Assembly (NCBI GenBank): GCA_943788115.1
Contig: CALSPA010000011.1
Coordinates: 1-64,000 of the forward strand
DNA: 64,000 bases
Origin: an uncultured Flavobacteriales bacterium
GTDB taxonomy: Bacteria; Bacteroidota; Bacteroidia; Flavobacteriales_D; Parvicellaceae
Direction of reading: 5' to 3'
Shown one piece after another: positions 1 through 64,000 of the stretch (position 1 is its first letter; each line of letters starts with the position of its first letter). The position numbers and the translations under genes are program-made. The notes beneath the pieces were generated by a model, which searched no databases, had not been told where the DNA came from, and saw only the letters and a program-made list of their open reading frames with translations.

Positions 1-626
1 GTTTGATGTTTTTCTAAAAAATTATTTCAATAACCATAAATTTCAAACCATTGTTACAGAATATTTCGTTCAATACCTTAACGATAATTTGCTTGTCCCT
101 AACAATATTGACCTAAATGTATAGCCAGTGGGTATATGAGCCTGGGTTGCCAGATAATTGCCCTTCTGTTGTTAGTCAGCGTTTTAATGATGTTGATGAA
201 GGTTTAGTAGGTTTTCATAAAAGTTCAGATGTTAATTTAATTAATGCAAGTGACTGGTCTACTCACGAGTGGTTACACTTTATAAGAAAGTTAAATCACT
301 GAAACAACTTCAGAACAAATGAAATTAATTGATGATAAATTCCAATTAACTCAAAGTGGTAATTCAGAAATATTGGCTGCTTGGTTTGAGCAAAGTATTC
401 GTTTTAACTATCGAGGTATTGATGCTGCATTAGAAAAAATTCTTAACTAGAATTGGTAGGAGAAAATTTTTAGAACCTTTATACACTGCTTTAGCTGCAA
501 CTCCAGAAGGTAAGGTAAGAGCGATAAGTATACTATGAAACAAGGCTAGAGGAAACTATCATTATGTTTCTTTTAATACTATAAGATAAAATACTTGGAC
601 TAAAATATTTAATTAATAATATGTAA
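1..626 (+). pseudogene. 3' end of M1 family aminopeptidase (leukotriene A4 hydrolase-like), multiple frame disruptions; gene continues left of window
   Basis: Pieces in different frames read FDVFLKNYFNNHKFQTIVTEYFVQYLND / QWVYEPGLPDNCP / WSTHEWLHFIRKLNH / ETTSEQMKLIDDKFQLTQSGNSEILAAWFEQSIRFNYRGIDAALEK / TRIGRRKFLEPLYTALAATPEGKVRA / KARGNYHYVSFNTI / DKILGLKYLINNM*, colinear with the LTA4H-type C-terminal domain. At least four frame changes. Confidence 0.8.
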
Positions 627-646
627 AAAATCTGATTTTTAAACAC

Positions 647-1095
647 TTACTTAAGTCTTCTGTCCATCTCCCTTCTTGCATCTTTTTGTTTTAAATCTTC
701 TCTTTTATCGTGTATTTTTCTTTCCTTTAGCTAGTGCGATTTCTAGCTTAGCTAATCCTTTGTTATTAATAAAATAGACTGACAGGAACTAGAGTAAGTC
801 CTTTAGATTTTATTTTTCTTTCTATTTTGTTTAACTCTGTTCTGTTTAATAAAAGTTTTCTATCTCTTCTTGTTTCGTGGTTGTAATGTGTCCCATTCTC
901 GTATTCTTGGACATACATGTTTCTAATAATGATCTCACTGTTTACCATTACTCCATATGATTCAGCAATACTGGCTTTACTAGCTCTTATAGATTTTATT
1001 TCAGTCCCTGTTAATACAATGCCTGTTGTATAGGTTTCAATGAATTCGAATTCAAATCTTGCTTTTTTATTTTTTATATTAATTCTTGAAGACAT
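647..1095 (-). CDS. smpB: SsrA-binding protein SmpB, C-terminal third displaced by two 1-nt frameshifts
   Basis: ORF 766..1125 gives MSSRINIKNKKARFEFEFIETYTTGIVLTGTEIKSIRASKASIAESYGVM... Removing one base in the A-run at 771-774 and one in the T-run at 715-719 (+ strand) restores ...[45 protein letters not shown]. Confidence 0.85.
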
Positions 1096-1172
1096 GGTGC
1101 ACAAATTTATAAAAAGATACATCAATAATGAACGGAATTTAACTTGTCATGTATTAAATAGAAAAAACAATT

Positions 1173-3364
1173 ATGAAAAAATTAATTCTCCTAAGTATCA
1201 CAGTTTTATTTCATCTAAATTTTAATGCTCAAATGGCTATTACTAGCTCTGCATTTGATAAATCTGCTCAAAAAGTGCCAGGTTATAATCCAGATCAATT
1301 GTCTGTTGGTAATTCATACATTGTAAAAAAAATTGAAATTGATGCTCAAATCAAAAATCAACTTGCAGAAGTTAGAGTTACACAAACTATTTTTAATCCT
1401 GGTAAAAGAGATTTAGAAGTGGAATTATTCTTTCCATTACCTAACGATGGTGTAGTTCAAAATTTCATGATGATGGTAAATGGAGAAGAAGTACCTGGAG
1501 AATTAATGAAAAAGGAAGATGCTCAACAAATTTATCAATCGATTGTATCTAGAAAGAAAGATCCTGCATTAATGCAATATGCTGGTTATGGATTGTTTAA
1601 AACGAGTGTTTTTCCTATAGCAATTGGACAGGAAAGAGAAATATCTGTTACTTATACTCAGTTGTGTAAGAAAAAGAATAATTCTATTGGTTTTTCTTAT
1701 CCGCTTGGAACTCAAAAATTCTCAAAAAAAGCTTTGGAAAAAGTAAGTTTTCATGCTAATATTCAGTCAAATAAAGAAATTAACAACATTTATAGCCCTT
1801 TATATTCTGTTAGTGTAAATCAAAGCACTAAAAACTATGCTGAAATAAATTTTGAGGCATTAAATTCTTTACCTGAGAACGATTTTAAATTTTTTTATAC
1901 TTTGGAAGATAGCGATGTTGGAGCTGCTGTTCTTAGTTATAAGCCAGACAAAAATGAGGATGGATATTTTATGCTAATGGCTAGTCCATCAATTGAATTA
2001 AACACAGAGAGCGTTAGTAAAAAAAACATTGTCTTTGTTTTGGATAAATCTGGATCAATGGGTGGGAAGAAAATTGAACAATCAAAAAAAGCATTGTCAT
2101 TTGTAATGAAAAATTTAAATATGGGTGATCAATTTAACATTATTACTTATGATGATAGAGTTCAACTGTATAAAAATGAAAATCAAACTTATGGCCAAAT
2201 AGAAAAAAATGAAGCATTGCACTATGTTTCAACTATATCTTCTGGTGGGGGTACCAATATAAATGACGCACTAACTAAAGCGATGAAATTATTTACAAAT
2301 TCTTCTAATCCTAACTATATTATTTTTCTTACCGATGGGTTAGCAACTTCTGGTGAAAAAAATGAAATGAAAATAGCTCAGAACGTATTAAATGCAAATG
2401 CTAACAATGCTAGAATTTTTTCTTTCGGTGTAGGAAATGACGTTAACGCTAGATTACTAGAAAGATTATCTTCATGAAATGGTGGTTTAACATCCTATGT
2501 TAAACCTCATGAAGACATTGAAAATTCTGTGTCCGAGCTTTATAATAACATCAGTAGTCCAGTAATGACAGATATAAGTATTAGGTTTAATAATACAGAT
2601 GTTCGAACTACTTATCCAGAAATACTTCCAGATTTATTCTCGGGAAGTCAGCTAATGTATGGGTTGGGAAATATAACAGGCCTGGTAAGAGTACTTTAAC
2701 TATTACTGGGAAAATTGAGGGTAAAGTAAAAACCTTTAATTATGATATTGATTTTGAATCTGAAAAAGATCTAGGCGTAAATAATTACATAGAGAAAATA
2801 TGGGCCTCTAGAAGAGTGGGTTTTTTAATTGATCAGATTGACCTTAATGGTAAGCAGAAAGAATGGGTTGACGAATTAGTGACTTTAAGCAAAAAACATG
2901 GAATTTTAACTCCATATACAGCATATTTAGCAAAAGAAGAAATGTTTGCTGTAGAACAAGATTTTTTAATTCAAGAAAGTGTTCAAGAATTAGAAATGTT
3001 AGATGTTGTTGTTGGAGAACAAGCTAATGTTCTTAGAACTCAAAAAAATAAAATGGCCAGATCTCCTTCTATAATTGCAGATGGTTATGCTGAAAGTATT
3101 TCCTATGATAATGAAGCTGGAATGTCAGTTGAGGTTAACAATATTCGTAAAATAGGATCTAAAACCTTTTATTTGCACAAAAACTTATGGGTTGAAAGTA
3201 CTATTTCTGAAAAAGAAATTGTGACTGCAATAAATATCAAAAAATTTAGTCCAGAATATTTTAAAATAAGTGACAGTCAAAGTGCTAAAAAGAATACATA
3301 TTTATCTGACAAAGAAGAAGTAGTTGTTAGATTGAATGGTGTTATCTATTTATTCAAGAATTAA
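1173..3364 (+). pseudogene. VIT and von Willebrand factor A domain protein, disrupted by in-frame TGA (2475-2477) and a frameshift near 2660
   Basis: Signal peptide; VIT domain (VRVTQTIFNPGKRDLEVELFFPLP); MIDAS DKSGSM. Reading continues past the TGA (NGGLTSYVKPHEDIENSVSELYNNISSPV...) and resumes in another frame (GKYNRPGKSTLTITGKIEGK...) into ORF 2816..3364. Confidence 0.75.
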
Positions 3365-3373
3365 ATAATAATT

Positions 3374-3396
3374 AGAGCCGCAAAAGCGGCTCTTTT
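3374..3396 (+). terminator. Rho-independent terminator
   Basis: AGAGCCGC-AAAA-GCGGCTCT perfect stem followed by T-run, just after the stop at 3364. Confidence 0.85.
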
Positions 3397-3423
3397 CATT
3401 ATACTTACGTAAAATTTTGTGTA

Positions 3424-5764
3424 ATGAAAAAAAACAATTTTAATCATTCTTTTCTTTTTTAGTTTATCATTTTTTTCTTTTGGGCAGTTAAAACTGCAGG
3501 ATATTATGAAAGGCAAAGACTTTATCGGTCATTGGCCTGAAGATCATTTTTGGTTGCCTAATGGAGAAGTTGCTTTTAAATGGAACCCTAATAACATTAA
3601 TGTTTCTGAATATTATTACATTTCAAATAATGAAGCTGTAAAACTTCCAGATAATTCATTAACATATTTACCCAATAGAGGAATGGTTAAACACACAGTT
3701 AATGATTTTTATGTTTATGCTAAAGACGGAAGGATTTTAAAATGGGTATTAAACGAAAATAGACCATCTGTTTTGTATGAATCTTATGATAGAATACATA
3801 CTGTTCATTTAGTAAATGATCCAAATAGAATATATTTTACTAGAAATAATTCGCTTTGTTTTATAGATACTAAAACTTCTCTTTTTAAAGAATTAGTAAG
3901 TTTTGAAAAAAATGAGAATACGAAAATTAAAAATGAGCAAGAGAATTACTTAATTGAACAACAAAAAGATCTTTTTGAATATTATAAAATTGCTGAAAAC
4001 ACAAAAAAAAGAAATAGAATTGTTAGAGATAAACAAACTGCTTGGAAAAGAAAACCTGTTAAATATACAAATGGTGACTTTGAAGAAGTTTTTGTATCAC
4101 CCAATGAAAAGGCATTAATATATTTAATTACTGACTTTCCTAAACAAAAATATACTCATGTTGAGAATTATGTTTCTAAAAATGGATGGTCTTCTTCAAT
4201 TAACGCTCGTCCAAAAGTAGGTAGACCGGATGATAAACATGATTTATTTCTTTATAATTTAGAAACAGATTCTTCTTTACTTATTTCTATTGATCATCTT
4301 TCTGGAGTTTTTGATCGACCTTCTTTTATTAGAGATTACGTTAATGTTGATTTTTTAAATAAACTAGATAATCCAAAAAATGTAATTTATCATTATCCAA
4401 TATTTAATAAACATGGAGATAAGGCTATTGTAGAGATAAAGTCATATGACAATAAAGACAGGTGGATTACTATTTTAGATTTAAGTACTGGTGAATTAAA
4501 AGAAATAGATCACCAACATGATGAAGCTTGGGTAGGAGGACCTGGAATTTCAGGGTGGAATGGTGTTAAAGGAAATATGGGATGGATGGATAACGACAAT
4601 GCCATTTGGTATCAATCTGAAAAAACAGGGTTTTCGCATTTATACATGTGTTCAATTAAGAACCTAAAGAAGAAAGCTTTAACCAAAGGAGAATATGAAG
4701 TTAGAAAGCCAAAACTCTCAAATAATGGAGAGGTATTTTATTTAACACTAAATAAAACACATTTAGGAAATAGAAACTTTTATCATTTAAATTGGAAGAA
4801 CAATGAATTAATTCCCATTCTAGAAAATGAAGGTAATTATGATGTTGAGGTTTCACCAGATGAAAAAAATATTGCTTTTTTATATTCATCAAAGAATGAG
4901 CCTTGGGAGCTTTTTATTGGTGATAATTCTTCTAATTCCAATCAGGTAAAACTTACAAATTCTAAGACTAAAGAATTTGACGCTTACAATTGGCAAAAAC
5001 CTGAAATTATTAATTTTAAAGGCATGGATGGTTTATCCGTTCCAGCTAGAGTTTATAAACCAGCAATAGAAAACAGAAATGGAGCTGCAGTAATTTTTGT
5101 TCACGGAGCTGGTTATTTACAAAATGCACATAATTGGTGGAGTGGATATTATAGAGAGTACATGTTTCATCATCTTTTAAACGAGAAAGGATATACAGTT
5201 TTAGACATTGATTATCGAGCTTCTGAAGGATATGGTAGAGATTGGAGAACTGCAATTTATAGGCACATGGGAGGTTGGGATTTAAAAGATCAACTCTCGG
5301 GGAGAGAATTTCTTATTAACGAGCTAGATATTGACTCTACCCGAATTGGCATCTATGGTGGTAGCTATGGTGGGTTCATTACTTTAATGGCTTTATTAAC
5401 TGAACCAGGAAAATTTGCATGTGGTGCAGCTCTTCGATCTGTAACTGATTGGGCACATTATAATCATGAATACACATCAAATATTCTAAATACTCCAAAA
5501 GAAGACAGCATTGCATTCGCTCAGAGCTCTCCAATTTATTTTGCAGAGGGTTTAAGTGACCCATTATTAATGTTGCATGGTGTTGTTGATGATAATGTTC
5601 AATTTCAGGATGTTATAAGATTGTCTCAACGTTTTATAGAGCTAGAAAAAGATGATTGGGAATTGGCAGTTTTTCCTTTGGAAGCACACGGATTTAAGGA
5701 AAGTGCTAGCTGGTTAGATGAGTATAAAAGAATATTAAAACTTTTTGAAAGGTATTTAAACTAA
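3424..5764 (+). CDS. S9 family peptidase (prolyl oligopeptidase); signal peptide in a different frame
   Basis: ORF 3506..5764 with GGSYGG nucleophile motif and C-terminal alpha/beta hydrolase. Shortening the A8 run at 3427-3434 by one gives MKKTILIILFFFSLSFFSFGQLKLQDIMKG in frame. Confidence 0.85.
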
Positions 5765-5777
5765 AATTTATTAGTTG

Positions 5778-6425
5778 CTAGTGATTTTTTAAATAGGGAT
5801 CATTTTTTCTACCTATTGTTGTTGTTATAAAATCTTTTTGCTTTTTTGATCCTCTAGCTGGAGAATACTCTCTTCCATAAAATATAATTTGAAGGTGTAA
5901 TTTATTCCAAATAGATTCTGGGAAAAGTCTTTTAGCATCTTTCTCAGTCTGAACTACATTTTTACCATTTGTAAGTCCCCATCTATAAAGTAATCGATGA
6001 ATGTGAGTATCAACAGGAAATGCAGGTACCTTAAATGCCTGGCTCATTACAACAGATGCTGTTTTATGTCCTACACCAGGAAGTTCTTCTAATAGCTCAA
6101 AGCTGTTTGGAACATTCCCATTGTATTTAGCTATAAGAATTTTAGAAAGCTCACTTATGGCTTTAGACTTCCTTGGAGATAGTCCACATGGTCTAATTAT
6201 AGATCTTATCTCATCAACATCTAATTTTGCCATCTCAAAAGGATTATTAGCCCTGCTAAATAATTTAGGAGTGATTTTATTCACTCTTACATCAGTACAT
6301 TGGGCAGAAAGAAGCACAGCTATTAGTAAAGTGTATGTGTCTGTGTGATCTAGTGGAATTGGAGTTGTAGGGTATAGATGTTCTAGTTGATCAATAACGT
6401 ATTTTACTTTCTCTTTTTTAGTCAT
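5778..6425 (-). CDS. nth: Endonuclease III
   Basis: HhH motif LPGVGHKTASVV, catalytic region FPVDTHIHRL; C-terminus lacks the usual Cys cluster. Confidence 0.9.
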   Translation of the reverse strand: MTKKEKVKYVIDQLEHLYPTTPIPLDHTDTYTLLIAVLLSAQCTDVRVNKITPKLFSRANNPFEMAKLDVDEIRSIIRPCGLSPRKSKAISELSKILIAKYNGNVPNSFELLEELPGVGHKTASVVMSQAFKVPAFPVDTHIHRLLYRWGLTNGKNVVQTEKDAKRLFPESIWNKLHLQIIFYGREYSPARGSKKQKDFITTTIGRKNDPYLKNH

Positions 6426-6436
6426 TCATTCACCTA

Positions 6437-7210
6437 TTAGATTCTCTTAACATCTTTTTTCTCTATCCATCCAATTTTCTCATCGAAAGAAATTTCTAAC
6501 CACTTTGTATTTTCGTCTATTATTTTCATTTTACTTCCTTCGTGAAGTTTGTAATTGTTTTCAGCATTTATTGATGGTTCTGCTTTAATCCATACATGTG
6601 GAGTGAAAAGAATGCAATAATTAGTGTCTTGTAGCTTATCATTGCTCAACCAAGCAAAATATATAGTAAATAGTGAAATAATAAATGTTGCAATTGAAGT
6701 GTAAAAAGTTGCTTTTTTAAGTGTCTTACTTTCAGTGAAAAGAAATAATGTTAAAAAAGAAAAACAAGCTAGCATTAAAATTATCGAAGAAATTGCCCAA
6801 TAATTCGTGGATTTTCCTAAAAAAACATAAATCCAATCTGTTATATGAATGGATTCTTTAACAACAAATTTATCTTTTATTATAGAGTTGCAAATTTTTA
6901 AATTATGAATTAGGTTTTTATCTCCAGGAGCAATTTTTAATCCTTTTTCGAATGATAATATTGCTTGAGGAATACTGTCTAATTTGAAATAAGAATTACC
7001 TAAATTCAGAAATAATTCTTTGGAATAATATCCCTTGTCCTTTAATTCTAAATATCCTTTATTGGCTTCTGTGTAATTTTGATCTTCATATAATAGATTT
7101 GCCTGATTAAAAAGAGAATCAGAGTTGAAGTTTGAATTTCCATATGAATTAAACAAACAAACAAATAATATGATACTTAATTTAAACTTTAGCATAAGCT
7201 TCAATTTCAT
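6437..7210 (-). CDS. batE: BatE-like TPR + SH3-like protein
   Basis: TPR N-terminus, two TM segments, C-terminal SH3-like module; position in bat cluster. Confidence 0.75.
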   Translation of the reverse strand: MKLKLMLKFKLSIILFVCLFNSYGNSNFNSDSLFNQANLLYEDQNYTEANKGYLELKDKGYYSKELFLNLGNSYFKLDSIPQAILSFEKGLKIAPGDKNLIHNLKICNSIIKDKFVVKESIHITDWIYVFLGKSTNYWAISSIILMLACFSFLTLFLFTESKTLKKATFYTSIATFIISLFTIYFAWLSNDKLQDTNYCILFTPHVWIKAEPSINAENNYKLHEGSKMKIIDENTKWLEISFDEKIGWIEKKDVKRI

Positions 7211-8945
7211 TAATAATACTTTTACTTTCTTTTAATGTTTTGTTTGAATCTTCATTACTTATTGGAGCGTACCTTGCTGATTCACATTCTTCTAATATTT
7301 GATTTGTTTTTTTTATAATGTTTTCAGGGACATTTGAATCTTTGAAAGCATTCGTTATAGATTCTTTGTTTAGATTAGAAACAGGGAGCTTAAATTTTAA
7401 TGAAAGATAATTCAACCATGCACTGTATAATTCCTGATAGAATTCATCAGTTTTGTTTTCATTCAATACTTGTTCAGCTATTTCAAATCTTTTTTCAAGT
7501 TGTTTTCCAGCTTTTTTCCTTGCAATAAGTTCAGGGTTGGAATTTTGTTTGTGATAATTAACAAATAAAAACAGTAAACTAAATGTTAGTGCTGGGCTTG
7601 CCAACAATAACCAATAGCTGAAGGTTCCGAAAAGGGGGGCCTCATTTAGGCTTAATTTAGAATTACCTTCAATATGTCGTATGTTGTTATTTATTAAAAC
7701 AACTTCCTCTTGGTTGTTTTGCCTTACAATTGAATTAGCTAAATTCTTATCATCAGATTTTTGGACTTTAATGATTTTAGCCGGTTTTTTTAAAGTTTTA
7801 TATTCTTTTGTGATTAAATCAAAATAGGTGAACTCTATTTCAGGTAATTTGAAATCGCCATGATGTCTAGGGATTAACAATTGTTGTAATACCTTTTTTC
7901 CTGAAATACCATTGTTAGATACTTTAACTTGTTCTTTATTCTCTGATGGAAACACCTCAAAATCTGATGGGTAACTTATTTCTGGAATTTGTAGCTGTTT
8001 TAAATTACCATTGCCACTAATCTCGATTGTTACATCGAGTGGTTCATCAACTTTTAATTCTGTTACAGAATATTTAATGTTTAATTTATAATTTTTACCA
8101 ACTTGATCATTAAAGTTTTTTGGTGCTCCTTTAGGGAAGGGTTTTACATTGATTTTAACACTATTACTTCTAATTGTTTTTTCTGTTCCACGATTAAAAA
8201 AATCTTGGTTTATGAGAACTTTTGTCTCAATTGGTGGTATTGTTAGTTCGCCTGTTTTTTGAGGTGAAATAATTTCTTTTTTTAAAGTAAGCACTATGTA
8301 AGTTAAACCATTTATAACTTCTTGTTTTTGAGGCCAACCATTTCCAGGTGTTTTAATTTCTTCATTCCAAAATCCATTTGTCATAGGGTAATCTAGGTCA
8401 ATGATTTGTAATCTGTTATATCTGGTATATATCTTATAAGTAACAAAGATATTTTCCCCCATGAAAGTGTTCTTTTTACTCAAATTAATTTTAGCAAATA
8501 GATTGGTGTTTTTAGTAGGTTTTATATTAGTTGTTGAGTTGCTTTGTTTTGAATCAACAGCTGAAATTTCAATGGAATTCGATTTATAATCTTTTCCGTT
8601 ATAACTTGCTGTTGCAGGAAGTATAGTTAGTTTCCCAGATTTGTTTGGAGAAAGTAAATAGGTTAATGAATAAGTTTCAACTTTATTTATTTTACCATTA
8701 GTAATTGAAACAGAGCTTGAAGAGCTAGAGTAAGGGCCTTGTATAATGTTAAAGTCAGCTAAGCTTGGCGAATTAATTTTTACTTTTTTATTAGTCTCAA
8801 TTGTATATTTAAAGTAATCATTGTTCTTAATTTGATTATCGCTAACAAAAGTCTTAATGTTAAACACCTGAGAAACAACATTAAAACTTATTAATGAAAA
8901 GCAGATTAAAGCAATAAAAAAATATGTTGATTTATTAAATGTCAT
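7182..8945 (-). CDS. batD: BatD family protein
   Basis: Signal peptide, BatD-type oxygen-tolerance domain (YTRYNRLQIIDLDYPMTNGFWNEE), TM and cytoplasmic tail; gene order. Confidence 0.85.
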   Translation of the reverse strand: MTFNKSTYFFIALICFSLISFNVVSQVFNIKTFVSDNQIKNNDYFKYTIETNKKVKINSPSLADFNIIQGPYSSSSSSVSITNGKINKVETYSLTYLLSPNKSGKLTILPATASYNGKDYKSNSIEISAVDSKQSNSTTNIKPTKNTNLFAKINLSKKNTFMGENIFVTYKIYTRYNRLQIIDLDYPMTNGFWNEEIKTPGNGWPQKQEVINGLTYIVLTLKKEIISPQKTGELTIPPIETKVLINQDFFNRGTEKTIRSNSVKINVKPFPKGAPKNFNDQVGKNYKLNIKYSVTELKVDEPLDVTIEISGNGNLKQLQIPEISYPSDFEVFPSENKEQVKVSNNGISGKKVLQQLLIPRHHGDFKLPEIEFTYFDLITKEYKTLKKPAKIIKVQKSDDKNLANSIVRQNNQEEVVLINNNIRHIEGNSKLSLNEAPLFGTFSYWLLLASPALTFSLLFLFVNYHKQNSNPELIARKKAGKQLEKRFEIAEQVLNENKTDEFYQELYSAWLNYLSLKFKLPVSNLNKESITNAFKDSNVPENIIKKTNQILEECESARYAPISNEDSNKTLKESKSIINEIEAYAKV

Positions 8946-8948
8946 TAT

Positions 8949-9781
8949 TTACCAATCTTTTACCTGATTTGTGGATTTCTTTTTGTCTCCTTTTTGACGA
9001 TTAACTTTTAATAAAATTTTTTCTTCTTCATTGTTAATGGCGTCTAAGTTTTTTTCTATTTGTTTTTGAGACATTTCTCCTTTTTTCTCTTCTTCTTTTT
9101 CTTTATCACCCTTTCCTTTTTCATTATCTTTCTTTTGGTCTTGATCCTTTTTATCTTGATCTTTTTGTTCCTGATCTTTTTTGTCTTGGTCTTTTTGGTC
9201 TTGATCTTTTTGTCTTGATCTCTTTTTTCTTGATCTTTTTGTTCCTGATCTTTTTTGTCTTGGTCCTTATTTTCGTCTTGTTGCTGGTTATCTTCTTTGT
9301 TTTCTTCTTTATTTTGTTGAAGTTGGTTTAAAGCATAAGCTAAATTATATCTAGTTTCTTGATCATTTGGATTCTCTCTAAGAGATTTTTTAAAATAATT
9401 AATGCTTTCAATTAAACTGTTTTCGTCTTTTTTTTCTTTAAAATTTTTCAAATAGCTATTTCCAATGTTATGTAAAGCTTCAGCACGTTCAAATTTATTT
9501 TCTTTTGAACCAATGTATTTATTATAGAAATCTCTAGCAGCTTCAAAATCACCATTTAAGTAAGCAGCGTTTCCAGCGTTAAATATTGCTTTTGTGTAAG
9601 CTGGATTTTCTGAAAATGAATTTTCAAAATGTTCTTGCGCTTTTTGGTATTCACCATTTTCATATGCTTTGACACCTTCATTAAGCTCAATTTTTGCTTT
9701 ATATTGTCCAATAACGTTTAATGAGCAAAGCAATAGAATAAATATGCCGGAAATTTTAATTTTCATTTTTAAATGGTTCAA
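8949..9781 (-). CDS. batC: BatC TPR protein; C-terminus frameshifted in the DQDKK repeat
   Basis: TPR repeats then DQDKKDQEQK tract. Adding one base in the T5 run 9207-9211 restores ...KKGEMSQKQIEKNLDAINNEEEKILLKVNRQKGDKKKSTNQVKDW* ending at 8949. Confidence 0.8.
9132..9290 (-). repeat. Low-complexity direct repeat encoding DQDKK/DQEQK tract
   Basis: Identical 38-nt copies at 9154-9191 and 9228-9265 plus shorter degenerate copies of (T)CTTGATCTTTTTG. Confidence 0.85.
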
Positions 9782-10925
9782 ATTGGTTCCAAAATGTAGT
9801 TCTTTTATCTGTTAAAGAAAGCTCTAATATTAAAAAAATAATTCCTATAAATAAATAGATTTGAAATTTATCATCATATGTTGTGTATCTGTTTGTTTCT
9901 AATGTGGATTTTTCAATTTTATTTATTCTATTAAGAATTGTTTTTAAACCAATATCCATTCCAGATGCTCTTGTATAACTGCCATTACCTGCTTGAGCTA
10001 TTTCCATTAACATCTGCTCATTTAGTTTTGTAAGTACGGTTTGATCATTCTCATCTTTTTTTACTCCAGATTTTTTCCCATTTCTGTAGATTGGAATGGG
10101 AACTCCTTTGGAGGTTCCCATTCCGATAGTATTAATTATAATTCCTTTTTTATTTGCTTCTTTGGCTGCATTTAATGCATTTTCTTCATGGTCTTCACCA
10201 TCTGATAGAATTATAATTGCTTTGTTTGTTTCTCTCTCATCTTTAAATGATGATACACATTTGTCTATTGCATTTCCAATATCTGTTCCTTGAGAGGAAA
10301 TCATTTGAGTCTCAATATTAGAAAGAAACATATTGGCCACTTTATAATCAGGTGTTATAGGAAGTTGTTTGTAAGCATCACCAGCAAAAACTACGATTCC
10401 AATGTGGTCACCTTTTAAATTTTGAAATAAACTTGAAATGCCCTTTTTGGCTACTTCTAATCTACTGTATCCTTTAATTAAATCTTCAGCTTGCATACTT
10501 TTGCTAACATCTAGAGCAATCATAATGTCGATACCTTTTGAGTCAACAACTCTTTCATTTTCGCCATATTGAGGATTGGCAAATGCAATTATTATTAAAC
10601 CTAATCCAAGTCTTAAAAATATAAATTTTAATATGGATTTTGAATTTGAAAAACCATTATGTATAAATGGAAGAAGTTTTAAAGATGAATAGTTAGTTAG
10701 TGCTTTATTTTTCCAAGTTCGGTTTAAATACCAAAATGTTATTAAAAATGGTAATGTTAAAAATGTCCATAAAAAATATGGATGTTCAAATCTGAATTCT
10801 TTGATGTTAGATACAGTAATGTAAAATGCTGTAAGAGCGATAGACCAGAACAGTCCTTCAGTAACGACAATGAAAATTAATGCAGTAATGTTATTGAACT
10901 GATATTTTGATTTTATTTTTTTCAA
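9756..10925 (-). CDS. batB: BatB vWA domain membrane protein
   Basis: vWA MIDAS DVSKSMQAEDL, TM segments; cluster order. Confidence 0.85.
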   Translation of the reverse strand: MKKIKSKYQFNNITALIFIVVTEGLFWSIALTAFYITVSNIKEFRFEHPYFLWTFLTLPFLITFWYLNRTWKNKALTNYSSLKLLPFIHNGFSNSKSILKFIFLRLGLGLIIIAFANPQYGENERVVDSKGIDIMIALDVSKSMQAEDLIKGYSRLEVAKKGISSLFQNLKGDHIGIVVFAGDAYKQLPITPDYKVANMFLSNIETQMISSQGTDIGNAIDKCVSSFKDERETNKAIIILSDGEDHEENALNAAKEANKKGIIINTIGMGTSKGVPIPIYRNGKKSGVKKDENDQTVLTKLNEQMLMEIAQAGNGSYTRASGMDIGLKTILNRINKIEKSTLETNRYTTYDDKFQIYLFIGIIFLILELSLTDKRTTFWNQFEPFKNEN

Positions 10926-11944
10926 TTAATTGTTTTGAAAATAATGTTTCTTAAAACGAAAGCGATCATAAGAGAAATTAATCCTGTCAATATGAAAATA
11001 TAACCAAGTTCAGGTAAATCAACTTCATATTCAATGGTTTCAATTTTTGCAGTTTCTAATTTGTTAATTTCTTGATATATTTCTTTTAGCTTGTTATTGT
11101 CTGTAGCTCTAAAATATTTTCCACCTGTATTTTTGGCTATTTTTTTGAGAGTAGTTTCATCAATTTCTACAGGCTGAAGTTCATAAATGTAATTCCCACT
11201 ATAAGGATCAATCGCAATAGGGGTTTTGGCTTTTCCATTTGTTCCAACTCCTATAGTGTAAACTCTTATGTTTAATTTACTTGCAATTTCAGCTGCATTT
11301 AATGGATGTATTTTACCGTGTGTATTAACACCATCTGTTAATAAGATAATCACTTTACTTGGAGAGGTAGATTCCCTTAGTCGATTAATAGCTGTAGCAA
11401 GCCCCATACCTATAGCTGTTCCTTGACCTACAATTCCTTGCTCAGCTTCATCAATTAAATCGGTAAGAATATTTATATCAGATGTTAATGGGCATTGTGT
11501 GTATGCCTCACCCTCAAATACAACAAGACCTATTCTATCATTAACTCGATCTTTTACAAAATCCGATGCAAGGTTTTTAGATGCTTCAAACCTGTTTGGT
11601 TTAAAATCTTGTGCCAGCATACTTCCAGATGCATCCATTGATATAATAATATCTATTCCTTCTTTTTGAAGCTTCGTTACAGCTTCAGATTCAACAGAAA
11701 GTTGTGGTCTAGAAAGTCCTAATATGAAAGCACTTAAAGCAAAAAGTTTTAAACTGAAAATAGCATGATTGAACCAGCTTAATTTATTATTATGTAGTCC
11801 ATCAACAAACTTTATAGAAGGTGTTTTAAGAGATGAGTTGTTAGATTTTAATTTCCAATAATAAATGAATACAGAAACTGGTATTAACATAAGAATCCAC
11901 AGATAATTAGGGTCTTGAAAATGATATGTATTAAATATTTTCAC
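10922..11944 (-). CDS. batA: BatA vWA domain membrane protein
   Basis: vWA MIDAS DASGSMLAQDF, TM segments; 4-nt overlap with batB. Confidence 0.88.
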   Translation of the reverse strand: MKIFNTYHFQDPNYLWILMLIPVSVFIYYWKLKSNNSSLKTPSIKFVDGLHNNKLSWFNHAIFSLKLFALSAFILGLSRPQLSVESEAVTKLQKEGIDIIISMDASGSMLAQDFKPNRFEASKNLASDFVKDRVNDRIGLVVFEGEAYTQCPLTSDINILTDLIDEAEQGIVGQGTAIGMGLATAINRLRESTSPSKVIILLTDGVNTHGKIHPLNAAEIASKLNIRVYTIGVGTNGKAKTPIAIDPYSGNYIYELQPVEIDETTLKKIAKNTGGKYFRATDNNKLKEIYQEINKLETAKIETIEYEVDLPELGYIFILTGLISLMIAFVLRNIIFKTIN

Positions 11945-12903
11945 TCCTTAGCTTCTATGTTTAATAAATCAGTTCTTTCATTTTCGATGAATTCTCTAAT
12001 TGTTTGTATTGCAAATACGTTTTCTTGCTCAGTAGGAATTTGTTTTGCAAATTTCACTAAATCAGAGATGATAAATAATTTTTCTAATGATGCTATCCAA
12101 TTTTGGTTGATGCTCGTTAGTTTTAAAGATGAGAGTATTTCTATACTTGTTTTTTCAAAGGTTGCAACATTATATCTATGCTCTATGAATTCCCAACCAA
12201 CAGAATTAATCTTTGTGAAATAAAGCTTGTGCTTTCCTTGTTGCCATAATTTTTCTTTTTCTATTTCGTTTAATTTTTCTAACAAAATAATGGGTAGAGG
12301 TGTTTGCGGCTCTTGAGTTGTTACAATTTCTTTCTTTTGTTTTCACCTTTTTATAGATTAGTAAAAGAAGACCTGCAATTATTAAAAGGCCTAATATTAG
12401 ATGCCAATATTTTTCAATCCAATTCCTAATTCTATCTAAGATGTTTAGAGGGTCAAGTTTAATGTCTTTAATGTTGTTTATAGTTTGATCGTCTACAAGA
12501 TTTACAGATTTTATGTTGAAACTTATTGGATTACTTTTAATGTTTCTGTTTTGAATTGTAGCAGTCATAGGAGGGAATTCGTATCTCCCAGTATCAAAAT
12601 TTGCAATTTCAATGTTTTGAGTAATACTGGGTTGTAAATCTCTCCATCTCCATTGTCAAAATTTTGAATTTTAATTGTATCTATATTCCATAATTCCCAA
12701 TTATTTCCTAGAGTGTCGTTAGTTTTGAAATTAGGGAATGAAATTTCATCTATTGCAATTGATGCTGGAAATGATAATTCAAATTTTATTTGAGTTGGTT
12801 GACCGATTAAAAGCTCATTATTTACTGCTTTGGCAGTGAATTTTTCTTGTTGAGAAAAAGATGCTGAGTAAATTAATATCAATATGTATAGCAGCTTTTT
12901 CAT
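11941..12903 (-). CDS. BatD-like/hypothetical membrane protein of the bat cluster, split by two frameshifts
   Basis: ORFs 12565..12903, 12206..12568 and 11941..12285 are consecutive pieces. Alternate frames join as ...WRWRDLQPSITQNIEIANFDTGRYEFPPMTATIQNRN... and ...EIVTTQEPQTPLPIILLEKLNEIEKEKLWQQGKHK... Confidence 0.75.
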
Positions 12904-13763
12904 CTTCTTTTAAACAAATTCATTAGTGGTTTTATATACCCTTGTTCAATGTCGATATTTGCAAAATCTACATTAGATTTCCTGAATGTTTCTAATGTTT
13001 GATGCTCTCTACTCAAAGCATTGTTTTTATACTTAAGTTGATGTTTTTTACTACTTGTGTTCACCCATTTTTTAATTCCAGTTTCAATGTCTTCAAATTG
13101 GGCGTATCCAATGTTTGGAAGTATTTTTTCCCTTGAGTCAAAAACTTTTAGCCCCACAATGTCATGCTTTTTATTAGCTATCTTCAAATCGTTTTCGTAA
13201 TTATCATCAATAAAATCTGAAACTATAAAAGCAATACTTCTTTTTTTTATCATGTTATTGAAATATTTAATAGCAGCTCCTATATCCGTTTTTTTGCTTT
13301 TGGGTTTAAATTCAATTAACTCTCTAATAATTCTAAGAATATGTTTTTTTCCTTTTTTAGGTGGAATGTAAAGTTCTGTAATGTCTGAAAATAGAATGGC
13401 TCCTATTTTATCGTTATTTTGAGTTGCTGAAAAAGCAATTACAGCACATAGCTCTGCTATGACTTCTTTTTTTAGTTGGTTAGCAGACCCAAACATTTCG
13501 GATGAAGAAATGTCAACTAATAGCATCACAGTTAATTCTCTTTCTTCATGGAAAACCTTCACGTATGGGTGGTTGAACCTGGCGGTTACATTCCAGTCAA
13601 TTGTCCTGATTTCATCACCTGGCATGTACTCTCTAACTTCTGAAAAAGCCATTCCTCTTCCTTTAAATGCAGAATGGTATTCTCCCGAAAAAACTTGATT
13701 AGAAAGTCCTTTGGTTTTAATTTCTATTTTTCTTACTTTTTTAAGTAACTCTTTAGTATCCAT
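12900..13763 (-). CDS. DUF58 domain protein
   Basis: GRGMAFSEVREYMPGDEIRTIDWNVTARFNHPYVKVFHEERELTVMLLVDISSS hallmark of DUF58. Confidence 0.92.
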   Translation of the reverse strand: MDTKELLKKVRKIEIKTKGLSNQVFSGEYHSAFKGRGMAFSEVREYMPGDEIRTIDWNVTARFNHPYVKVFHEERELTVMLLVDISSSEMFGSANQLKKEVIAELCAVIAFSATQNNDKIGAILFSDITELYIPPKKGKKHILRIIRELIEFKPKSKKTDIGAAIKYFNNMIKKRSIAFIVSDFIDDNYENDLKIANKKHDIVGLKVFDSREKILPNIGYAQFEDIETGIKKWVNTSSKKHQLKYKNNALSREHQTLETFRKSNVDFANIDIEQGYIKPLMNLFKRR

Positions 13764-13780
13764 TTTCAGAAACTGATTGT

Positions 13781-14791
13781 TTAGGGTACATCAACTTTGT
13801 TGAGAATTGTATTAATTATTTCTACACTAGTAATGTTTTCTGCTTCAGCTTCATAGCTTAACCCAATTCTATGCCTAAGAACATCATGTGCTACTGCCCT
13901 CACATCTTCAGGAATTACATATCCTCTTCTTTTAATGAAAGCATATGCTTTCGATGCATTTGCTAGAGCAATGCTCGCTCTTGGTGATCCACCAAATGCA
14001 ATTAGTGGTTCTATATCTTTTAGTTGGAATTCAGCAGGTTCTCTTGTAGCAAAAACGATATCAACGATGTATTGTTCTATTTTTTCATCCATGTATATTT
14101 TTTTAACAACTTCTCGTGCTTTTATGATTTGCTCAGGGCTAATCACTTTATTTGGCTTTGCCATTCCTTTTGTAGAAACATTAGCTCTAATAATTAGCTT
14201 TTCCTCTTCTCTTTTGGGATAAGGTAGAACAACTTTCAGCATGAATCTATCCACTTGGGCCTCTGGCAGGGGATAGGTTCCTTCTTGCTCGATGGGATTC
14301 TGTGTAGCCATCACTAAAAATGGTTCTGGGAGTTTATAAGTTTGATCTCCAATAGTAACCTGTCTTTCTTGCATTGCTTCTAATAATGCACTTTGAACTT
14401 TAGCTGGTGCTCTATTAATTTCATCTGCTAAAATGAAGTTGGAAAATAAGGGTCCTTTTTTGGAAATAAATTCTTCTTTTTTTTGATTGTATATCATTGT
14501 TCCTAGCAAATCTGCAGGTAACAAATCTGGAGTGAATTGAATTCTTTTAAAATCAGCATCTATGGTTTGTGATAGAGTACTTATTGCTAAGGTTTTTGCA
14601 AGTCCTGGTACTCCTTCTAGTAGAATGTGTCCATTAGATAATAAACCAATCATTAAACTTTCAATCATGTGATGTTGTCCAACAATAACTTTCTTGATTT
14701 CCATGTTAAGAAGATCAATAAATGCACTCTCTTTTTGAATTAGCTCATTTAATTCTCTAATATCAGTAGAAACGGGAATTGAAGTGATCAA
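13781..14791 (-). CDS. MoxR family AAA+ ATPase
   Basis: LLEGVPGLAKTL Walker A, ILADEINRAPAKVQSALLEAMQERQVT. Possible earlier ATG at 14828 in another frame. Confidence 0.93.
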   Translation of the reverse strand: MITSIPVSTDIRELNELIQKESAFIDLLNMEIKKVIVGQHHMIESLMIGLLSNGHILLEGVPGLAKTLAISTLSQTIDADFKRIQFTPDLLPADLLGTMIYNQKKEEFISKKGPLFSNFILADEINRAPAKVQSALLEAMQERQVTIGDQTYKLPEPFLVMATQNPIEQEGTYPLPEAQVDRFMLKVVLPYPKREEEKLIIRANVSTKGMAKPNKVISPEQIIKAREVVKKIYMDEKIEQYIVDIVFATREPAEFQLKDIEPLIAFGGSPRASIALANASKAYAFIKRRGYVIPEDVRAVAHDVLRHRIGLSYEAEAENITSVEIINTILNKVDVP

Positions 14792-14975
14792 TTTCCTTTT
14801 GACTAACTACTTCTTTATTTTCTTCCATAATTAACTTTATTTGTCAGTTCTTTTTTTTTAACGAAGTAAATTTGTGAATTATTGATTTTAATTCAAGAAA
14901 TATCTTGTTAATAAATGTTAAGGATAATTCATAAAAATTCACAAATCGTGTATTAGAAACTTTTATTTTTATCCC

Positions 14976-15380
14976 ATGAATAATAAAGAATTACTACTTA
15001 AAGATTGTATATCATCTGTTAGAGCTTTTCACGATGCTTTTTTAATTGATAATGAAGATGCACCTGTAGCATCAATTAATGAACGAGATTATTTGTTAAG
15101 ACATCGTTTAATGATGGAAGAAAATGATGAATATCTCGATGCTGCCAAAAATGGAGATCTTGTGGAAATTGCAGATGCTTTAGGAGATATGTTATACATT
15201 TTATGTGGAACTATTTTAAAACACGGTATGCAACATAAAATTGAAGAAGTGTTTAATGAAATTCAAAAAAGTAACATGAGTAAACTTGATGTGAATGGCA
15301 AGCCTATTTATAGAGAAGATGGTAAGATTTTAAAGTCAGATCAATATTTTAAACCTAATATTAAATCAATACTTGATTAA
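14976..15380 (+). CDS. MazG-like nucleotide pyrophosphohydrolase family protein
   Basis: EExxE...ExxD-type motif (MMEENDEYLDAAKNGDLVEIADALGDMLYILCGT). Confidence 0.8.
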   Translation: MNNKELLLKDCISSVRAFHDAFLIDNEDAPVASINERDYLLRHRLMMEENDEYLDAAKNGDLVEIADALGDMLYILCGTILKHGMQHKIEEVFNEIQKSNMSKLDVNGKPIYREDGKILKSDQYFKPNIKSILD

Positions 15381-15898
15381 GTATTAAATCCAATTTTCCC
15401 TTTTGGAGAGCCAATTTGTTTTTTAAGGGCGATCATTTTAACGCAAGCAACAGCGCATTCGACCCCTTTGTTTCCATGCTTTCCCCCAGATCGGTCTATT
15501 GCTTGTTGTAAGTTGTTATCTGTAAGAATTCCCATGATAACAGGTTTGTTGTATTTTAAACTAACATTCATTAGACCATTTGTGGCGCCATCGCAAACAA
15601 AATCAAAATGTTTAGTTTCACCCTGAATGACACTTCCCAAAGCAATTACACCTTGAACGTTGGTGTTTTCTAACAAATATTGAGCGGCTAATGGAAGTTC
15701 AAAAGTTCCTGGCACGTTATTTATAATGATATTTGATTCATCTAAATTCAGGTCTAACAATGTTTCCTTAGCACCTTTAAGAAGATTATCAGTAACGTTA
15801 TTGTTCCATTGGGAGACAACAATTCCAATAATCATTTTACTAGCATCTGGAATTTCGCTTTTGTCGAAATTTGAAAGGTTATTTTGAGCCGTTGCCAT
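15377..15898 (-). CDS. ribH: 6,7-dimethyl-8-ribityllumazine synthase
   Basis: GTFELPLAAQYLL, GSVIQGETKHFDFVCDGATNGLMNVSL, GNKGVECA. Confidence 0.95.
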   Translation of the reverse strand: MATAQNNLSNFDKSEIPDASKMIIGIVVSQWNNNVTDNLLKGAKETLLDLNLDESNIIINNVPGTFELPLAAQYLLENTNVQGVIALGSVIQGETKHFDFVCDGATNGLMNVSLKYNKPVIMGILTDNNLQQAIDRSGGKHGNKGVECAVACVKMIALKKQIGSPKGKIGFNT

Positions 15899-16660
15899 TT
15901 ATTCTTCCTGATAAACAGGTTTGTAAACAGGAGAACCTAGCTTTAAAGATTCTAAATATTTTTCAGCAGTAATAGATAGTGGAGAACTTGGGTATTTTTC
16001 AATTAACTCCTGATATATTTTTTGTGCATCGTTATAGTTTTCATCCATTTCATGTGTGAAAGCAGATTTCATCATATACATTGGAGTTGTTAATTCATTG
16101 TCTCTTCTTTTATAAGCTTGCTCATAATAGTTTCCAGCTTTTTTTATGTCCCCTTTTTGAAGGTAAGCATCTCCTATGCCTCCTAAAGCTATTGTAGCAA
16201 TGATTTCGTCATTAAAATCTACATTAGATAAAGACTTAATAGCTTTGTCAAATTCTCCAGTATTTAAATATGCAATTCCAAGATCATATTCGGCTAATTT
16301 ACCGCCATCGTATCCAGAATATTGATTAACTACTTTTTCTAAGCCTTTATATGTTTGATTAGAATCTCCATTAATTAAGCTGTTCCAGTCATTGTTGTCA
16401 AAAGCAGCCGCTTCTTGTTTCCAAATTGCTGCAAGAGATTTTTCGTTTTCAGGAGCAACTACATAATTCTTGTAAAGAACACTGTAGGAAAACCAACCTA
16501 CAATGAGAATGGCCAACACAATAGAGCTAATTTTAATTGAGGATCTATTCTTTTCTAAAAACTCAGCACTTTCATCTCCAAGAAAGTCTTCTACGTTTAT
16601 TTTATTAGTTGACTCTTCTTGCTCTTGGTTTTCTATGTTTTTATCTTCTAATTCAGACAT
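15899..16660 (-). CDS. TPR domain membrane protein
   Basis: Single TM near N-terminus followed by TPR repeats. Confidence 0.75.
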   Translation of the reverse strand: MSELEDKNIENQEQEESTNKINVEDFLGDESAEFLEKNRSSIKISSIVLAILIVGWFSYSVLYKNYVVAPENEKSLAAIWKQEAAAFDNNDWNSLINGDSNQTYKGLEKVVNQYSGYDGGKLAEYDLGIAYLNTGEFDKAIKSLSNVDFNDEIIATIALGGIGDAYLQKGDIKKAGNYYEQAYKRRDNELTTPMYMMKSAFTHEMDENYNDAQKIYQELIEKYPSSPLSITAEKYLESLKLGSPVYKPVYQEE

Positions 16661-16706
16661 AATGATTTTTTAATTATGTCTGCAAAAATAGTTTTTTTAA
16701 GATAAA

Positions 16707-16738
16707 TTGCATAACCTTTCTTCATAGTAGTATTTTTG
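16707..16738 (+). promoter_or_regulatory. Putative Bacteroidota promoter TTG-N21-TATTTTTG for recF
   Basis: TTG 16707-16709, TATTTTTG 16731-16738, 4 nt before the recF ATG at 16743. Confidence 0.55.
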
Positions 16739-16742
16739 TTTT

Positions 16743-17846
16743 ATGTATCTAACCAATTTAGCCCTATTAAATTTTAAAAATTGTCAAGAATTAAGCTTTG
16801 ATTTTTCAAATAGAGTAAATTGTTTTTTAGGTAAAAATGGTCAAGGAAAAACGAATGTTTTAGATGCTATTCATTACTTAAGTTATACTAAAAGTTTTTT
16901 CAATTCTATTGATAGTCAAAATATTCTTTTTGATGCTCCTTTTTTAGCTATACAAGCTAAATGCATATTAAATGATGATGTATTTCATCTTCATTGTGGT
17001 ATGAAAAGAGGGGATAAAAAAATATTTAGAAAAAATAAAAAAGCATATAAAAAACTTTCAGAACACATTGGTTTTATGCCAGCTGTTATGATTACTCCCT
17101 ATGATATTAATTTAATTTTAGATGGTAGTGATATTCGAAGAAAATTTATAGATGCTTTAATTAGTCAATTTGAAAGGTCTTATCTGGAAGAACTTATTTT
17201 TTATAATAGATTATTACTTCAAAGAAACAAGCTGCTGAAAAAATGGTCTGATACAAATTCTTTTCAAGCAGATCTTTTGGAAGTAATAGATCTTCAATTA
17301 GTGGAAAAGGGGAATAATATATACAATAGAAGAAAAGCTTTTTTAAATGATTTTATTCCTGAGTTTAATAATTTTTATCAAAAGCTTTCAAATTCTAACG
17401 AAAAAGTTGATTTGATTTATGACTCAAGTTTAAATGATAATGATTTTGCCACTTTACTTAAGGAGAGTATTCATAAAGATTTAAAAATTACTCATACATC
17501 TGTTGGTATTCATAAAGATGATTTATCGTTTAAAATACACGGTTATCCTTTAAAAAAGTACGGTTCTCAAGGTCAGCAAAAATCTTTTTTAATAGCTCTT
17601 AAACTTGCTAAATTTCATTTTATTAAAAATCAAAAAGGTTTTGCACCAATTTTATTATTGGATGATATATTTGATAAATTAGATAATCAAAGAGTTAGTT
17701 ATTTGCTAAAACTAATTGAAAACGAAGATTTAGGACAAACATTTATTACTGATACTGATTTAGAAAAAATACCTTCTATTTTAAAATCAATGAATGTTGA
17801 TTTTAAGGCATTCGAATTAAATGATGGACTTGCAGTTCAATTATGA
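16743..17846 (+). CDS. recF: DNA replication/repair protein RecF
   Basis: Walker A GKNGQGKTN, YGSQGQQKSFLIALKLA signature, ILLLDDIFDKLD Walker B. Confidence 0.95.
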   Translation: MYLTNLALLNFKNCQELSFDFSNRVNCFLGKNGQGKTNVLDAIHYLSYTKSFFNSIDSQNILFDAPFLAIQAKCILNDDVFHLHCGMKRGDKKIFRKNKKAYKKLSEHIGFMPAVMITPYDINLILDGSDIRRKFIDALISQFERSYLEELIFYNRLLLQRNKLLKKWSDTNSFQADLLEVIDLQLVEKGNNIYNRRKAFLNDFIPEFNNFYQKLSNSNEKVDLIYDSSLNDNDFATLLKESIHKDLKITHTSVGIHKDDLSFKIHGYPLKKYGSQGQQKSFLIALKLAKFHFIKNQKGFAPILLLDDIFDKLDNQRVSYLLKLIENEDLGQTFITDTDLEKIPSILKSMNVDFKAFELNDGLAVQL

Positions 17847-18147
17847 AATGAGTTATAATAGAGATAAAAATGAAGAAAAATTAGATGATGTGGTAAAACG
17901 CCTCATCAAATCATATGGATATTCTTCAAAATTTAATGAGTATGAAGTTGTCCAGGCTTTTAGTAAAATAATGGGCCCAGTTATTATGAAGAAAGTTAAT
18001 GATGCTTATGTCTTTGATAAGAAATTAGTGTTGAAGCTAAACAGTGCTCCTTTAAGACAAGAGCTAAGCATGGAAAAGTCAAAATTAATTTCAATGATTA
18101 ACGAAGAACTCGGAAATGATTTTTTAAAAGATATTCTAATTCAATAA
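17821..18147 (+). CDS. DUF721 domain protein
   Basis: Small DciA/DUF721-like protein overlapping the recF 3' end. Confidence 0.8.
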   Translation: MMDLQFNYEMSYNRDKNEEKLDDVVKRLIKSYGYSSKFNEYEVVQAFSKIMGPVIMKKVNDAYVFDKKLVLKLNSAPLRQELSMEKSKLISMINEELGNDFLKDILIQ

Positions 18148-18966
18148 TTAGCCAAGTGCAACATCTAATGACATCATTAAAACAAATCCTCCAATAAAAC
18201 CAAGAGTTGCGATGTCGGTGTATTTATCTCTTTGAGTTTCCGGGATAACTTCTTCAACAACCACATAAATCATAGCTCCAGCGGCAAAAGCTAAACCATA
18301 AGGTAGAAGTGGTTCGAACTGTGTTACAGCTAACGCTCCCAAAACTCCAGCAATAGGCTCAACAATAGCTGATAATTGGCCGTACCAAAAACTTTTGAAT
18401 CTTGAAACTCCTTGTCTTCGAAGAGGCATAGAAACAGCAATGCCTTCTGGGAAATTTTGAATACCAATTCCAATGGCAACAATTAACGCTTCAGAAATCA
18501 TTTGAGAATCTCCCATTGCAGCTCCGAACATCACACCAACAGCTAATCCCTCAGGAATGTTATGCATTGTAATTGCTAAAACAAGAAGAGTTGTTCGATG
18601 CCAATCTGTTTTTATTCCTTCAGATTCATTTTCTTTAAAATTGATATGTAAATGAGGTAAGTATTTATCTAAAAGAAATAAGAAAAGTGCGCCAATGACA
18701 AATCCCGATGCTGCAGGTATAACCTTAATAAATCCCTCACCAGCACTTTGGTCGATAGCAGGGCCTAATAAGCCAAAACAACTTGCGGCAATCATAACAC
18801 CACCAGTAAAACCGAGCATTCCATCTAACGCTCCTCTATGAAGTTTTTTAAAGAAAAAAACTAAAGATGCTCCGGAAGCAGTAACAAGCCATGTGAAAAT
18901 GGTTGCAATTAAAGCAGCTTTTATAGGATTTATTCCACTAAACCATATTACTAAATCATTCCACAT
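18148..18966 (-). CDS. ZIP family metal transporter
   Basis: HNIPEGLAVGVMFG and NFPEGIAVSMPLR motifs; 8 TM-like pattern. Confidence 0.92.
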   Translation of the reverse strand: MWNDLVIWFSGINPIKAALIATIFTWLVTASGASLVFFFKKLHRGALDGMLGFTGGVMIAASCFGLLGPAIDQSAGEGFIKVIPAASGFVIGALFLFLLDKYLPHLHINFKENESEGIKTDWHRTTLLVLAITMHNIPEGLAVGVMFGAAMGDSQMISEALIVAIGIGIQNFPEGIAVSMPLRRQGVSRFKSFWYGQLSAIVEPIAGVLGALAVTQFEPLLPYGLAFAAGAMIYVVVEEVIPETQRDKYTDIATLGFIGGFVLMMSLDVALG

Positions 18967-18970
18967 AAGC

Positions 18971-19630
18971 CTAAAATTGAATTAATAAGTTTTTTGATAC
19001 TCTTTCGGAAACAGTAAGAAATTTGTTGTTAATTTTTAGCTTGTAGCTAAAGTCAAAATCAAATATTTCTTCAACATAGATTTCTGTACCTAAGTTTAAC
19101 CCTTCATTGTCAAGGTATCTTAGGAAAATTGATGTTCCATCAACAACACCAATTATAATCCCCTTATCACCCTTTTTTAAGTCAGATAAGGGTTGTGATT
19201 TTCTTAAATCTTGAATTTTTCCATTTTTATCTGGAATAGGATCTCCATGTGGATCAAACTTAGGGAATCCCAAATGTTTATCCAATCTGTTAATTAGCTC
19301 AATAGAGTCTATGTGTTCTAGTTGCTCAGCAATGTCGTGAACTTCGTCCCATTTAAAATTTAGGTTAGTTACTAAAAACGTTTCCCATAAACGATGTTTT
19401 CTAATAATTTGTAAAGCAATTTGTTTTCCTTCTTTGGTTAATGTTACACCTTTATATTTGATGTAATTAACCCATTTTTTATCAGCTAACTTTTTAAGCA
19501 TATCAGTAACACTAGATGCTTTCATTGTTAAAGCTTTAGCAATCTCATTAGTGGAAGTTGAGCTTCCTTTAATGCTTAAGCTGTAAATGGCCTTTAGATA
19601 ATCTTCTTCTGATCGACTTCTCATAATCAA
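18971..19630 (-). CDS. DtxR/MntR family metal-dependent regulator
   Basis: SEEDYLKAIYSLS, wHTH, HRLWETFLV...HDIAEQLEH metal-binding/dimerisation region. Confidence 0.92.
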   Translation of the reverse strand: MIMRSRSEEDYLKAIYSLSIKGSSTSTNEIAKALTMKASSVTDMLKKLADKKWVNYIKYKGVTLTKEGKQIALQIIRKHRLWETFLVTNLNFKWDEVHDIAEQLEHIDSIELINRLDKHLGFPKFDPHGDPIPDKNGKIQDLRKSQPLSDLKKGDKGIIIGVVDGTSIFLRYLDNEGLNLGTEIYVEEIFDFDFSYKLKINNKFLTVSERVSKNLLIQF

Positions 19631-19651
19631 TTTGCTTCAAATATAAACTAA

Positions 19652-19667
19652 TTTAGACTAGACTAAA
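19652..19667. promoter_or_regulatory. Candidate DtxR-type operator TTTAGACTAGACTAAA
   Basis: Imperfect palindrome (arms TTTAG/CTAAA) between divergent dtxR-like gene and TonB receptor. Confidence 0.6.
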
Positions 19668-19713
19668 AAAAAGTATTAGATTAGCCGAAAAATTAATTAA
19701 TTATTTATTTAAT

Positions 19714-21990
19714 TTGAGTCTTAATTATAAATATTTCTTAGAATCATCCTATTTGTTGACAATGCTGCTGTTTTTGAACTTTAGCTATTCACAACAATTC
19801 AAATTCAGTGGAGTGATTTTAGATGAAAAAGGGAATTCTGTTCCATACGTTAATTTAGTAGATTCAATAAGTCTCTTGGGAACATCAGCTGATTATGATG
19901 GGAATTTTGAGCTTTTATTAGTTAAAGGTTCATATGATTTTAAACTTTCAAGTGTTGGCTTTGCAGATGAATTCATAAATGTGGAATTAAATTCTGATAC
20001 AAATTTTATTTTTAAACTAAAAAGAGCTGAGGGTTTTTTAGAAGAAGTTGTTATAAGTGGAACTTTGTCTGAAATATCTAAAAGAGAATCACCAATTCCA
20101 ATTGAAGTATACTCTGCAAATTATTTAAATAAGGTTCCTGTTCCTGGTTTGCTAGAGGCGACTCAGAATATAAACGGTGTGCGTCCTCAACTTAATTGTG
20201 CCGTATGTAATACAGGAGATATTCATATTAATGGTATGGAAGGTCCATATACTATGGTTACTATAGACGGTATGCCCATTGTTGGCGGTTTGTCTTCTGT
20301 TTATGGATTGCAAGGCATTCCAAATAGTCTTCTTCAAAGAGTGGAAGTGGTTAAAGGTCCAGCCTCAACTTTGTATGGTTCAGAAGCTGTTGCTGGTTTA
20401 ATTAATGTATTAACTAAAGATGTTGAATGTGCTCCTAAATTTTCGTTAAATATTTCATCAACTTCTTGGAGGGAAATTCAAACTGATTTTATGTTTAAGT
20501 ATGCCGAAAACAAAAAGGTAAGTGGAATATTTGCTGCTGATTATCATAATTATTCTAATCCAATCGATAATAATGGAGATAATTTTACGGACCTAACACT
20601 TAAGGATAGAATTTCAATATTTAATAAGTGGAGTGTTAATAGAAAAGATAAAAAGAAATCTATTTTTTCAGCTAGATATCTTTATGAAGACAGGTGGGGC
20701 GGTGAAATGCAATGGAATAATAGTTTTAGAGCAGGAGATAGTATATATGGAGAATCTATCTTCACAAATAGAGCTGAATTGATTGGTAAACACGAATTAC
20801 CTATAAAAGAAAACATTGTATTGGGTGGCTCATTTAGCTATCATGGCCATGATTCAAGGTATGGTTTGGTTAAATATGTTGCAAATCAACAAATTGCTTT
20901 TGGTCAATTGGTTTGGAACAAAAAACTTGGTAAGAGCCATAACCTTGTGAATGGTTTAGCTGTTAGGTATAGTTTTTATGATGACAATACACCTGTCACA
21001 TCAGTCTTAGAAAATGGCACTCAAATAAATGAACCAAACAAGTGGTTGTTGCCAGGTTTGTTTTGCCAAGATAATGTAACTCTTTCAAAAAAAATGAATA
21101 TTCTTTTGGGTTCAAGATTAGATTACCATTCTATTCATGGTTTAATTATTTCTCCAAGATTAAATTGGAAATGGAGTCCATCCTCTTATGTTTTTAGGGT
21201 TGGTTATGGAAATGGTTTCAGAGTGGTAAATGTTTTTTCTGAGGATCATGCCGCTTTAACAGGTGCTAGAGACGTAATAGTTAGTGAGGGTTTGAATCCT
21301 GAAAAATCTAATAATTTAAATCTCAACATTGAAAAAACAATTTTTACACCTTGGACTAAAATCTCCTTGGACGCATCTTTATTTTACACTTATTTTTCCA
21401 ATAAGATTATTCCAAACTATTCTAATGATAGTCAGATTAGGTATTCAAATTTGAATGGTTATGGTGTTTCAAGAGGTGTTTCATTAAATGCGAAATTCAT
21501 TTTTAATATCCCTTTAAGTATTAACCTAGGTACTACTTTGTTAGATGTTTATTCCATGCAATTAAATGAAGAGGCTACTTTAATTAAAGAAAAACAGCTA
21601 TTTACTGAACCATATTCTTGTACATGGTCTTGCTCTTATGATTTTAAAAGAGTGGGAATGACAATAGATTATACAGGCAATCTTTATGGACCTATGCACC
21701 TTCCGATTGTAGAAAATGATTTTAGATTACCTCAGTCGTCTCCTTTTAGTATAATGAATATTAAAATTGCTAAAGATTTTGATAAAGGATTTAATGTATA
21801 TGCAGGCATTAGAAACCTATTAAACTTTACACCTCCCGCAAATTCAATTTTAAGAGCTCATGATCCATTTGATAAATATGTTGATGACGAGTTAGATAAT
21901 CCAAATAATTATTCATTTGATCCTTCTTATATTTATACTTCTTTTCAGGGAATTACTTTTTTTGGAGGCATTAAATATGTTTTCAATTGA
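19714..21990 (+). CDS. TonB-dependent receptor
   Basis: CarboxypepD-like N-terminus, plug (DIHINGMEGPYTMVTIDGMPIVGGLSSVYG...VVKGPASTLYGSEAVAGLINV), barrel. Confidence 0.92.
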   Translation: MSLNYKYFLESSYLLTMLLFLNFSYSQQFKFSGVILDEKGNSVPYVNLVDSISLLGTSADYDGNFELLLVKGSYDFKLSSVGFADEFINVELNSDTNFIFKLKRAEGFLEEVVISGTLSEISKRESPIPIEVYSANYLNKVPVPGLLEATQNINGVRPQLNCAVCNTGDIHINGMEGPYTMVTIDGMPIVGGLSSVYGLQGIPNSLLQRVEVVKGPASTLYGSEAVAGLINVLTKDVECAPKFSLNISSTSWREIQTDFMFKYAENKKVSGIFAADYHNYSNPIDNNGDNFTDLTLKDRISIFNKWSVNRKDKKKSIFSARYLYEDRWGGEMQWNNSFRAGDSIYGESIFTNRAELIGKHELPIKENIVLGGSFSYHGHDSRYGLVKYVANQQIAFGQLVWNKKLGKSHNLVNGLAVRYSFYDDNTPVTSVLENGTQINEPNKWLLPGLFCQDNVTLSKKMNILLGSRLDYHSIHGLIISPRLNWKWSPSSYVFRVGYGNGFRVVNVFSEDHAALTGARDVIVSEGLNPEKSNNLNLNIEKTIFTPWTKISLDASLFYTYFSNKIIPNYSNDSQIRYSNLNGYGVSRGVSLNAKFIFNIPLSINLGTTLLDVYSMQLNEEATLIKEKQLFTEPYSCTWSCSYDFKRVGMTIDYTGNLYGPMHLPIVENDFRLPQSSPFSIMNIKIAKDFDKGFNVYAGIRNLLNFTPPANSILRAHDPFDKYVDDELDNPNNYSFDPSYIYTSFQGITFFGGIKYVFN

Positions 21991-23095
21991 TTTGCTTTGA
22001 ATATGACCACTCTTTAAAACTAAACCCCCATCTTTTATTAATAGCTATTAATTCTTGCTCAGAAAGCGTATTGAATTTATTTTTTTTGTAATCCTTTATT
22101 GAAGACAAGTATTTTATAATATTAGGTTTTACTTTTTCAAAATCTCCTAAATCTAAGTGTTTGTAAATTTTTTCTATTGAATTTATTGGATGATTTGAAA
22201 GCTCTTTATAGCTTATTTCAATGTGATTTTCTTTTGGTATTTCATTTCTGTCTGAAATATATTTTTTTAAAGTTTCTTCATAACAATATAGCACCCTTTC
22301 TTTTATTTCTGCTTCAGAGAATTCTTGTAGAAATTGTGTTTTTATAGTCTTGTTGTACAAATGAATGTTTGATTGATACACATCATAAGGGTTTCTATGG
22401 ATGAATATGAATTTTGCTCTAGGGTAAAGCTCAAGTAAAACTTTAATTCTTGCGGTATTGTGTGGGTTTTTAAGTAATAACTTTTTGTCTTTTCCATGGT
22501 ATAAAGCTATCTGACATAGCATTTTATGGTATACTTTTTTCCAAGCTATTTTTTCATTTTCTTTTGTGTTTTTAAAAACATTGTATTTGTCAAAGTAGGA
22601 AGTATTCTGAGGGAAAAAGAAAGTTTGCATGCCACTTTTTTCAGTAAGATTTGTTAAGGGGTGTTCTTCTTCTGTAGGAGCTGATGCATCTATTTTAATG
22701 TTGTCTTGAGGTCTTGTGGATGGCATAAAATAATTTAAAACAGGTCTCATGAAAGTTTTTGAAACAAATGCTACTTTAAAGAAAAAAGCTTGAAATGCTT
22801 CTAAATAGCTAAACTGATTATCTTGTGCTAGTAGGTAATGTAAATGGGTTGTTCCACTTCTCCAATGGCCAATTACAAATACAGGTTGATTGTTTTTTAA
22901 ATCTACTTTTGAAAGCTTGAAAAATAAAAAAAGAGTCTGTAACCATCTAAATGGGGCAGATACTACTATAAACAAAACTATTTTGGTCCTCATTTTTCTT
23001 CTTTTAGAAGAAAATTTGTTTTGCATTCTAAGCTTTATCCAAAGAGCTAGACTAGAAATGAATAATTGATGTTCTTGTATTTCCTCTTTACTCAT
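21983..23095 (-). CDS. Sulfotransferase family protein
   Basis: PAPS-binding GHWRSGTTHLHYLLAQD; KNPHNTARIKVLLELYPRAKFIFIHRNPYDVYQS. Confidence 0.9.
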   Translation of the reverse strand: MSKEEIQEHQLFISSLALWIKLRMQNKFSSKRRKMRTKIVLFIVVSAPFRWLQTLFLFFKLSKVDLKNNQPVFVIGHWRSGTTHLHYLLAQDNQFSYLEAFQAFFFKVAFVSKTFMRPVLNYFMPSTRPQDNIKIDASAPTEEEHPLTNLTEKSGMQTFFFPQNTSYFDKYNVFKNTKENEKIAWKKVYHKMLCQIALYHGKDKKLLLKNPHNTARIKVLLELYPRAKFIFIHRNPYDVYQSNIHLYNKTIKTQFLQEFSEAEIKERVLYCYEETLKKYISDRNEIPKENHIEISYKELSNHPINSIEKIYKHLDLGDFEKVKPNIIKYLSSIKDYKKNKFNTLSEQELIAINKRWGFSFKEWSYSKQIN

Positions 23096-23225
23096 AAATC
23101 AAACATTATTTTACTTGTTCCTTAAAATTAAAAAAACCTGACCATTTGAATTGTTTTTTTGTAAGTTTGCCGCATTAAAATTTAAAAGATTTATTAAATC
23201 TTATTACTAATTATAATTTTTTAAA

Positions 23226-23477
23226 ATGAATATTTATGTAGGTAACCTTAATTATAAGGTTCAAGAAGAAGATGTTAAAGATGTCTTTGAAACTTATGGA
23301 GATGTAACATCAGTTAAGTTAATCTCTGATAAGATAACAGGAAGAGCCAAAGGTTTTGGTTTTGTTGAAATGTCGAATGATCAAGAAGCTCTTGATGCAA
23401 TCGAAAACTTAGATGGACACCAATTAATGGAAAGAGAAATGCGTGTTAATGAAGCTAAACCAAGAGATAACTCATAA
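23226..23477 (+). CDS. RNA-binding protein with RRM domain
   Basis: RNP motifs NIYVGNLNY and GRAKGFGFVEM. Confidence 0.95.
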   Translation: MNIYVGNLNYKVQEEDVKDVFETYGDVTSVKLISDKITGRAKGFGFVEMSNDQEALDAIENLDGHQLMEREMRVNEAKPRDNS

Positions 23478-23488
23478 TATAAACTAAA

Positions 23489-23914
23489 ATGAAAGTTGAA
23501 TTAAATAAAAATGTATCTGTTCATTATACAGGTAAATTAAAAGATGGAAGTGTTTTTGATTCTTCTGTTGATAGAGAACCTTTAAGCTTTACTGTAGGAG
23601 ATGGTAAATTAATTCCAGGTTTTGAAAACGGAATTGTAGGAATGCAGGTTAATGAAAAGAAATTGATAGAAATCCCAAGTAACGAAGCTTATGGTGACGT
23701 TAAAGATGAACTAATACAAGAAGTTTCTAAATCTAATTTGCCAAAAGAATTAAGCCCAGAAGTTGGTATGCAATTACAATCTAATGCTGAGGACGGTAGT
23801 ACTTTACTTGTAACTATTGTTAAGGTAGAAGATGAGTCTGTAGTTGTTGATGCAAATCATCCATTAGCTGGTAAAGATTTAATTTTTGATATCGAAGTTG
23901 TAGATATTAAATAA
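23489..23914 (+). CDS. FKBP-type peptidyl-prolyl isomerase (SlyD-like)
   Basis: VSVHYTGKLKDGSVFDSS...GKLIPGFENGIVGMQ; insert and DANHPLAGKDLIFDIEV. Confidence 0.93.
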   Translation: MKVELNKNVSVHYTGKLKDGSVFDSSVDREPLSFTVGDGKLIPGFENGIVGMQVNEKKLIEIPSNEAYGDVKDELIQEVSKSNLPKELSPEVGMQLQSNAEDGSTLLVTIVKVEDESVVVDANHPLAGKDLIFDIEVVDIK

Positions 23915-23937
23915 GTTTTTAAAATATTAAACTTTGT

Positions 23938-23962
23938 AAAAGGCCCTTGCTGGGCCTTTTTT
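23938..23962. terminator. Bidirectional rho-independent terminator
   Basis: AAAAGGCCC-TTGCT-GGGCCTTTTTT between convergent genes. Confidence 0.85.
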
Positions 23963-26087
23963 ATTTGCCAATTATTTTTAATTCTACTCTTCTGTTCTTA
24001 GCTTTTCCTTTAGGACTTGTATTTGGAGCAAGTGGTTTAGATTCTCCATAACCTTTAGCTTCTAGTCTACTAGTATTAACTCCTTTATTGTTTAAGTAGT
24101 TTACAGCTGATTGAGCTCTACCTTCTGAGAGATTTTGATTAAAAACATCAGACCCATCACTGTCCGTATGTCCTGCCAATTCTATTCGAATTGTTGGGTT
24201 CTGATTCAAGAAATCTACTAATTGATCTAAAATTCTAAAAGATCTTTCATCAAGAGCATTATTCCCTGTTTTGAAAAGTAAATCCTCTACTATTATACTT
24301 TTTCCAACTTCAATTGGTGAGAGTAAAATTACTTGTTTTAAATCTTTCGCTTCTTTCGCCTCAATTTTAATTTTTTGATTAAAATACCCTTCCTTGGTAA
24401 CTAAAATTTCAAATTTATTACCAATTTCTAATGGATAGCTTTCTGGTGGCAAACTATTAAGAGCAATTAAAGAACTTTCTTGATTTTCAGGGTCAGTTAA
24501 GTTTATAGCCATCACTGTACTTTTAATTGGCTTTTTAGTTGTTTCATCTAAAACTATTAATTGTAATTGCGTAGCAATAATCTCTGGTTTTGTTTTAGAA
24601 ACATACATTGTTTTACTAAGAGTTCCGTACTTATCATATCTTAATTCCAATACAGCATTTTCATAACCTTCAGCATTTAATGAAATTGTATGTTTTTTAC
24701 CACTTTCAAGTTCTGTTAATAATTTGTTCCCAGATCCAATTTCTTTTTGCTCTCCAGAATTTTGATCTACTAGAGTAATGGTTACATTAACTGGTTCATT
24801 AGTTTCTTTATCAAGAATATCTAATTCTAGGTCAAATAATCTAATTGTTTTGGATAAGTAAACCTTCTGAGTTTTAGATTCATCGGAGTTATTCATTACG
24901 AAAATTGTATCTGTGTCGTAATTATCTTTAGAAATGAATAGCTGGTATTCATCTTTTTGATTCAACGGTATATTGCTTTTTGAAAGATTGTTAAACAAAT
25001 TACCATTTTCATTCGTAGCATTATTTTTGAATTGGGCATTTGCTTCAATTAATACTTTAGTATCTGCATCGTATACTTCAATGATGAAATCAAATGTTTT
25101 TATTTTGTCTACTTGCTTAATTTTATAATTAAGAAACAATTCAAATGATCCTGTACTTGTGTTTAAAGGATCTGCTATAGAAGAAGTTGTGAAATCATAG
25201 GTTAGACCTATATCCATCTTGTTTGACAGGTATTTTAAGCTCATAATGGCAGCATCGTTTAATCTGTAAAATCCTCCAATTCCAATTGCAGTCTTTTTTT
25301 GAGAATCTTTAGCTAAATCATATATGAAGTCACTACCCAATACAACATGAGCCATACTTCCTTGTAACATCACTAATGCTTTTGGGGAAATTGCAAACTC
25401 ACCAAAACCAATGTTTCCACCACCTGTTAGAGCAATTCTCATTGGCATTCTAAAATCTTCCACTAAACTTAAGTCTTTTGAGCTTGAAATGGGTTGATTT
25501 ATGTTGAAACCAGTTACACCAATATAATATTTATTGTTACCTAAAGAATCTTTCGAAAACCAAGTTAGTGATGGGGTGATTTCAATACCATTTACAACTG
25601 GGTTGTTAACATTTTCACCAAAAGGAGAACTTGGGTCATAGTACCCATTTATAAATTGCGATCCAGTACTAACAGAACTTAAATCCGTTGCTCCATTAAA
25701 ATAGCCAGCTTTTAAACCTGCAGCTAAATAATTTGAATTGTCAAATTCGAAATTATAGGCACCTGTTAAAGCAAACTGATTGTTTGTAATTGAACCTCCA
25801 TCGCCTAATCTTTCATTAATAAATGAAATGCCTACTGTAGCTATTTTCTTATTGCTATTGGCTTTTTTTATTGGGTAAAACCCTTCAAATTGAGACGTGC
25901 TAAATGGTCGAACAATACTCATCCATTGACTTCGATGAATCATCGTTAAATTAATGTCATCAGACATACCTATTGCTGATGGATTTGCAAGTGAAAATGA
26001 ACGGTCGAAGTTGGAGAAAAAGGCATCTTGACTTATTGATGAAAAGCTAATAAGAAGAAATACTATGATGAGATTAAAATTTTTCAT
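23961..26087 (-). CDS. PorP/SprF-type T9SS membrane protein fused to carboxypeptidase-regulatory-like repeats and an OmpA domain
   Basis: N-term DAFFSNFDRSFSLANPSAIGMSDDINLTMIHRSQW...(PorP/SprF); three Ig-like repeats; C-term LAGHTDSDGSDVFNQNLSEGRAQSAVNYLNNKGV...AKNRRVELKI (OmpA). Confidence 0.87.
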   Translation of the reverse strand: MKNFNLIIVFLLISFSSISQDAFFSNFDRSFSLANPSAIGMSDDINLTMIHRSQWMSIVRPFSTSQFEGFYPIKKANSNKKIATVGISFINERLGDGGSITNNQFALTGAYNFEFDNSNYLAAGLKAGYFNGATDLSSVSTGSQFINGYYDPSSPFGENVNNPVVNGIEITPSLTWFSKDSLGNNKYYIGVTGFNINQPISSSKDLSLVEDFRMPMRIALTGGGNIGFGEFAISPKALVMLQGSMAHVVLGSDFIYDLAKDSQKKTAIGIGGFYRLNDAAIMSLKYLSNKMDIGLTYDFTTSSIADPLNTSTGSFELFLNYKIKQVDKIKTFDFIIEVYDADTKVLIEANAQFKNNATNENGNLFNNLSKSNIPLNQKDEYQLFISKDNYDTDTIFVMNNSDESKTQKVYLSKTIRLFDLELDILDKETNEPVNVTITLVDQNSGEQKEIGSGNKLLTELESGKKHTISLNAEGYENAVLELRYDKYGTLSKTMYVSKTKPEIIATQLQLIVLDETTKKPIKSTVMAINLTDPENQESSLIALNSLPPESYPLEIGNKFEILVTKEGYFNQKIKIEAKEAKDLKQVILLSPIEVGKSIIVEDLLFKTGNNALDERSFRILDQLVDFLNQNPTIRIELAGHTDSDGSDVFNQNLSEGRAQSAVNYLNNKGVNTSRLEAKGYGESKPLAPNTSPKGKAKNRRVELKIIGK

Positions 26088-26105
26088 GTTTTTTCAGTTA
26101 TTAGT

Positions 26106-27905
26106 TTAACGTTTTAATAAAATACTTCCAGATGATTTTAGATTGTTTATCAAGCTAAAATCAACGGCATTTCCATTAGAGTCGTTTGCTATAAGAGTCC
26201 ATAAATATACTCCAGTAGGTTGGTCTATGTTATTGAACTTACCATCCCATCCTTCGGATTTAAGAATAGATAAACTTGTAGTTGAATAAACTACCTCACC
26301 CCATCTATTATAAATTTGAAATAAAATGTCCTCTGAGAGTCCATTTCCATAAAGAAGCAAGAGATCATTTTTATCATCATTATTAGGTGTGAACATGGTT
26401 GGTAGAAATAAATTGTTTTGAATTTGAGTAACTACAATTGTGTCAAAAGCAATACAACCATTAGCATCGGTAATTTGAACCCAGTATTCTCCAAATTCGT
26501 CAACTGTTTCAATTGAAGAGCTCCCCCCGGTAGACCAATTGTACGAACTAAATCCAGCCCCTGCATCTAAATCTATAAAATCAATTTCGTTAATGCTAGT
26601 GTCAAGTCCAAGATCAACAACAGGGTTGGAAAATAAATTAACACCAATTGAATCTGTAACAGAACAATCATAATTATTAGTAACAGTTAATTCATATGTC
26701 CCTGAATCAGAAACCGTAATCGATGATGTGTTTTCACCTGAGCCCCATAAGTAAGTTACAAATGGAGTAGTGCCGTCTATTAATAAAGAAAATCCATCAC
26801 ATATTGTAGTGTCATTTCCAAGGTTTAGTATAGGAAGAGGTGAAACGTCTATAGAATAAAAATCTGATCCTAGGCAAGAGTTTAAGTCAGTTAAAGAAAC
26901 AAAAACAGTGTCACCTTGAATTAATGAAGCAGTAGAAAAAGAATCTACAACACCAGTTTGAATTAGCGAGCCGCCTGTGTTTATAGTCCAATCATAATTT
27001 AAACCATTTTCAGCATAAAATGTAACACTTTCTCCCTCACAAATTGAATCTGCAGATGCAGAAAGATTTGGTTCAGGTAAACCGTAAATTTCAATTACAG
27101 CATTGCTTGAATTTGAAGCATTGATGCACCCTGGTAGAGATGACCATGTTAACGTGTATGTTTCTCCGGGTTGACCAGTGAAAGTGGCGTTTGGGTCAGC
27201 ATTGTTAGAGAAAAAACCACCGTTTCCAGCGCTAACAGACCAAGTTCCGTTTCCTGTAGCGTTAAGACCTATTACAGAGTCGCACACAGCATCGTCACTT
27301 CCAGCATCAAAATTAGTGTATTCCCATCTAATTTGAATCTTAGCCCAATATTGCTCATATCCGTTTGATGGTGATCCTGAACCGTCTCTAGAAACAAGAT
27401 ACTCGTTCCATTGACAAGCGGGGTCATTTTTAAATGATATTTGACCAGCAGGGGCAAGCGCACCAGAGACATTGCCCATAGACGCATAATTATCATCTCC
27501 ATCCAAACAAAATCCTGATGAAAAAGGATTGGCATTAAATGTTCTGTATGTGCAATTTCCACCACAGGCATCTTTTTCCCAGCATTCCATTTGTACATTA
27601 ATTTGAGTCGCAGATGAATTAGAACCTGTTATTAAGGTGTAATCAGCTAAGTTCCACCAATCTCCCCATTGATTTGTAACATGCTTGCATTGTGCTGCGT
27701 TAAATCCAACACCTGCATTATCTTGTGCTCTAACAAACCAGGTAGGGTCTTGATCACCATATAAAAAGGAACCTATTCCACCATCATCAGCATCAGCTTC
27801 TGCCATAAGTTCAACTACCCTTACTTCATAATTTACATTCTGAGCGGTTAAATAAATAGGTGATATAAAAACAAATAATAATGTTAAGGAATAAAAAAGC
27901 TTCAT
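26106..27905 (-). CDS. Cys-rich surface protein with gliding-motility-associated (T9SS type B) C-terminal domain
   Basis: Signal peptide; PKD/Ig-like repeats; C-term NNLFLPTMFTPNNDDKNDLLLLYGNGLSEDILFQIYNRWGEVVYST...WDGKFNNIDQPTGVYLWTLIA. Confidence 0.87.
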   Translation of the reverse strand: MKLFYSLTLLFVFISPIYLTAQNVNYEVRVVELMAEADADDGGIGSFLYGDQDPTWFVRAQDNAGVGFNAAQCKHVTNQWGDWWNLADYTLITGSNSSATQINVQMECWEKDACGGNCTYRTFNANPFSSGFCLDGDDNYASMGNVSGALAPAGQISFKNDPACQWNEYLVSRDGSGSPSNGYEQYWAKIQIRWEYTNFDAGSDDAVCDSVIGLNATGNGTWSVSAGNGGFFSNNADPNATFTGQPGETYTLTWSSLPGCINASNSSNAVIEIYGLPEPNLSASADSICEGESVTFYAENGLNYDWTINTGGSLIQTGVVDSFSTASLIQGDTVFVSLTDLNSCLGSDFYSIDVSPLPILNLGNDTTICDGFSLLIDGTTPFVTYLWGSGENTSSITVSDSGTYELTVTNNYDCSVTDSIGVNLFSNPVVDLGLDTSINEIDFIDLDAGAGFSSYNWSTGGSSSIETVDEFGEYWVQITDANGCIAFDTIVVTQIQNNLFLPTMFTPNNDDKNDLLLLYGNGLSEDILFQIYNRWGEVVYSTTSLSILKSEGWDGKFNNIDQPTGVYLWTLIANDSNGNAVDFSLINNLKSSGSILLKR

Positions 27906-27964
27906 AATTAATATTTACGTTGAAAATGTCATTTCTACATAAATATATGATTTTTTCAAAAAAA

Positions 27965-27986
27965 AAACTCCCATAAATGAGAGTTT
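27965..27986 (-). terminator. Terminator of the beta-oxidation operon
   Basis: AAACTC..CAT-AA-ATG..GAGTTT hairpin; read on minus strand it is followed by a T-run. Confidence 0.65.
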
Positions 27987-28015
27987 GTTTTTTTAGGTCT
28001 TAATTAGAATAGTTT

Positions 28016-29818
28016 CTAATAACAGTATTCATTTTTGTCGATTAGCTTTAAAGCAATTAGCTGTCTAGCTTCTTTAGGATTGAATGGCTCATGTTTTGTG
28101 AAACGTTTCATACCCATTAACATCATTTTTAGTTCATCACCAGAAGAGAATGTGTTTATGGCATCTTTTCCAGCCTTATTTATAATGTCACAACCATCGT
28201 AAATTAAAACTTGCATCATTGCAATTTGCTCTTTACAATTTTCTTCACCTTTAAGCTGAACCATTTTTTCTACTCTCAATAATGTAGATTCTGTAACATA
28301 AATTGTATTAATGATATCTGCAATATTCATTACAATTTCTTGTTCTTTGGCAAGCTTATCTCCAATTTTTTGGACAGCAGATCCAGCAACCATAAGTAAA
28401 GCTTTCTTGAAATTCGTAACACATTTTTTTGCTGCAGAAAATGTTGAATTATCAGAGTCTCCAAAATCTGGGATCCCCATTAATTCTTTTCCAACAGCTG
28501 TAGCTGGTCCAAGCAGATCAATTTCACCTTTCATTGCTTTACGAAGTATCATACTAACAGTAAGCATTCTATTAATTTCGTTAGTGCCTTCAAAAATTCT
28601 ATTTATTCTAGCATCTCTGTAAGATCTTTCAATGTTTTTTTCAGCAGAAAAACCCATTCCACCATGAATTTGAAGCCCTTCATCTACAACATAATCTAAA
28701 ACTTCAGAACCGTAAACTTTTAAGATGGCACATTCAGGAGCGAATTGTTCAATACCCTTTAGAGTAGCATCTTCTTTAGAAAGTCCATTTTTAACTAAAT
28801 CTTCAATTGCATCTTCAATGTTTTGTGTTGCTCTATATGTAGCAGATTCACATGCGAATGTTCTAATGCATTGTTCAGCTAATTTGTATCTAATAGCTCC
28901 GTATTTAGATATTGGTCTGTTAAATTGCTCTCTCTCGTTTGCATACACCACTGATTCTGTGATGGTGCCTTTGGCTCCACCCATAACACCCCCAGCTAAT
29001 TTTATTCTTCCAATATTAAGAATGTTTACTGCAATTTTAAACCCTTGTTCTCTTTTATATAACATGTTTCCTATAGGGATTTTCACGTCATTAAAGAATA
29101 CTTGTCTTGTTGAAGATCCTTTAATCCCCAATTTCTTTTCTTCGGCATTTAATGTGATGCCTTCGGTTGTTCCTTCAACTAGAAACGCAGTAAGATTTTT
29201 ATCATCATCAATTTTGGCAAAAACTGTAAACAAGTCTGCAAATCCTGCATTGGTTATCCACATTTTTTGACCGTTTATAATGTAGTTTTCACCACTTTTA
29301 TCTAAAGTTGCTTTTGTTTTTGCAGAATTTGCATCAGAACCTGAGCTTGGTTCGGTTAGGCAATATGCAGCTTTCCATTCACCTGTAGCTAGTTTAGGAA
29401 TGTATTTTTCTTTTTGTTCTTGATTGCCATAATAGAGTAGAGGTAATGTTCCAATTCCAGTATGTGCACCATATGCTACTGAGAAAGAGTGGCCTGTTCC
29501 TAACGCTTCTGTTGCAAGCATTGAGGTAATGAAATTGACACCTAGCCCGCCTAAACTTTCAGGAACTGAGAGGCCCAATAAACCAAGCTCTCCGGCTTTA
29601 TTCATAAGACCAGCCATCAGTTTTGGATCTTTACTACTGTCTATTTCATCTAAGATTGGGATAACTTCAGTGTTTAGAAAATCTACACACATTTGAGCTA
29701 TCATTTTTTGCTCTTCTGACCATTCTTCTGGAATAAAGATGTCGTTGAAATTGGTTTCCTTTACTAAAAATTCGCCACCTTTTATAGCTGCTTTTTCTTC
29801 ATTTTTCACTTCACTCAT
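28016..29818 (-). CDS. Acyl-CoA dehydrogenase family protein
   Basis: AYCLTEPSSGSDANSAKTKA, LQIHGGMGFSAEKNIERSYRDARINRIFEGTNEINR. Confidence 0.95.
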   Translation of the reverse strand: MSEVKNEEKAAIKGGEFLVKETNFNDIFIPEEWSEEQKMIAQMCVDFLNTEVIPILDEIDSSKDPKLMAGLMNKAGELGLLGLSVPESLGGLGVNFITSMLATEALGTGHSFSVAYGAHTGIGTLPLLYYGNQEQKEKYIPKLATGEWKAAYCLTEPSSGSDANSAKTKATLDKSGENYIINGQKMWITNAGFADLFTVFAKIDDDKNLTAFLVEGTTEGITLNAEEKKLGIKGSSTRQVFFNDVKIPIGNMLYKREQGFKIAVNILNIGRIKLAGGVMGGAKGTITESVVYANEREQFNRPISKYGAIRYKLAEQCIRTFACESATYRATQNIEDAIEDLVKNGLSKEDATLKGIEQFAPECAILKVYGSEVLDYVVDEGLQIHGGMGFSAEKNIERSYRDARINRIFEGTNEINRMLTVSMILRKAMKGEIDLLGPATAVGKELMGIPDFGDSDNSTFSAAKKCVTNFKKALLMVAGSAVQKIGDKLAKEQEIVMNIADIINTIYVTESTLLRVEKMVQLKGEENCKEQIAMMQVLIYDGCDIINKAGKDAINTFSSGDELKMMLMGMKRFTKHEPFNPKEARQLIALKLIDKNEYCY

Positions 29819-29823
29819 AATAT

Positions 29824-31005
29824 TTAATTTAATAATTCAAAAATTCCACATGCTCCCTGACCTGTACCAACACACATGGTAACTGCACCATATTTCTGTT
29901 TTCTTCTTCTCATTTCGTTAAGAAGTTGTACTGTTAATTTTGCTCCAGTACATCCTAAAGGATGACCAAGAGCAATTGCACCACCATTAACATTAACGAT
30001 ACTTGGGTCTAATTCTAATCCTTTTAAAATCGCAACAGACTGAGATGCAAAAGCTTCGTTAAGCTCAATCTGCTGTAGGTCATTTTGCTTCATACCAGCT
30101 TTTTTTAAAGCTTCTGGAATAGCATAAAGTGGACCAACACCCATGATTCTTGGAGCAAGTCCAACAACTTTGTAATCTACTAATCTAGCAATGGGCTTAA
30201 CATTTAGCTCTTTAACCATTTCTTCAGACATTACCATAACAAATGCTGCACCATCTGAAGTTTGAGATGAATTTCCAGCTGTCACACTGCCACCGTTTTT
30301 AAATACGGGTCTTAATCTAGATAAAGCTTCAATGCTTGTTCCTTTTCTAGGTCCCTGATCAGTGTCAGCGATAAAGTTTCTTTCTTGTCGTTTTTCATTG
30401 CTGTCTAAATAAACTTCGTTTATGTTAATAGGAACTATATCATCTTTAAATAAGCCTTTTTCAATTGCATTTAAGGCTTTCATATGTGAGTGATAAGCAA
30501 ACTCATCTTGTTCTTTTCTAGAAACGCTAAATTCATCAGCAACAGCTTCAGCTGTTAACCCCATTCCCCAGTACCAATCTGGATGCTCTTGACTTACTTT
30601 AGAGTTTGGAACAATTCTCCAACCTCCAAATGGAATAGGAGACATGGTTTCAACTCCACCAGCAATAATACAATCTGCAGCACCAGCTTGTATTTGATTT
30701 GCTGCTAAAGCAATTGTTTGAAGACCTGAAGAGCAATATCTATTGACTGTCATTCCTGGTACTTTTTCTGTGTTAAGTCCCATGAGCGAAATCATTCTTC
30801 CAATATTTAACCCTTGTTCTGCTTCAGGAGTTGCGTTGCCAACAATGACATCGTCAATTCTGTTTGGATCTAGGTTTGGAAAATCTTTCATTAAATGTTT
30901 AACCACATCAGCAGCTAAATCATCTGGTCGAGTGAATTTAAATAAACCTCTTCCTGATTTTCCAACGGCAGATCTGTATCCACCTACTATATAAGCTGTT
31001 TTCAT
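29824..31005 (-). CDS. Acetyl-CoA acyltransferase (thiolase)
   Basis: NRYCSSGLQTIALAA; NVNGGAIALGHPLGCTGAKL; CVGTGQGACGIFE. Confidence 0.95.
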   Translation of the reverse strand: MKTAYIVGGYRSAVGKSGRGLFKFTRPDDLAADVVKHLMKDFPNLDPNRIDDVIVGNATPEAEQGLNIGRMISLMGLNTEKVPGMTVNRYCSSGLQTIALAANQIQAGAADCIIAGGVETMSPIPFGGWRIVPNSKVSQEHPDWYWGMGLTAEAVADEFSVSRKEQDEFAYHSHMKALNAIEKGLFKDDIVPININEVYLDSNEKRQERNFIADTDQGPRKGTSIEALSRLRPVFKNGGSVTAGNSSQTSDGAAFVMVMSEEMVKELNVKPIARLVDYKVVGLAPRIMGVGPLYAIPEALKKAGMKQNDLQQIELNEAFASQSVAILKGLELDPSIVNVNGGAIALGHPLGCTGAKLTVQLLNEMRRRKQKYGAVTMCVGTGQGACGIFELLN

Positions 31006-31015
31006 TGTTGTCTGT

Positions 31016-33403
31016 TTAGTTTCTTAATATTTTACCTTTTTGAAGAAGGCTTTGTAATCTTTCTAATGTTTTTTTCTTAGTGCAAAGTTCTAAGAAAGCT
31101 TTTCGTTCGATGTCTAATAGATATTGTTCGGAAACTTCAGTAATCTGAGACAGGTCACCTCCACATAACACATAACCAAGTTTTTCTGAAATAACTAAAT
31201 CATGCTCAGACATGTAATTTCCACTTTTCATGGAGTCTGCACCAACATAAACTATTCCTAAACCTTCTTGTCCTAAGACTTTTATGTCTTTTCTTTTTGC
31301 TTTTTGAACATAACCTTTATTAGCTAGTTTTAAACACGCTTCTTTGGCATGTGAAATTTGATTTGCTCTAGAAGTTATTACCTCATCGGTTCCATTTCTC
31401 AAGTATCCCAATTCAAATGCTTCATGAGCAGAAGTGGATACTTTTGCTTGACCAACTGTGAGGAATTTTTCTCTAAAAAGATTGATCCTCATGTCCCCGT
31501 TATTTAGTTCGTCAGATAATCTTAGCGCAAATTCTTTTGTGCCACCACCTCCAGGGATTAATCCAACGCCAAACTCAACTAACCCCATGTATGTTTCAGC
31601 ATGGGCTATAACTTGGTCTGCGTGAAGACAAATCTCACAACCTCCTCCAAGTGTTAATCCGTGTGGAGCAGCAACAACTGGAATTGAAGAGTATCTTAAT
31701 CGCATAGTGGTGTTTTGAAATGCTCGAACTGCAAAATCAAGTTCATCCCATTCTTGTTCAACTGCCATCATGAAAATCATCCCAACATTTGCTCCAGCGG
31801 AGAAATTCTCACCTTCATTTGAAATGACAACACCTTTATATTTTGGGTTCTCTTCTGCTAAGTCAATTGCTTTGTTAATTCCTTGAAGAACTCCACCACC
31901 AATAGTGTTCATCTTTGTATGGAACTCTACATTGATAATACCATCTTTTAAATCGATAATGTGAACATCATCATTTGACCATATAGTATTAGATTCTTTT
32001 AATGAAGCAAGAGAGATAATGTTTTCAGTTCCAGGAATTCTTTCATAAGATTTAGTATTTAAATTGTAGAATGTCTTGATTCCATCTTCAGTTTTGTAAA
32101 AAGATGTAATGCCGTTAGCAATAATATCATTTATCCATTTAGCTGGTTTCTTTCCAAGCTTTTCCATTACTGCTAATCCTTTCTCTAGACCTATAGCATC
32201 CCACGTTTCAAATGGACCTAATTCCCAACCGAATCCTGCCTTTAGTGCATCATCAATTTTATAAATTTCATCAGAGATTTCAGGGATTCTATGGCTAACA
32301 TAGCTAAAAATTCCACAAAAAACTTGTTGGTAGAACTCTCCCGCTTTGTCTTTCCCAGAAAATAAAATTCGGGTTCTTTTAGTTAATTCTTCTTCTTGTC
32401 TAGCAATGCTAATAGTTGCAAAATTTACTTTTCCAGATTTAATATACTCAAGTGTAGATAAATCAAGTTGAAGAATTTGTTTTTTACCGTTTTCGTCTTT
32501 TGTTTTTTTGTAGAAACCTTGACCAGATTTACTACCTAGCCATCCATTTTCAAGCATTTTAGATACAAAAGAAGGAGTTTCAAAAACTTCTTTTCTTTCA
32601 TCATCAGGACAGTTGCTTTTTACACCATTAGCAACATGAACCAGTGTGTCTAAACCAACAACATCGCATGTTCTAAATGTTGCAGATTTAGGTCTTCCCA
32701 TAATTGGCCCCGTAAGTTTATCTACCTCATTTACAGTTAAGTTCATTTTTTCTACAGTATGGAAAAGATCTTGTATGGCATACACACCAACTCTATTGGC
32801 AATAAAAGCAGGTGTATCCTTACAAAATACAGTTGTCTTTCCTAAGATAGTTGCGCCAAATTCCATCATGAATTCAATGTCTTCTTTTTTGGTTTTTGGA
32901 GTGGGGATGATTTCGAGTAGCTTAAGGTATCTAGGTGGGTTAAAAAAGTGAGTTCCAAAAAAATGTTCTTGAAAATCTTCAGATCTTCCTTCGAGCATCA
33001 TGTTAATTGGAATTCCTGACGTGTTTGATGTAATAAGAGTGCCTTTCTTTCTGTGCATCTCAACATTTTCAAAAACAATCTTTTTTATGTCTAACCTTTC
33101 AACAACAACTTCAATAATCCAATCACAGCTAGAGATAAGAGACATGTCATCAGTCATATTACCTGTCTTAATTCTTTTAGCAAATGTTTTTTTGTAAATG
33201 GGACTTGGTTTGGATTTTAACGCTTTAGCTAATGCTCCATCTACAATCTTGTTTCTTTCTTTAGTGCTGTCGGAGTTTTCAGCTTCTTTAGGTACAATGT
33301 CTAAAAGAAGAACGTTTAGACCAACATTGGCAAAGTGACAAGCAATGGCTGAACCCATTACTCCTGACCCTAATACAGCTACATTTTTAATGTTTCTTTT
33401 CAT
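31016..33403 (-). CDS. 3-hydroxyacyl-CoA dehydrogenase / enoyl-CoA hydratase bifunctional protein
   Basis: N-term Rossmann VAVLGSGVMGSAIACHFANVG; C-term crotonase HGLTLGGGCEICLHAD, EFGVGLIPGGGGTKEFALR. Confidence 0.95.
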   Translation of the reverse strand: MKRNIKNVAVLGSGVMGSAIACHFANVGLNVLLLDIVPKEAENSDSTKERNKIVDGALAKALKSKPSPIYKKTFAKRIKTGNMTDDMSLISSCDWIIEVVVERLDIKKIVFENVEMHRKKGTLITSNTSGIPINMMLEGRSEDFQEHFFGTHFFNPPRYLKLLEIIPTPKTKKEDIEFMMEFGATILGKTTVFCKDTPAFIANRVGVYAIQDLFHTVEKMNLTVNEVDKLTGPIMGRPKSATFRTCDVVGLDTLVHVANGVKSNCPDDERKEVFETPSFVSKMLENGWLGSKSGQGFYKKTKDENGKKQILQLDLSTLEYIKSGKVNFATISIARQEEELTKRTRILFSGKDKAGEFYQQVFCGIFSYVSHRIPEISDEIYKIDDALKAGFGWELGPFETWDAIGLEKGLAVMEKLGKKPAKWINDIIANGITSFYKTEDGIKTFYNLNTKSYERIPGTENIISLASLKESNTIWSNDDVHIIDLKDGIINVEFHTKMNTIGGGVLQGINKAIDLAEENPKYKGVVISNEGENFSAGANVGMIFMMAVEQEWDELDFAVRAFQNTTMRLRYSSIPVVAAPHGLTLGGGCEICLHADQVIAHAETYMGLVEFGVGLIPGGGGTKEFALRLSDELNNGDMRINLFREKFLTVGQAKVSTSAHEAFELGYLRNGTDEVITSRANQISHAKEACLKLANKGYVQKAKRKDIKVLGQEGLGIVYVGADSMKSGNYMSEHDLVISEKLGYVLCGGDLSQITEVSEQYLLDIERKAFLELCTKKKTLERLQSLLQKGKILRN

Positions 33404-33835
33404 TTAAAAAATATTATTGTTGTCAATTAGTTTATTTAATTTGCTAAGAACTGAAAAACAAGTTTCTAAATCTTTCTCCTGAATCTCAGCTTTTATCTTA
33501 TTGTTAAAAGAGATTACAACTTCTTTTGCTTGTTCCCTTATTGTTATTCCTTTTTCGGTTAAAAATATCTTAACCAATCTTTTGTCATTTTTATCTGATA
33601 CTTTTTTTATTAAACCTTCCTGATCAAGATGTTTAATCATTCTAGTTAAACTTCTTGGTTCCATTCCCATTTTAGGGGCTAGCTTAGTTGATGGAGTACC
33701 TTTTTTGTCGATGTTTAATAGGGCGTAACCTATGGACATGCTCCCTCCGAACTCATTTGCTTTAAGGTTGTACATCCTAGAAATGTTGTACCAAGCCCAT
33801 CTAATTTGAAAATCTATTGTTTCTTCTGGTTTCAT
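33404..33835 (-). CDS. MarR family transcriptional regulator
   Basis: wHTH: STKLAPKMGMEPRSLTRMIKHLDQEGLIKKVSDKNDKRLVKIFLTEKG. Confidence 0.9.
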   Translation of the reverse strand: MKPEETIDFQIRWAWYNISRMYNLKANEFGGSMSIGYALLNIDKKGTPSTKLAPKMGMEPRSLTRMIKHLDQEGLIKKVSDKNDKRLVKIFLTEKGITIREQAKEVVISFNNKIKAEIQEKDLETCFSVLSKLNKLIDNNNIF

Positions 33836-33870
33836 TGAAATGAATAATTCTTACGAATATATAAAAAAAG

Positions 33871-33885
33871 TTATGCAAGCATACT
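33871..33885. promoter_or_regulatory. Candidate MarR operator (TTATGCAAGCATACT)
   Basis: Inverted repeat TATGC-AA-GCATA 36 nt upstream of the marR start. Confidence 0.45.
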
Positions 33886-33908
33886 ATTTTTATTACAAAT
33901 GAAAAAAA

Positions 33909-35225
33909 TTATTCTGAATAATCTTGAATTATGCCACCAGTTAGTTTGAGAAGAGTAGTGTTGCTTTCAATTAAGTTGAAAGTCGATTGGAAGAGTGATA
34001 TTCCAGAATTTAAATATGCCATTTCAATGTCTCTTAAATTAAAAGAAGAAATTAAGCCGCTGTTTTCTTTAATCTTAGCAATATCAAAATTTTGCTTAGC
34101 AACTAAAAATGATTTTTTATTTAGTTCAAAAATTCTTAATCTAGTTTGATAGGTGTCGAAATTCATAGATAAATCTTGACTCAACTCTTTTTTTAATTTT
34201 TCCATTTCTAGAAAATTAATTTCCTCTTGAATTTTTAATGCCTTAATGCCTCTTCTTACCTTTCCACCGTCATATAGCCTAAAGCTTAGAGTGAAATTCC
34301 CATAATAATTTATACTCGTTCCATTCTGTGATAAATTTCCAATTGCAAATCTACTGTTACTATAGTTACCTCCAGAGTTAAAAGATATTGAGGGGTAAAA
34401 TGCTGATTTAGCCATTTCAATGTCTTGTTTTAATAAGGAAAAGTTGATTAGTTGGTTTTTAATATTGGTATTGGTGGAAAGCATTTTATTATTTAAATCA
34501 TCAAAAGAATAAATGTTTTTTGGAGGTGTGAGTTCATCAGTTAAATTCCAGTTTCTATCTACATCTACACCAAGTAAAAGGTTAAGGTTTCTTATAGAGT
34601 TTTTATAAGCTAGTTCTTGTAATATTAAATTTGAGCTATCGGTTAAATAAGCACTTTCAAATTGAAGGAGGTCTACGGTTACACCCAATCCTAATTTATT
34701 TTTTGTCTGTTGAAGCTCAAATTTTTCTTTAGATAATTCTAATACGTTCTTTAATAATGATAATTGTTCTCTTTGAATTTTACATTGATAATATGAAAGA
34801 ATTATTCCATGAATCGTGTTTTCAACCACAAGAGATGCAGTGCCTTCACTTTGTTCAACAAGTTGTTCTAACTTAATTTTATTAGCCTTTACATTAAAAC
34901 CATTGAAAAGTGTCCAGTTTAAAGCGATTCCTCCATTTAAAGAGTTGCTTTGGAGTAATTCTTGTATAAATGAAGTTGGATTTTTACTTTGATCTGAAAG
35001 AGTGTTGTCCTGTGAACCTGACAGATTAATGCTTGGAAGTAATCCTGCTTCTCCCCAAGTATTGAGTAATTTGTTGATTTCTACATTCTTCTTAGATATT
35101 TGTATTTCGTAGTTTTGTTTTAATCCTATTTTTATAGCATCAGATAACGAAAGAAAAAGCGAGTCTTGAGCAATAAATAAAGAGCTAAATGTTATTGATA
35201 AAAGAAGTAATATAGTTTTCATCAT
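33909..35225 (-). CDS. TolC family outer membrane efflux protein
   Basis: Signal peptide, coiled-coil OEP repeats; operon with RND and adaptor. Confidence 0.9.
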   Translation of the reverse strand: MMKTILLLLSITFSSLFIAQDSLFLSLSDAIKIGLKQNYEIQISKKNVEINKLLNTWGEAGLLPSINLSGSQDNTLSDQSKNPTSFIQELLQSNSLNGGIALNWTLFNGFNVKANKIKLEQLVEQSEGTASLVVENTIHGIILSYYQCKIQREQLSLLKNVLELSKEKFELQQTKNKLGLGVTVDLLQFESAYLTDSSNLILQELAYKNSIRNLNLLLGVDVDRNWNLTDELTPPKNIYSFDDLNNKMLSTNTNIKNQLINFSLLKQDIEMAKSAFYPSISFNSGGNYSNSRFAIGNLSQNGTSINYYGNFTLSFRLYDGGKVRRGIKALKIQEEINFLEMEKLKKELSQDLSMNFDTYQTRLRIFELNKKSFLVAKQNFDIAKIKENSGLISSFNLRDIEMAYLNSGISLFQSTFNLIESNTTLLKLTGGIIQDYSE

Positions 35226-38200
35226 TAATCAGGGTTATTATTTGATTGTTGGTTGTTTAGCTTATTTAACTCTTTTAATTCTAGTAATTCACTTTTTAGC
35301 TTTTCAATTTCTATAGAATGGTCATTATTGTTCAATAATAGATTTTCACTGTCTCTTGTTTCTAGAAATTCATTTGTTCTAATTAAATTTTTAATAACTG
35401 GTTCTACTTCTAATTTAGAGGGTGGGGTTTTACCGCCTTTCCAAAACCACCATCTAGCCCTTCTAATGTCATTGAAATATAAGATGAGTACAGGGAAATA
35501 AAATAGAATTATAATGGTACCAAAAAGAACACCAAAAGCAACAGAAACTGCCATTGGAATTAAAAATTGAGCTTGAAAACTTTTTTCTAAAATTAGAGGA
35601 TAAAGCCCTGCAACAGTGGTAATTGTTGTTAGAATAATAGCTCTAAATCTAGATTTGCCAGCATTTATTACGGCACTTGAGATGTCGTCCCCTTTTTCTA
35701 AATACCTGTTGAACTGATCGAGCATTACTACCGCATCATTTACCAAAATTCCAACTAAAGCTATAACTCCCCAAAAACTTAATATGGAAAAAGGTTTATC
35801 TACTAATCCGTGTCCTAAAAGTGCGCTGAAAATACCTATTGGAACAACCATTAAAATTATTCTAGACTGGTAAAATGATTTAAAGTTTAAGGAAATTGTA
35901 ATCATAATTAATATGATGCTTATTAAAAATGCAATCATTAACCTTTTTCCAGAGTCTGCAGCTCTTTCTGCTTGACCTTTGACATCGTAACTAACTCCTG
36001 GAAATAATGTTGCTATTTTATTAAGTAGTTGTCTTTCAATTTTTTCATTCACTTGACCTGAAAGCTCAGCGTCATATAAAGTGGCATTAACCCTTACTTC
36101 TTTTTTACCGTTTATGTGATTTATTTTAACTTTCCCTCTTTGAATATTGTAATCGGCAAGTTCATATAATGGAAATATTTGGCCGTTATTAGATTTGATT
36201 TTAACATTATCTAAAGACCCCATTGAGTTTCTGTTTTCATAAGGGAACCTTAGCCAAACTTTAATTTCATCTCTACCTAAAATTAATCTTTGAACTTCTT
36301 CACCAAAGAAACCTTGTCTAATCTGATTAAGTATTGTTAGTTCGTTTAGGCCTAACAAATGAGCTTTAGGTTTTAGCTTTAAATGAATTTCTCTATTGCC
36401 AATTCCTCCATTATCTAAAGTGCTTTTTACTTCAGGGAATGTTGAAATCTGATCTTTAATCCAATTGGTTGCTTTTTGTAACTGATTAGATTCTTCACTT
36501 TGCAATGATATTGAAACTGCTCTTCCAAATTGTTGCTGTCCTCCAATGCTAAATTTTTCTAACTGTTTAATAGAATCTTTATGAATTCTACTTTTTATTT
36601 CATTGGACATTTCTACAGTAGAAATCAGCTGATTTTCTTTAACAGAAACTCTAATAGATCCAGCATGGCTTCCGGATTCTCCCATGCCTTCTGTAGTTCC
36701 AACACTTATTGCAGAATAAGTTATTAGAGTGTCGTTGTATTGATTAATTAATTCTTGATTGTAATTTTTAATAATTGAATCACAGTACCATAAAAATTTT
36801 TCTGTTCTTTTTTCTCTTTCTCCTGGTTTGAAAGAAAACTCTACCATAATGTTGTCAAAAGGTATACTTGGGAAAAAAGTCCATCTAATTATCCCTAATG
36901 AAAACAAAACGCTAACAGCTACCATAAAGAGTGCAGGTGTCCAAATGTGCCATCTGTAATTTTTAATTATTCTAGTAATTATTGATGCGTATCCGTTCCT
37001 TAATTTAGTTACTACTTTTTCAATTGAATTTCTAAATTTGTTATTTCCTGAAATTAAATTCTTATTTAGAATTTTTTTGTTTGAAAGGTGAGAGGGGAGG
37101 ATTAAAAAAGCTTCCACTAACGAAAATAATAGGCAAGCAACAACGCTGAATGCCATTTCTTGCATCATTTCTAAATCGCCACCAACAAAGAGTAAAGTTG
37201 AAAAAGCAAATACTGTTGTTAAAACTGATGTAACAACAGCGTTCATTACTTCCATTGTGCCATCTAAAGCAGCTCTCATTGGTGTTTTTCCTCTTTCAAA
37301 ATGAGAATAAATATTTTCAGCAATAACTATCCCATCATCTACTAAAATTCCTACTACTAAAATCATTCCAAATAGAGATATCATGTTGATAGTCATTCCA
37401 TACATCATACCAAATGCTAACATTCCTATAAATGAAAAAGGAATTCCAAAAGCTACCCATAAAGAAAGTCTTAAGCTTAAGAACAGTCCAAGTACTATAC
37501 ATACAAGTAATAATCCTATGATGAGGTTTTTAGATAGCATGAAGATTCGCTGGTCAAGCATATCTGCGAATTGAAATAAGTTTTTCATTTCATATTCTTG
37601 CTGGTTAAGATTGAAATTGTCAATGTAATTGGTCATAACATCGGCAATTTTATTTAAATCTTCATCTGCTGTTTTCTTTACAATGAAATTGATACTTCTT
37701 TTACCATCAGTGTAGCTTTTCATGGGGATTTCAGAGAAATCTAACTTCACATCTGCAATGTCTTTTAATTGAACAATATCTCCATTTGGCAAAGAATAAA
37801 TAACAATGTTTTTAATTAACTCAGGATCAGTAGTTCTGTTCATTGACCTAATGATGATTTCTTCATCTACTGTTTTGACACTACCACCTGAAATGTCAAT
37901 ATTACTAAGCTTGATGGCGTTTGATACAATGTCAAAGTTTAAGTTGTATCTTAATAAATCATCTTCTCTTATGTTTACAGCAATAATAATAGGTGGGTAT
38001 CCGTAAACGTCTATTTGACTTATTTCTTTGGAATTTAATAGGTCCCTTTCAATTTTATCGGACATCTTTTTAAGCTCCCACAAGTTGTTTGGACCCATAA
38101 GGGAGTAGAAACCAACTGTATTGCTCATACCTCCCATTCCTCTAGACTTTTGAGCGAAAACAATGGGTTTTTCAGCTCCTTGAGGGAAGGAGTAGATTCC

Positions 38201-38542
38201 ATCTACAGAGTTTTTCACATCCTGAAGAATTGTATTTATATCTATTCCATCAATAGATTCGACTGTAACTCTAACTGTATTTTCTGATGATTTTGAGGTG
38301 ATTTCTTTAACTCCTTGGATTCCGTTTAAAGATTCTTCAATTTTTGTTGTAATTCCTTCTTCTATTTCTTCAGGTGAAGCTCCCGGATATGAAACTGTAA
38401 CATAAACTCTATTGGGTTCAAGTTCAGGAAAAAATGAGTGAGGCATTAAGAAAAGACTCAAAATTCCTGCAATTGCTGTAATGATAATTATAGCATTAGC
38501 CCAAATTGGAAATTTGATAAAATATTCAATTATCTTTTTCAT
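35225..38542 (-). CDS. Efflux RND transporter permease
   Basis: YPGASPEEIEEGITTKIEESLNGIQGVKEITSKS; FWGVIALVGILVNDAVVMLDQFNRYL; about 12 TM. Confidence 0.95.
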   Translation of the reverse strand: MKKIIEYFIKFPIWANAIIIITAIAGILSLFLMPHSFFPELEPNRVYVTVSYPGASPEEIEEGITTKIEESLNGIQGVKEITSKSSENTVRVTVESIDGIDINTILQDVKNSVDGIYSFPQGAEKPIVFAQKSRGMGGMSNTVGFYSLMGPNNLWELKKMSDKIERDLLNSKEISQIDVYGYPPIIIAVNIREDDLLRYNLNFDIVSNAIKLSNIDISGGSVKTVDEEIIIRSMNRTTDPELIKNIVIYSLPNGDIVQLKDIADVKLDFSEIPMKSYTDGKRSINFIVKKTADEDLNKIADVMTNYIDNFNLNQQEYEMKNLFQFADMLDQRIFMLSKNLIIGLLLVCIVLGLFLSLRLSLWVAFGIPFSFIGMLAFGMMYGMTINMISLFGMILVVGILVDDGIVIAENIYSHFERGKTPMRAALDGTMEVMNAVVTSVLTTVFAFSTLLFVGGDLEMMQEMAFSVVACLLFSLVEAFLILPSHLSNKKILNKNLISGNNKFRNSIEKVVTKLRNGYASIITRIIKNYRWHIWTPALFMVAVSVLFSLGIIRWTFFPSIPFDNIMVEFSFKPGEREKRTEKFLWYCDSIIKNYNQELINQYNDTLITYSAISVGTTEGMGESGSHAGSIRVSVKENQLISTVEMSNEIKSRIHKDSIKQLEKFSIGGQQQFGRAVSISLQSEESNQLQKATNWIKDQISTFPEVKSTLDNGGIGNREIHLKLKPKAHLLGLNELTILNQIRQGFFGEEVQRLILGRDEIKVWLRFPYENRNSMGSLDNVKIKSNNGQIFPLYELADYNIQRGKVKINHINGKKEVRVNATLYDAELSGQVNEKIERQLLNKIATLFPGVSYDVKGQAERAADSGKRLMIAFLISIILIMITISLNFKSFYQSRIILMVVPIGIFSALLGHGLVDKPFSILSFWGVIALVGILVNDAVVMLDQFNRYLEKGDDISSAVINAGKSRFRAIILTTITTVAGLYPLILEKSFQAQFLIPMAVSVAFGVLFGTIIILFYFPVLILYFNDIRRARWWFWKGGKTPPSKLEVEPVIKNLIRTNEFLETRDSENLLLNNNDHSIEIEKLKSELLELKELNKLNNQQSNNNPD

Positions 38543-38547
38543 CTTTT

Positions 38548-39759
38548 CTAATTAATAGGGTAAACTTTCATGCTGTCTTTTGCATTGATTACAGGTTCGA
38601 TAACTAGTATTGTTGCATTTTCTATTCCACTAGCTAAAACCAAATTGTTTTGCATTGATTTAACATTTATTTTTTTTGGAATTAGTAAACTGTCTTCATT
38701 AACTGTGAAAATCATGTTGTTTCCAAACACAGCTTTTCTAGGTATTTTAACTACATTTTCAAATCCATCACATTTTATTGAAGCTTCTAAATACATTCCA
38801 TTTAATAAGTTATTATTATTAGATACTAGCTTGGCAAAAACAGATAGGTTTTGTGTGTTTGCATTTACAAAGTCTCCAATCCTAGTAATAGAGCCTGAAT
38901 ATTGATTGTTGTCCTGTGTTAAGATAACTTCGTATCCTTTCTTAACTTTTGAAATGTAGTCTGGATTAATGGGTATTTCAATTTCTAAATCACCCTTTCT
39001 AATGATATTAACTATTGGACTTCCAGGATTTACAACTGCTCCTTCATCAGTAAATGCTTCAATTATTGAGCCGTTAAATGGAGCAGTGATTAAATATTTT
39101 TTCAATCTTTCTTCATCACTTTTAATGCTGTAGTATTCTGAAAGAAATGATCTTGAAATAATAAAGTTTTTTTCTTTGGTTGAAGAGAAACTAGGGAAAA
39201 CAGGTAAAGGGGAATTCACTTTAATAGAATTGAAAAAAGTGTCCCATTTTAAAAATTCAGCTGAAAAATCAATTTTAATATCTGCTAGAGAATTGGATAC
39301 TAAGTTTAAAAAGTTGCTTTTTTTGGCAATAAGTAATAATTGAGCATCGTCATCCTTTACTTTAAAGAGTATTTGCCCTTTGGTAAATTCTGTGCCTTTT
39401 TTTAAGTTTATATTTGAAATTAATTTACCCTGTACTTCACTAGAAATATTAATGTTTGAGGATGAAATTACTCTTCCCGATCCGTTGATAGTAAAAGGTA
39501 TAGTGTCGTTAAATATTGTTTTAGTATTTACATATTTAGGAATAATTGAATCTTTGAAATCAGTTTTTATTCTTTTAAGTCTGATTTCTTCAGCATTTTT
39601 CTCACCATAGCTAACGCCAGATTCATAACTTATTTTTCCAATGAAAGAAATTAGAGATAATAAGATAATAGAGCTTATTATTATTAATACTTGTCTTGTT
39701 TTCATAATGACATATTTCTTTAAATCAAATTTAATCACAATCAATACAATAAAAGACAA
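38548..39759 (-). CDS. Efflux RND transporter periplasmic adaptor subunit (start codon may be internal)
   Basis: Biotinyl-lipoyl-like SSEVQGKLISNINLKKGTEFTKGQILFKVKD; ITAPFNGSIIEAFTDEGAVVNPGSPIVNI. MKTRQVL at 39705 is the more likely start. Confidence 0.9.
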   Translation of the reverse strand: MSFIVLIVIKFDLKKYVIMKTRQVLIIISSIILLSLISFIGKISYESGVSYGEKNAEEIRLKRIKTDFKDSIIPKYVNTKTIFNDTIPFTINGSGRVISSSNINISSEVQGKLISNINLKKGTEFTKGQILFKVKDDDAQLLLIAKKSNFLNLVSNSLADIKIDFSAEFLKWDTFFNSIKVNSPLPVFPSFSSTKEKNFIISRSFLSEYYSIKSDEERLKKYLITAPFNGSIIEAFTDEGAVVNPGSPIVNIIRKGDLEIEIPINPDYISKVKKGYEVILTQDNNQYSGSITRIGDFVNANTQNLSVFAKLVSNNNNLLNGMYLEASIKCDGFENVVKIPRKAVFGNNMIFTVNEDSLLIPKKINVKSMQNNLVLASGIENATILVIEPVINAKDSMKVYPIN

Positions 39760-39988
39760 AAAGTTATAAGTGGTTTCTAAACAATTTTAAAGGTATTTCA
39801 TTTGGAAAAAGAATATTTTAGATGTAAATGTGCTGTGCAAATAAGCTTAATTATTTCAAAACTATTTTGTTATTTTTAATATTGAATATAAATTCTTAAA
39901 CATTCTTTATAATAATCTATTAAGATGAATTTATTAATAACTACTTGCCCTTATTCTATTTAATTCATTAATTACTAGTTAAATTAGA

Positions 39989-41890
39989 TTGATGATTAAA
40001 AAGTTAGTTCCTTACTTTCTTTTTGTATTAGCTCTAAATGCGGTTGGTCAAGATGTTGTAAAGTTTAACCATGTTTCGGGTAAATACGAAGATTCAATTC
40101 AATTAATTGTTCACGGAGATTTTGATGAGCTTTACTATACTCTTGATGGTAAAATCCCTAATAAATATTCCAAAGTTTTTAAAGATTCTCTACTAATTGA
40201 TAAAACAGTTTTGTTTAAGGCAAGAATCAAGAAAAATGGAAATCTTTTGGATACAGTTATAAATTCATTTTATCTAATCAATTTCTCAAAGAAATTCCCT
40301 GTGCTTTCAATTTCTATTGACAAGGAAGATTTATGGAGTGATAAAAAAGGTTTGTTTGCAAAAGGTGAAGATGCCTTTAAAGATTCTAATGGACATTTTA
40401 AAAATTGTAATTATCATAAAAAGTGGGAGAAATCAGTTTCTATTATTTATATAGAAGATTCACTTATTCTAAATCAAAATTGTGGTCTTAAGCTTTTTGG
40501 TGAATCTACTCGTGCAAACCCGGATAAATCTTTAAAGCTTATTGCTAGAAAAAAATATGGTTCAAAATTATTTGAGCATTCTTTTTTTCAAAATAAATCA
40601 TTGAACAAGCATAAGCAATTAGTGATAAGGGCATCTGGAAATGATTATAAAGGAACTCGTTTTAAAGATGTTTTAAGTGCATATCTGATTAGAAACATCG
40701 GAATTGATTACATGGATTATCAGCCTATACATCTTTACGTTAATGGTTCTTATTGGGGGGTTTATAATTTGAGAGAGAAAGTTAATGAGCATTATTTAAA
40801 ATATAACAAAGGTTTTGATGCTGATAGTGTTAATATAATGATGGGTAAATGGGTTAGGCAGCAAGGGTCCTCAAAGAGTTTCATGAAAATGTATCGCTGG
40901 TTCTATAAGCTAAAAGAAATGGATAGTTTGGCATATCTACAAGCAGGAGAGTTTTTAGACTTAAGAAATTACATGAATTACAGAATCTTTCAATTATTTA
41001 TTAATAACGCTGATTCTAGAGGAAATGTTAGGTATTGGAACTCGACAATGAATGATGGGAAGTTTAGAATGATTTTATATGATACTGATCATGGATATGG
41101 AAATTATAATAGAGCTTTTTTGCAGCACAGTTTGAGTGTAAATGATGAGTATTGGTACAACCCACCTTGGAGTACAAGGTATTTGCGAAAATTAATGAGT
41201 AATGAAGGTTTTAAAAATCAATTTTTGGTTCAATACAGTCATTTACTTAATACTTCTTTGCATAAGGATACGATTGTTAGTGCGGTTAATTACTTAAAAA
41301 ACATGTATCAATCTGAATTACCAAGGCCAAATGATCCGATAAATAGTCATTTAAGAAATGTGCCTCAATCACTAAGTAAGTGGGAGATAAAAGTTCAAGA
41401 GCTTAATCATTTTTCAAAGTTAAGGTATGATTTTGTGAAAAATGAATTACAAAGAATATTTGATTTAAAAGGTTGGTTTAGCTTAACTATAATAGGGAAT
41501 TCTGGTAGAATTAATGTGAATGATAATTTGCCTATTTGTTTGCCTTATTCAGGAAGTTATCTAAAGGGGACCTTTTTTACAGTTGAAGCGTTAGATGATG
41601 GTCCATTTGAATTTGTAAGCTGGTCTGATTTAGATACATGTAGAGAAAAGCTTATTTCTGGTAATTCTGATGTGGAATTACATCCAATTTTTAAAATTAA
41701 AGAAACCTTTGAATATAATTTAAGTCAGCTTGCAAAGGTTGATGTTGAAAAAAATAATAGAAATACTAAGGTTGAGGTTAATAGTTTCATTTGTTTTTGG
41801 ACAGGATGTGTTCTATTAATATCGGGATTATTTCTGATGTGTTTTGGTTTTTTTAGAATAAAAAAAGCCCGTCTAAGACAGGCTTTATAA
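39989..41890 (+). CDS. CotH kinase family protein with N-terminal chitobiase/FN3-like domain and C-terminal TM
   Basis: LKLFGESTRANPDKSLKLIARKKYG, LYVNGSYWGVYNLREKVNEHYL, FRMILYDTDHGYG motifs. Confidence 0.85.
   Translation: MMIKKLVPYFLFVLALNAVGQDVVKFNHVSGKYEDSIQLIVHGDFDELYYTLDGKIPNKYSKVFKDSLLIDKTVLFKARIKKNGNLLDTVINSFYLINFSKKFPVLSISIDKEDLWSDKKGLFAKGEDAFKDSNGHFKNCNYHKKWEKSVSIIYIEDSLILNQNCGLKLFGESTRANPDKSLKLIARKKYGSKLFEHSFFQNKSLNKHKQLVIRASGNDYKGTRFKDVLSAYLIRNIGIDYMDYQPIHLYVNGSYWGVYNLREKVNEHYLKYNKGFDADSVNIMMGKWVRQQGSSKSFMKMYRWFYKLKEMDSLAYLQAGEFLDLRNYMNYRIFQLFINNADSRGNVRYWNSTMNDGKFRMILYDTDHGYGNYNRAFLQHSLSVNDEYWYNPPWSTRYLRKLMSNEGFKNQFLVQYSHLLNTSLHKDTIVSAVNYLKNMYQSELPRPNDPINSHLRNVPQSLSKWEIKVQELNHFSKLRYDFVKNELQRIFDLKGWFSLTIIGNSGRINVNDNLPICLPYSGSYLKGTFFTVEALDDGPFEFVSWSDLDTCREKLISGNSDVELHPIFKIKETFEYNLSQLAKVDVEKNNRNTKVEVNSFICFWTGCVLLISGLFLMCFGFFRIKKARLRQAL
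41860..41886 (-). terminator. Terminator of rpsF-rpsR-rplI operon, inside the 3' coding end of the CotH gene
   Basis: Minus strand AAAGCCTGTCT-TA-AGACGGGCTTTTTTT-like hairpin (+ strand GCCCGTCTAAGACAGGC 41867-41883). Confidence 0.75.
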
Positions 41891-41913
41891 TTTAATTTGA
41901 AAAATAAATTTAT

Positions 41914-42360
41914 TTATCCTTCAGCAACTTCAAACTCTACATTAACAGAAACTTCTTTGTGAAGCTTTATGTCTGCTGTGTATTTGCCGACAGATTTAAT
42001 ATTGTCATTTGAAAGTTTGATGCTTTTTCTGTCAATATCGTGTCCTAAAGCTTTCAGTGAGTCTACAAGTTGAATAGAAGAAACAGATCCAAATATTTTA
42101 CCATTTTCACCAACTTTAGCAGCTACTACAATAGAAGCTTTTTTAATTAGTTTAGATAATTTATCAGCTTCATCTTTCAATTTAACTTCTTTATGAGCTC
42201 TTTGCTTAAGTGTTTCAGCTTGCATTTTTTTAACTGAATCAGTAGCTAAAATTGCAATTCCATTAGGGATTAAATAATTTCTAGCGTAGCCGTTTTTTAC
42301 AGTTACGATGTCATTTTTTTCACCTAAGGATTCAAAGTTTTTATTTAATAAAATTTCCAT
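41914..42360 (-). CDS. rplI: 50S ribosomal protein bL9
   Basis: MEILLNKNFESLGEKNDIVTVKNGYARNYLIPNGIA. Confidence 0.97.
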   Translation of the reverse strand: MEILLNKNFESLGEKNDIVTVKNGYARNYLIPNGIAILATDSVKKMQAETLKQRAHKEVKLKDEADKLSKLIKKASIVVAAKVGENGKIFGSVSSIQLVDSLKALGHDIDRKSIKLSNDNIKSVGKYTADIKLHKEVSVNVEFEVAEG

Positions 42361-42371
42361 TATTCCTAATA

Positions 42372-42641
42372 TTATTTTAATTGATCTACAACATAAGGTA
42401 AGATAGCAAGGTGACGAGCACGCTTAACAGCTTGAGATACCTTTTTTTGGTATTTAGCAGAAGTTCCTGTTAACCTTCTTGGTAATAACTTACCTTGTTC
42501 ATTGATGAACTTAATAAGGAATTTTGGATCTTTGTAGTCAATAAATTTAATTCCTGATTTTTTAAACCTACAATATTTGGTTTTAGTAACCTCAATGTTA
42601 ATTGGGTTTAAGTATCTAATTTCTGATTGATTTTCAGCCAT
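42372..42641 (-). CDS. rpsR: 30S ribosomal protein bS18
   Basis: [40 protein letters not shown]. Confidence 0.97.
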
Positions 42642-42661
42642 TTTTAAAAGTTTTAATAGTT

Positions 42662-43012
42662 TTAAGCTTTAGCAGATTTTTTTTCCGCCATAATACCTCT
42701 TCTTTTCTCAGCGTAGGCAACGTGATCTTTGTCCATTTTCATGGTTAAAAATCTCATTACTCGCTCATCTCTTTTGAATTCTACTTCAAGTTTGTTGATT
42801 GCATCTCCTTCAGCTTCGAACTCAAATAAGAAGTAAAACCCTGTAGACTTTTTTTGAATTGGATAAGCTAGCTTTTTAAGGCCCCAAGCTTCATCAAATT
42901 TTAATTTAGCACCACAACTTTTTAATGTCTTTTTGAATTTTCCGACTGCTTCCTTTGTCTGATCATCAGACAAAACGGGAGTTAAAATGAAAACAGTTTC
43001 GTAATTGTTCAT
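42662..43012 (-). CDS. rpsF: 30S ribosomal protein bS6
   Basis: [30 protein letters not shown]...[22 protein letters not shown]. Confidence 0.97.
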
Positions 43013-43131
43013 GTTGTTTATTTATTGGTTTATTTTAATAAGGTTGCAAATTTAATATTTTTTCTCTAACAAATAGAATAATTTAGTTTTTATATGTTAA
43101 TAACTATTATTTGCAATATTTACTTAAGCTT

Positions 43132-43161
43132 TTGGTAGGATAATTCTATCTTATATATTTG
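43132..43161 (+). promoter_or_regulatory. Putative Bacteroidota promoter TTG-N19-TATATTTG for dnaX
   Basis: TTG 43132-43134, TATATTTG 43154-43161, 9 nt before ATG 43171. Confidence 0.6.
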
Positions 43162-43170
43162 TTAAATCTT

Positions 43171-44921
43171 ATGTCAGAAGAAAATTTCATAGTATCAGCC
43201 TTAAAGTATAGGCCCTCAGAATGGGATGCTGTTGTAGGACAAAAAACTATTACCACAACTCTTAAACAGGCTATTGAAACTAATCAGCTTGCAAAGGCTT
43301 ATTTGTTTTGTGGTCCTAGAGGTGTAGGGAAAACTACTATTGCCAGAATTTTTGCTAAATCGATTAATCAATCTATTGGTAATGCTCAAGATGATTTTTC
43401 TTATAATATTTTTGAGCTGGATGCTGCTTCAAATAATTCTGTTGATGACATAAGAAACATAACAGATCAAGTTCGTATTCCTCCTCAAATAGGTGATTAT
43501 AAGGTTCATATCATTGATGAGGTACACATGCTTTCACAAAGCGCTTTTAATGCATTTTTAAAAACATTGGAAGAGCCACCAAAACATGCAGTTTTTATTC
43601 TCGCAACAACTGAAAAGCATAAAATTATACCAACTATATTATCTAGGTGTCAAGTTTATGATTTTAGTAGAATAACCATTAATGATATTGCCGATCATTT
43701 AAAAATGATTGCTGATAAGGAAAATGTTAAAACTGAGTACCAAGCCTTGTTAGTTATAGCCGAAAAAGCTGATGGAGCCTTAAGAGATGCCCTTTCATTA
43801 TTTGATCAAATGGTTAATTTTTGTAATAAAGACATTACTTATGATGCTGTTATTAAGAATTTAAACATTTTAGATCACGAATATTTTTTCAAAATGACTC
43901 AGTCATTTAATGAAAATGATATCCATTCTTGTTTGTTGTTGTTCAATGAGATTCTGTTAAATGGTTTTGATGGTCAGTTGTTTTTAAATGGCTTAGGAAA
44001 TCACATGCGAAACCTTTTGGTTTGTAAAGATGCATCAACTTTATCTCTTCTTGAGTGCAGCGATGATGTTAAGAAAAAGTATCAGGATCAATGTGCTTTA
44101 ATAAAATCTAAAGAGATTGTTGATTCTCTGAACATAATTGGTGAAGCTGATGTTCAATACAAAATCAGTAAAAATCAACGTTTGCATGTTGAGCTATCTT
44201 TAATGAAACTTGCTTCTCTGAATTTGTCGGCCGAAAAAAAAAAGTCAATAAATTTGAAATAATTCCTCCTTTAGCTTCCCGTCAATTAAGAGCTACTAAA
44301 GAAGAGCCTTCTTCAAAAGACAGTTTAAAAGAAATAGAGAAGGTAAAAGACGAAGTCTCTAAAGATGTAAATGAAAGTGTTTCAACTCAAGCTCCTTCAA
44401 AAAAAGAATTTCATCATGCTCTTCCAGTAAAAAATAAAAAATTAAAATCTAGAAATCCTTCGACTTCTATTTATAAAACGCAAGAAATATTAAAGAAGAA
44501 AAATGCTATTAAGACAGAAGAGGAAGACATGTCAAATAAACCCTCTACTGCTTTTACTTATGAAGAGCTGATGAAATTTTGGCTTGAGTTTTCAGAAAAA
44601 TTAAAGGCCAAGGGAAAAGGAGGGATGCACGCTACTCTCAACAAATATAAACCAAAGCTGAACGCTGAAGATTTTTCTGTGGATTTTGACGTTGATAGTG
44701 AATTGCAAAAAATTGAATTTCAACAACAGAGCCAAGATTTTATGAGCTTTATTCGTAAGTCATTAGATAATTATAGCATTCAGCTTAATATTAATGTACT
44801 TGCTCTAGATGAAACTGTAAAGGTTCACTTAGGAAGTAAAGATAAATTCCTTAAAATGGTTGAGAAAAATCCTGATTTAGATATTCTTAGAGAACAATTT
44901 AATTTAGATATTGAATATTAA
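43171..44921 (+). CDS. dnaX: DNA polymerase III subunit gamma/tau; zero frame ends at 44262, tau-like extension (to 44921) in the -1 frame
   Basis: RPSEWDAVVGQKTI, GPRGVGKTTIARIFAK, ELDAASNNSVDDIRN, IIDEVHMLSQSAFNAFLKTLEEPP. A10 run at 44234-44243 then G; -1 frame reads EKKKVNKFEIIPPLASRQLRATKEEPSSKDS...TEEEDMSNKPSTAFTYEELMKFWLEF... Confidence 0.93.
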
Positions 44922-44946
44922 ACAATTCAATTATCGTAGCAGTTAT

Positions 44947-44954
44947 TATATTTG
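44947..44954 (+). promoter_or_regulatory. Putative -7 element TATATTTG for def
   Basis: TATATTTG ending 4 nt before def ATG 44959; -33 not clear. Confidence 0.4.
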
Positions 44955-44958
44955 TTGA

Positions 44959-45540
44959 ATGATTTATCCAATTGTTGCATACGGTCATTCTGTTCTAAGA
45001 AAGGAATGTGATGAAATAAATGAAGGAGAAGATGTGTCAATTCTTATAGAAGACATGTTTCAAACCATGTATGCTGCAAAAGGTGTTGGTTTGGCTGCTC
45101 CCCAAATTGGTAAATCTATTCGATTATTTGTAGTTGATGCCACACCTTTTTCTGAAGAAGAACCGGAGAATAAAATTGAAAAAATTGATTTCAATAAACT
45201 TAAAAGTTTAAAAAAAGTCTTCATTAACCCTATAATCGAAAGTCAGTCAGGAGAAAAGTGGCCTTTTTCAGAAGGATGTTTAAGTATTCCAGGTATTCGA
45301 GAAGATGTAATAAGAGAGAGTGAAATTAAAATTTCTTACTTCAATCAAGATTGGGAGTTTAAGGAAGAAATATTTAAAGGAGTAGGTGCAAGGATAATTC
45401 AACATGAATATGATCATATTGAAGGAGTGCTTTTTACAGATTATCTAAACCCACTAAAAAAACGATTGTTGAAAAGAAAATTCACTGATATTTCTAAGGG
45501 GAAAGTTGATGTAGATTATAGAATGAAATTTTTAAAATAG
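44959..45540 (+). CDS. def: Peptide deformylase
   Basis: GVGLAAPQIG, EGCLSIPG, QHEYDHIEGVLFTDYL. Confidence 0.97.
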   Translation: MIYPIVAYGHSVLRKECDEINEGEDVSILIEDMFQTMYAAKGVGLAAPQIGKSIRLFVVDATPFSEEEPENKIEKIDFNKLKSLKKVFINPIIESQSGEKWPFSEGCLSIPGIREDVIRESEIKISYFNQDWEFKEEIFKGVGARIIQHEYDHIEGVLFTDYLNPLKKRLLKRKFTDISKGKVDVDYRMKFLK

Positions 45541-45546
45541 CTAGTA

Positions 45547-46092
45547 ATGAGATTTATAATAAGTGTGTTTTTTTTAATTGGTTTACTTTCATGTGAAACT
45601 AGAAACGAGGTGTCTGATAGCTTTAAGGACAACACAGCATTTAATGAACTTGTAGCCATTGAGAGAACTATTTTCAAAGAAGTTGTAGATGTTGAAAATT
45701 CTAAAAAGATTTCTAAAAAGGGAAAAGATTTATTAAAGCTTTCTCAAGCATACATTGCTTCAAACCCTTCTGACACTTTGCTTGAGAGAGTATACGAAAT
45801 GGCAGCCTTAGGTGCTGAAATTGGAGGTCTGTATAATGATGCGGTTAATTACTTGTATCTTGCTCAAAGAAATTTTCCTAAATCTGAGAAAGCTTCTATA
45901 TATTTATTTAATAGGGCTCGAATATTAGATGATGTTCTTCAAAAGAAAAAGCAAAGTATTTTAGCGTATCAAGAACTCATTGATCTATACCCAAATGATT
46001 CTATTTCAATTAGTATGAAAGCATACTTAGAAAGCGATTTAATGCAAAAATCAGAAGCCGAATTATTAGAATTTTTTAATTCTAATAATTAG
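45547..46092 (+). CDS. TPR-like lipoprotein
   Basis: Lipobox LLSC near N-terminus, TPR-like repeats. Confidence 0.65.
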   Translation: MRFIISVFFLIGLLSCETRNEVSDSFKDNTAFNELVAIERTIFKEVVDVENSKKISKKGKDLLKLSQAYIASNPSDTLLERVYEMAALGAEIGGLYNDAVNYLYLAQRNFPKSEKASIYLFNRARILDDVLQKKKQSILAYQELIDLYPNDSISISMKAYLESDLMQKSEAELLEFFNSNN

Positions 46093-46098
46093 GGAATT

Positions 46099-47487
46099 CT
46101 ACATGTGAATAACTTCGTCATATGCAGCAGCAGCAGCTTCCATGATAGCTTCACTCATTGTTGGATGAGGATGTATGGTTTTTATTAATTCATGTCCTGT
46201 TGTTTCTAGTCTTCTTATAGCAACAATCTCAGCAATCATTTCAGTTACGTTAGATCCAATCATGTGCCCACCAAGAAGCTCACCATATTTTGCATCAAAA
46301 ATTAGTTTGATAAATCCATCATTGTGACCAGCAGCACTAGCTTTTCCAGATGCTGAAAATGGAAATTTTCCAATCTTTAATTCATAACCTGCATCTTTTG
46401 CGGCTTGTTCAGTCATTCCAACAGAGGCGATTTCTGGACTACAGTAAGTGCACCCAGGAATATTTCCATAATCTATTGGTTCAGGATTTAAACCAGCAAT
46501 TTTTTCTACACAAGTAATCCCTTCAGCAGATGCAACGTGTGCTAGAGCTGGACCAGGAATAACATCTCCAATAGCATAGTAACCAGGCATATTTGTTTCA
46601 AAATATTCGTTTACAATAATTCTTCCTTTATCAACGACTATACCAACTTCTTCTAATCCAATTCCCTCAATGTTTGCTTCTATACCAACTGCTGAAAGAA
46701 CAACATCGCAAGATATTTTTTCTTCGCCTTTTTTAGTTTTAATTGTTACTTCACAAGATTTGCCGCTTTTATCAACTTTTTCAACAGATGAATTGGTCAT
46801 TATTTTTAGACCTTGTTTTTTCAGAGTTCTTTCTAGTTGTTTTGAGATTTCATCATCTTCTACTGGGACAATTTTGGGCATAAACTCAACTATAGTTACA
46901 TCTACCCCCATTGAATTGTAGAAATATGCAAATTCAACACCAATTGCTCCAGAACCTACAACAACCATTTTTTTAGGTAGTTTGGGTAAAACCATTGCTT
47001 TTCTGTAGCCAATTACTTTTTCACCATCTTGTTCTAAATTTGGAAGTTGTCTAGATCTTGCACCTGTTGCTATTATGATGTTTTTAGCTGAGTAGTCAGT
47101 AGTTGTCCCTTTTTCGTCTGTAACAACAACTTTTTTCCCAGGTAAAACTTTACCCATACCCATGATAATGTCTATCTTGTTTTTTTTCATCAAAAATTGA
47201 ACACCACCACTCATTTTCTCTGCAACAGATCGACTTCTTTTTACTATTTTATTGAAATCAGCTTTAAAGCCATCAACTTGAATACCATAATCTTCCGCAT
47301 GGTTAATATAGTCAAATACATTTGCACTCTTTAGCAATGCTTTTGTGGGAATACAGCCCCAGTTCAAACAAACTCCACCAAGCGATTCTTTTTCTACAAC
47401 AGCAGTTTTTAAACCTAACTGAGAAGCTCTTATGGCAGTTACATATCCTCCAGGACCACTACCTACAACAATTACATCATATTCCAT
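46099..47487 (-). CDS. lpdA: Dihydrolipoyl dehydrogenase
   Basis: GGVCLNWGCIPTKALL redox motif; IGDVIPGPALAHVASAEG; HPHPTMSEAI. Confidence 0.96.
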   Translation of the reverse strand: MEYDVIVVGSGPGGYVTAIRASQLGLKTAVVEKESLGGVCLNWGCIPTKALLKSANVFDYINHAEDYGIQVDGFKADFNKIVKRSRSVAEKMSGGVQFLMKKNKIDIIMGMGKVLPGKKVVVTDEKGTTTDYSAKNIIIATGARSRQLPNLEQDGEKVIGYRKAMVLPKLPKKMVVVGSGAIGVEFAYFYNSMGVDVTIVEFMPKIVPVEDDEISKQLERTLKKQGLKIMTNSSVEKVDKSGKSCEVTIKTKKGEEKISCDVVLSAVGIEANIEGIGLEEVGIVVDKGRIIVNEYFETNMPGYYAIGDVIPGPALAHVASAEGITCVEKIAGLNPEPIDYGNIPGCTYCSPEIASVGMTEQAAKDAGYELKIGKFPFSASGKASAAGHNDGFIKLIFDAKYGELLGGHMIGSNVTEMIAEIVAIRRLETTGHELIKTIHPHPTMSEAIMEAAAAAYDEVIHM

Positions 47488-47547
47488 TTGCTAAAAGTTT
47501 AATTAGAGTGCGAATTTAATAAATCTTCTTTTCTATAAAGAGATGTT

Positions 47548-48462
47548 TTAAATGTTTTTAATCTCATTTAATTTTTTAAATACTAAATGTGCTACTTTTT
47601 TTGCTGATTCAGGCTTAAATCTAAACCACAACTCTGGTTCTATTAGTTCTAACTCTGAAACGGCTAATTCGTTGTTGTTATCCCAAATAACATCAACTCT
47701 TGCATATATTGGTTGGTTTTCTAAAACGGCAATTACATTTTCAGCAAAATAAATTTCTTCTTCATTTGCTTGGTATTGGTTTACACTACCGCCAAAATCA
47801 TCTTGGACTCTAAAATCTCCTTTCTTCGCCATTTTTTGAACGGCATGACTATATTTTCCACCAAAAATCATAAATGAAATTTCACCTTTTGTTATAATGT
47901 TCTCTTGAAATTCTTGAATCATGAAATCTTCATGTTTGATTAAGCTCTTAAATTCATCTTCATAATTGCTAACTTGGTCTTTTGATATTTTGAAAGTATG
48001 TCTTGCCGCTCCAGAAATAGTAGGTTTAAGTACTATTTTGTTCCAATTAGTTTGATTCATTATCTCTGAAAGTAAGCTTTTAGTTTCTTTTGGGATGAAA
48101 TGAGAAGATGGAATGTTTATATTTTTTTCTGAGAGGTCCTTTAAATAATGTTTGTCAAGATTCCACATTATATGTTCATAACTGTTAACTAGTTTTATTT
48201 TTTCTTTTACTGAAATTAGCCAGTTGTGAAATTCTTTAAATCTATGAAAGTAATCCCAAGTAGTTCTGAAAATTGCAACATGAGCAGTTGACCAATTAAA
48301 ATCTTTTTTATCCCAAGGAACAATTTTTACTTTGCAACCAAGGTCTTCAAGTGCATTTTTCACAAGTCCATCTTCGGTAATTACATTTTGAACATATTGG
48401 TCTATTTCTTTGGGGTTTTCATAGCAGCTCTCAGTAAGTAATATTACATCAAATTCTTTCAT
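47548..48462 (-). CDS. ATP-grasp domain protein (RimK/glutathione-synthetase-like)
   Basis: KIVLKPTISGAARHTFKI, FMIQEFQENIITKGEISFMIFGGKYSHAVQK, YARVDVIWDNNNELAVSELELIEPELWF. Confidence 0.8.
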   Translation of the reverse strand: MKEFDVILLTESCYENPKEIDQYVQNVITEDGLVKNALEDLGCKVKIVPWDKKDFNWSTAHVAIFRTTWDYFHRFKEFHNWLISVKEKIKLVNSYEHIMWNLDKHYLKDLSEKNINIPSSHFIPKETKSLLSEIMNQTNWNKIVLKPTISGAARHTFKISKDQVSNYEDEFKSLIKHEDFMIQEFQENIITKGEISFMIFGGKYSHAVQKMAKKGDFRVQDDFGGSVNQYQANEEEIYFAENVIAVLENQPIYARVDVIWDNNNELAVSELELIEPELWFRFKPESAKKVAHLVFKKLNEIKNI

Positions 48463-48576
48463 GTTTTTAGTTCTAGATATCGATATTCAAATATATGTGG
48501 AAAATAACATTTGAGAATAAATTTTTTAATATAAATTTATCATGAATTTGAGCGATATAAATTAATGTAAAACAAG

Positions 48577-50235
48577 TTGAAGTATAATTTTAAAATAAAT
48601 AATCCTCATCAACATTTCATTGAAATATCTGCTGAGTTTTCTGTGAACGATAGGTCTACTATCTCACTTAACTTGCCATCTTGGAGACCAGGAAGATATG
48701 AACTTGGTAATTTTGCTAAGAATGTAAAAGATTTGATTGTTAAAGACAATTTAGGTAGTATTTTAAATTTTACTAAAACATCTAAGGATCAATGGTTGGT
48801 CAACACTGCTGGTGTTGAGACTGTAATTGTTTCTTATTTTTATTATGCAAATGAACTTAATGCTGGGTCTACCTATTTAGACGAAAATCAATTGTATGTT
48901 AATCCAATTAATTGTTGTCTTTTTGATGTAAATTCAATTGATGATGAATGCAATGTATATTTAGATTTACCTAGTGATTATACTGTAGCAACTTCATTAA
49001 AAACTACAATAGAAAATCATTTCATAGCAGCTAACTTTCATGAGCTAGTAGATTCTCCTTTTATTTGCAGTAATTCTTTAAAGGAATATCAATATACTTC
49101 ATTTGGTGTTGTTTTTCACCTGTGTTTTCAAGGGGAAGTTAAGCCAGACTGGAAGCTTTTGATTGACGATTTTAAGAAATTCACAGATTATCAAATCGAA
49201 AAATTTGGTAGTTTCCCTGTAAAAGAATATTATTTTTTATTTCAAATTACACCATATATTGCTTATCATGGTGTAGAGCATCAGCGTTCTACAGTTGTTT
49301 TGTTAGGTCCTTCTTACGATGTTTTTAAACAAAAGTATACAAGCTTACTTGGGGTTTCTTCACATGAATTATATCATACTTGGAATGTTAAAGGAATACG
49401 ACCAAAGGATATGTTGCCCTATGATTATTGCAAAGAGAATTATACTCATATGGGCTATGTTACAGAAGGTGTGACAACTTACATGGGTGATCGAACCTTA
49501 TATGAGTCCAATGTGTTTAGTATTAAACAATATTTTAAAGAGCTTGAAACTTTGCTCTTGCGACATTTCCATAATGACGGTAGAAAACATTATTCTGTTT
49601 CGGAGTCAAGTTTTGACACATGGTTGGATGGGTATGTTGCTGGTGTGCCTGGGAGGAAGGTGTCAATTTATGTGGAAGGTGCTCTTATTGCGCTAATTTG
49701 CGATGCTAGAATAAGACAACAAACCAACAATGATTTCTCATTACACGATGTTATTAGAGAGATGTACTCTGGTAGTAGTGAAGTTATTGGGTACGATAGG
49801 CAGTCGTATCAAAATTTACTTGAAAAAATTTCCGGAACAAGTTTTGCCGATATTTTTAATGACCTAATCTACGGCAATAAAGATTTCAACTCTTATTTAA
49901 AAGAGGCATTTGACTTTTACAATTGGTCATATTTACAAGAGCCTTCCATGAATAAAATTTGGAATTATGGAGTAAAGGCAAATTGGATTGAAGGTAGTTT
50001 TAAGGTTTTTAATGTTTTAGAAGGTGGTTCAGGAGCAAATTCTGGACTTGTAATTGATGATAAGATTCATTCTGTTAACGGTTATAAATTGAACAATGAT
50101 TTAAATAAGTGGCTCGAATATTTTCAAAATGATGAAATAGTGATTTCCTTTGAAAGAGCTGGTGAGCTAAAAAGACTTGTTTTAGTTTCTCCTAATAATA
50201 ATCAATATTTTAATTACAAAATGCTTAATAACTAA
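48577..50235 (+). CDS. M61 family metallopeptidase with PDZ domain
   Basis: HELYHTWNVKGIRP zinc motif, GVEHQRSTVVL, PDZ-like C-terminus; TTG start. Confidence 0.92.
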   Translation: MKYNFKINNPHQHFIEISAEFSVNDRSTISLNLPSWRPGRYELGNFAKNVKDLIVKDNLGSILNFTKTSKDQWLVNTAGVETVIVSYFYYANELNAGSTYLDENQLYVNPINCCLFDVNSIDDECNVYLDLPSDYTVATSLKTTIENHFIAANFHELVDSPFICSNSLKEYQYTSFGVVFHLCFQGEVKPDWKLLIDDFKKFTDYQIEKFGSFPVKEYYFLFQITPYIAYHGVEHQRSTVVLLGPSYDVFKQKYTSLLGVSSHELYHTWNVKGIRPKDMLPYDYCKENYTHMGYVTEGVTTYMGDRTLYESNVFSIKQYFKELETLLLRHFHNDGRKHYSVSESSFDTWLDGYVAGVPGRKVSIYVEGALIALICDARIRQQTNNDFSLHDVIREMYSGSSEVIGYDRQSYQNLLEKISGTSFADIFNDLIYGNKDFNSYLKEAFDFYNWSYLQEPSMNKIWNYGVKANWIEGSFKVFNVLEGGSGANSGLVIDDKIHSVNGYKLNNDLNKWLEYFQNDEIVISFERAGELKRLVLVSPNNNQYFNYKMLNN

Positions 50236-50240
50236 CGTCT

Positions 50241-50717
50241 ATGGATGCTTCTGAACAGTCTTTTAAAGGGTTGAAAATATTATGTTTTTTAAGTTTATTA
50301 GGTTTTGTTTATTGCATGGCTTTCGACTCAACAAAGTTTCTGACATATTCATCTTTAGATGTTGATAGTTTGGTTGAAGATTCTGCTTCTTATGAGGCGA
50401 TAAATAATGAGATTTTAATATGGAAAGATGCCGGAATAGATGTTTCAGAAAAGTGGCTACATAAAATCGCATTACTTTTTTTAATTAGATCGATTTTAGA
50501 TGTTTTAGCTCTCTTAGGTGTTGCATTGATGTTTTATAGAATGAAAATTGGATTTTCTATTTATGCTATTTTTCAGCTGTGCTATGTTATTTCACCATTT
50601 GTATTTTTTGGTGTAAATGGTACTGCAGTTGCACCATTAAATATGATGGCAATCAACCTTATTTATTTAGCTTTGTTTTTCACACAGAAAAAAAATTTAT
50701 TAGCAAGAGAGAAATAA
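50241..50717 (+). CDS. Hypothetical membrane protein
   Basis: ORF with ATG directly after M61 stop; four hydrophobic segments. Confidence 0.7.
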   Translation: MDASEQSFKGLKILCFLSLLGFVYCMAFDSTKFLTYSSLDVDSLVEDSASYEAINNEILIWKDAGIDVSEKWLHKIALLFLIRSILDVLALLGVALMFYRMKIGFSIYAIFQLCYVISPFVFFGVNGTAVAPLNMMAINLIYLALFFTQKKNLLAREK

Positions 50718-50775
50718 AGATTAAAATCTTTGTGTTTTCTAAAACCTTAGGGCCTAAAAATCGTTATTATATACC

Positions 50776-53070
50776 TTGGAAGATTTGCCACCTATATCAC
50801 CAAAGAAAACTAAATCTAGTTTTTTAGCGCGTTTTTTTTATTTTTTCCCATTTCAGCTTTTACTTCTTCATCTTAAAAGAAATCATGTTTTACTTGTCTT
50901 TTGGCTCTTACTTTATTTGTACGTAATTAATGTTGTTGGTAAAAATTTTGGAATTGTTTCTCTCTTTTTAGCTCCAGAATATAATGGTGATATTAATGTC
51001 TATTCTTTTGTCATTTTAGGGTTTTCTTTGGGGGGGTTTATAATGGCTTTTCATATTTACAGCTACATAATGTTTTCTTCAGAATTCCTTTTTTTGGCAA
51101 CCCTGGCAAGGCCATTTCTAAAGTTTTGTATTAACAATATGATTATTCCAATAGTTTTCATTTTAACACTTGTTTATAAATCTTACTTCTTTTTAAAATA
51201 CGAGCAATTTTTAAATACTTCAGATGTTATGCTTTGTATTTTTTCATTGATTCTTGGTTTAGTTGTTTTCTATTTTATGGCAGTTATTTATTTTATAAGA
51301 TTCAATAAAAATGTATATGCTATTAGTGGAAAATCTGAAGATTATTACGATGGTATTTTAAATAAGAGAGTAAGAGAGTCTACTCTTATGAAGAAAAAAA
51401 CAATTTCCAGTAAAATTAAAGAAAACAGAAATAAAAGAATAGATACTTATATGTCTGGTTTTTTTAAAATTTCCTTAGCAAGGTCTACAGAGCATTATGA
51501 AAGAGCATTAATTGATAAAGTTTTTTCTCAAAATCATATCAACGCTTCTGTTTTTGAGATAGTACTAATTGTAACCTTTATTTCATTAGGTCTTCTCAGA
51601 GATTATGAATTGTTTAATATACCTGCTGGTGCTAGTATTTTGTTGCTTTTTACTTTGTTAATAATGTTTTTTAGTTCAATTTACTCTTTCTTAAAAGGTT
51701 GGACACTTTCGATTTGTATTGCAATTTTTTTCTTATTTAATTTCGTTTCAAATCAATACGGAGTTTTTAGGTTTCATAATTATGCATATGGAATTGATTA
51801 TTCCAAAAAAGTGGATTATTCCTATAATAATTTATTGAATAATGTTAATAATGATAATGATTTAAATTTTTCAAATGATCAGGCGTTTCAAATGCTTAAT
51901 AATTGGAAAAATAAGAATAGTTCTATTGATGAGAATTCTAAGCCTAAAATGATTTTTTTAAACATTAGTGGTGGCGGTTTACGTTCTGCATTGTGGTCTA
52001 TTCATGTACTTAACTTTTTAGACAGTTTATCAAATAACAAAATATACAATCAGACACAATTAATAACTGGAGCTTCTGGAGGGATGATTGGTGCTGCTTA
52101 TTATAGAGAAATGATGCACAAAAGTAAATTTGATTCAACATATGTGTTTAGATCTGAAGAGTTAAAAAGCAACATTTCAAAAGATTTATTAAATCAATTA
52201 GCATTTAGTATTGCTACTACAGATATGCTTATCAGGTATCAGTCTTTTAGAGATGGGAATTATTCTTATACAAAGGACAGGGGTTGGTTTTTTGAAAACA
52301 AATTGGTAGACAATTTAAAAGCTTTTAGTCAAAAAAGATTAAATGATTATAGAGTTCCTGAGTTTAATTCAGAAATGCCCATGATGATTTTTTCCCCGTC
52401 TATTGTTAATGATGGTAGGCGAATTTTAATTAGTGCTCAGCCTATTTCATACCTAACCAAAACAGTTAATAATAAATTCACTTCTTCTTATTCCTCAATA
52501 GAAGATTTGGAATTCCAATCTCTTTTTAAAGATAATAATAGCGGTAATATTAAAATGACATCGGTTTTAAGAATGAATGCTACATTTCCATATATATTGC
52601 CCATGGTTTTGTTGCCAACACAACCTTCTATTGAAATTATGGATGCAGGTCTTAGAGATAATTTTGGGATGAAAACAAGTTTAAATTTCATACATAATTT
52701 CAAAAAATGGATTAATCGAAATACTAGCGGTATAGTAGTAATACAAATTAGAGACAAACAGAAGCAATTTGAAGTTGATAATCCTAATAGCGGAAGTTTA
52801 TTGACAACTTTATTGTCACCATTTACTTCTGTTTATAAAAATTTACTTAGAGTTCATGATTACAATAGTGATCAAAATATTGAAATGATGGAGGGTTGGT
52901 TTCAGGGTGATGTTGACCTTGTTACTATTTACATGGATCAAGATAAAGATGATGAAATTTCGATGAGTTGGCACTTGACTCCAAGAGACAAAAAAAGAAT
53001 TTTTAATTCATTAAAATCTGTCGATAATAAAAATGCATTTAAAAAATTAAAACAACTTTTAAATTATTAA
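50776..53070 (+). CDS. Multi-TM membrane protein with C-terminal patatin-like phospholipase domain
   Basis: ISGGGLRSALWS (oxyanion), GASGGMIGAAYY (GxSxG), MDAGLRDNFGM (D-G dyad); several N-terminal TM segments. Confidence 0.85.
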   Translation: MEDLPPISPKKTKSSFLARFFYFFPFQLLLLHLKRNHVLLVFWLLLYLYVINVVGKNFGIVSLFLAPEYNGDINVYSFVILGFSLGGFIMAFHIYSYIMFSSEFLFLATLARPFLKFCINNMIIPIVFILTLVYKSYFFLKYEQFLNTSDVMLCIFSLILGLVVFYFMAVIYFIRFNKNVYAISGKSEDYYDGILNKRVRESTLMKKKTISSKIKENRNKRIDTYMSGFFKISLARSTEHYERALIDKVFSQNHINASVFEIVLIVTFISLGLLRDYELFNIPAGASILLLFTLLIMFFSSIYSFLKGWTLSICIAIFFLFNFVSNQYGVFRFHNYAYGIDYSKKVDYSYNNLLNNVNNDNDLNFSNDQAFQMLNNWKNKNSSIDENSKPKMIFLNISGGGLRSALWSIHVLNFLDSLSNNKIYNQTQLITGASGGMIGAAYYREMMHKSKFDSTYVFRSEELKSNISKDLLNQLAFSIATTDMLIRYQSFRDGNYSYTKDRGWFFENKLVDNLKAFSQKRLNDYRVPEFNSEMPMMIFSPSIVNDGRRILISAQPISYLTKTVNNKFTSSYSSIEDLEFQSLFKDNNSGNIKMTSVLRMNATFPYILPMVLLPTQPSIEIMDAGLRDNFGMKTSLNFIHNFKKWINRNTSGIVVIQIRDKQKQFEVDNPNSGSLLTTLLSPFTSVYKNLLRVHDYNSDQNIEMMEGWFQGDVDLVTIYMDQDKDDEISMSWHLTPRDKKRIFNSLKSVDNKNAFKKLKQLLNY

Positions 53071-53080
53071 ATTCACAAAT

Positions 53081-54545
53081 ATGAAGGAGGATTTAGATGA
53101 CAAGTTAGATGATAAGGGATCTCAGCAAAAGGTAGATTATGACCCTACAAAAATTGATGTTAAATCAATGCAGATAAAAGATCTCCCTTTTTCAGTTTTT
53201 AATTTTTTAAAAAAACTCATTTCAATTGATGATGAGGTGAGTCCGAAAAAAACAATTTCCGCTATTATTTCAGAGATTGATTTTAGAGGGTCAAGCATTT
53301 GGATTTTAATTTGTTCAATTGTTGTAGCATCCATTGGTCTCAATAATAATTCTAATGCCGTTATTATTGGTGCTATGCTTATTTCACCTCTAATGGGGCC
53401 TATTAGAGGAATTGGTCTTTCTCTTGCGACTAATAATTTTAAAATTCTTATTAGATCTTTAATTAATTTTGGAGTTATGGTAGGAGTAAGTTTACTTGCT
53501 TCCTACATATTTTTTTTAATAACTCCATTAAAGGCTGAAACTTCAGAACTTCTTGCTAAGAACTAAGCCTTATGTTTTCGATATTTTAATTGCATTCTTT
53601 GGTGGATTGGCTGGTATTATCGCTGCGGCTACTAATAGTAAAAACGCTGGTTTAACTGTTATACCAGGAGTTGCAATTGCAACAGCACTAATGCCTCCTT
53701 TATGTACAGTTGGATATGGAATGGCTGTTGGGAATTGGGACTATTTTGCAGGTGCATTTTATTTGTTTTCTCTAAATAGTGTTTTTATTTGTTTGTCAAC
53801 TTTTTTGATTATTAGACTTTTGAAATTCCCCAAAGTAGAGTTCGTTAACCCAAAGACAGAAAGAAAAGTTAAATTTTATGTTGTATTAATTTTGCTTTTA
53901 ATTGTAATTCCTAGCATCTTGAAGTTTTCAGATATTATTAAAGAATCTATTTTTAATCAAAATGCTAATGAGTTTGTTGAAAAAACAATTCTTGTTGATA
54001 ACCAGTTAGAGCTTGTTAAAAAAGAGTTTTTATTTTTTGATGATTCATCTTTAATTACTCTCCATGTAGGAGGTTTTTATGTAGATGAACCAACAAAAAA
54101 ACAGTGGAAAAATCAGCTTCAAAATTATGATCTTTCTAGTGTTAAATTGAAAGTTGTAAACTTATCTTCTAAAGAACTAGACGAAGCAGCGTTATTAAAC
54201 AAGTTATTGGAAAATAATAATCAAAAATTTAATTCTATTTCTGAAGAAAGAGATTTGTATAAGAACAAATTGCAGAAAATTGCTCAATTATCTCAAAATA
54301 TGGATGATTTAAATAATAGAATAAACACTCATTTCCCTTCCTTAAATCACTTTGCTTTTGGTGAAACTTATGAGTATAACGGAAATGAAAAAGACACTAT
54401 TTTTACTTTCTTTTTCAATTGGGATTCTACAGTGCTATTTATGGACTTAGAGCATCAGAATAAATTATTAGATGTATTTATAAATAAAGAACTTCAATTG
54501 CTCAATGCAGAAGATTCATTAGATGTTAGACTTATAAAATATTAA
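53081..54545 (+). CDS. DUF389 membrane protein, split by one frameshift near 53557
   Basis: NNNSNAVIIGAMLISPLMGPIRGIGLSLATNN; removing one A gives TSELLARTKPYVFDILIAFFGGLAGIIAAAT joining ORFs 53081..53566 and 53553..54545. Confidence 0.87.
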
Positions 54546-54548
54546 CAT

Positions 54549-54890
54549 ATGGGAAGTAAGAAGAAAAGAACTAATGTCGTGTATTCTACGAATCCCGATT
54601 TTAATTATGATAATGAAGAATTAGCTCAAGATACATTACCTATAAGTGAACAAAAACTATATGTATCTATTGATCGTAAAAGAAGAAAAGGAAAATCTGT
54701 CACTTTGATTGAAGGTTATGTAGGTGAGCCTGAGGATTTAAAAGAGCTTTCAAAGCATTTAAAGAGATCTTGTGGTGTAGGCGGCTCTGCAAAAGATGGT
54801 GAGATTTTTGTGCAGGGGGAGTTTAAAGATAAAGTTGCTAAAATTCTTATTGCTATGGGCTACAATACAACTAAAAAGGGTGGTTATTAA
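54549..54890 (+). CDS. SUI1/YciH family translation initiation factor-like protein
   Basis: GKSVTLIEGYVGEPEDLKELSKHLKRSCGVGGSAKDGEIFVQGEFKDKVAKILIAMGY. Confidence 0.93.
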   Translation: MGSKKKRTNVVYSTNPDFNYDNEELAQDTLPISEQKLYVSIDRKRRKGKSVTLIEGYVGEPEDLKELSKHLKRSCGVGGSAKDGEIFVQGEFKDKVAKILIAMGYNTTKKGGY

Positions 54891-54975
54891 ACACTTGTTT
54901 AGTTAATAACTTTATAAGTCTCATTTCTATTAAGAATGTCTTTTTAATATATTGGTATAATTAAATATTATTGAT

Positions 54976-55905
54976 ATGAAAAAATATATAACTCTTCTAG
55001 TTTTTTCTTTTATTTACTTAAGTTTTTTTTCGCAAACTCAATTAGATAATCCTGGTTTCGAAAATTGGGAAAATGCTGGAACTAGTTCGGATGAGCCAAC
55101 TGACTGGAGTTCAATAAAGACTTCTGATGATCCAACTTTAAGTGGGTTTGCTCCTGTTGTTTGGGCTCAAAGCTCAGATGCTCATTCGGGCAACTATTCT
55201 CTTGAAATGACTAACGTATCTACGTTTGGTGTTGTTGCAAATGGTACAGTTACAAATGGTCGAATACATGCTGATTTCAACCCCAGCCTGGGATATGTAT
55301 TTACTGATCAAACAGATGATACTTGGAATCAATCATTTACTGATTCCCCTGATAGTTTGGTAGGTTGGTATAAGTATAATCCATCTGGTAATGACAAGGG
55401 AAAGGTTGAAGCTGTTCTACATACAGATGACGCTCAGATCCCCGAAAATGGTACTGCTGCGTAATTGGGTAGGTAGAGCTAGAGCTGATTTCACGTCTAA
55501 TGTTTCGAATTGGACTAGATTTTCAGTTCCTTTCAATTATTATAATTCAACAACCCCTACTTACATTCTTTTAGTTCTAACCTCGGGCGACAGCACAATT
55601 GCTGTTAATGGAAGTCAGCTTTTACTTGATGATTTAGAACTTATATATTCCCCATCTTCTTTAAATGAAATAGATTCACCAATTAAATGTTGGTTTTCTA
55701 ACAACATTTTGCATACTGGAATTAACCCTTCATTAAATTCTTATTCTTTAAATGTTTATGATATTAGTGGTAAACTTGTTCTTAATGAGCAAGTTAGTTC
55801 ATATCCAGTCAAAAGAATTTCATTTAGATTTTACAAAAGGTATTCTATCTTGTCAATTTAAGCAGTGAAACTCAGAATCAAACTTTGAAAATTATAGTTC
55901 AATAG
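54976..55905 (+). pseudogene. PCMD-like secreted protein with T9SS type A sorting domain, frameshifted
   Basis: DNPGFENWENAGTSSDEPTDWSS N-term; frames joined give ...NWVGRARADFTSNVSNWTRFSVPFNYY...SLNVYDISGKLVLNEQV...NLSSETQNQTLKIIVQ*. Confidence 0.7.
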
Positions 55906-55906
55906 G

Positions 55907-58294
55907 TTGCGATTTGCATTCATATATCTAATTATTTCCTTCTCTTTAAATTGCCTTGGTCAGTCTAGAGGAACTTTAAAGGGTGTTGTTAAGGATAAAT
56001 CTTCTAAAGAAGAACTTTTCGGTTCAAATATATTTTTGCTCAATTCCCCTGAATTTGGTGCTTCTGCTGATTTGAATGGCGAGTTTTCATTCTCTGTTCC
56101 TGCTGGATCTCACAAGTTTGTGGTTTCATTTGTTGGGATGAAAAACGATACAATAGAGCTTAACCATTAATCCAAATGAAATTAAAAAGATTGAGATCTT
56201 TTTGCAGTCAATGGAAGAAGTCTTGGGTGAGGTTGTTGTTACCGCTGGAAAGTTTAATCATAAGATTGAAGACCTGACTATTTCAATGGAAGTTATTCAA
56301 CCGGAGTTGATTCAAAGTAAGAACACTCGTTCTGTAGAAGCAGTCCTTGATCAAACTCCTGGGTTAAATATTTTAGATGGTGAGCCCCAAATTAGAGGTG
56401 GTAGTGGCTTTACATTTGGGGTTGGTAGTAAGGTGGCTGTTTTAGTCGATGATATGCCAATGTTGTCAGGAGATGCTGGGAGACCAGAATGGGGTTTTGT
56501 GCCTGTAGAAAACATCCAGCAAATAGAAGTAATTAAAGGTGCTGCATCTGTACTTTCGGGAGCTTCAGCCTTAAGTGGTGTCATACACATTAAAACAGCT
56601 GAACCAACTCTGGATCCTGTTACAAAATTTAGCGTTTATTCAGGGTCTGTATTCTTCACCGAAAGATGAAAACCATGAAATGGTGGGATGACCATCCTTA
56701 CATTCATGGTGCGAATTTCTTACATTCTAGGAAAATTAAGAATTTTGATTTTGTATTGGGCGGGATGATGAACTTTGATCACGGATATATTGGCGCTCCT
56801 ATAGCAGATCCTCTTGTGGTGGATACTGCTACAAATTTTTCAGATAACAAAATGTCATCTGAAAAAGTTAGAATGAATTTTAGTGTTAGGTACCATCCAC
56901 CTAAAGTTGAACGATTAGTTTTTGGCTTAAGTGGTAATGCCATGATTTCTAATACAAATATGGTGTTGGCTTGGTTAAATGATACGGCAGGCATTTATAG
57001 AGCTTATACTGGTGGAGTTATTTTACAAGATCAAACCATTGTGAATATAGATCCGTATTTAAGTTTTTTTTCCAAAAAGGGCGGTAAACACATGCTGAAA
57101 TCCAGGTTGCTTTACACTAATAACGAGATGACTAATAATCAATCCAATCAAGCAAAAGTTTATTATGGTGATTATCAATTTAAAAGAGCATACAAGAAAT
57201 TACAAGATTTAGAATTTATTTGCGGTGTTTCTTCTACTCTTACATTAAGTGAGGCGCAATTGTATAGTGGTTCGGGGTCTCCAAATAATTCATTGTTGAA
57301 TTTATCTGGGTATTCGCAATTAGAGAAACTAATTAAAGAAAAACTTAGAGTTTCTTTTGGTTACAGGGCAGAATATTATAAACTCAACGATTCTATTGAG
57401 AATTCAGCCAGTATTATAAGGGGAGGTTTGAATTATAAAATCACTGAAGGAACAAACTTGAGAATGTCTTTTGGTCAAGGTTATAGGTTCCCAACAATTG
57501 CAGAACGATTTATAAAGACATCCGTTGGTTCATTTGGTGTTTTTGACAATCCTAATTTACAGCCTGAAAGAAGCTGGAACATGGAGGCTGGATTTAGACA
57601 GGGATATAAAATAGGAGAATTTATGGGCTATTTAGATGTTGCTGTTTTTAAGCAAAGCTATATAAATACAATTGAGTATTTATTTGGGTTTTGGGACCCC
57701 TCTTTTGCTTTAGCTGGGTTTAAATTTTTAAATACAGGAAAATCAGAAGTTAAAGGTGTAGATTGTTCTTGGGCCGGCAAATTAAATATAAACTCAAAAA
57801 ATAAAATTCAATTTATTATAGGTTATAATTATATACTGCCTAAAGCTCTAGAGCCTGATTTGATTTTTGCTGAAGATGTTGTTCACGAATACAGTTACAA
57901 TAATTCAAGTTTAGATTCAACACAGAGGTTACTTAAGTATAGATTTAAACACAGTTTTAAATTTGATCTTGAATATAAAAGAAAAGATGATTTTGCAATT
58001 GGAGTGAGTGCTAAATATTTTAGTAGAATTGAAAACCTAGATCGTTCTATTGAAGAGTTTGAGTCTGCAACTTTAAACACTGGCGGTACGCTTCAACCTG
58101 TATTGTACATGGATTATTTCAACAACTCCAATAATGGTAATTTAATTCTAGATGCAAGAGTTAGTTATCAATTTAGAAAGTTGCATAAAGTTGCAATTAT
58201 TTCAAGTAATATCTTAAATAGAACATTTTCATTGCGTCCTTTAAAAGTGGAGCCTATGCGAACTATTATGTTTCAATATTCAGTGTCAATATAG
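55907..58294 (+). pseudogene. TonB-dependent receptor, split by frameshifts near 56160 and 56650
   Basis: CarboxypepD repeat + plug (VLDQTPGLNILDGEPQIRGGSGFTFGVGSKVAVLVDDMPML) + barrel ORF 56666..58294; joint reads IELTINPNEIKKIEIFLQSMEEVLGEVVVTAGKF. Confidence 0.8.
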
Positions 58295-58401
58295 TATGCT
58301 CATAATAGTTCTGTTTAACCCAATAAAGCTATATCGCCATTTGTAATAAATTCTAGTTAAAAGCTGAGTAATAAACCTAAATTCGTGCTTAATAAATAAT
58401 A

Positions 58402-60813
58402 ATGTCTAGACTACTACTTATTTTAATATTAACAGGGTTCTGTTCTTTTGTTTTTTCTCAAGAAAAACATACAATAAGTGGTTATGTGAAAGATGCAGAA
58501 ACTGGAGAGGCGTTAATAGGAGCTACTGTTTTCTTAAAAGAAGAGAATAAAGGAGCTGCGACAAATGTATACGGATTTTATTCCTTTACTGTTGAATCGG
58601 GTAGCTATCAAGTTAAAATATCATTTGTAGGTTATAAAGATTTTATTTCTGTGGTTGATTTGAAAGATGATGTTAGATTAAATATTGAACTTTCTGTAGA
58701 AAGTGATTTGCTTGAAGAAGTAGTTATTAAGGCACAAGCATCTGACGAAAACACCACTGGAACTGAAATGGGACAAATTGATTTGTCTATGGAGAAAATA
58801 AAAACTCTACCAGCCTTCATGGGTGAGGTAGATGTGCTTAAAACCATTCAGTTTTTACCAGGTGTATCCTCTGGTGGTGAAGGGAATACGGGGTTCTATG
58901 TTAGAGGTGGTGGTCCAGATCAAAATTTGATTTTGTTAGATGAAGCAACCGTATACAATGCTTCACATTTATTTGGCTTTTTTTCTGTCTTTAATGCAGA
59001 TGCAATAAAAAATGTGAAACTGATTAAAGGGGGAATGCCTTCTAATTATGGTGGAAGGCTGGCATCTGTTTTAGACATAACCATGAATGATGGTAATTAC
59101 AAATCTTATCATGCACAGGGTGGAATTGGGTTAATTGCATCAAGACTTACTGTAGAAGGGCCAATTAAAAAAGATACATCTTCTTTTATTTTATCAGGTA
59201 GAAGAACATACATTGATATTTTAACTGAACCATTTATTCCTGACTCATCTTCTTTAAAAGGATCTGGATATTATTTTTATGATTTGACTGCTAAATTAAA
59301 TTGGAGAATTAGTGATAAAGATCGTTTGTTTTTAAGCGGATATTTTGGGCGAGATGTTTTCACATTTAAAAATCAAGATTTAGGTTTGGAATTTAACGTT
59401 CCTTGGGGTAATTCTACTGCATCTTTAAGGTGGAATCATTTATTTAATGATAAATTATTTGTAAATACTACTGCTGTTTTTACTGACTATAATTTTGCTT
59501 TTGAAGGTAAACAAAGTCAATTTAATTTTAGATTAGGTTCAGGTATAAGAGACGGAAATTTAAAACAAGACTTTACTTATTATCATAATTCATTGCACAA
59601 CATAAAATTTGGTTGGAACAATACATTCCATCGTTTTATACCTAGTAGTGTTTCTGCAAGTTCAGATGATGTTGATTTTAATACTGGTGAAACTGTTAAG
59701 ATTTATGGAAATGAATCTGCTATTTATGTGTTAGATGAATTTGATTTGACAGAGGATTTTAAAGTAAATATAGGTTTTAGACTTTCTATGTACCAACACT
59801 TGGGACCTTTTACTAGGTATTATAAAAACCCCACATCTGGTGTTACCGATTCTACTAGAGTTTTCAGCGATTTTGAATCTATTAAAACATATTTTGGTCC
59901 AGAACCAAGATTCTCTGCTAGGTATTTGTTTAAGGATAATTCATCTTTTAAAATTGGTTTTGCTCATAATTATCAATACATCCACCTTGCTTCAATTTCT
60001 GCTATTTCACTTCCTACAGATCTTTGGTTTCCTAGTACCGAAATTGTAAAACCGCAAATTGGAACTCAATATAGTGGAGGCTATTTTAGAAATTTTTTCG
60101 ACAATAAGTTTGAAGGTTCAATTGAGCTTTATTATAAAGACTTAAAGAATTTAATTGAGTATAAAGAAAATGCATTTCCTGAAGACAATGTAAATAACAA
60201 TGTAGATAATCAACTAACCTTCGGAAGAGGTTATTCTTATGGTGCTGAATTTTTCTTCAAAAAAAGAATGGGAGACTTTAATGGTTGGGTAGGTTATACT
60301 TGGTCTAGGACTATGCGTCAATTTGATGAGGTTGACAATGGTGAATGGTTTCCAGCTAAATATGATCGAAGAAATGATCTCTCTGTTGTTTTGCAGTACG
60401 ATATTACAGATAGGATAAATATTGGTGCTGTGTTTGTTTATGCCACAGGTAATTCCATTACTTTGCCAGAAAGAAGGTGGTATTCTATTTTTGAGAATAG
60501 ATTAATTACTGTTTGGAGTAAAAGAAATGGTTACAAGCTTGATCCATATCATAGAATGGATTTTTCTATGACAATTAAAGGAAAGGATTACAAGCTTAGG
60601 GTTGATCCTGAAACTGGGGAGTCTTCAAAAATGAAAAAGAAACTTGTTTCTTCATGGAACATTTCTGTTTATAATCTTTATAATAGAGCGAACCCTTATT
60701 TTATCTTTTTTGATTATTCTGGAGATCCTGTTGCTGGTAATTTAGATTTAAGTGCTTATCAAGTTTCTTTGTTTCCAATTTTACCTTCTGTTACTTGGAA
60801 TTTTAAATTTTAA
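58402..60813 (+). CDS. TonB-dependent receptor with CarboxypepD_reg-like domain
   Basis: HTISGYVKDAETGEALIGATVFLKEENKGAATNVYGFYSF; NTGFYVRGGGPDQNLILLDEATVYNASHLFGFFSVFN. Confidence 0.93.
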   Translation: MSRLLLILILTGFCSFVFSQEKHTISGYVKDAETGEALIGATVFLKEENKGAATNVYGFYSFTVESGSYQVKISFVGYKDFISVVDLKDDVRLNIELSVESDLLEEVVIKAQASDENTTGTEMGQIDLSMEKIKTLPAFMGEVDVLKTIQFLPGVSSGGEGNTGFYVRGGGPDQNLILLDEATVYNASHLFGFFSVFNADAIKNVKLIKGGMPSNYGGRLASVLDITMNDGNYKSYHAQGGIGLIASRLTVEGPIKKDTSSFILSGRRTYIDILTEPFIPDSSSLKGSGYYFYDLTAKLNWRISDKDRLFLSGYFGRDVFTFKNQDLGLEFNVPWGNSTASLRWNHLFNDKLFVNTTAVFTDYNFAFEGKQSQFNFRLGSGIRDGNLKQDFTYYHNSLHNIKFGWNNTFHRFIPSSVSASSDDVDFNTGETVKIYGNESAIYVLDEFDLTEDFKVNIGFRLSMYQHLGPFTRYYKNPTSGVTDSTRVFSDFESIKTYFGPEPRFSARYLFKDNSSFKIGFAHNYQYIHLASISAISLPTDLWFPSTEIVKPQIGTQYSGGYFRNFFDNKFEGSIELYYKDLKNLIEYKENAFPEDNVNNNVDNQLTFGRGYSYGAEFFFKKRMGDFNGWVGYTWSRTMRQFDEVDNGEWFPAKYDRRNDLSVVLQYDITDRINIGAVFVYATGNSITLPERRWYSIFENRLITVWSKRNGYKLDPYHRMDFSMTIKGKDYKLRVDPETGESSKMKKKLVSSWNISVYNLYNRANPYFIFFDYSGDPVAGNLDLSAYQVSLFPILPSVTWNFKF

Positions 60814-61739
60814 TGAAAAAAATAGTTTACATATCAGTTTTTCTTTTTTTAGTTGTATTCTCTTCTTGCGAGAAGCAAATTGAATTTAATTTACCTGATG
60901 TTGAGCAAACATTAGTTGTCGAAGGTAAAATTGAAACTGGTCAACCGCCTATTGTTTTTTTGACAACAACACAAGGATATTTTGATCCAATTGACAGCTC
61001 TACTTTTGATAATATATTTATTAATGATGCAACTGTTTCAATGTTTGACGGTTTCAATAATTATCCTTTAACAGAAATTAATTTTGGCCCAGCCTCTGTC
61101 TATACAACCTTTGATCCTAATGCTTTTGGTGTTGATGGTAGAGACTATGTTTTAAACATTAGCTATTTAGATAAAGAAATTACAGCTCAAACTCAAATTC
61201 CATATCCAGTTCCATTAGATAGTGTTTGGTTTGAGTTGTCTGATTTATCAGACCCTTTAGATTCTTTGGGTTTTTTATATGCTGAATTTGCAGATCCAGA
61301 TACGGCAGGAAATTGTTATAGATGGTTTTCTAAAAGAATCAATAGTTACACCTATAATTATGATGAACCGTATAATAATGTTTTAGGTCAACAGAAAGAT
61401 TCAATTTATATAGCCCCTTTTGGAAGTGCTACTGATGATAAATTTTTTAATGGATTAACTTTTGAGTTTGCTGTTGCTAGGGGGGAGATAGGTAACTTTG
61501 AGGGTCCAGATGATGAGGGTCCAGAAGAAGGCTATTTTAAAATAGGTGATACTGTAGCGGTTCAAGCAACCTCAATTACATATCCAACTTATTTGTGGGT
61601 TAGATCAATGGAAGATCAGGCTTTTTCTGCTGGAAGTCCATTTGCTTCACCTGGAAATTTACCTACAAATATTCAAGGAGATGCTGTTGGAGTTTGGGCT
61701 GGTTATGGAATTTATTACGACACTATTATTTGTCAATAA
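60813..61739 (+). CDS. DUF4249 family lipoprotein
   Basis: Lipobox VFSSCEKQIEFNLPDVEQTLVVEGKIETGQPPIVFLTTTQGYF; 1-nt overlap with upstream receptor (taATG). Confidence 0.85.
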   Translation: MKKIVYISVFLFLVVFSSCEKQIEFNLPDVEQTLVVEGKIETGQPPIVFLTTTQGYFDPIDSSTFDNIFINDATVSMFDGFNNYPLTEINFGPASVYTTFDPNAFGVDGRDYVLNISYLDKEITAQTQIPYPVPLDSVWFELSDLSDPLDSLGFLYAEFADPDTAGNCYRWFSKRINSYTYNYDEPYNNVLGQQKDSIYIAPFGSATDDKFFNGLTFEFAVARGEIGNFEGPDDEGPEEGYFKIGDTVAVQATSITYPTYLWVRSMEDQAFSAGSPFASPGNLPTNIQGDAVGVWAGYGIYYDTIICQ

Positions 61740-61768
61740 ATTTTAAACTATTGTATTCTCTATAATAT

Positions 61769-61776
61769 TATATTTG
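61769..61776 (+). promoter_or_regulatory. Putative -7 element TATATTTG for trxB
   Basis: TAnnTTTG match 20 nt upstream of the trxB ATG. Confidence 0.4.
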
Positions 61777-61796
61777 TTGCTCAAAAATTATATATC

Positions 61797-62750
61797 ATGT
61801 CTGAAAGTGTTGAAAAAGTAAAGTGTTTAATTGTTGGTTCCGGTCCTGCTGGTTTTACAGCTGCAATATATGCCTCAAGAGCAAATATGAAACCTGTTTT
61901 ATATCAAGGAATGCAGCCAGGAGGTCAATTGACAACTACTACTGAAGTTGATAATTTCCCCGGTTATCCAGAAGGTGTTGATGGAACCCAAATGATGGTT
62001 GATTTAGAGGGTCAAGCCAAAAGGTTTGGAACAGATGTTAGAATGGGGATGATTACAAAAGTTGATTTTACAGGCTCTGTTCACAAAGTGTGGGTAGATA
62101 ATAAAACTGAGATTCATTCAGATACAATAATTATTTCTACAGGTGCTTCTGCAAGATATTTAGGTTTGGATTCGGAGCAGCATTATTTAGCTAATGGTGG
62201 TGGAGTTTCTGCTTGCGCTGTTTGCGATGGTTTTTTCTACAAAGGACAGGAGACAGTTATAGTTGGTGCTGGAGATTCAGCTTGTGAAGAAGCATCTTAT
62301 TTAGCAAATATCTGTACAAAAGTGACAATGCTTGTAAGAAGAGATGAATTTAGAGCATCTAAGATTATGGCCGAAAGAGTTAGAAATATTGATAATATAG
62401 AAATTTTACATAATACTGAACTTGATGAGGTTTTGGGAGATGGAAATGTGGTTACAGGAGTTAGAGTGGTAAACAATAAATCTAATGCTAAACATGAGAT
62501 TTCGTGTACTGGTGCATTTATTGCAATTGGTCACACTCCAAATACAAAAGTATTTGAACCTTGGTTAGATATGGATGAGACTGGTTACATTATTAATAAA
62601 CCTGGAAGTTCTAAAACTAATATTGAGGGTGTTTTTGTTTCTGGTGATGCTGCAGATCATGTCTACAGACAAGCGGTTACTGCTGCCGGTACTGGTTGTA
62701 TGGCTGCATTAGATGCCGAAAGATACCTTGCTGCTAAAGGCTTACATTAA
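61797..62750 (+). CDS. trxB: Thioredoxin-disulfide reductase
   Basis: CAVCDG redox motif, GSGPAGFTAAIYASRA, AAGTGCMAALDAERYL. Confidence 0.96.
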   Translation: MSESVEKVKCLIVGSGPAGFTAAIYASRANMKPVLYQGMQPGGQLTTTTEVDNFPGYPEGVDGTQMMVDLEGQAKRFGTDVRMGMITKVDFTGSVHKVWVDNKTEIHSDTIIISTGASARYLGLDSEQHYLANGGGVSACAVCDGFFYKGQETVIVGAGDSACEEASYLANICTKVTMLVRRDEFRASKIMAERVRNIDNIEILHNTELDEVLGDGNVVTGVRVVNNKSNAKHEISCTGAFIAIGHTPNTKVFEPWLDMDETGYIINKPGSSKTNIEGVFVSGDAADHVYRQAVTAAGTGCMAALDAERYLAAKGLH

Positions 62751-62797
62751 GCAATATAATTTCTATTTTTTTCGTTCAAGAGAAAATATTAATAATA

Positions 62798-63673
62798 ATG
62801 TTTAGAATTTTCTCGAGTTTAATAATTTTCTCACTCATAACTTTTAATTGTAGGAAATCTCCTAAAAATCCTGAGGAATGTGATTTTGTTAATTCTTCAA
62901 ATGATTTTTTCTCTATAGAAAATAACACTGACTCTCCTAATAGAGCCTTTAATGTTTTTTGTAAAAAGATAAATGTTTTTGGTGTTATTATTTATGCCTC
63001 ATCAGATGTTATTGATGCTGATATTTTACATGCTGCCAATATAATGGCTCAATACTTAGATAACGATGAGGATGGTTTGGTTGATAATCCGCTAGTCATA
63101 GAAAATATGTTAGCTAATAAATCCTGTTTGATTATGTTTGGTAAGGAGAATTCGTCTATGAAAAAACGTTTTTTCAACAGTGTAGGAGATTTTTATGATG
63201 AACCCATTGGTCAGGAATTATTTGGAGATGAGACCCATCCAGAATGGGATTTAAATTCACCTTTTGACGCTTCATTAGAAGAGATATTGCATTTAATTAC
63301 TCAAAATGGATTTTCAAAAGCCTATCCTTCTATCTTTGGAGAGTATCAAGGATCAGCGATTGCCAATGCTATGGATTTGGCTAGAGGTGGTCAATTTACA
63401 TCAATTCCTAATTCTTATCCATCTGGAGCTTGGTATTCTTACAATGATAATACTTGTGAATATAATTGTCAGATTACAGAGTATTTTTATTGGTCACTTA
63501 CTTCTCTTATTGGTGCTCAAAATTATACTGGAAGGTTTGATGAAATAGCAGGTGAGTGGAAGGCAAATACACCAGCGTTGGTACAATCCTTGGACCCTGC
63601 AGTTTATGCTTTGCTTACAGATACAACATATCATTTACCTTTACAGTTACCTGATGGAAGTTATAGGCGATAA
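62798..63673 (+). CDS. Secreted/lipoprotein of uncharacterised conserved family, putative metallohydrolase-like
   Basis: Signal-like N-term with FNC; ANIMAQYLDNDEDGLVDN (Ca-loop-like), SLEEILHLIT, CEYNCQITEYFYWSLTSLIGAQ. Confidence 0.6.
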   Translation: MFRIFSSLIIFSLITFNCRKSPKNPEECDFVNSSNDFFSIENNTDSPNRAFNVFCKKINVFGVIIYASSDVIDADILHAANIMAQYLDNDEDGLVDNPLVIENMLANKSCLIMFGKENSSMKKRFFNSVGDFYDEPIGQELFGDETHPEWDLNSPFDASLEEILHLITQNGFSKAYPSIFGEYQGSAIANAMDLARGGQFTSIPNSYPSGAWYSYNDNTCEYNCQITEYFYWSLTSLIGAQNYTGRFDEIAGEWKANTPALVQSLDPAVYALLTDTTYHLPLQLPDGSYRR

Positions 63674-63721
63674 CATATAGGGTTTAATCTATTTAATATT
63701 TGTTTTCACTATATTTAAAAT

Positions 63722-64000
63722 ATGCAAAAACTTATTTCGTTTTTCATAGCTTTTATTGTTTGCTTTAGCTCTTTAGCTGAGCAAGCTTATGTTCTCCCCA
63801 AACAAACAGATTCCTTAAAAGAAGTAATAAATAATGCTAAAAATGATTCTATTAAGGTGAATGCTTTATTAAGACTTGATGAGTTGATCTTTTTATCAAA
63901 CCCTAAATTATCTTTCAATCTGAATAATCGGATTATTTTGTTGTGTAAAGATAACTTGAGAAAAAACATTTCAGCTGTTGAAAAATTGTTTTACAAAATT
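63722..64000 (+). CDS. N-terminal fragment of a secreted/membrane protein, truncated by window end
   Basis: ATG at 63722: MQKLISFFIAFIVCFSSLAEQAYVLPKQTDSLKEVINNAKNDSIKVNALLRLDELIF..., open to window end; resembles the start of TPR sensor proteins. Confidence 0.6.
   Translation, partial: MQKLISFFIAFIVCFSSLAEQAYVLPKQTDSLKEVINNAKNDSIKVNALLRLDELIFLSNPKLSFNLNNRIILLCKDNLRKNISAVEKLFYKI

Follow-up and report, generated by a model that had tools for sequence, protein, structure and literature searches.

In the window, i.e., the whole 64,000-nucleotide stretch of DNA analyzed here, the dnaX gene occupies positions 43171–44921 of the forward strand and is encoded in two reading frames with a break at a run of ten adenines (A10). 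The zero-frame ORF (43171..44262, forward strand) encodes a gamma-type DnaX protein of 363 aa, comprising the AAA+ ATPase, the lid and domain III; ATG 43171 is a more likely start codon than TTG 43159. The run of exactly ten As was read from the sequence at 44234..44243, and the zero frame at the junction is GCC GAA AAA AAA AAG TCA ATA AAT TTG AAA TAA, with the TAA stop codon ending gamma (44260..44262) six codons past the run. The heptamer A_AAA_AAG (44238..44244), a possible additional site of ribosomal slippage, lies in the zero frame. In the +1 frame, a TAA codon at 44249..44251, also read from the sequence, would end third-frame products. The −1 frame is open from 5′ of the run through 44918, with its stop at 44919–44921, and encodes after the run the tau-specific C-terminal region of about 225 aa (44245..44921, forward strand). 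The preliminary description had placed a frame break of dnaX at the in-frame heptamer within the A10 run, with a gamma-like zero-frame product ending at 44262 and the tau region continuing in the −1 frame to 44921; all of this was confirmed.

The zero-frame protein matched the DnaX N-terminal model TIGR02397 with 377 bits and covered positions 2–370 of 614 in the full-length gamma/tau model NF011531. Its Pfam matches were DNA_pol3_delta2, DNAX_ATPase_lid and, weakly, DNA_pol3_gamma3, and the assignment is also backed by the solved E. coli gamma/tau. The N-terminal part of this ORF is common to gamma and tau. The −1-frame tail covered positions 407–613 of 614 in NF011531 (E 4e-20), which is the last third of the model, and is homologous to the tails of relatives with a single ORF as well as of those with the −1 or +1 frame. 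Together, the gamma part and the tail make up about 583 aa; single-frame DnaX proteins of family relatives are 575–594 aa long. A profile search found no second DnaX above the model cut-off elsewhere in the genome.

The cysteine (zinc) module of DnaX domain I was absent in the window (43330–43410). It is also missing from most families of the order and from families f16, f17, f30, f32 and f41 of the phylum (f1, g1, etc. are the family and genus code labels of our genome search), and is retained in f4, f8 and f10. This module has apparently been lost from the clamp loader more than once.

The gene was compared with its relatives in a set of 242 parsed dnaX genes, 129 of them from the order and the remainder from the phylum. 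In accordance with the A10 run of the window, 9–11 As were present at the homologous position in 126 of the 129 genomes of the order and in 209 of the 242 genes parsed in the phylum. Close to the end of domain III, the longest stretch of As measured 9 in 24, 10 in 162 and 11 in 23 genes; shorter runs of 2–7 As were found in 33 of 242, and a length of 8 in none. The base following the run is variable among relatives, being G, T or C; what is conserved is therefore the A9–A11 run and not A_AAA_AAG: AAG stands at the heptamer position in only 59 of the 92 −1-type genes and is absent from the other 33. The +1 and single-frame genes retain the A run too.

The frame of the tau region is far less constant. 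Among the long-run genomes of the order, it was 0 in 43, −1 in 59 and +1 in 24, and among those of the phylum 0 in 89, −1 in 92 and +1 in 25. At least 27 changes of frame state were required on the DnaX tree (206 rows), 14 of them within the order, compared with about 75–90 when the labels were shuffled; the states are thus inherited, yet often flipped. The comparison of run length and frame offset among relatives, suggested in the preliminary description, therefore gave a divided answer: the run is kept, while the offset drifts among 0, −1 and +1. Measured over the first 129 genes, the nearer of the two non-tau stops lay at a median of 1 codon after the run and the farther at 5; elsewhere in these tails, the medians were 5 and 19 codons. 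These close stops occur in both non-tau frames whichever frame is tau, as expected if every non-tau mRNA should yield gamma.

The only genomes of the order without the long run are three members of a single family, f8. Genome G249 (L163) keeps the split with the site C-A7-G, an E. coli-like A_AAA_AAG. Genomes G202 (L173) and G261 (L182) keep the split with no evident slippery site, having GTATCTTAAG at the junction. Two dnaX matches were present in genome G042, a 589-aa single frame (G042:C49, L047) and one at a contig end (G042:C27, L276), which is probably a strain mixture or a split contig.

The preliminary description had considered one A dropped from the homopolymer by an assembly or sequencing error, the real gene being a single ORF. 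Homopolymers are error-prone, and at 55.4–56.7 kb the window differs from both genus relatives by single bases that break frames. However, the nearest relative, G001 (JAQWSL010000086.1), an independent assembly with a DnaX 97% identical to that of the window, carries the identical A10 run, split and offset. Splits at such runs were also found in nine single-contig genomes (G004, G108, G114, G126, G146, G191, G253, G255 and G269), and the short stops in both other frames are retained, which an error would not do. Since relatives share the A10 run and the split, a missing A is refuted for this lineage, and we give this explanation almost no credence. Gene fission or a pseudogene, with gamma and the tail made as separate proteins or tau lost, is scarcely more credible, although G202 and G261, two members of f8, show the split in the absence of a run. 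The −1-frame tails of the window genome (G000) and G001 were aligned over 225 codons with no gaps and gave a dN/dS of 0.156, with 43 of 77 differences at third positions (dN/dS of the gamma part, 0.035), which argues that the tail is under purifying selection in the −1 frame and against fission. Moreover, the tau frame of split genes offers no start codon early on: a median of 92 codons passes before an ATG, which makes translational restart unlikely. The interleaving of the three frame states on the tree and the agreement of the joined length with that of single-ORF relatives also speak against fission.

A lysine-rich sequence can produce such a run by chance: for an unchanged protein sequence written in the codons that the gene itself uses, the probability is about 0.28 per gene. 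A single case therefore means little, and the argument is carried by conservation. Besides the dnaX run, the window contains a single A10/T10 run, at 27958 in an intergenic gap, and the 2.68-Mb genome contains 33 exact A10 runs on both strands, only a handful of them well inside long frames. Another exact A10 of the same genome lies at residue 238 of a 365-aa frame (L200 around 1501, G000:C5:187063) and is a possible second slippage site.

Several ORFs at 54976–56670 of the window are pieces of a PCMD-domain gene and of a TonB-receptor-like gene (CarboxypepD_reg, Plug, barrel), broken by single-base differences from G001 and G002 outside long homopolymers; this stretch reflects local gene decay or poor consensus. 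The similar indels noticed earlier in other genes of the window are only partly borne out: one-base differences exist at 55.4–56.7 kb, but they lie outside long homopolymers and are not conserved. Located in ordinary sequence and unshared, they are unlike the dnaX split.

Our analysis indicates that dnaX is very probably a functional gene that directs the synthesis of two clamp-loader proteins by programmed transcriptional slippage at the A10 run. RNA polymerase would stutter on the ten As and produce mRNAs of mixed run length. An mRNA with ten As, or with ten plus a multiple of three, would lead the ribosome to the nearby stop and yield gamma; an mRNA with one extra A, or with two fewer, would bring the tau region in frame and yield tau of about 583 aa. 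Because slippage would supply all three frames, indels of one base beside the run would be almost harmless, which may explain why the tail changes frame from relative to relative even though the run and the stops flanking it persist. What the sequences themselves show is the split, the conservation of the run, a tail that is conserved and under selection, three states of the frame and stops close to the run; from these, we infer RNA polymerase as the slipping enzyme and the synthesis of gamma and tau, as well as the ratio between them. Efficient slipping of bacterial RNA polymerase is documented for runs of nine As (PMC1088944, PMC5009743), with Thermus dnaX as the worked case, and a change of direction among orthologues was used by Antonov et al. 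as a criterion for transcriptional realignment (PMC3711429). A homopolymer of fixed slippage length, a free frame direction and stops in both other frames are what transcriptional slippage needs. Against slippage alone, G249, G202 and G261 of f8 keep the split without nine or more As, so slippage on such runs is not the sole route.

A programmed −1 frameshift of the ribosome at A_AAA_AAG, on the E. coli model but with the products reversed, so that slipping ribosomes would read into tau, is improbable as the main mechanism. The heptamer is in frame in the window and in 59 of the 92 −1-type genes, and a single tRNA-Lys (UUU) was found in the closed genome of the family relative G004, as in E. 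coli. However, an upstream Shine–Dalgarno (SD)-like element was absent in the window, and there was no stable downstream stem-loop (−5.2 kcal/mol, z −0.68), whereas the E. coli site, analyzed for comparison, gave −19.4 kcal/mol with AGGGAG and the stem-loop visible. The absence of AAG from 33 of the 92 −1 genes, a run of ten bases exceeding what the heptamer needs, the inability of −1 shifting to serve the +1 genes and a shift direction not conserved among orthologues (−1, 0, +1) also stand against it. Slippage of RNA polymerase is likelier than shifting of the E. coli type because the run is conserved and the heptamer is not. Thus, the programmed gamma/tau reading proposed earlier is supported, while A_AAA_AAG as its key element is not. 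Ribosomal −1 slippage on the same run may add to tau in the −1 genes with AAG, the window gene included. No excess of downstream RNA structure was detected in any frame state. We also considered two tRNA-Lys species as an argument against ribosomal shifting; this was unsupported, one tRNA-Lys being present in closed G004, and no tRNA-Lys was recovered in the incomplete G000 assembly.

If RNA polymerase is indeed the slipping enzyme, the direction of slippage may in some lineages be steered by nascent RNA, and hairpins 5′ of the run were analyzed in this respect. The +1 form needs one A lost or two gained. A hairpin whose 3′ side ends 0–2 bases before the run was predicted for this form in nine of nine genera (families f1, f5, f9, f10, f13 and f17), compared with a fraction of 0.21 expected from the remainder of these genes and with 0.46 for the other states. 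In the window, no hairpin abuts the run on its 5′ side (−1.0 kcal/mol, ordinary for the gene). Compared with the remainder of the gene, hairpins abutting the run are overrepresented (mean percentile by genus, 0.27 vs. 0.5). The hairpin as a general stimulator was rejected: dinucleotide-preserving shuffles gave a clear excess in the +1 form only. On the tree, about two of seven independent pairs agree with a link between the +1 form and the hairpin and none are opposed, too few for significance. Compensatory stem changes were not found in the f1 clade, and one pair was seen by eye in f17 (G169). The same stem occurs in all three states in f17, with a third-base constraint of 0.67 vs. 0.35. This constraint was raised just 5′ of the run in f9, f13 and f17, above that of every other 9-codon window in the gene; no rise was seen there in f8, f26 or the whole of f1. 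Hairpin steering of slippage is thus a lead suggested by predicted structures.

A reversed two-ORF dnaX with A10 and predicted transcriptional realignment was reported by Antonov et al. in 2013 (PMC3711429). As in those genes, the window has a zero-frame gamma, a −1-frame tau and A10 at the junction, the arrangement is conserved among relatives, and the tail of the window gene is under protein-level selection. Their genes, however, were 17 from 12 genera and all of the −1 type (PMC3711429), whereas here the run occurs in most sampled families of the phylum, together with single-frame and +1 forms. In Thermus thermophilus, dnaX undergoes transcriptional slippage at A9 (Larsen et al. 2000, as cited in PMC1088944 and PMC5009743). 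As far as these accounts describe it, the Thermus gene resembles the window in a poly-A run of at least nine As, near stops in the other frames and one gene for gamma and tau, and differs in that its tau is a single zero-frame ORF and slippage gives gamma, while the window gene has gamma templated and would rely on slippage for tau. The free frame relation among the dnaX orthologues studied here also fits slippage of the Thermus type, and the Thermus-like templated tau, not present in the window, was found in 89 long-run genomes of the set. With E. coli dnaX, the window gene shares A_AAA_AAG and the same two products, but it has neither the SD stimulator nor the 3′ stem-loop, and has A10 instead of A6. 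The polarity of its products is reversed relative to E. coli, as the preliminary description had proposed; the analysis supports this. In Roseiflexus IS630, a 5′-adjacent nascent stem-loop causes the loss of one base, according to the review in PMC5009743. In that outline, it is similar to the +1-type relatives, all of which carry a predicted hairpin immediately preceding the run, and differs from the window, which lacks such a hairpin and has a homopolymer instead of T5C5.

The reversed two-ORF dnaX with A10 is therefore already published, and the window gene is a further member. The phylum-wide frame drift, the +1 form and the run-abutting hairpins in several lineages are apparently new: no prior report of a phylum-wide run with a drifting frame or of a +1 form was found in the main texts of the largely open-access papers searched. 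A broader proposal, which we judge equally likely to be right or wrong, is that dnaX is "frame-free" in most sampled Bacteroidota-like families: an ancestral A9–A11 site of RNA polymerase slippage would make the frame of the second half irrelevant, so that gamma and tau would repeatedly replace each other as the templated product, and in several lineages a 5′ nascent-RNA hairpin would steer the slippage, being required where one A must go (+1). DnaX is encoded by a basic replication gene that is a textbook case of recoding, and slippage of this kind would account for dnaX looking frameshifted or partial in assemblies of these bacteria. The whole order and much of the phylum would represent a natural experiment separating transcriptional slippage from ribosomal frameshifting, and sister sites with frames 0, −1 and +1, with and without the 5′ hairpin, would offer a test bed for the direction and efficiency of slippage.
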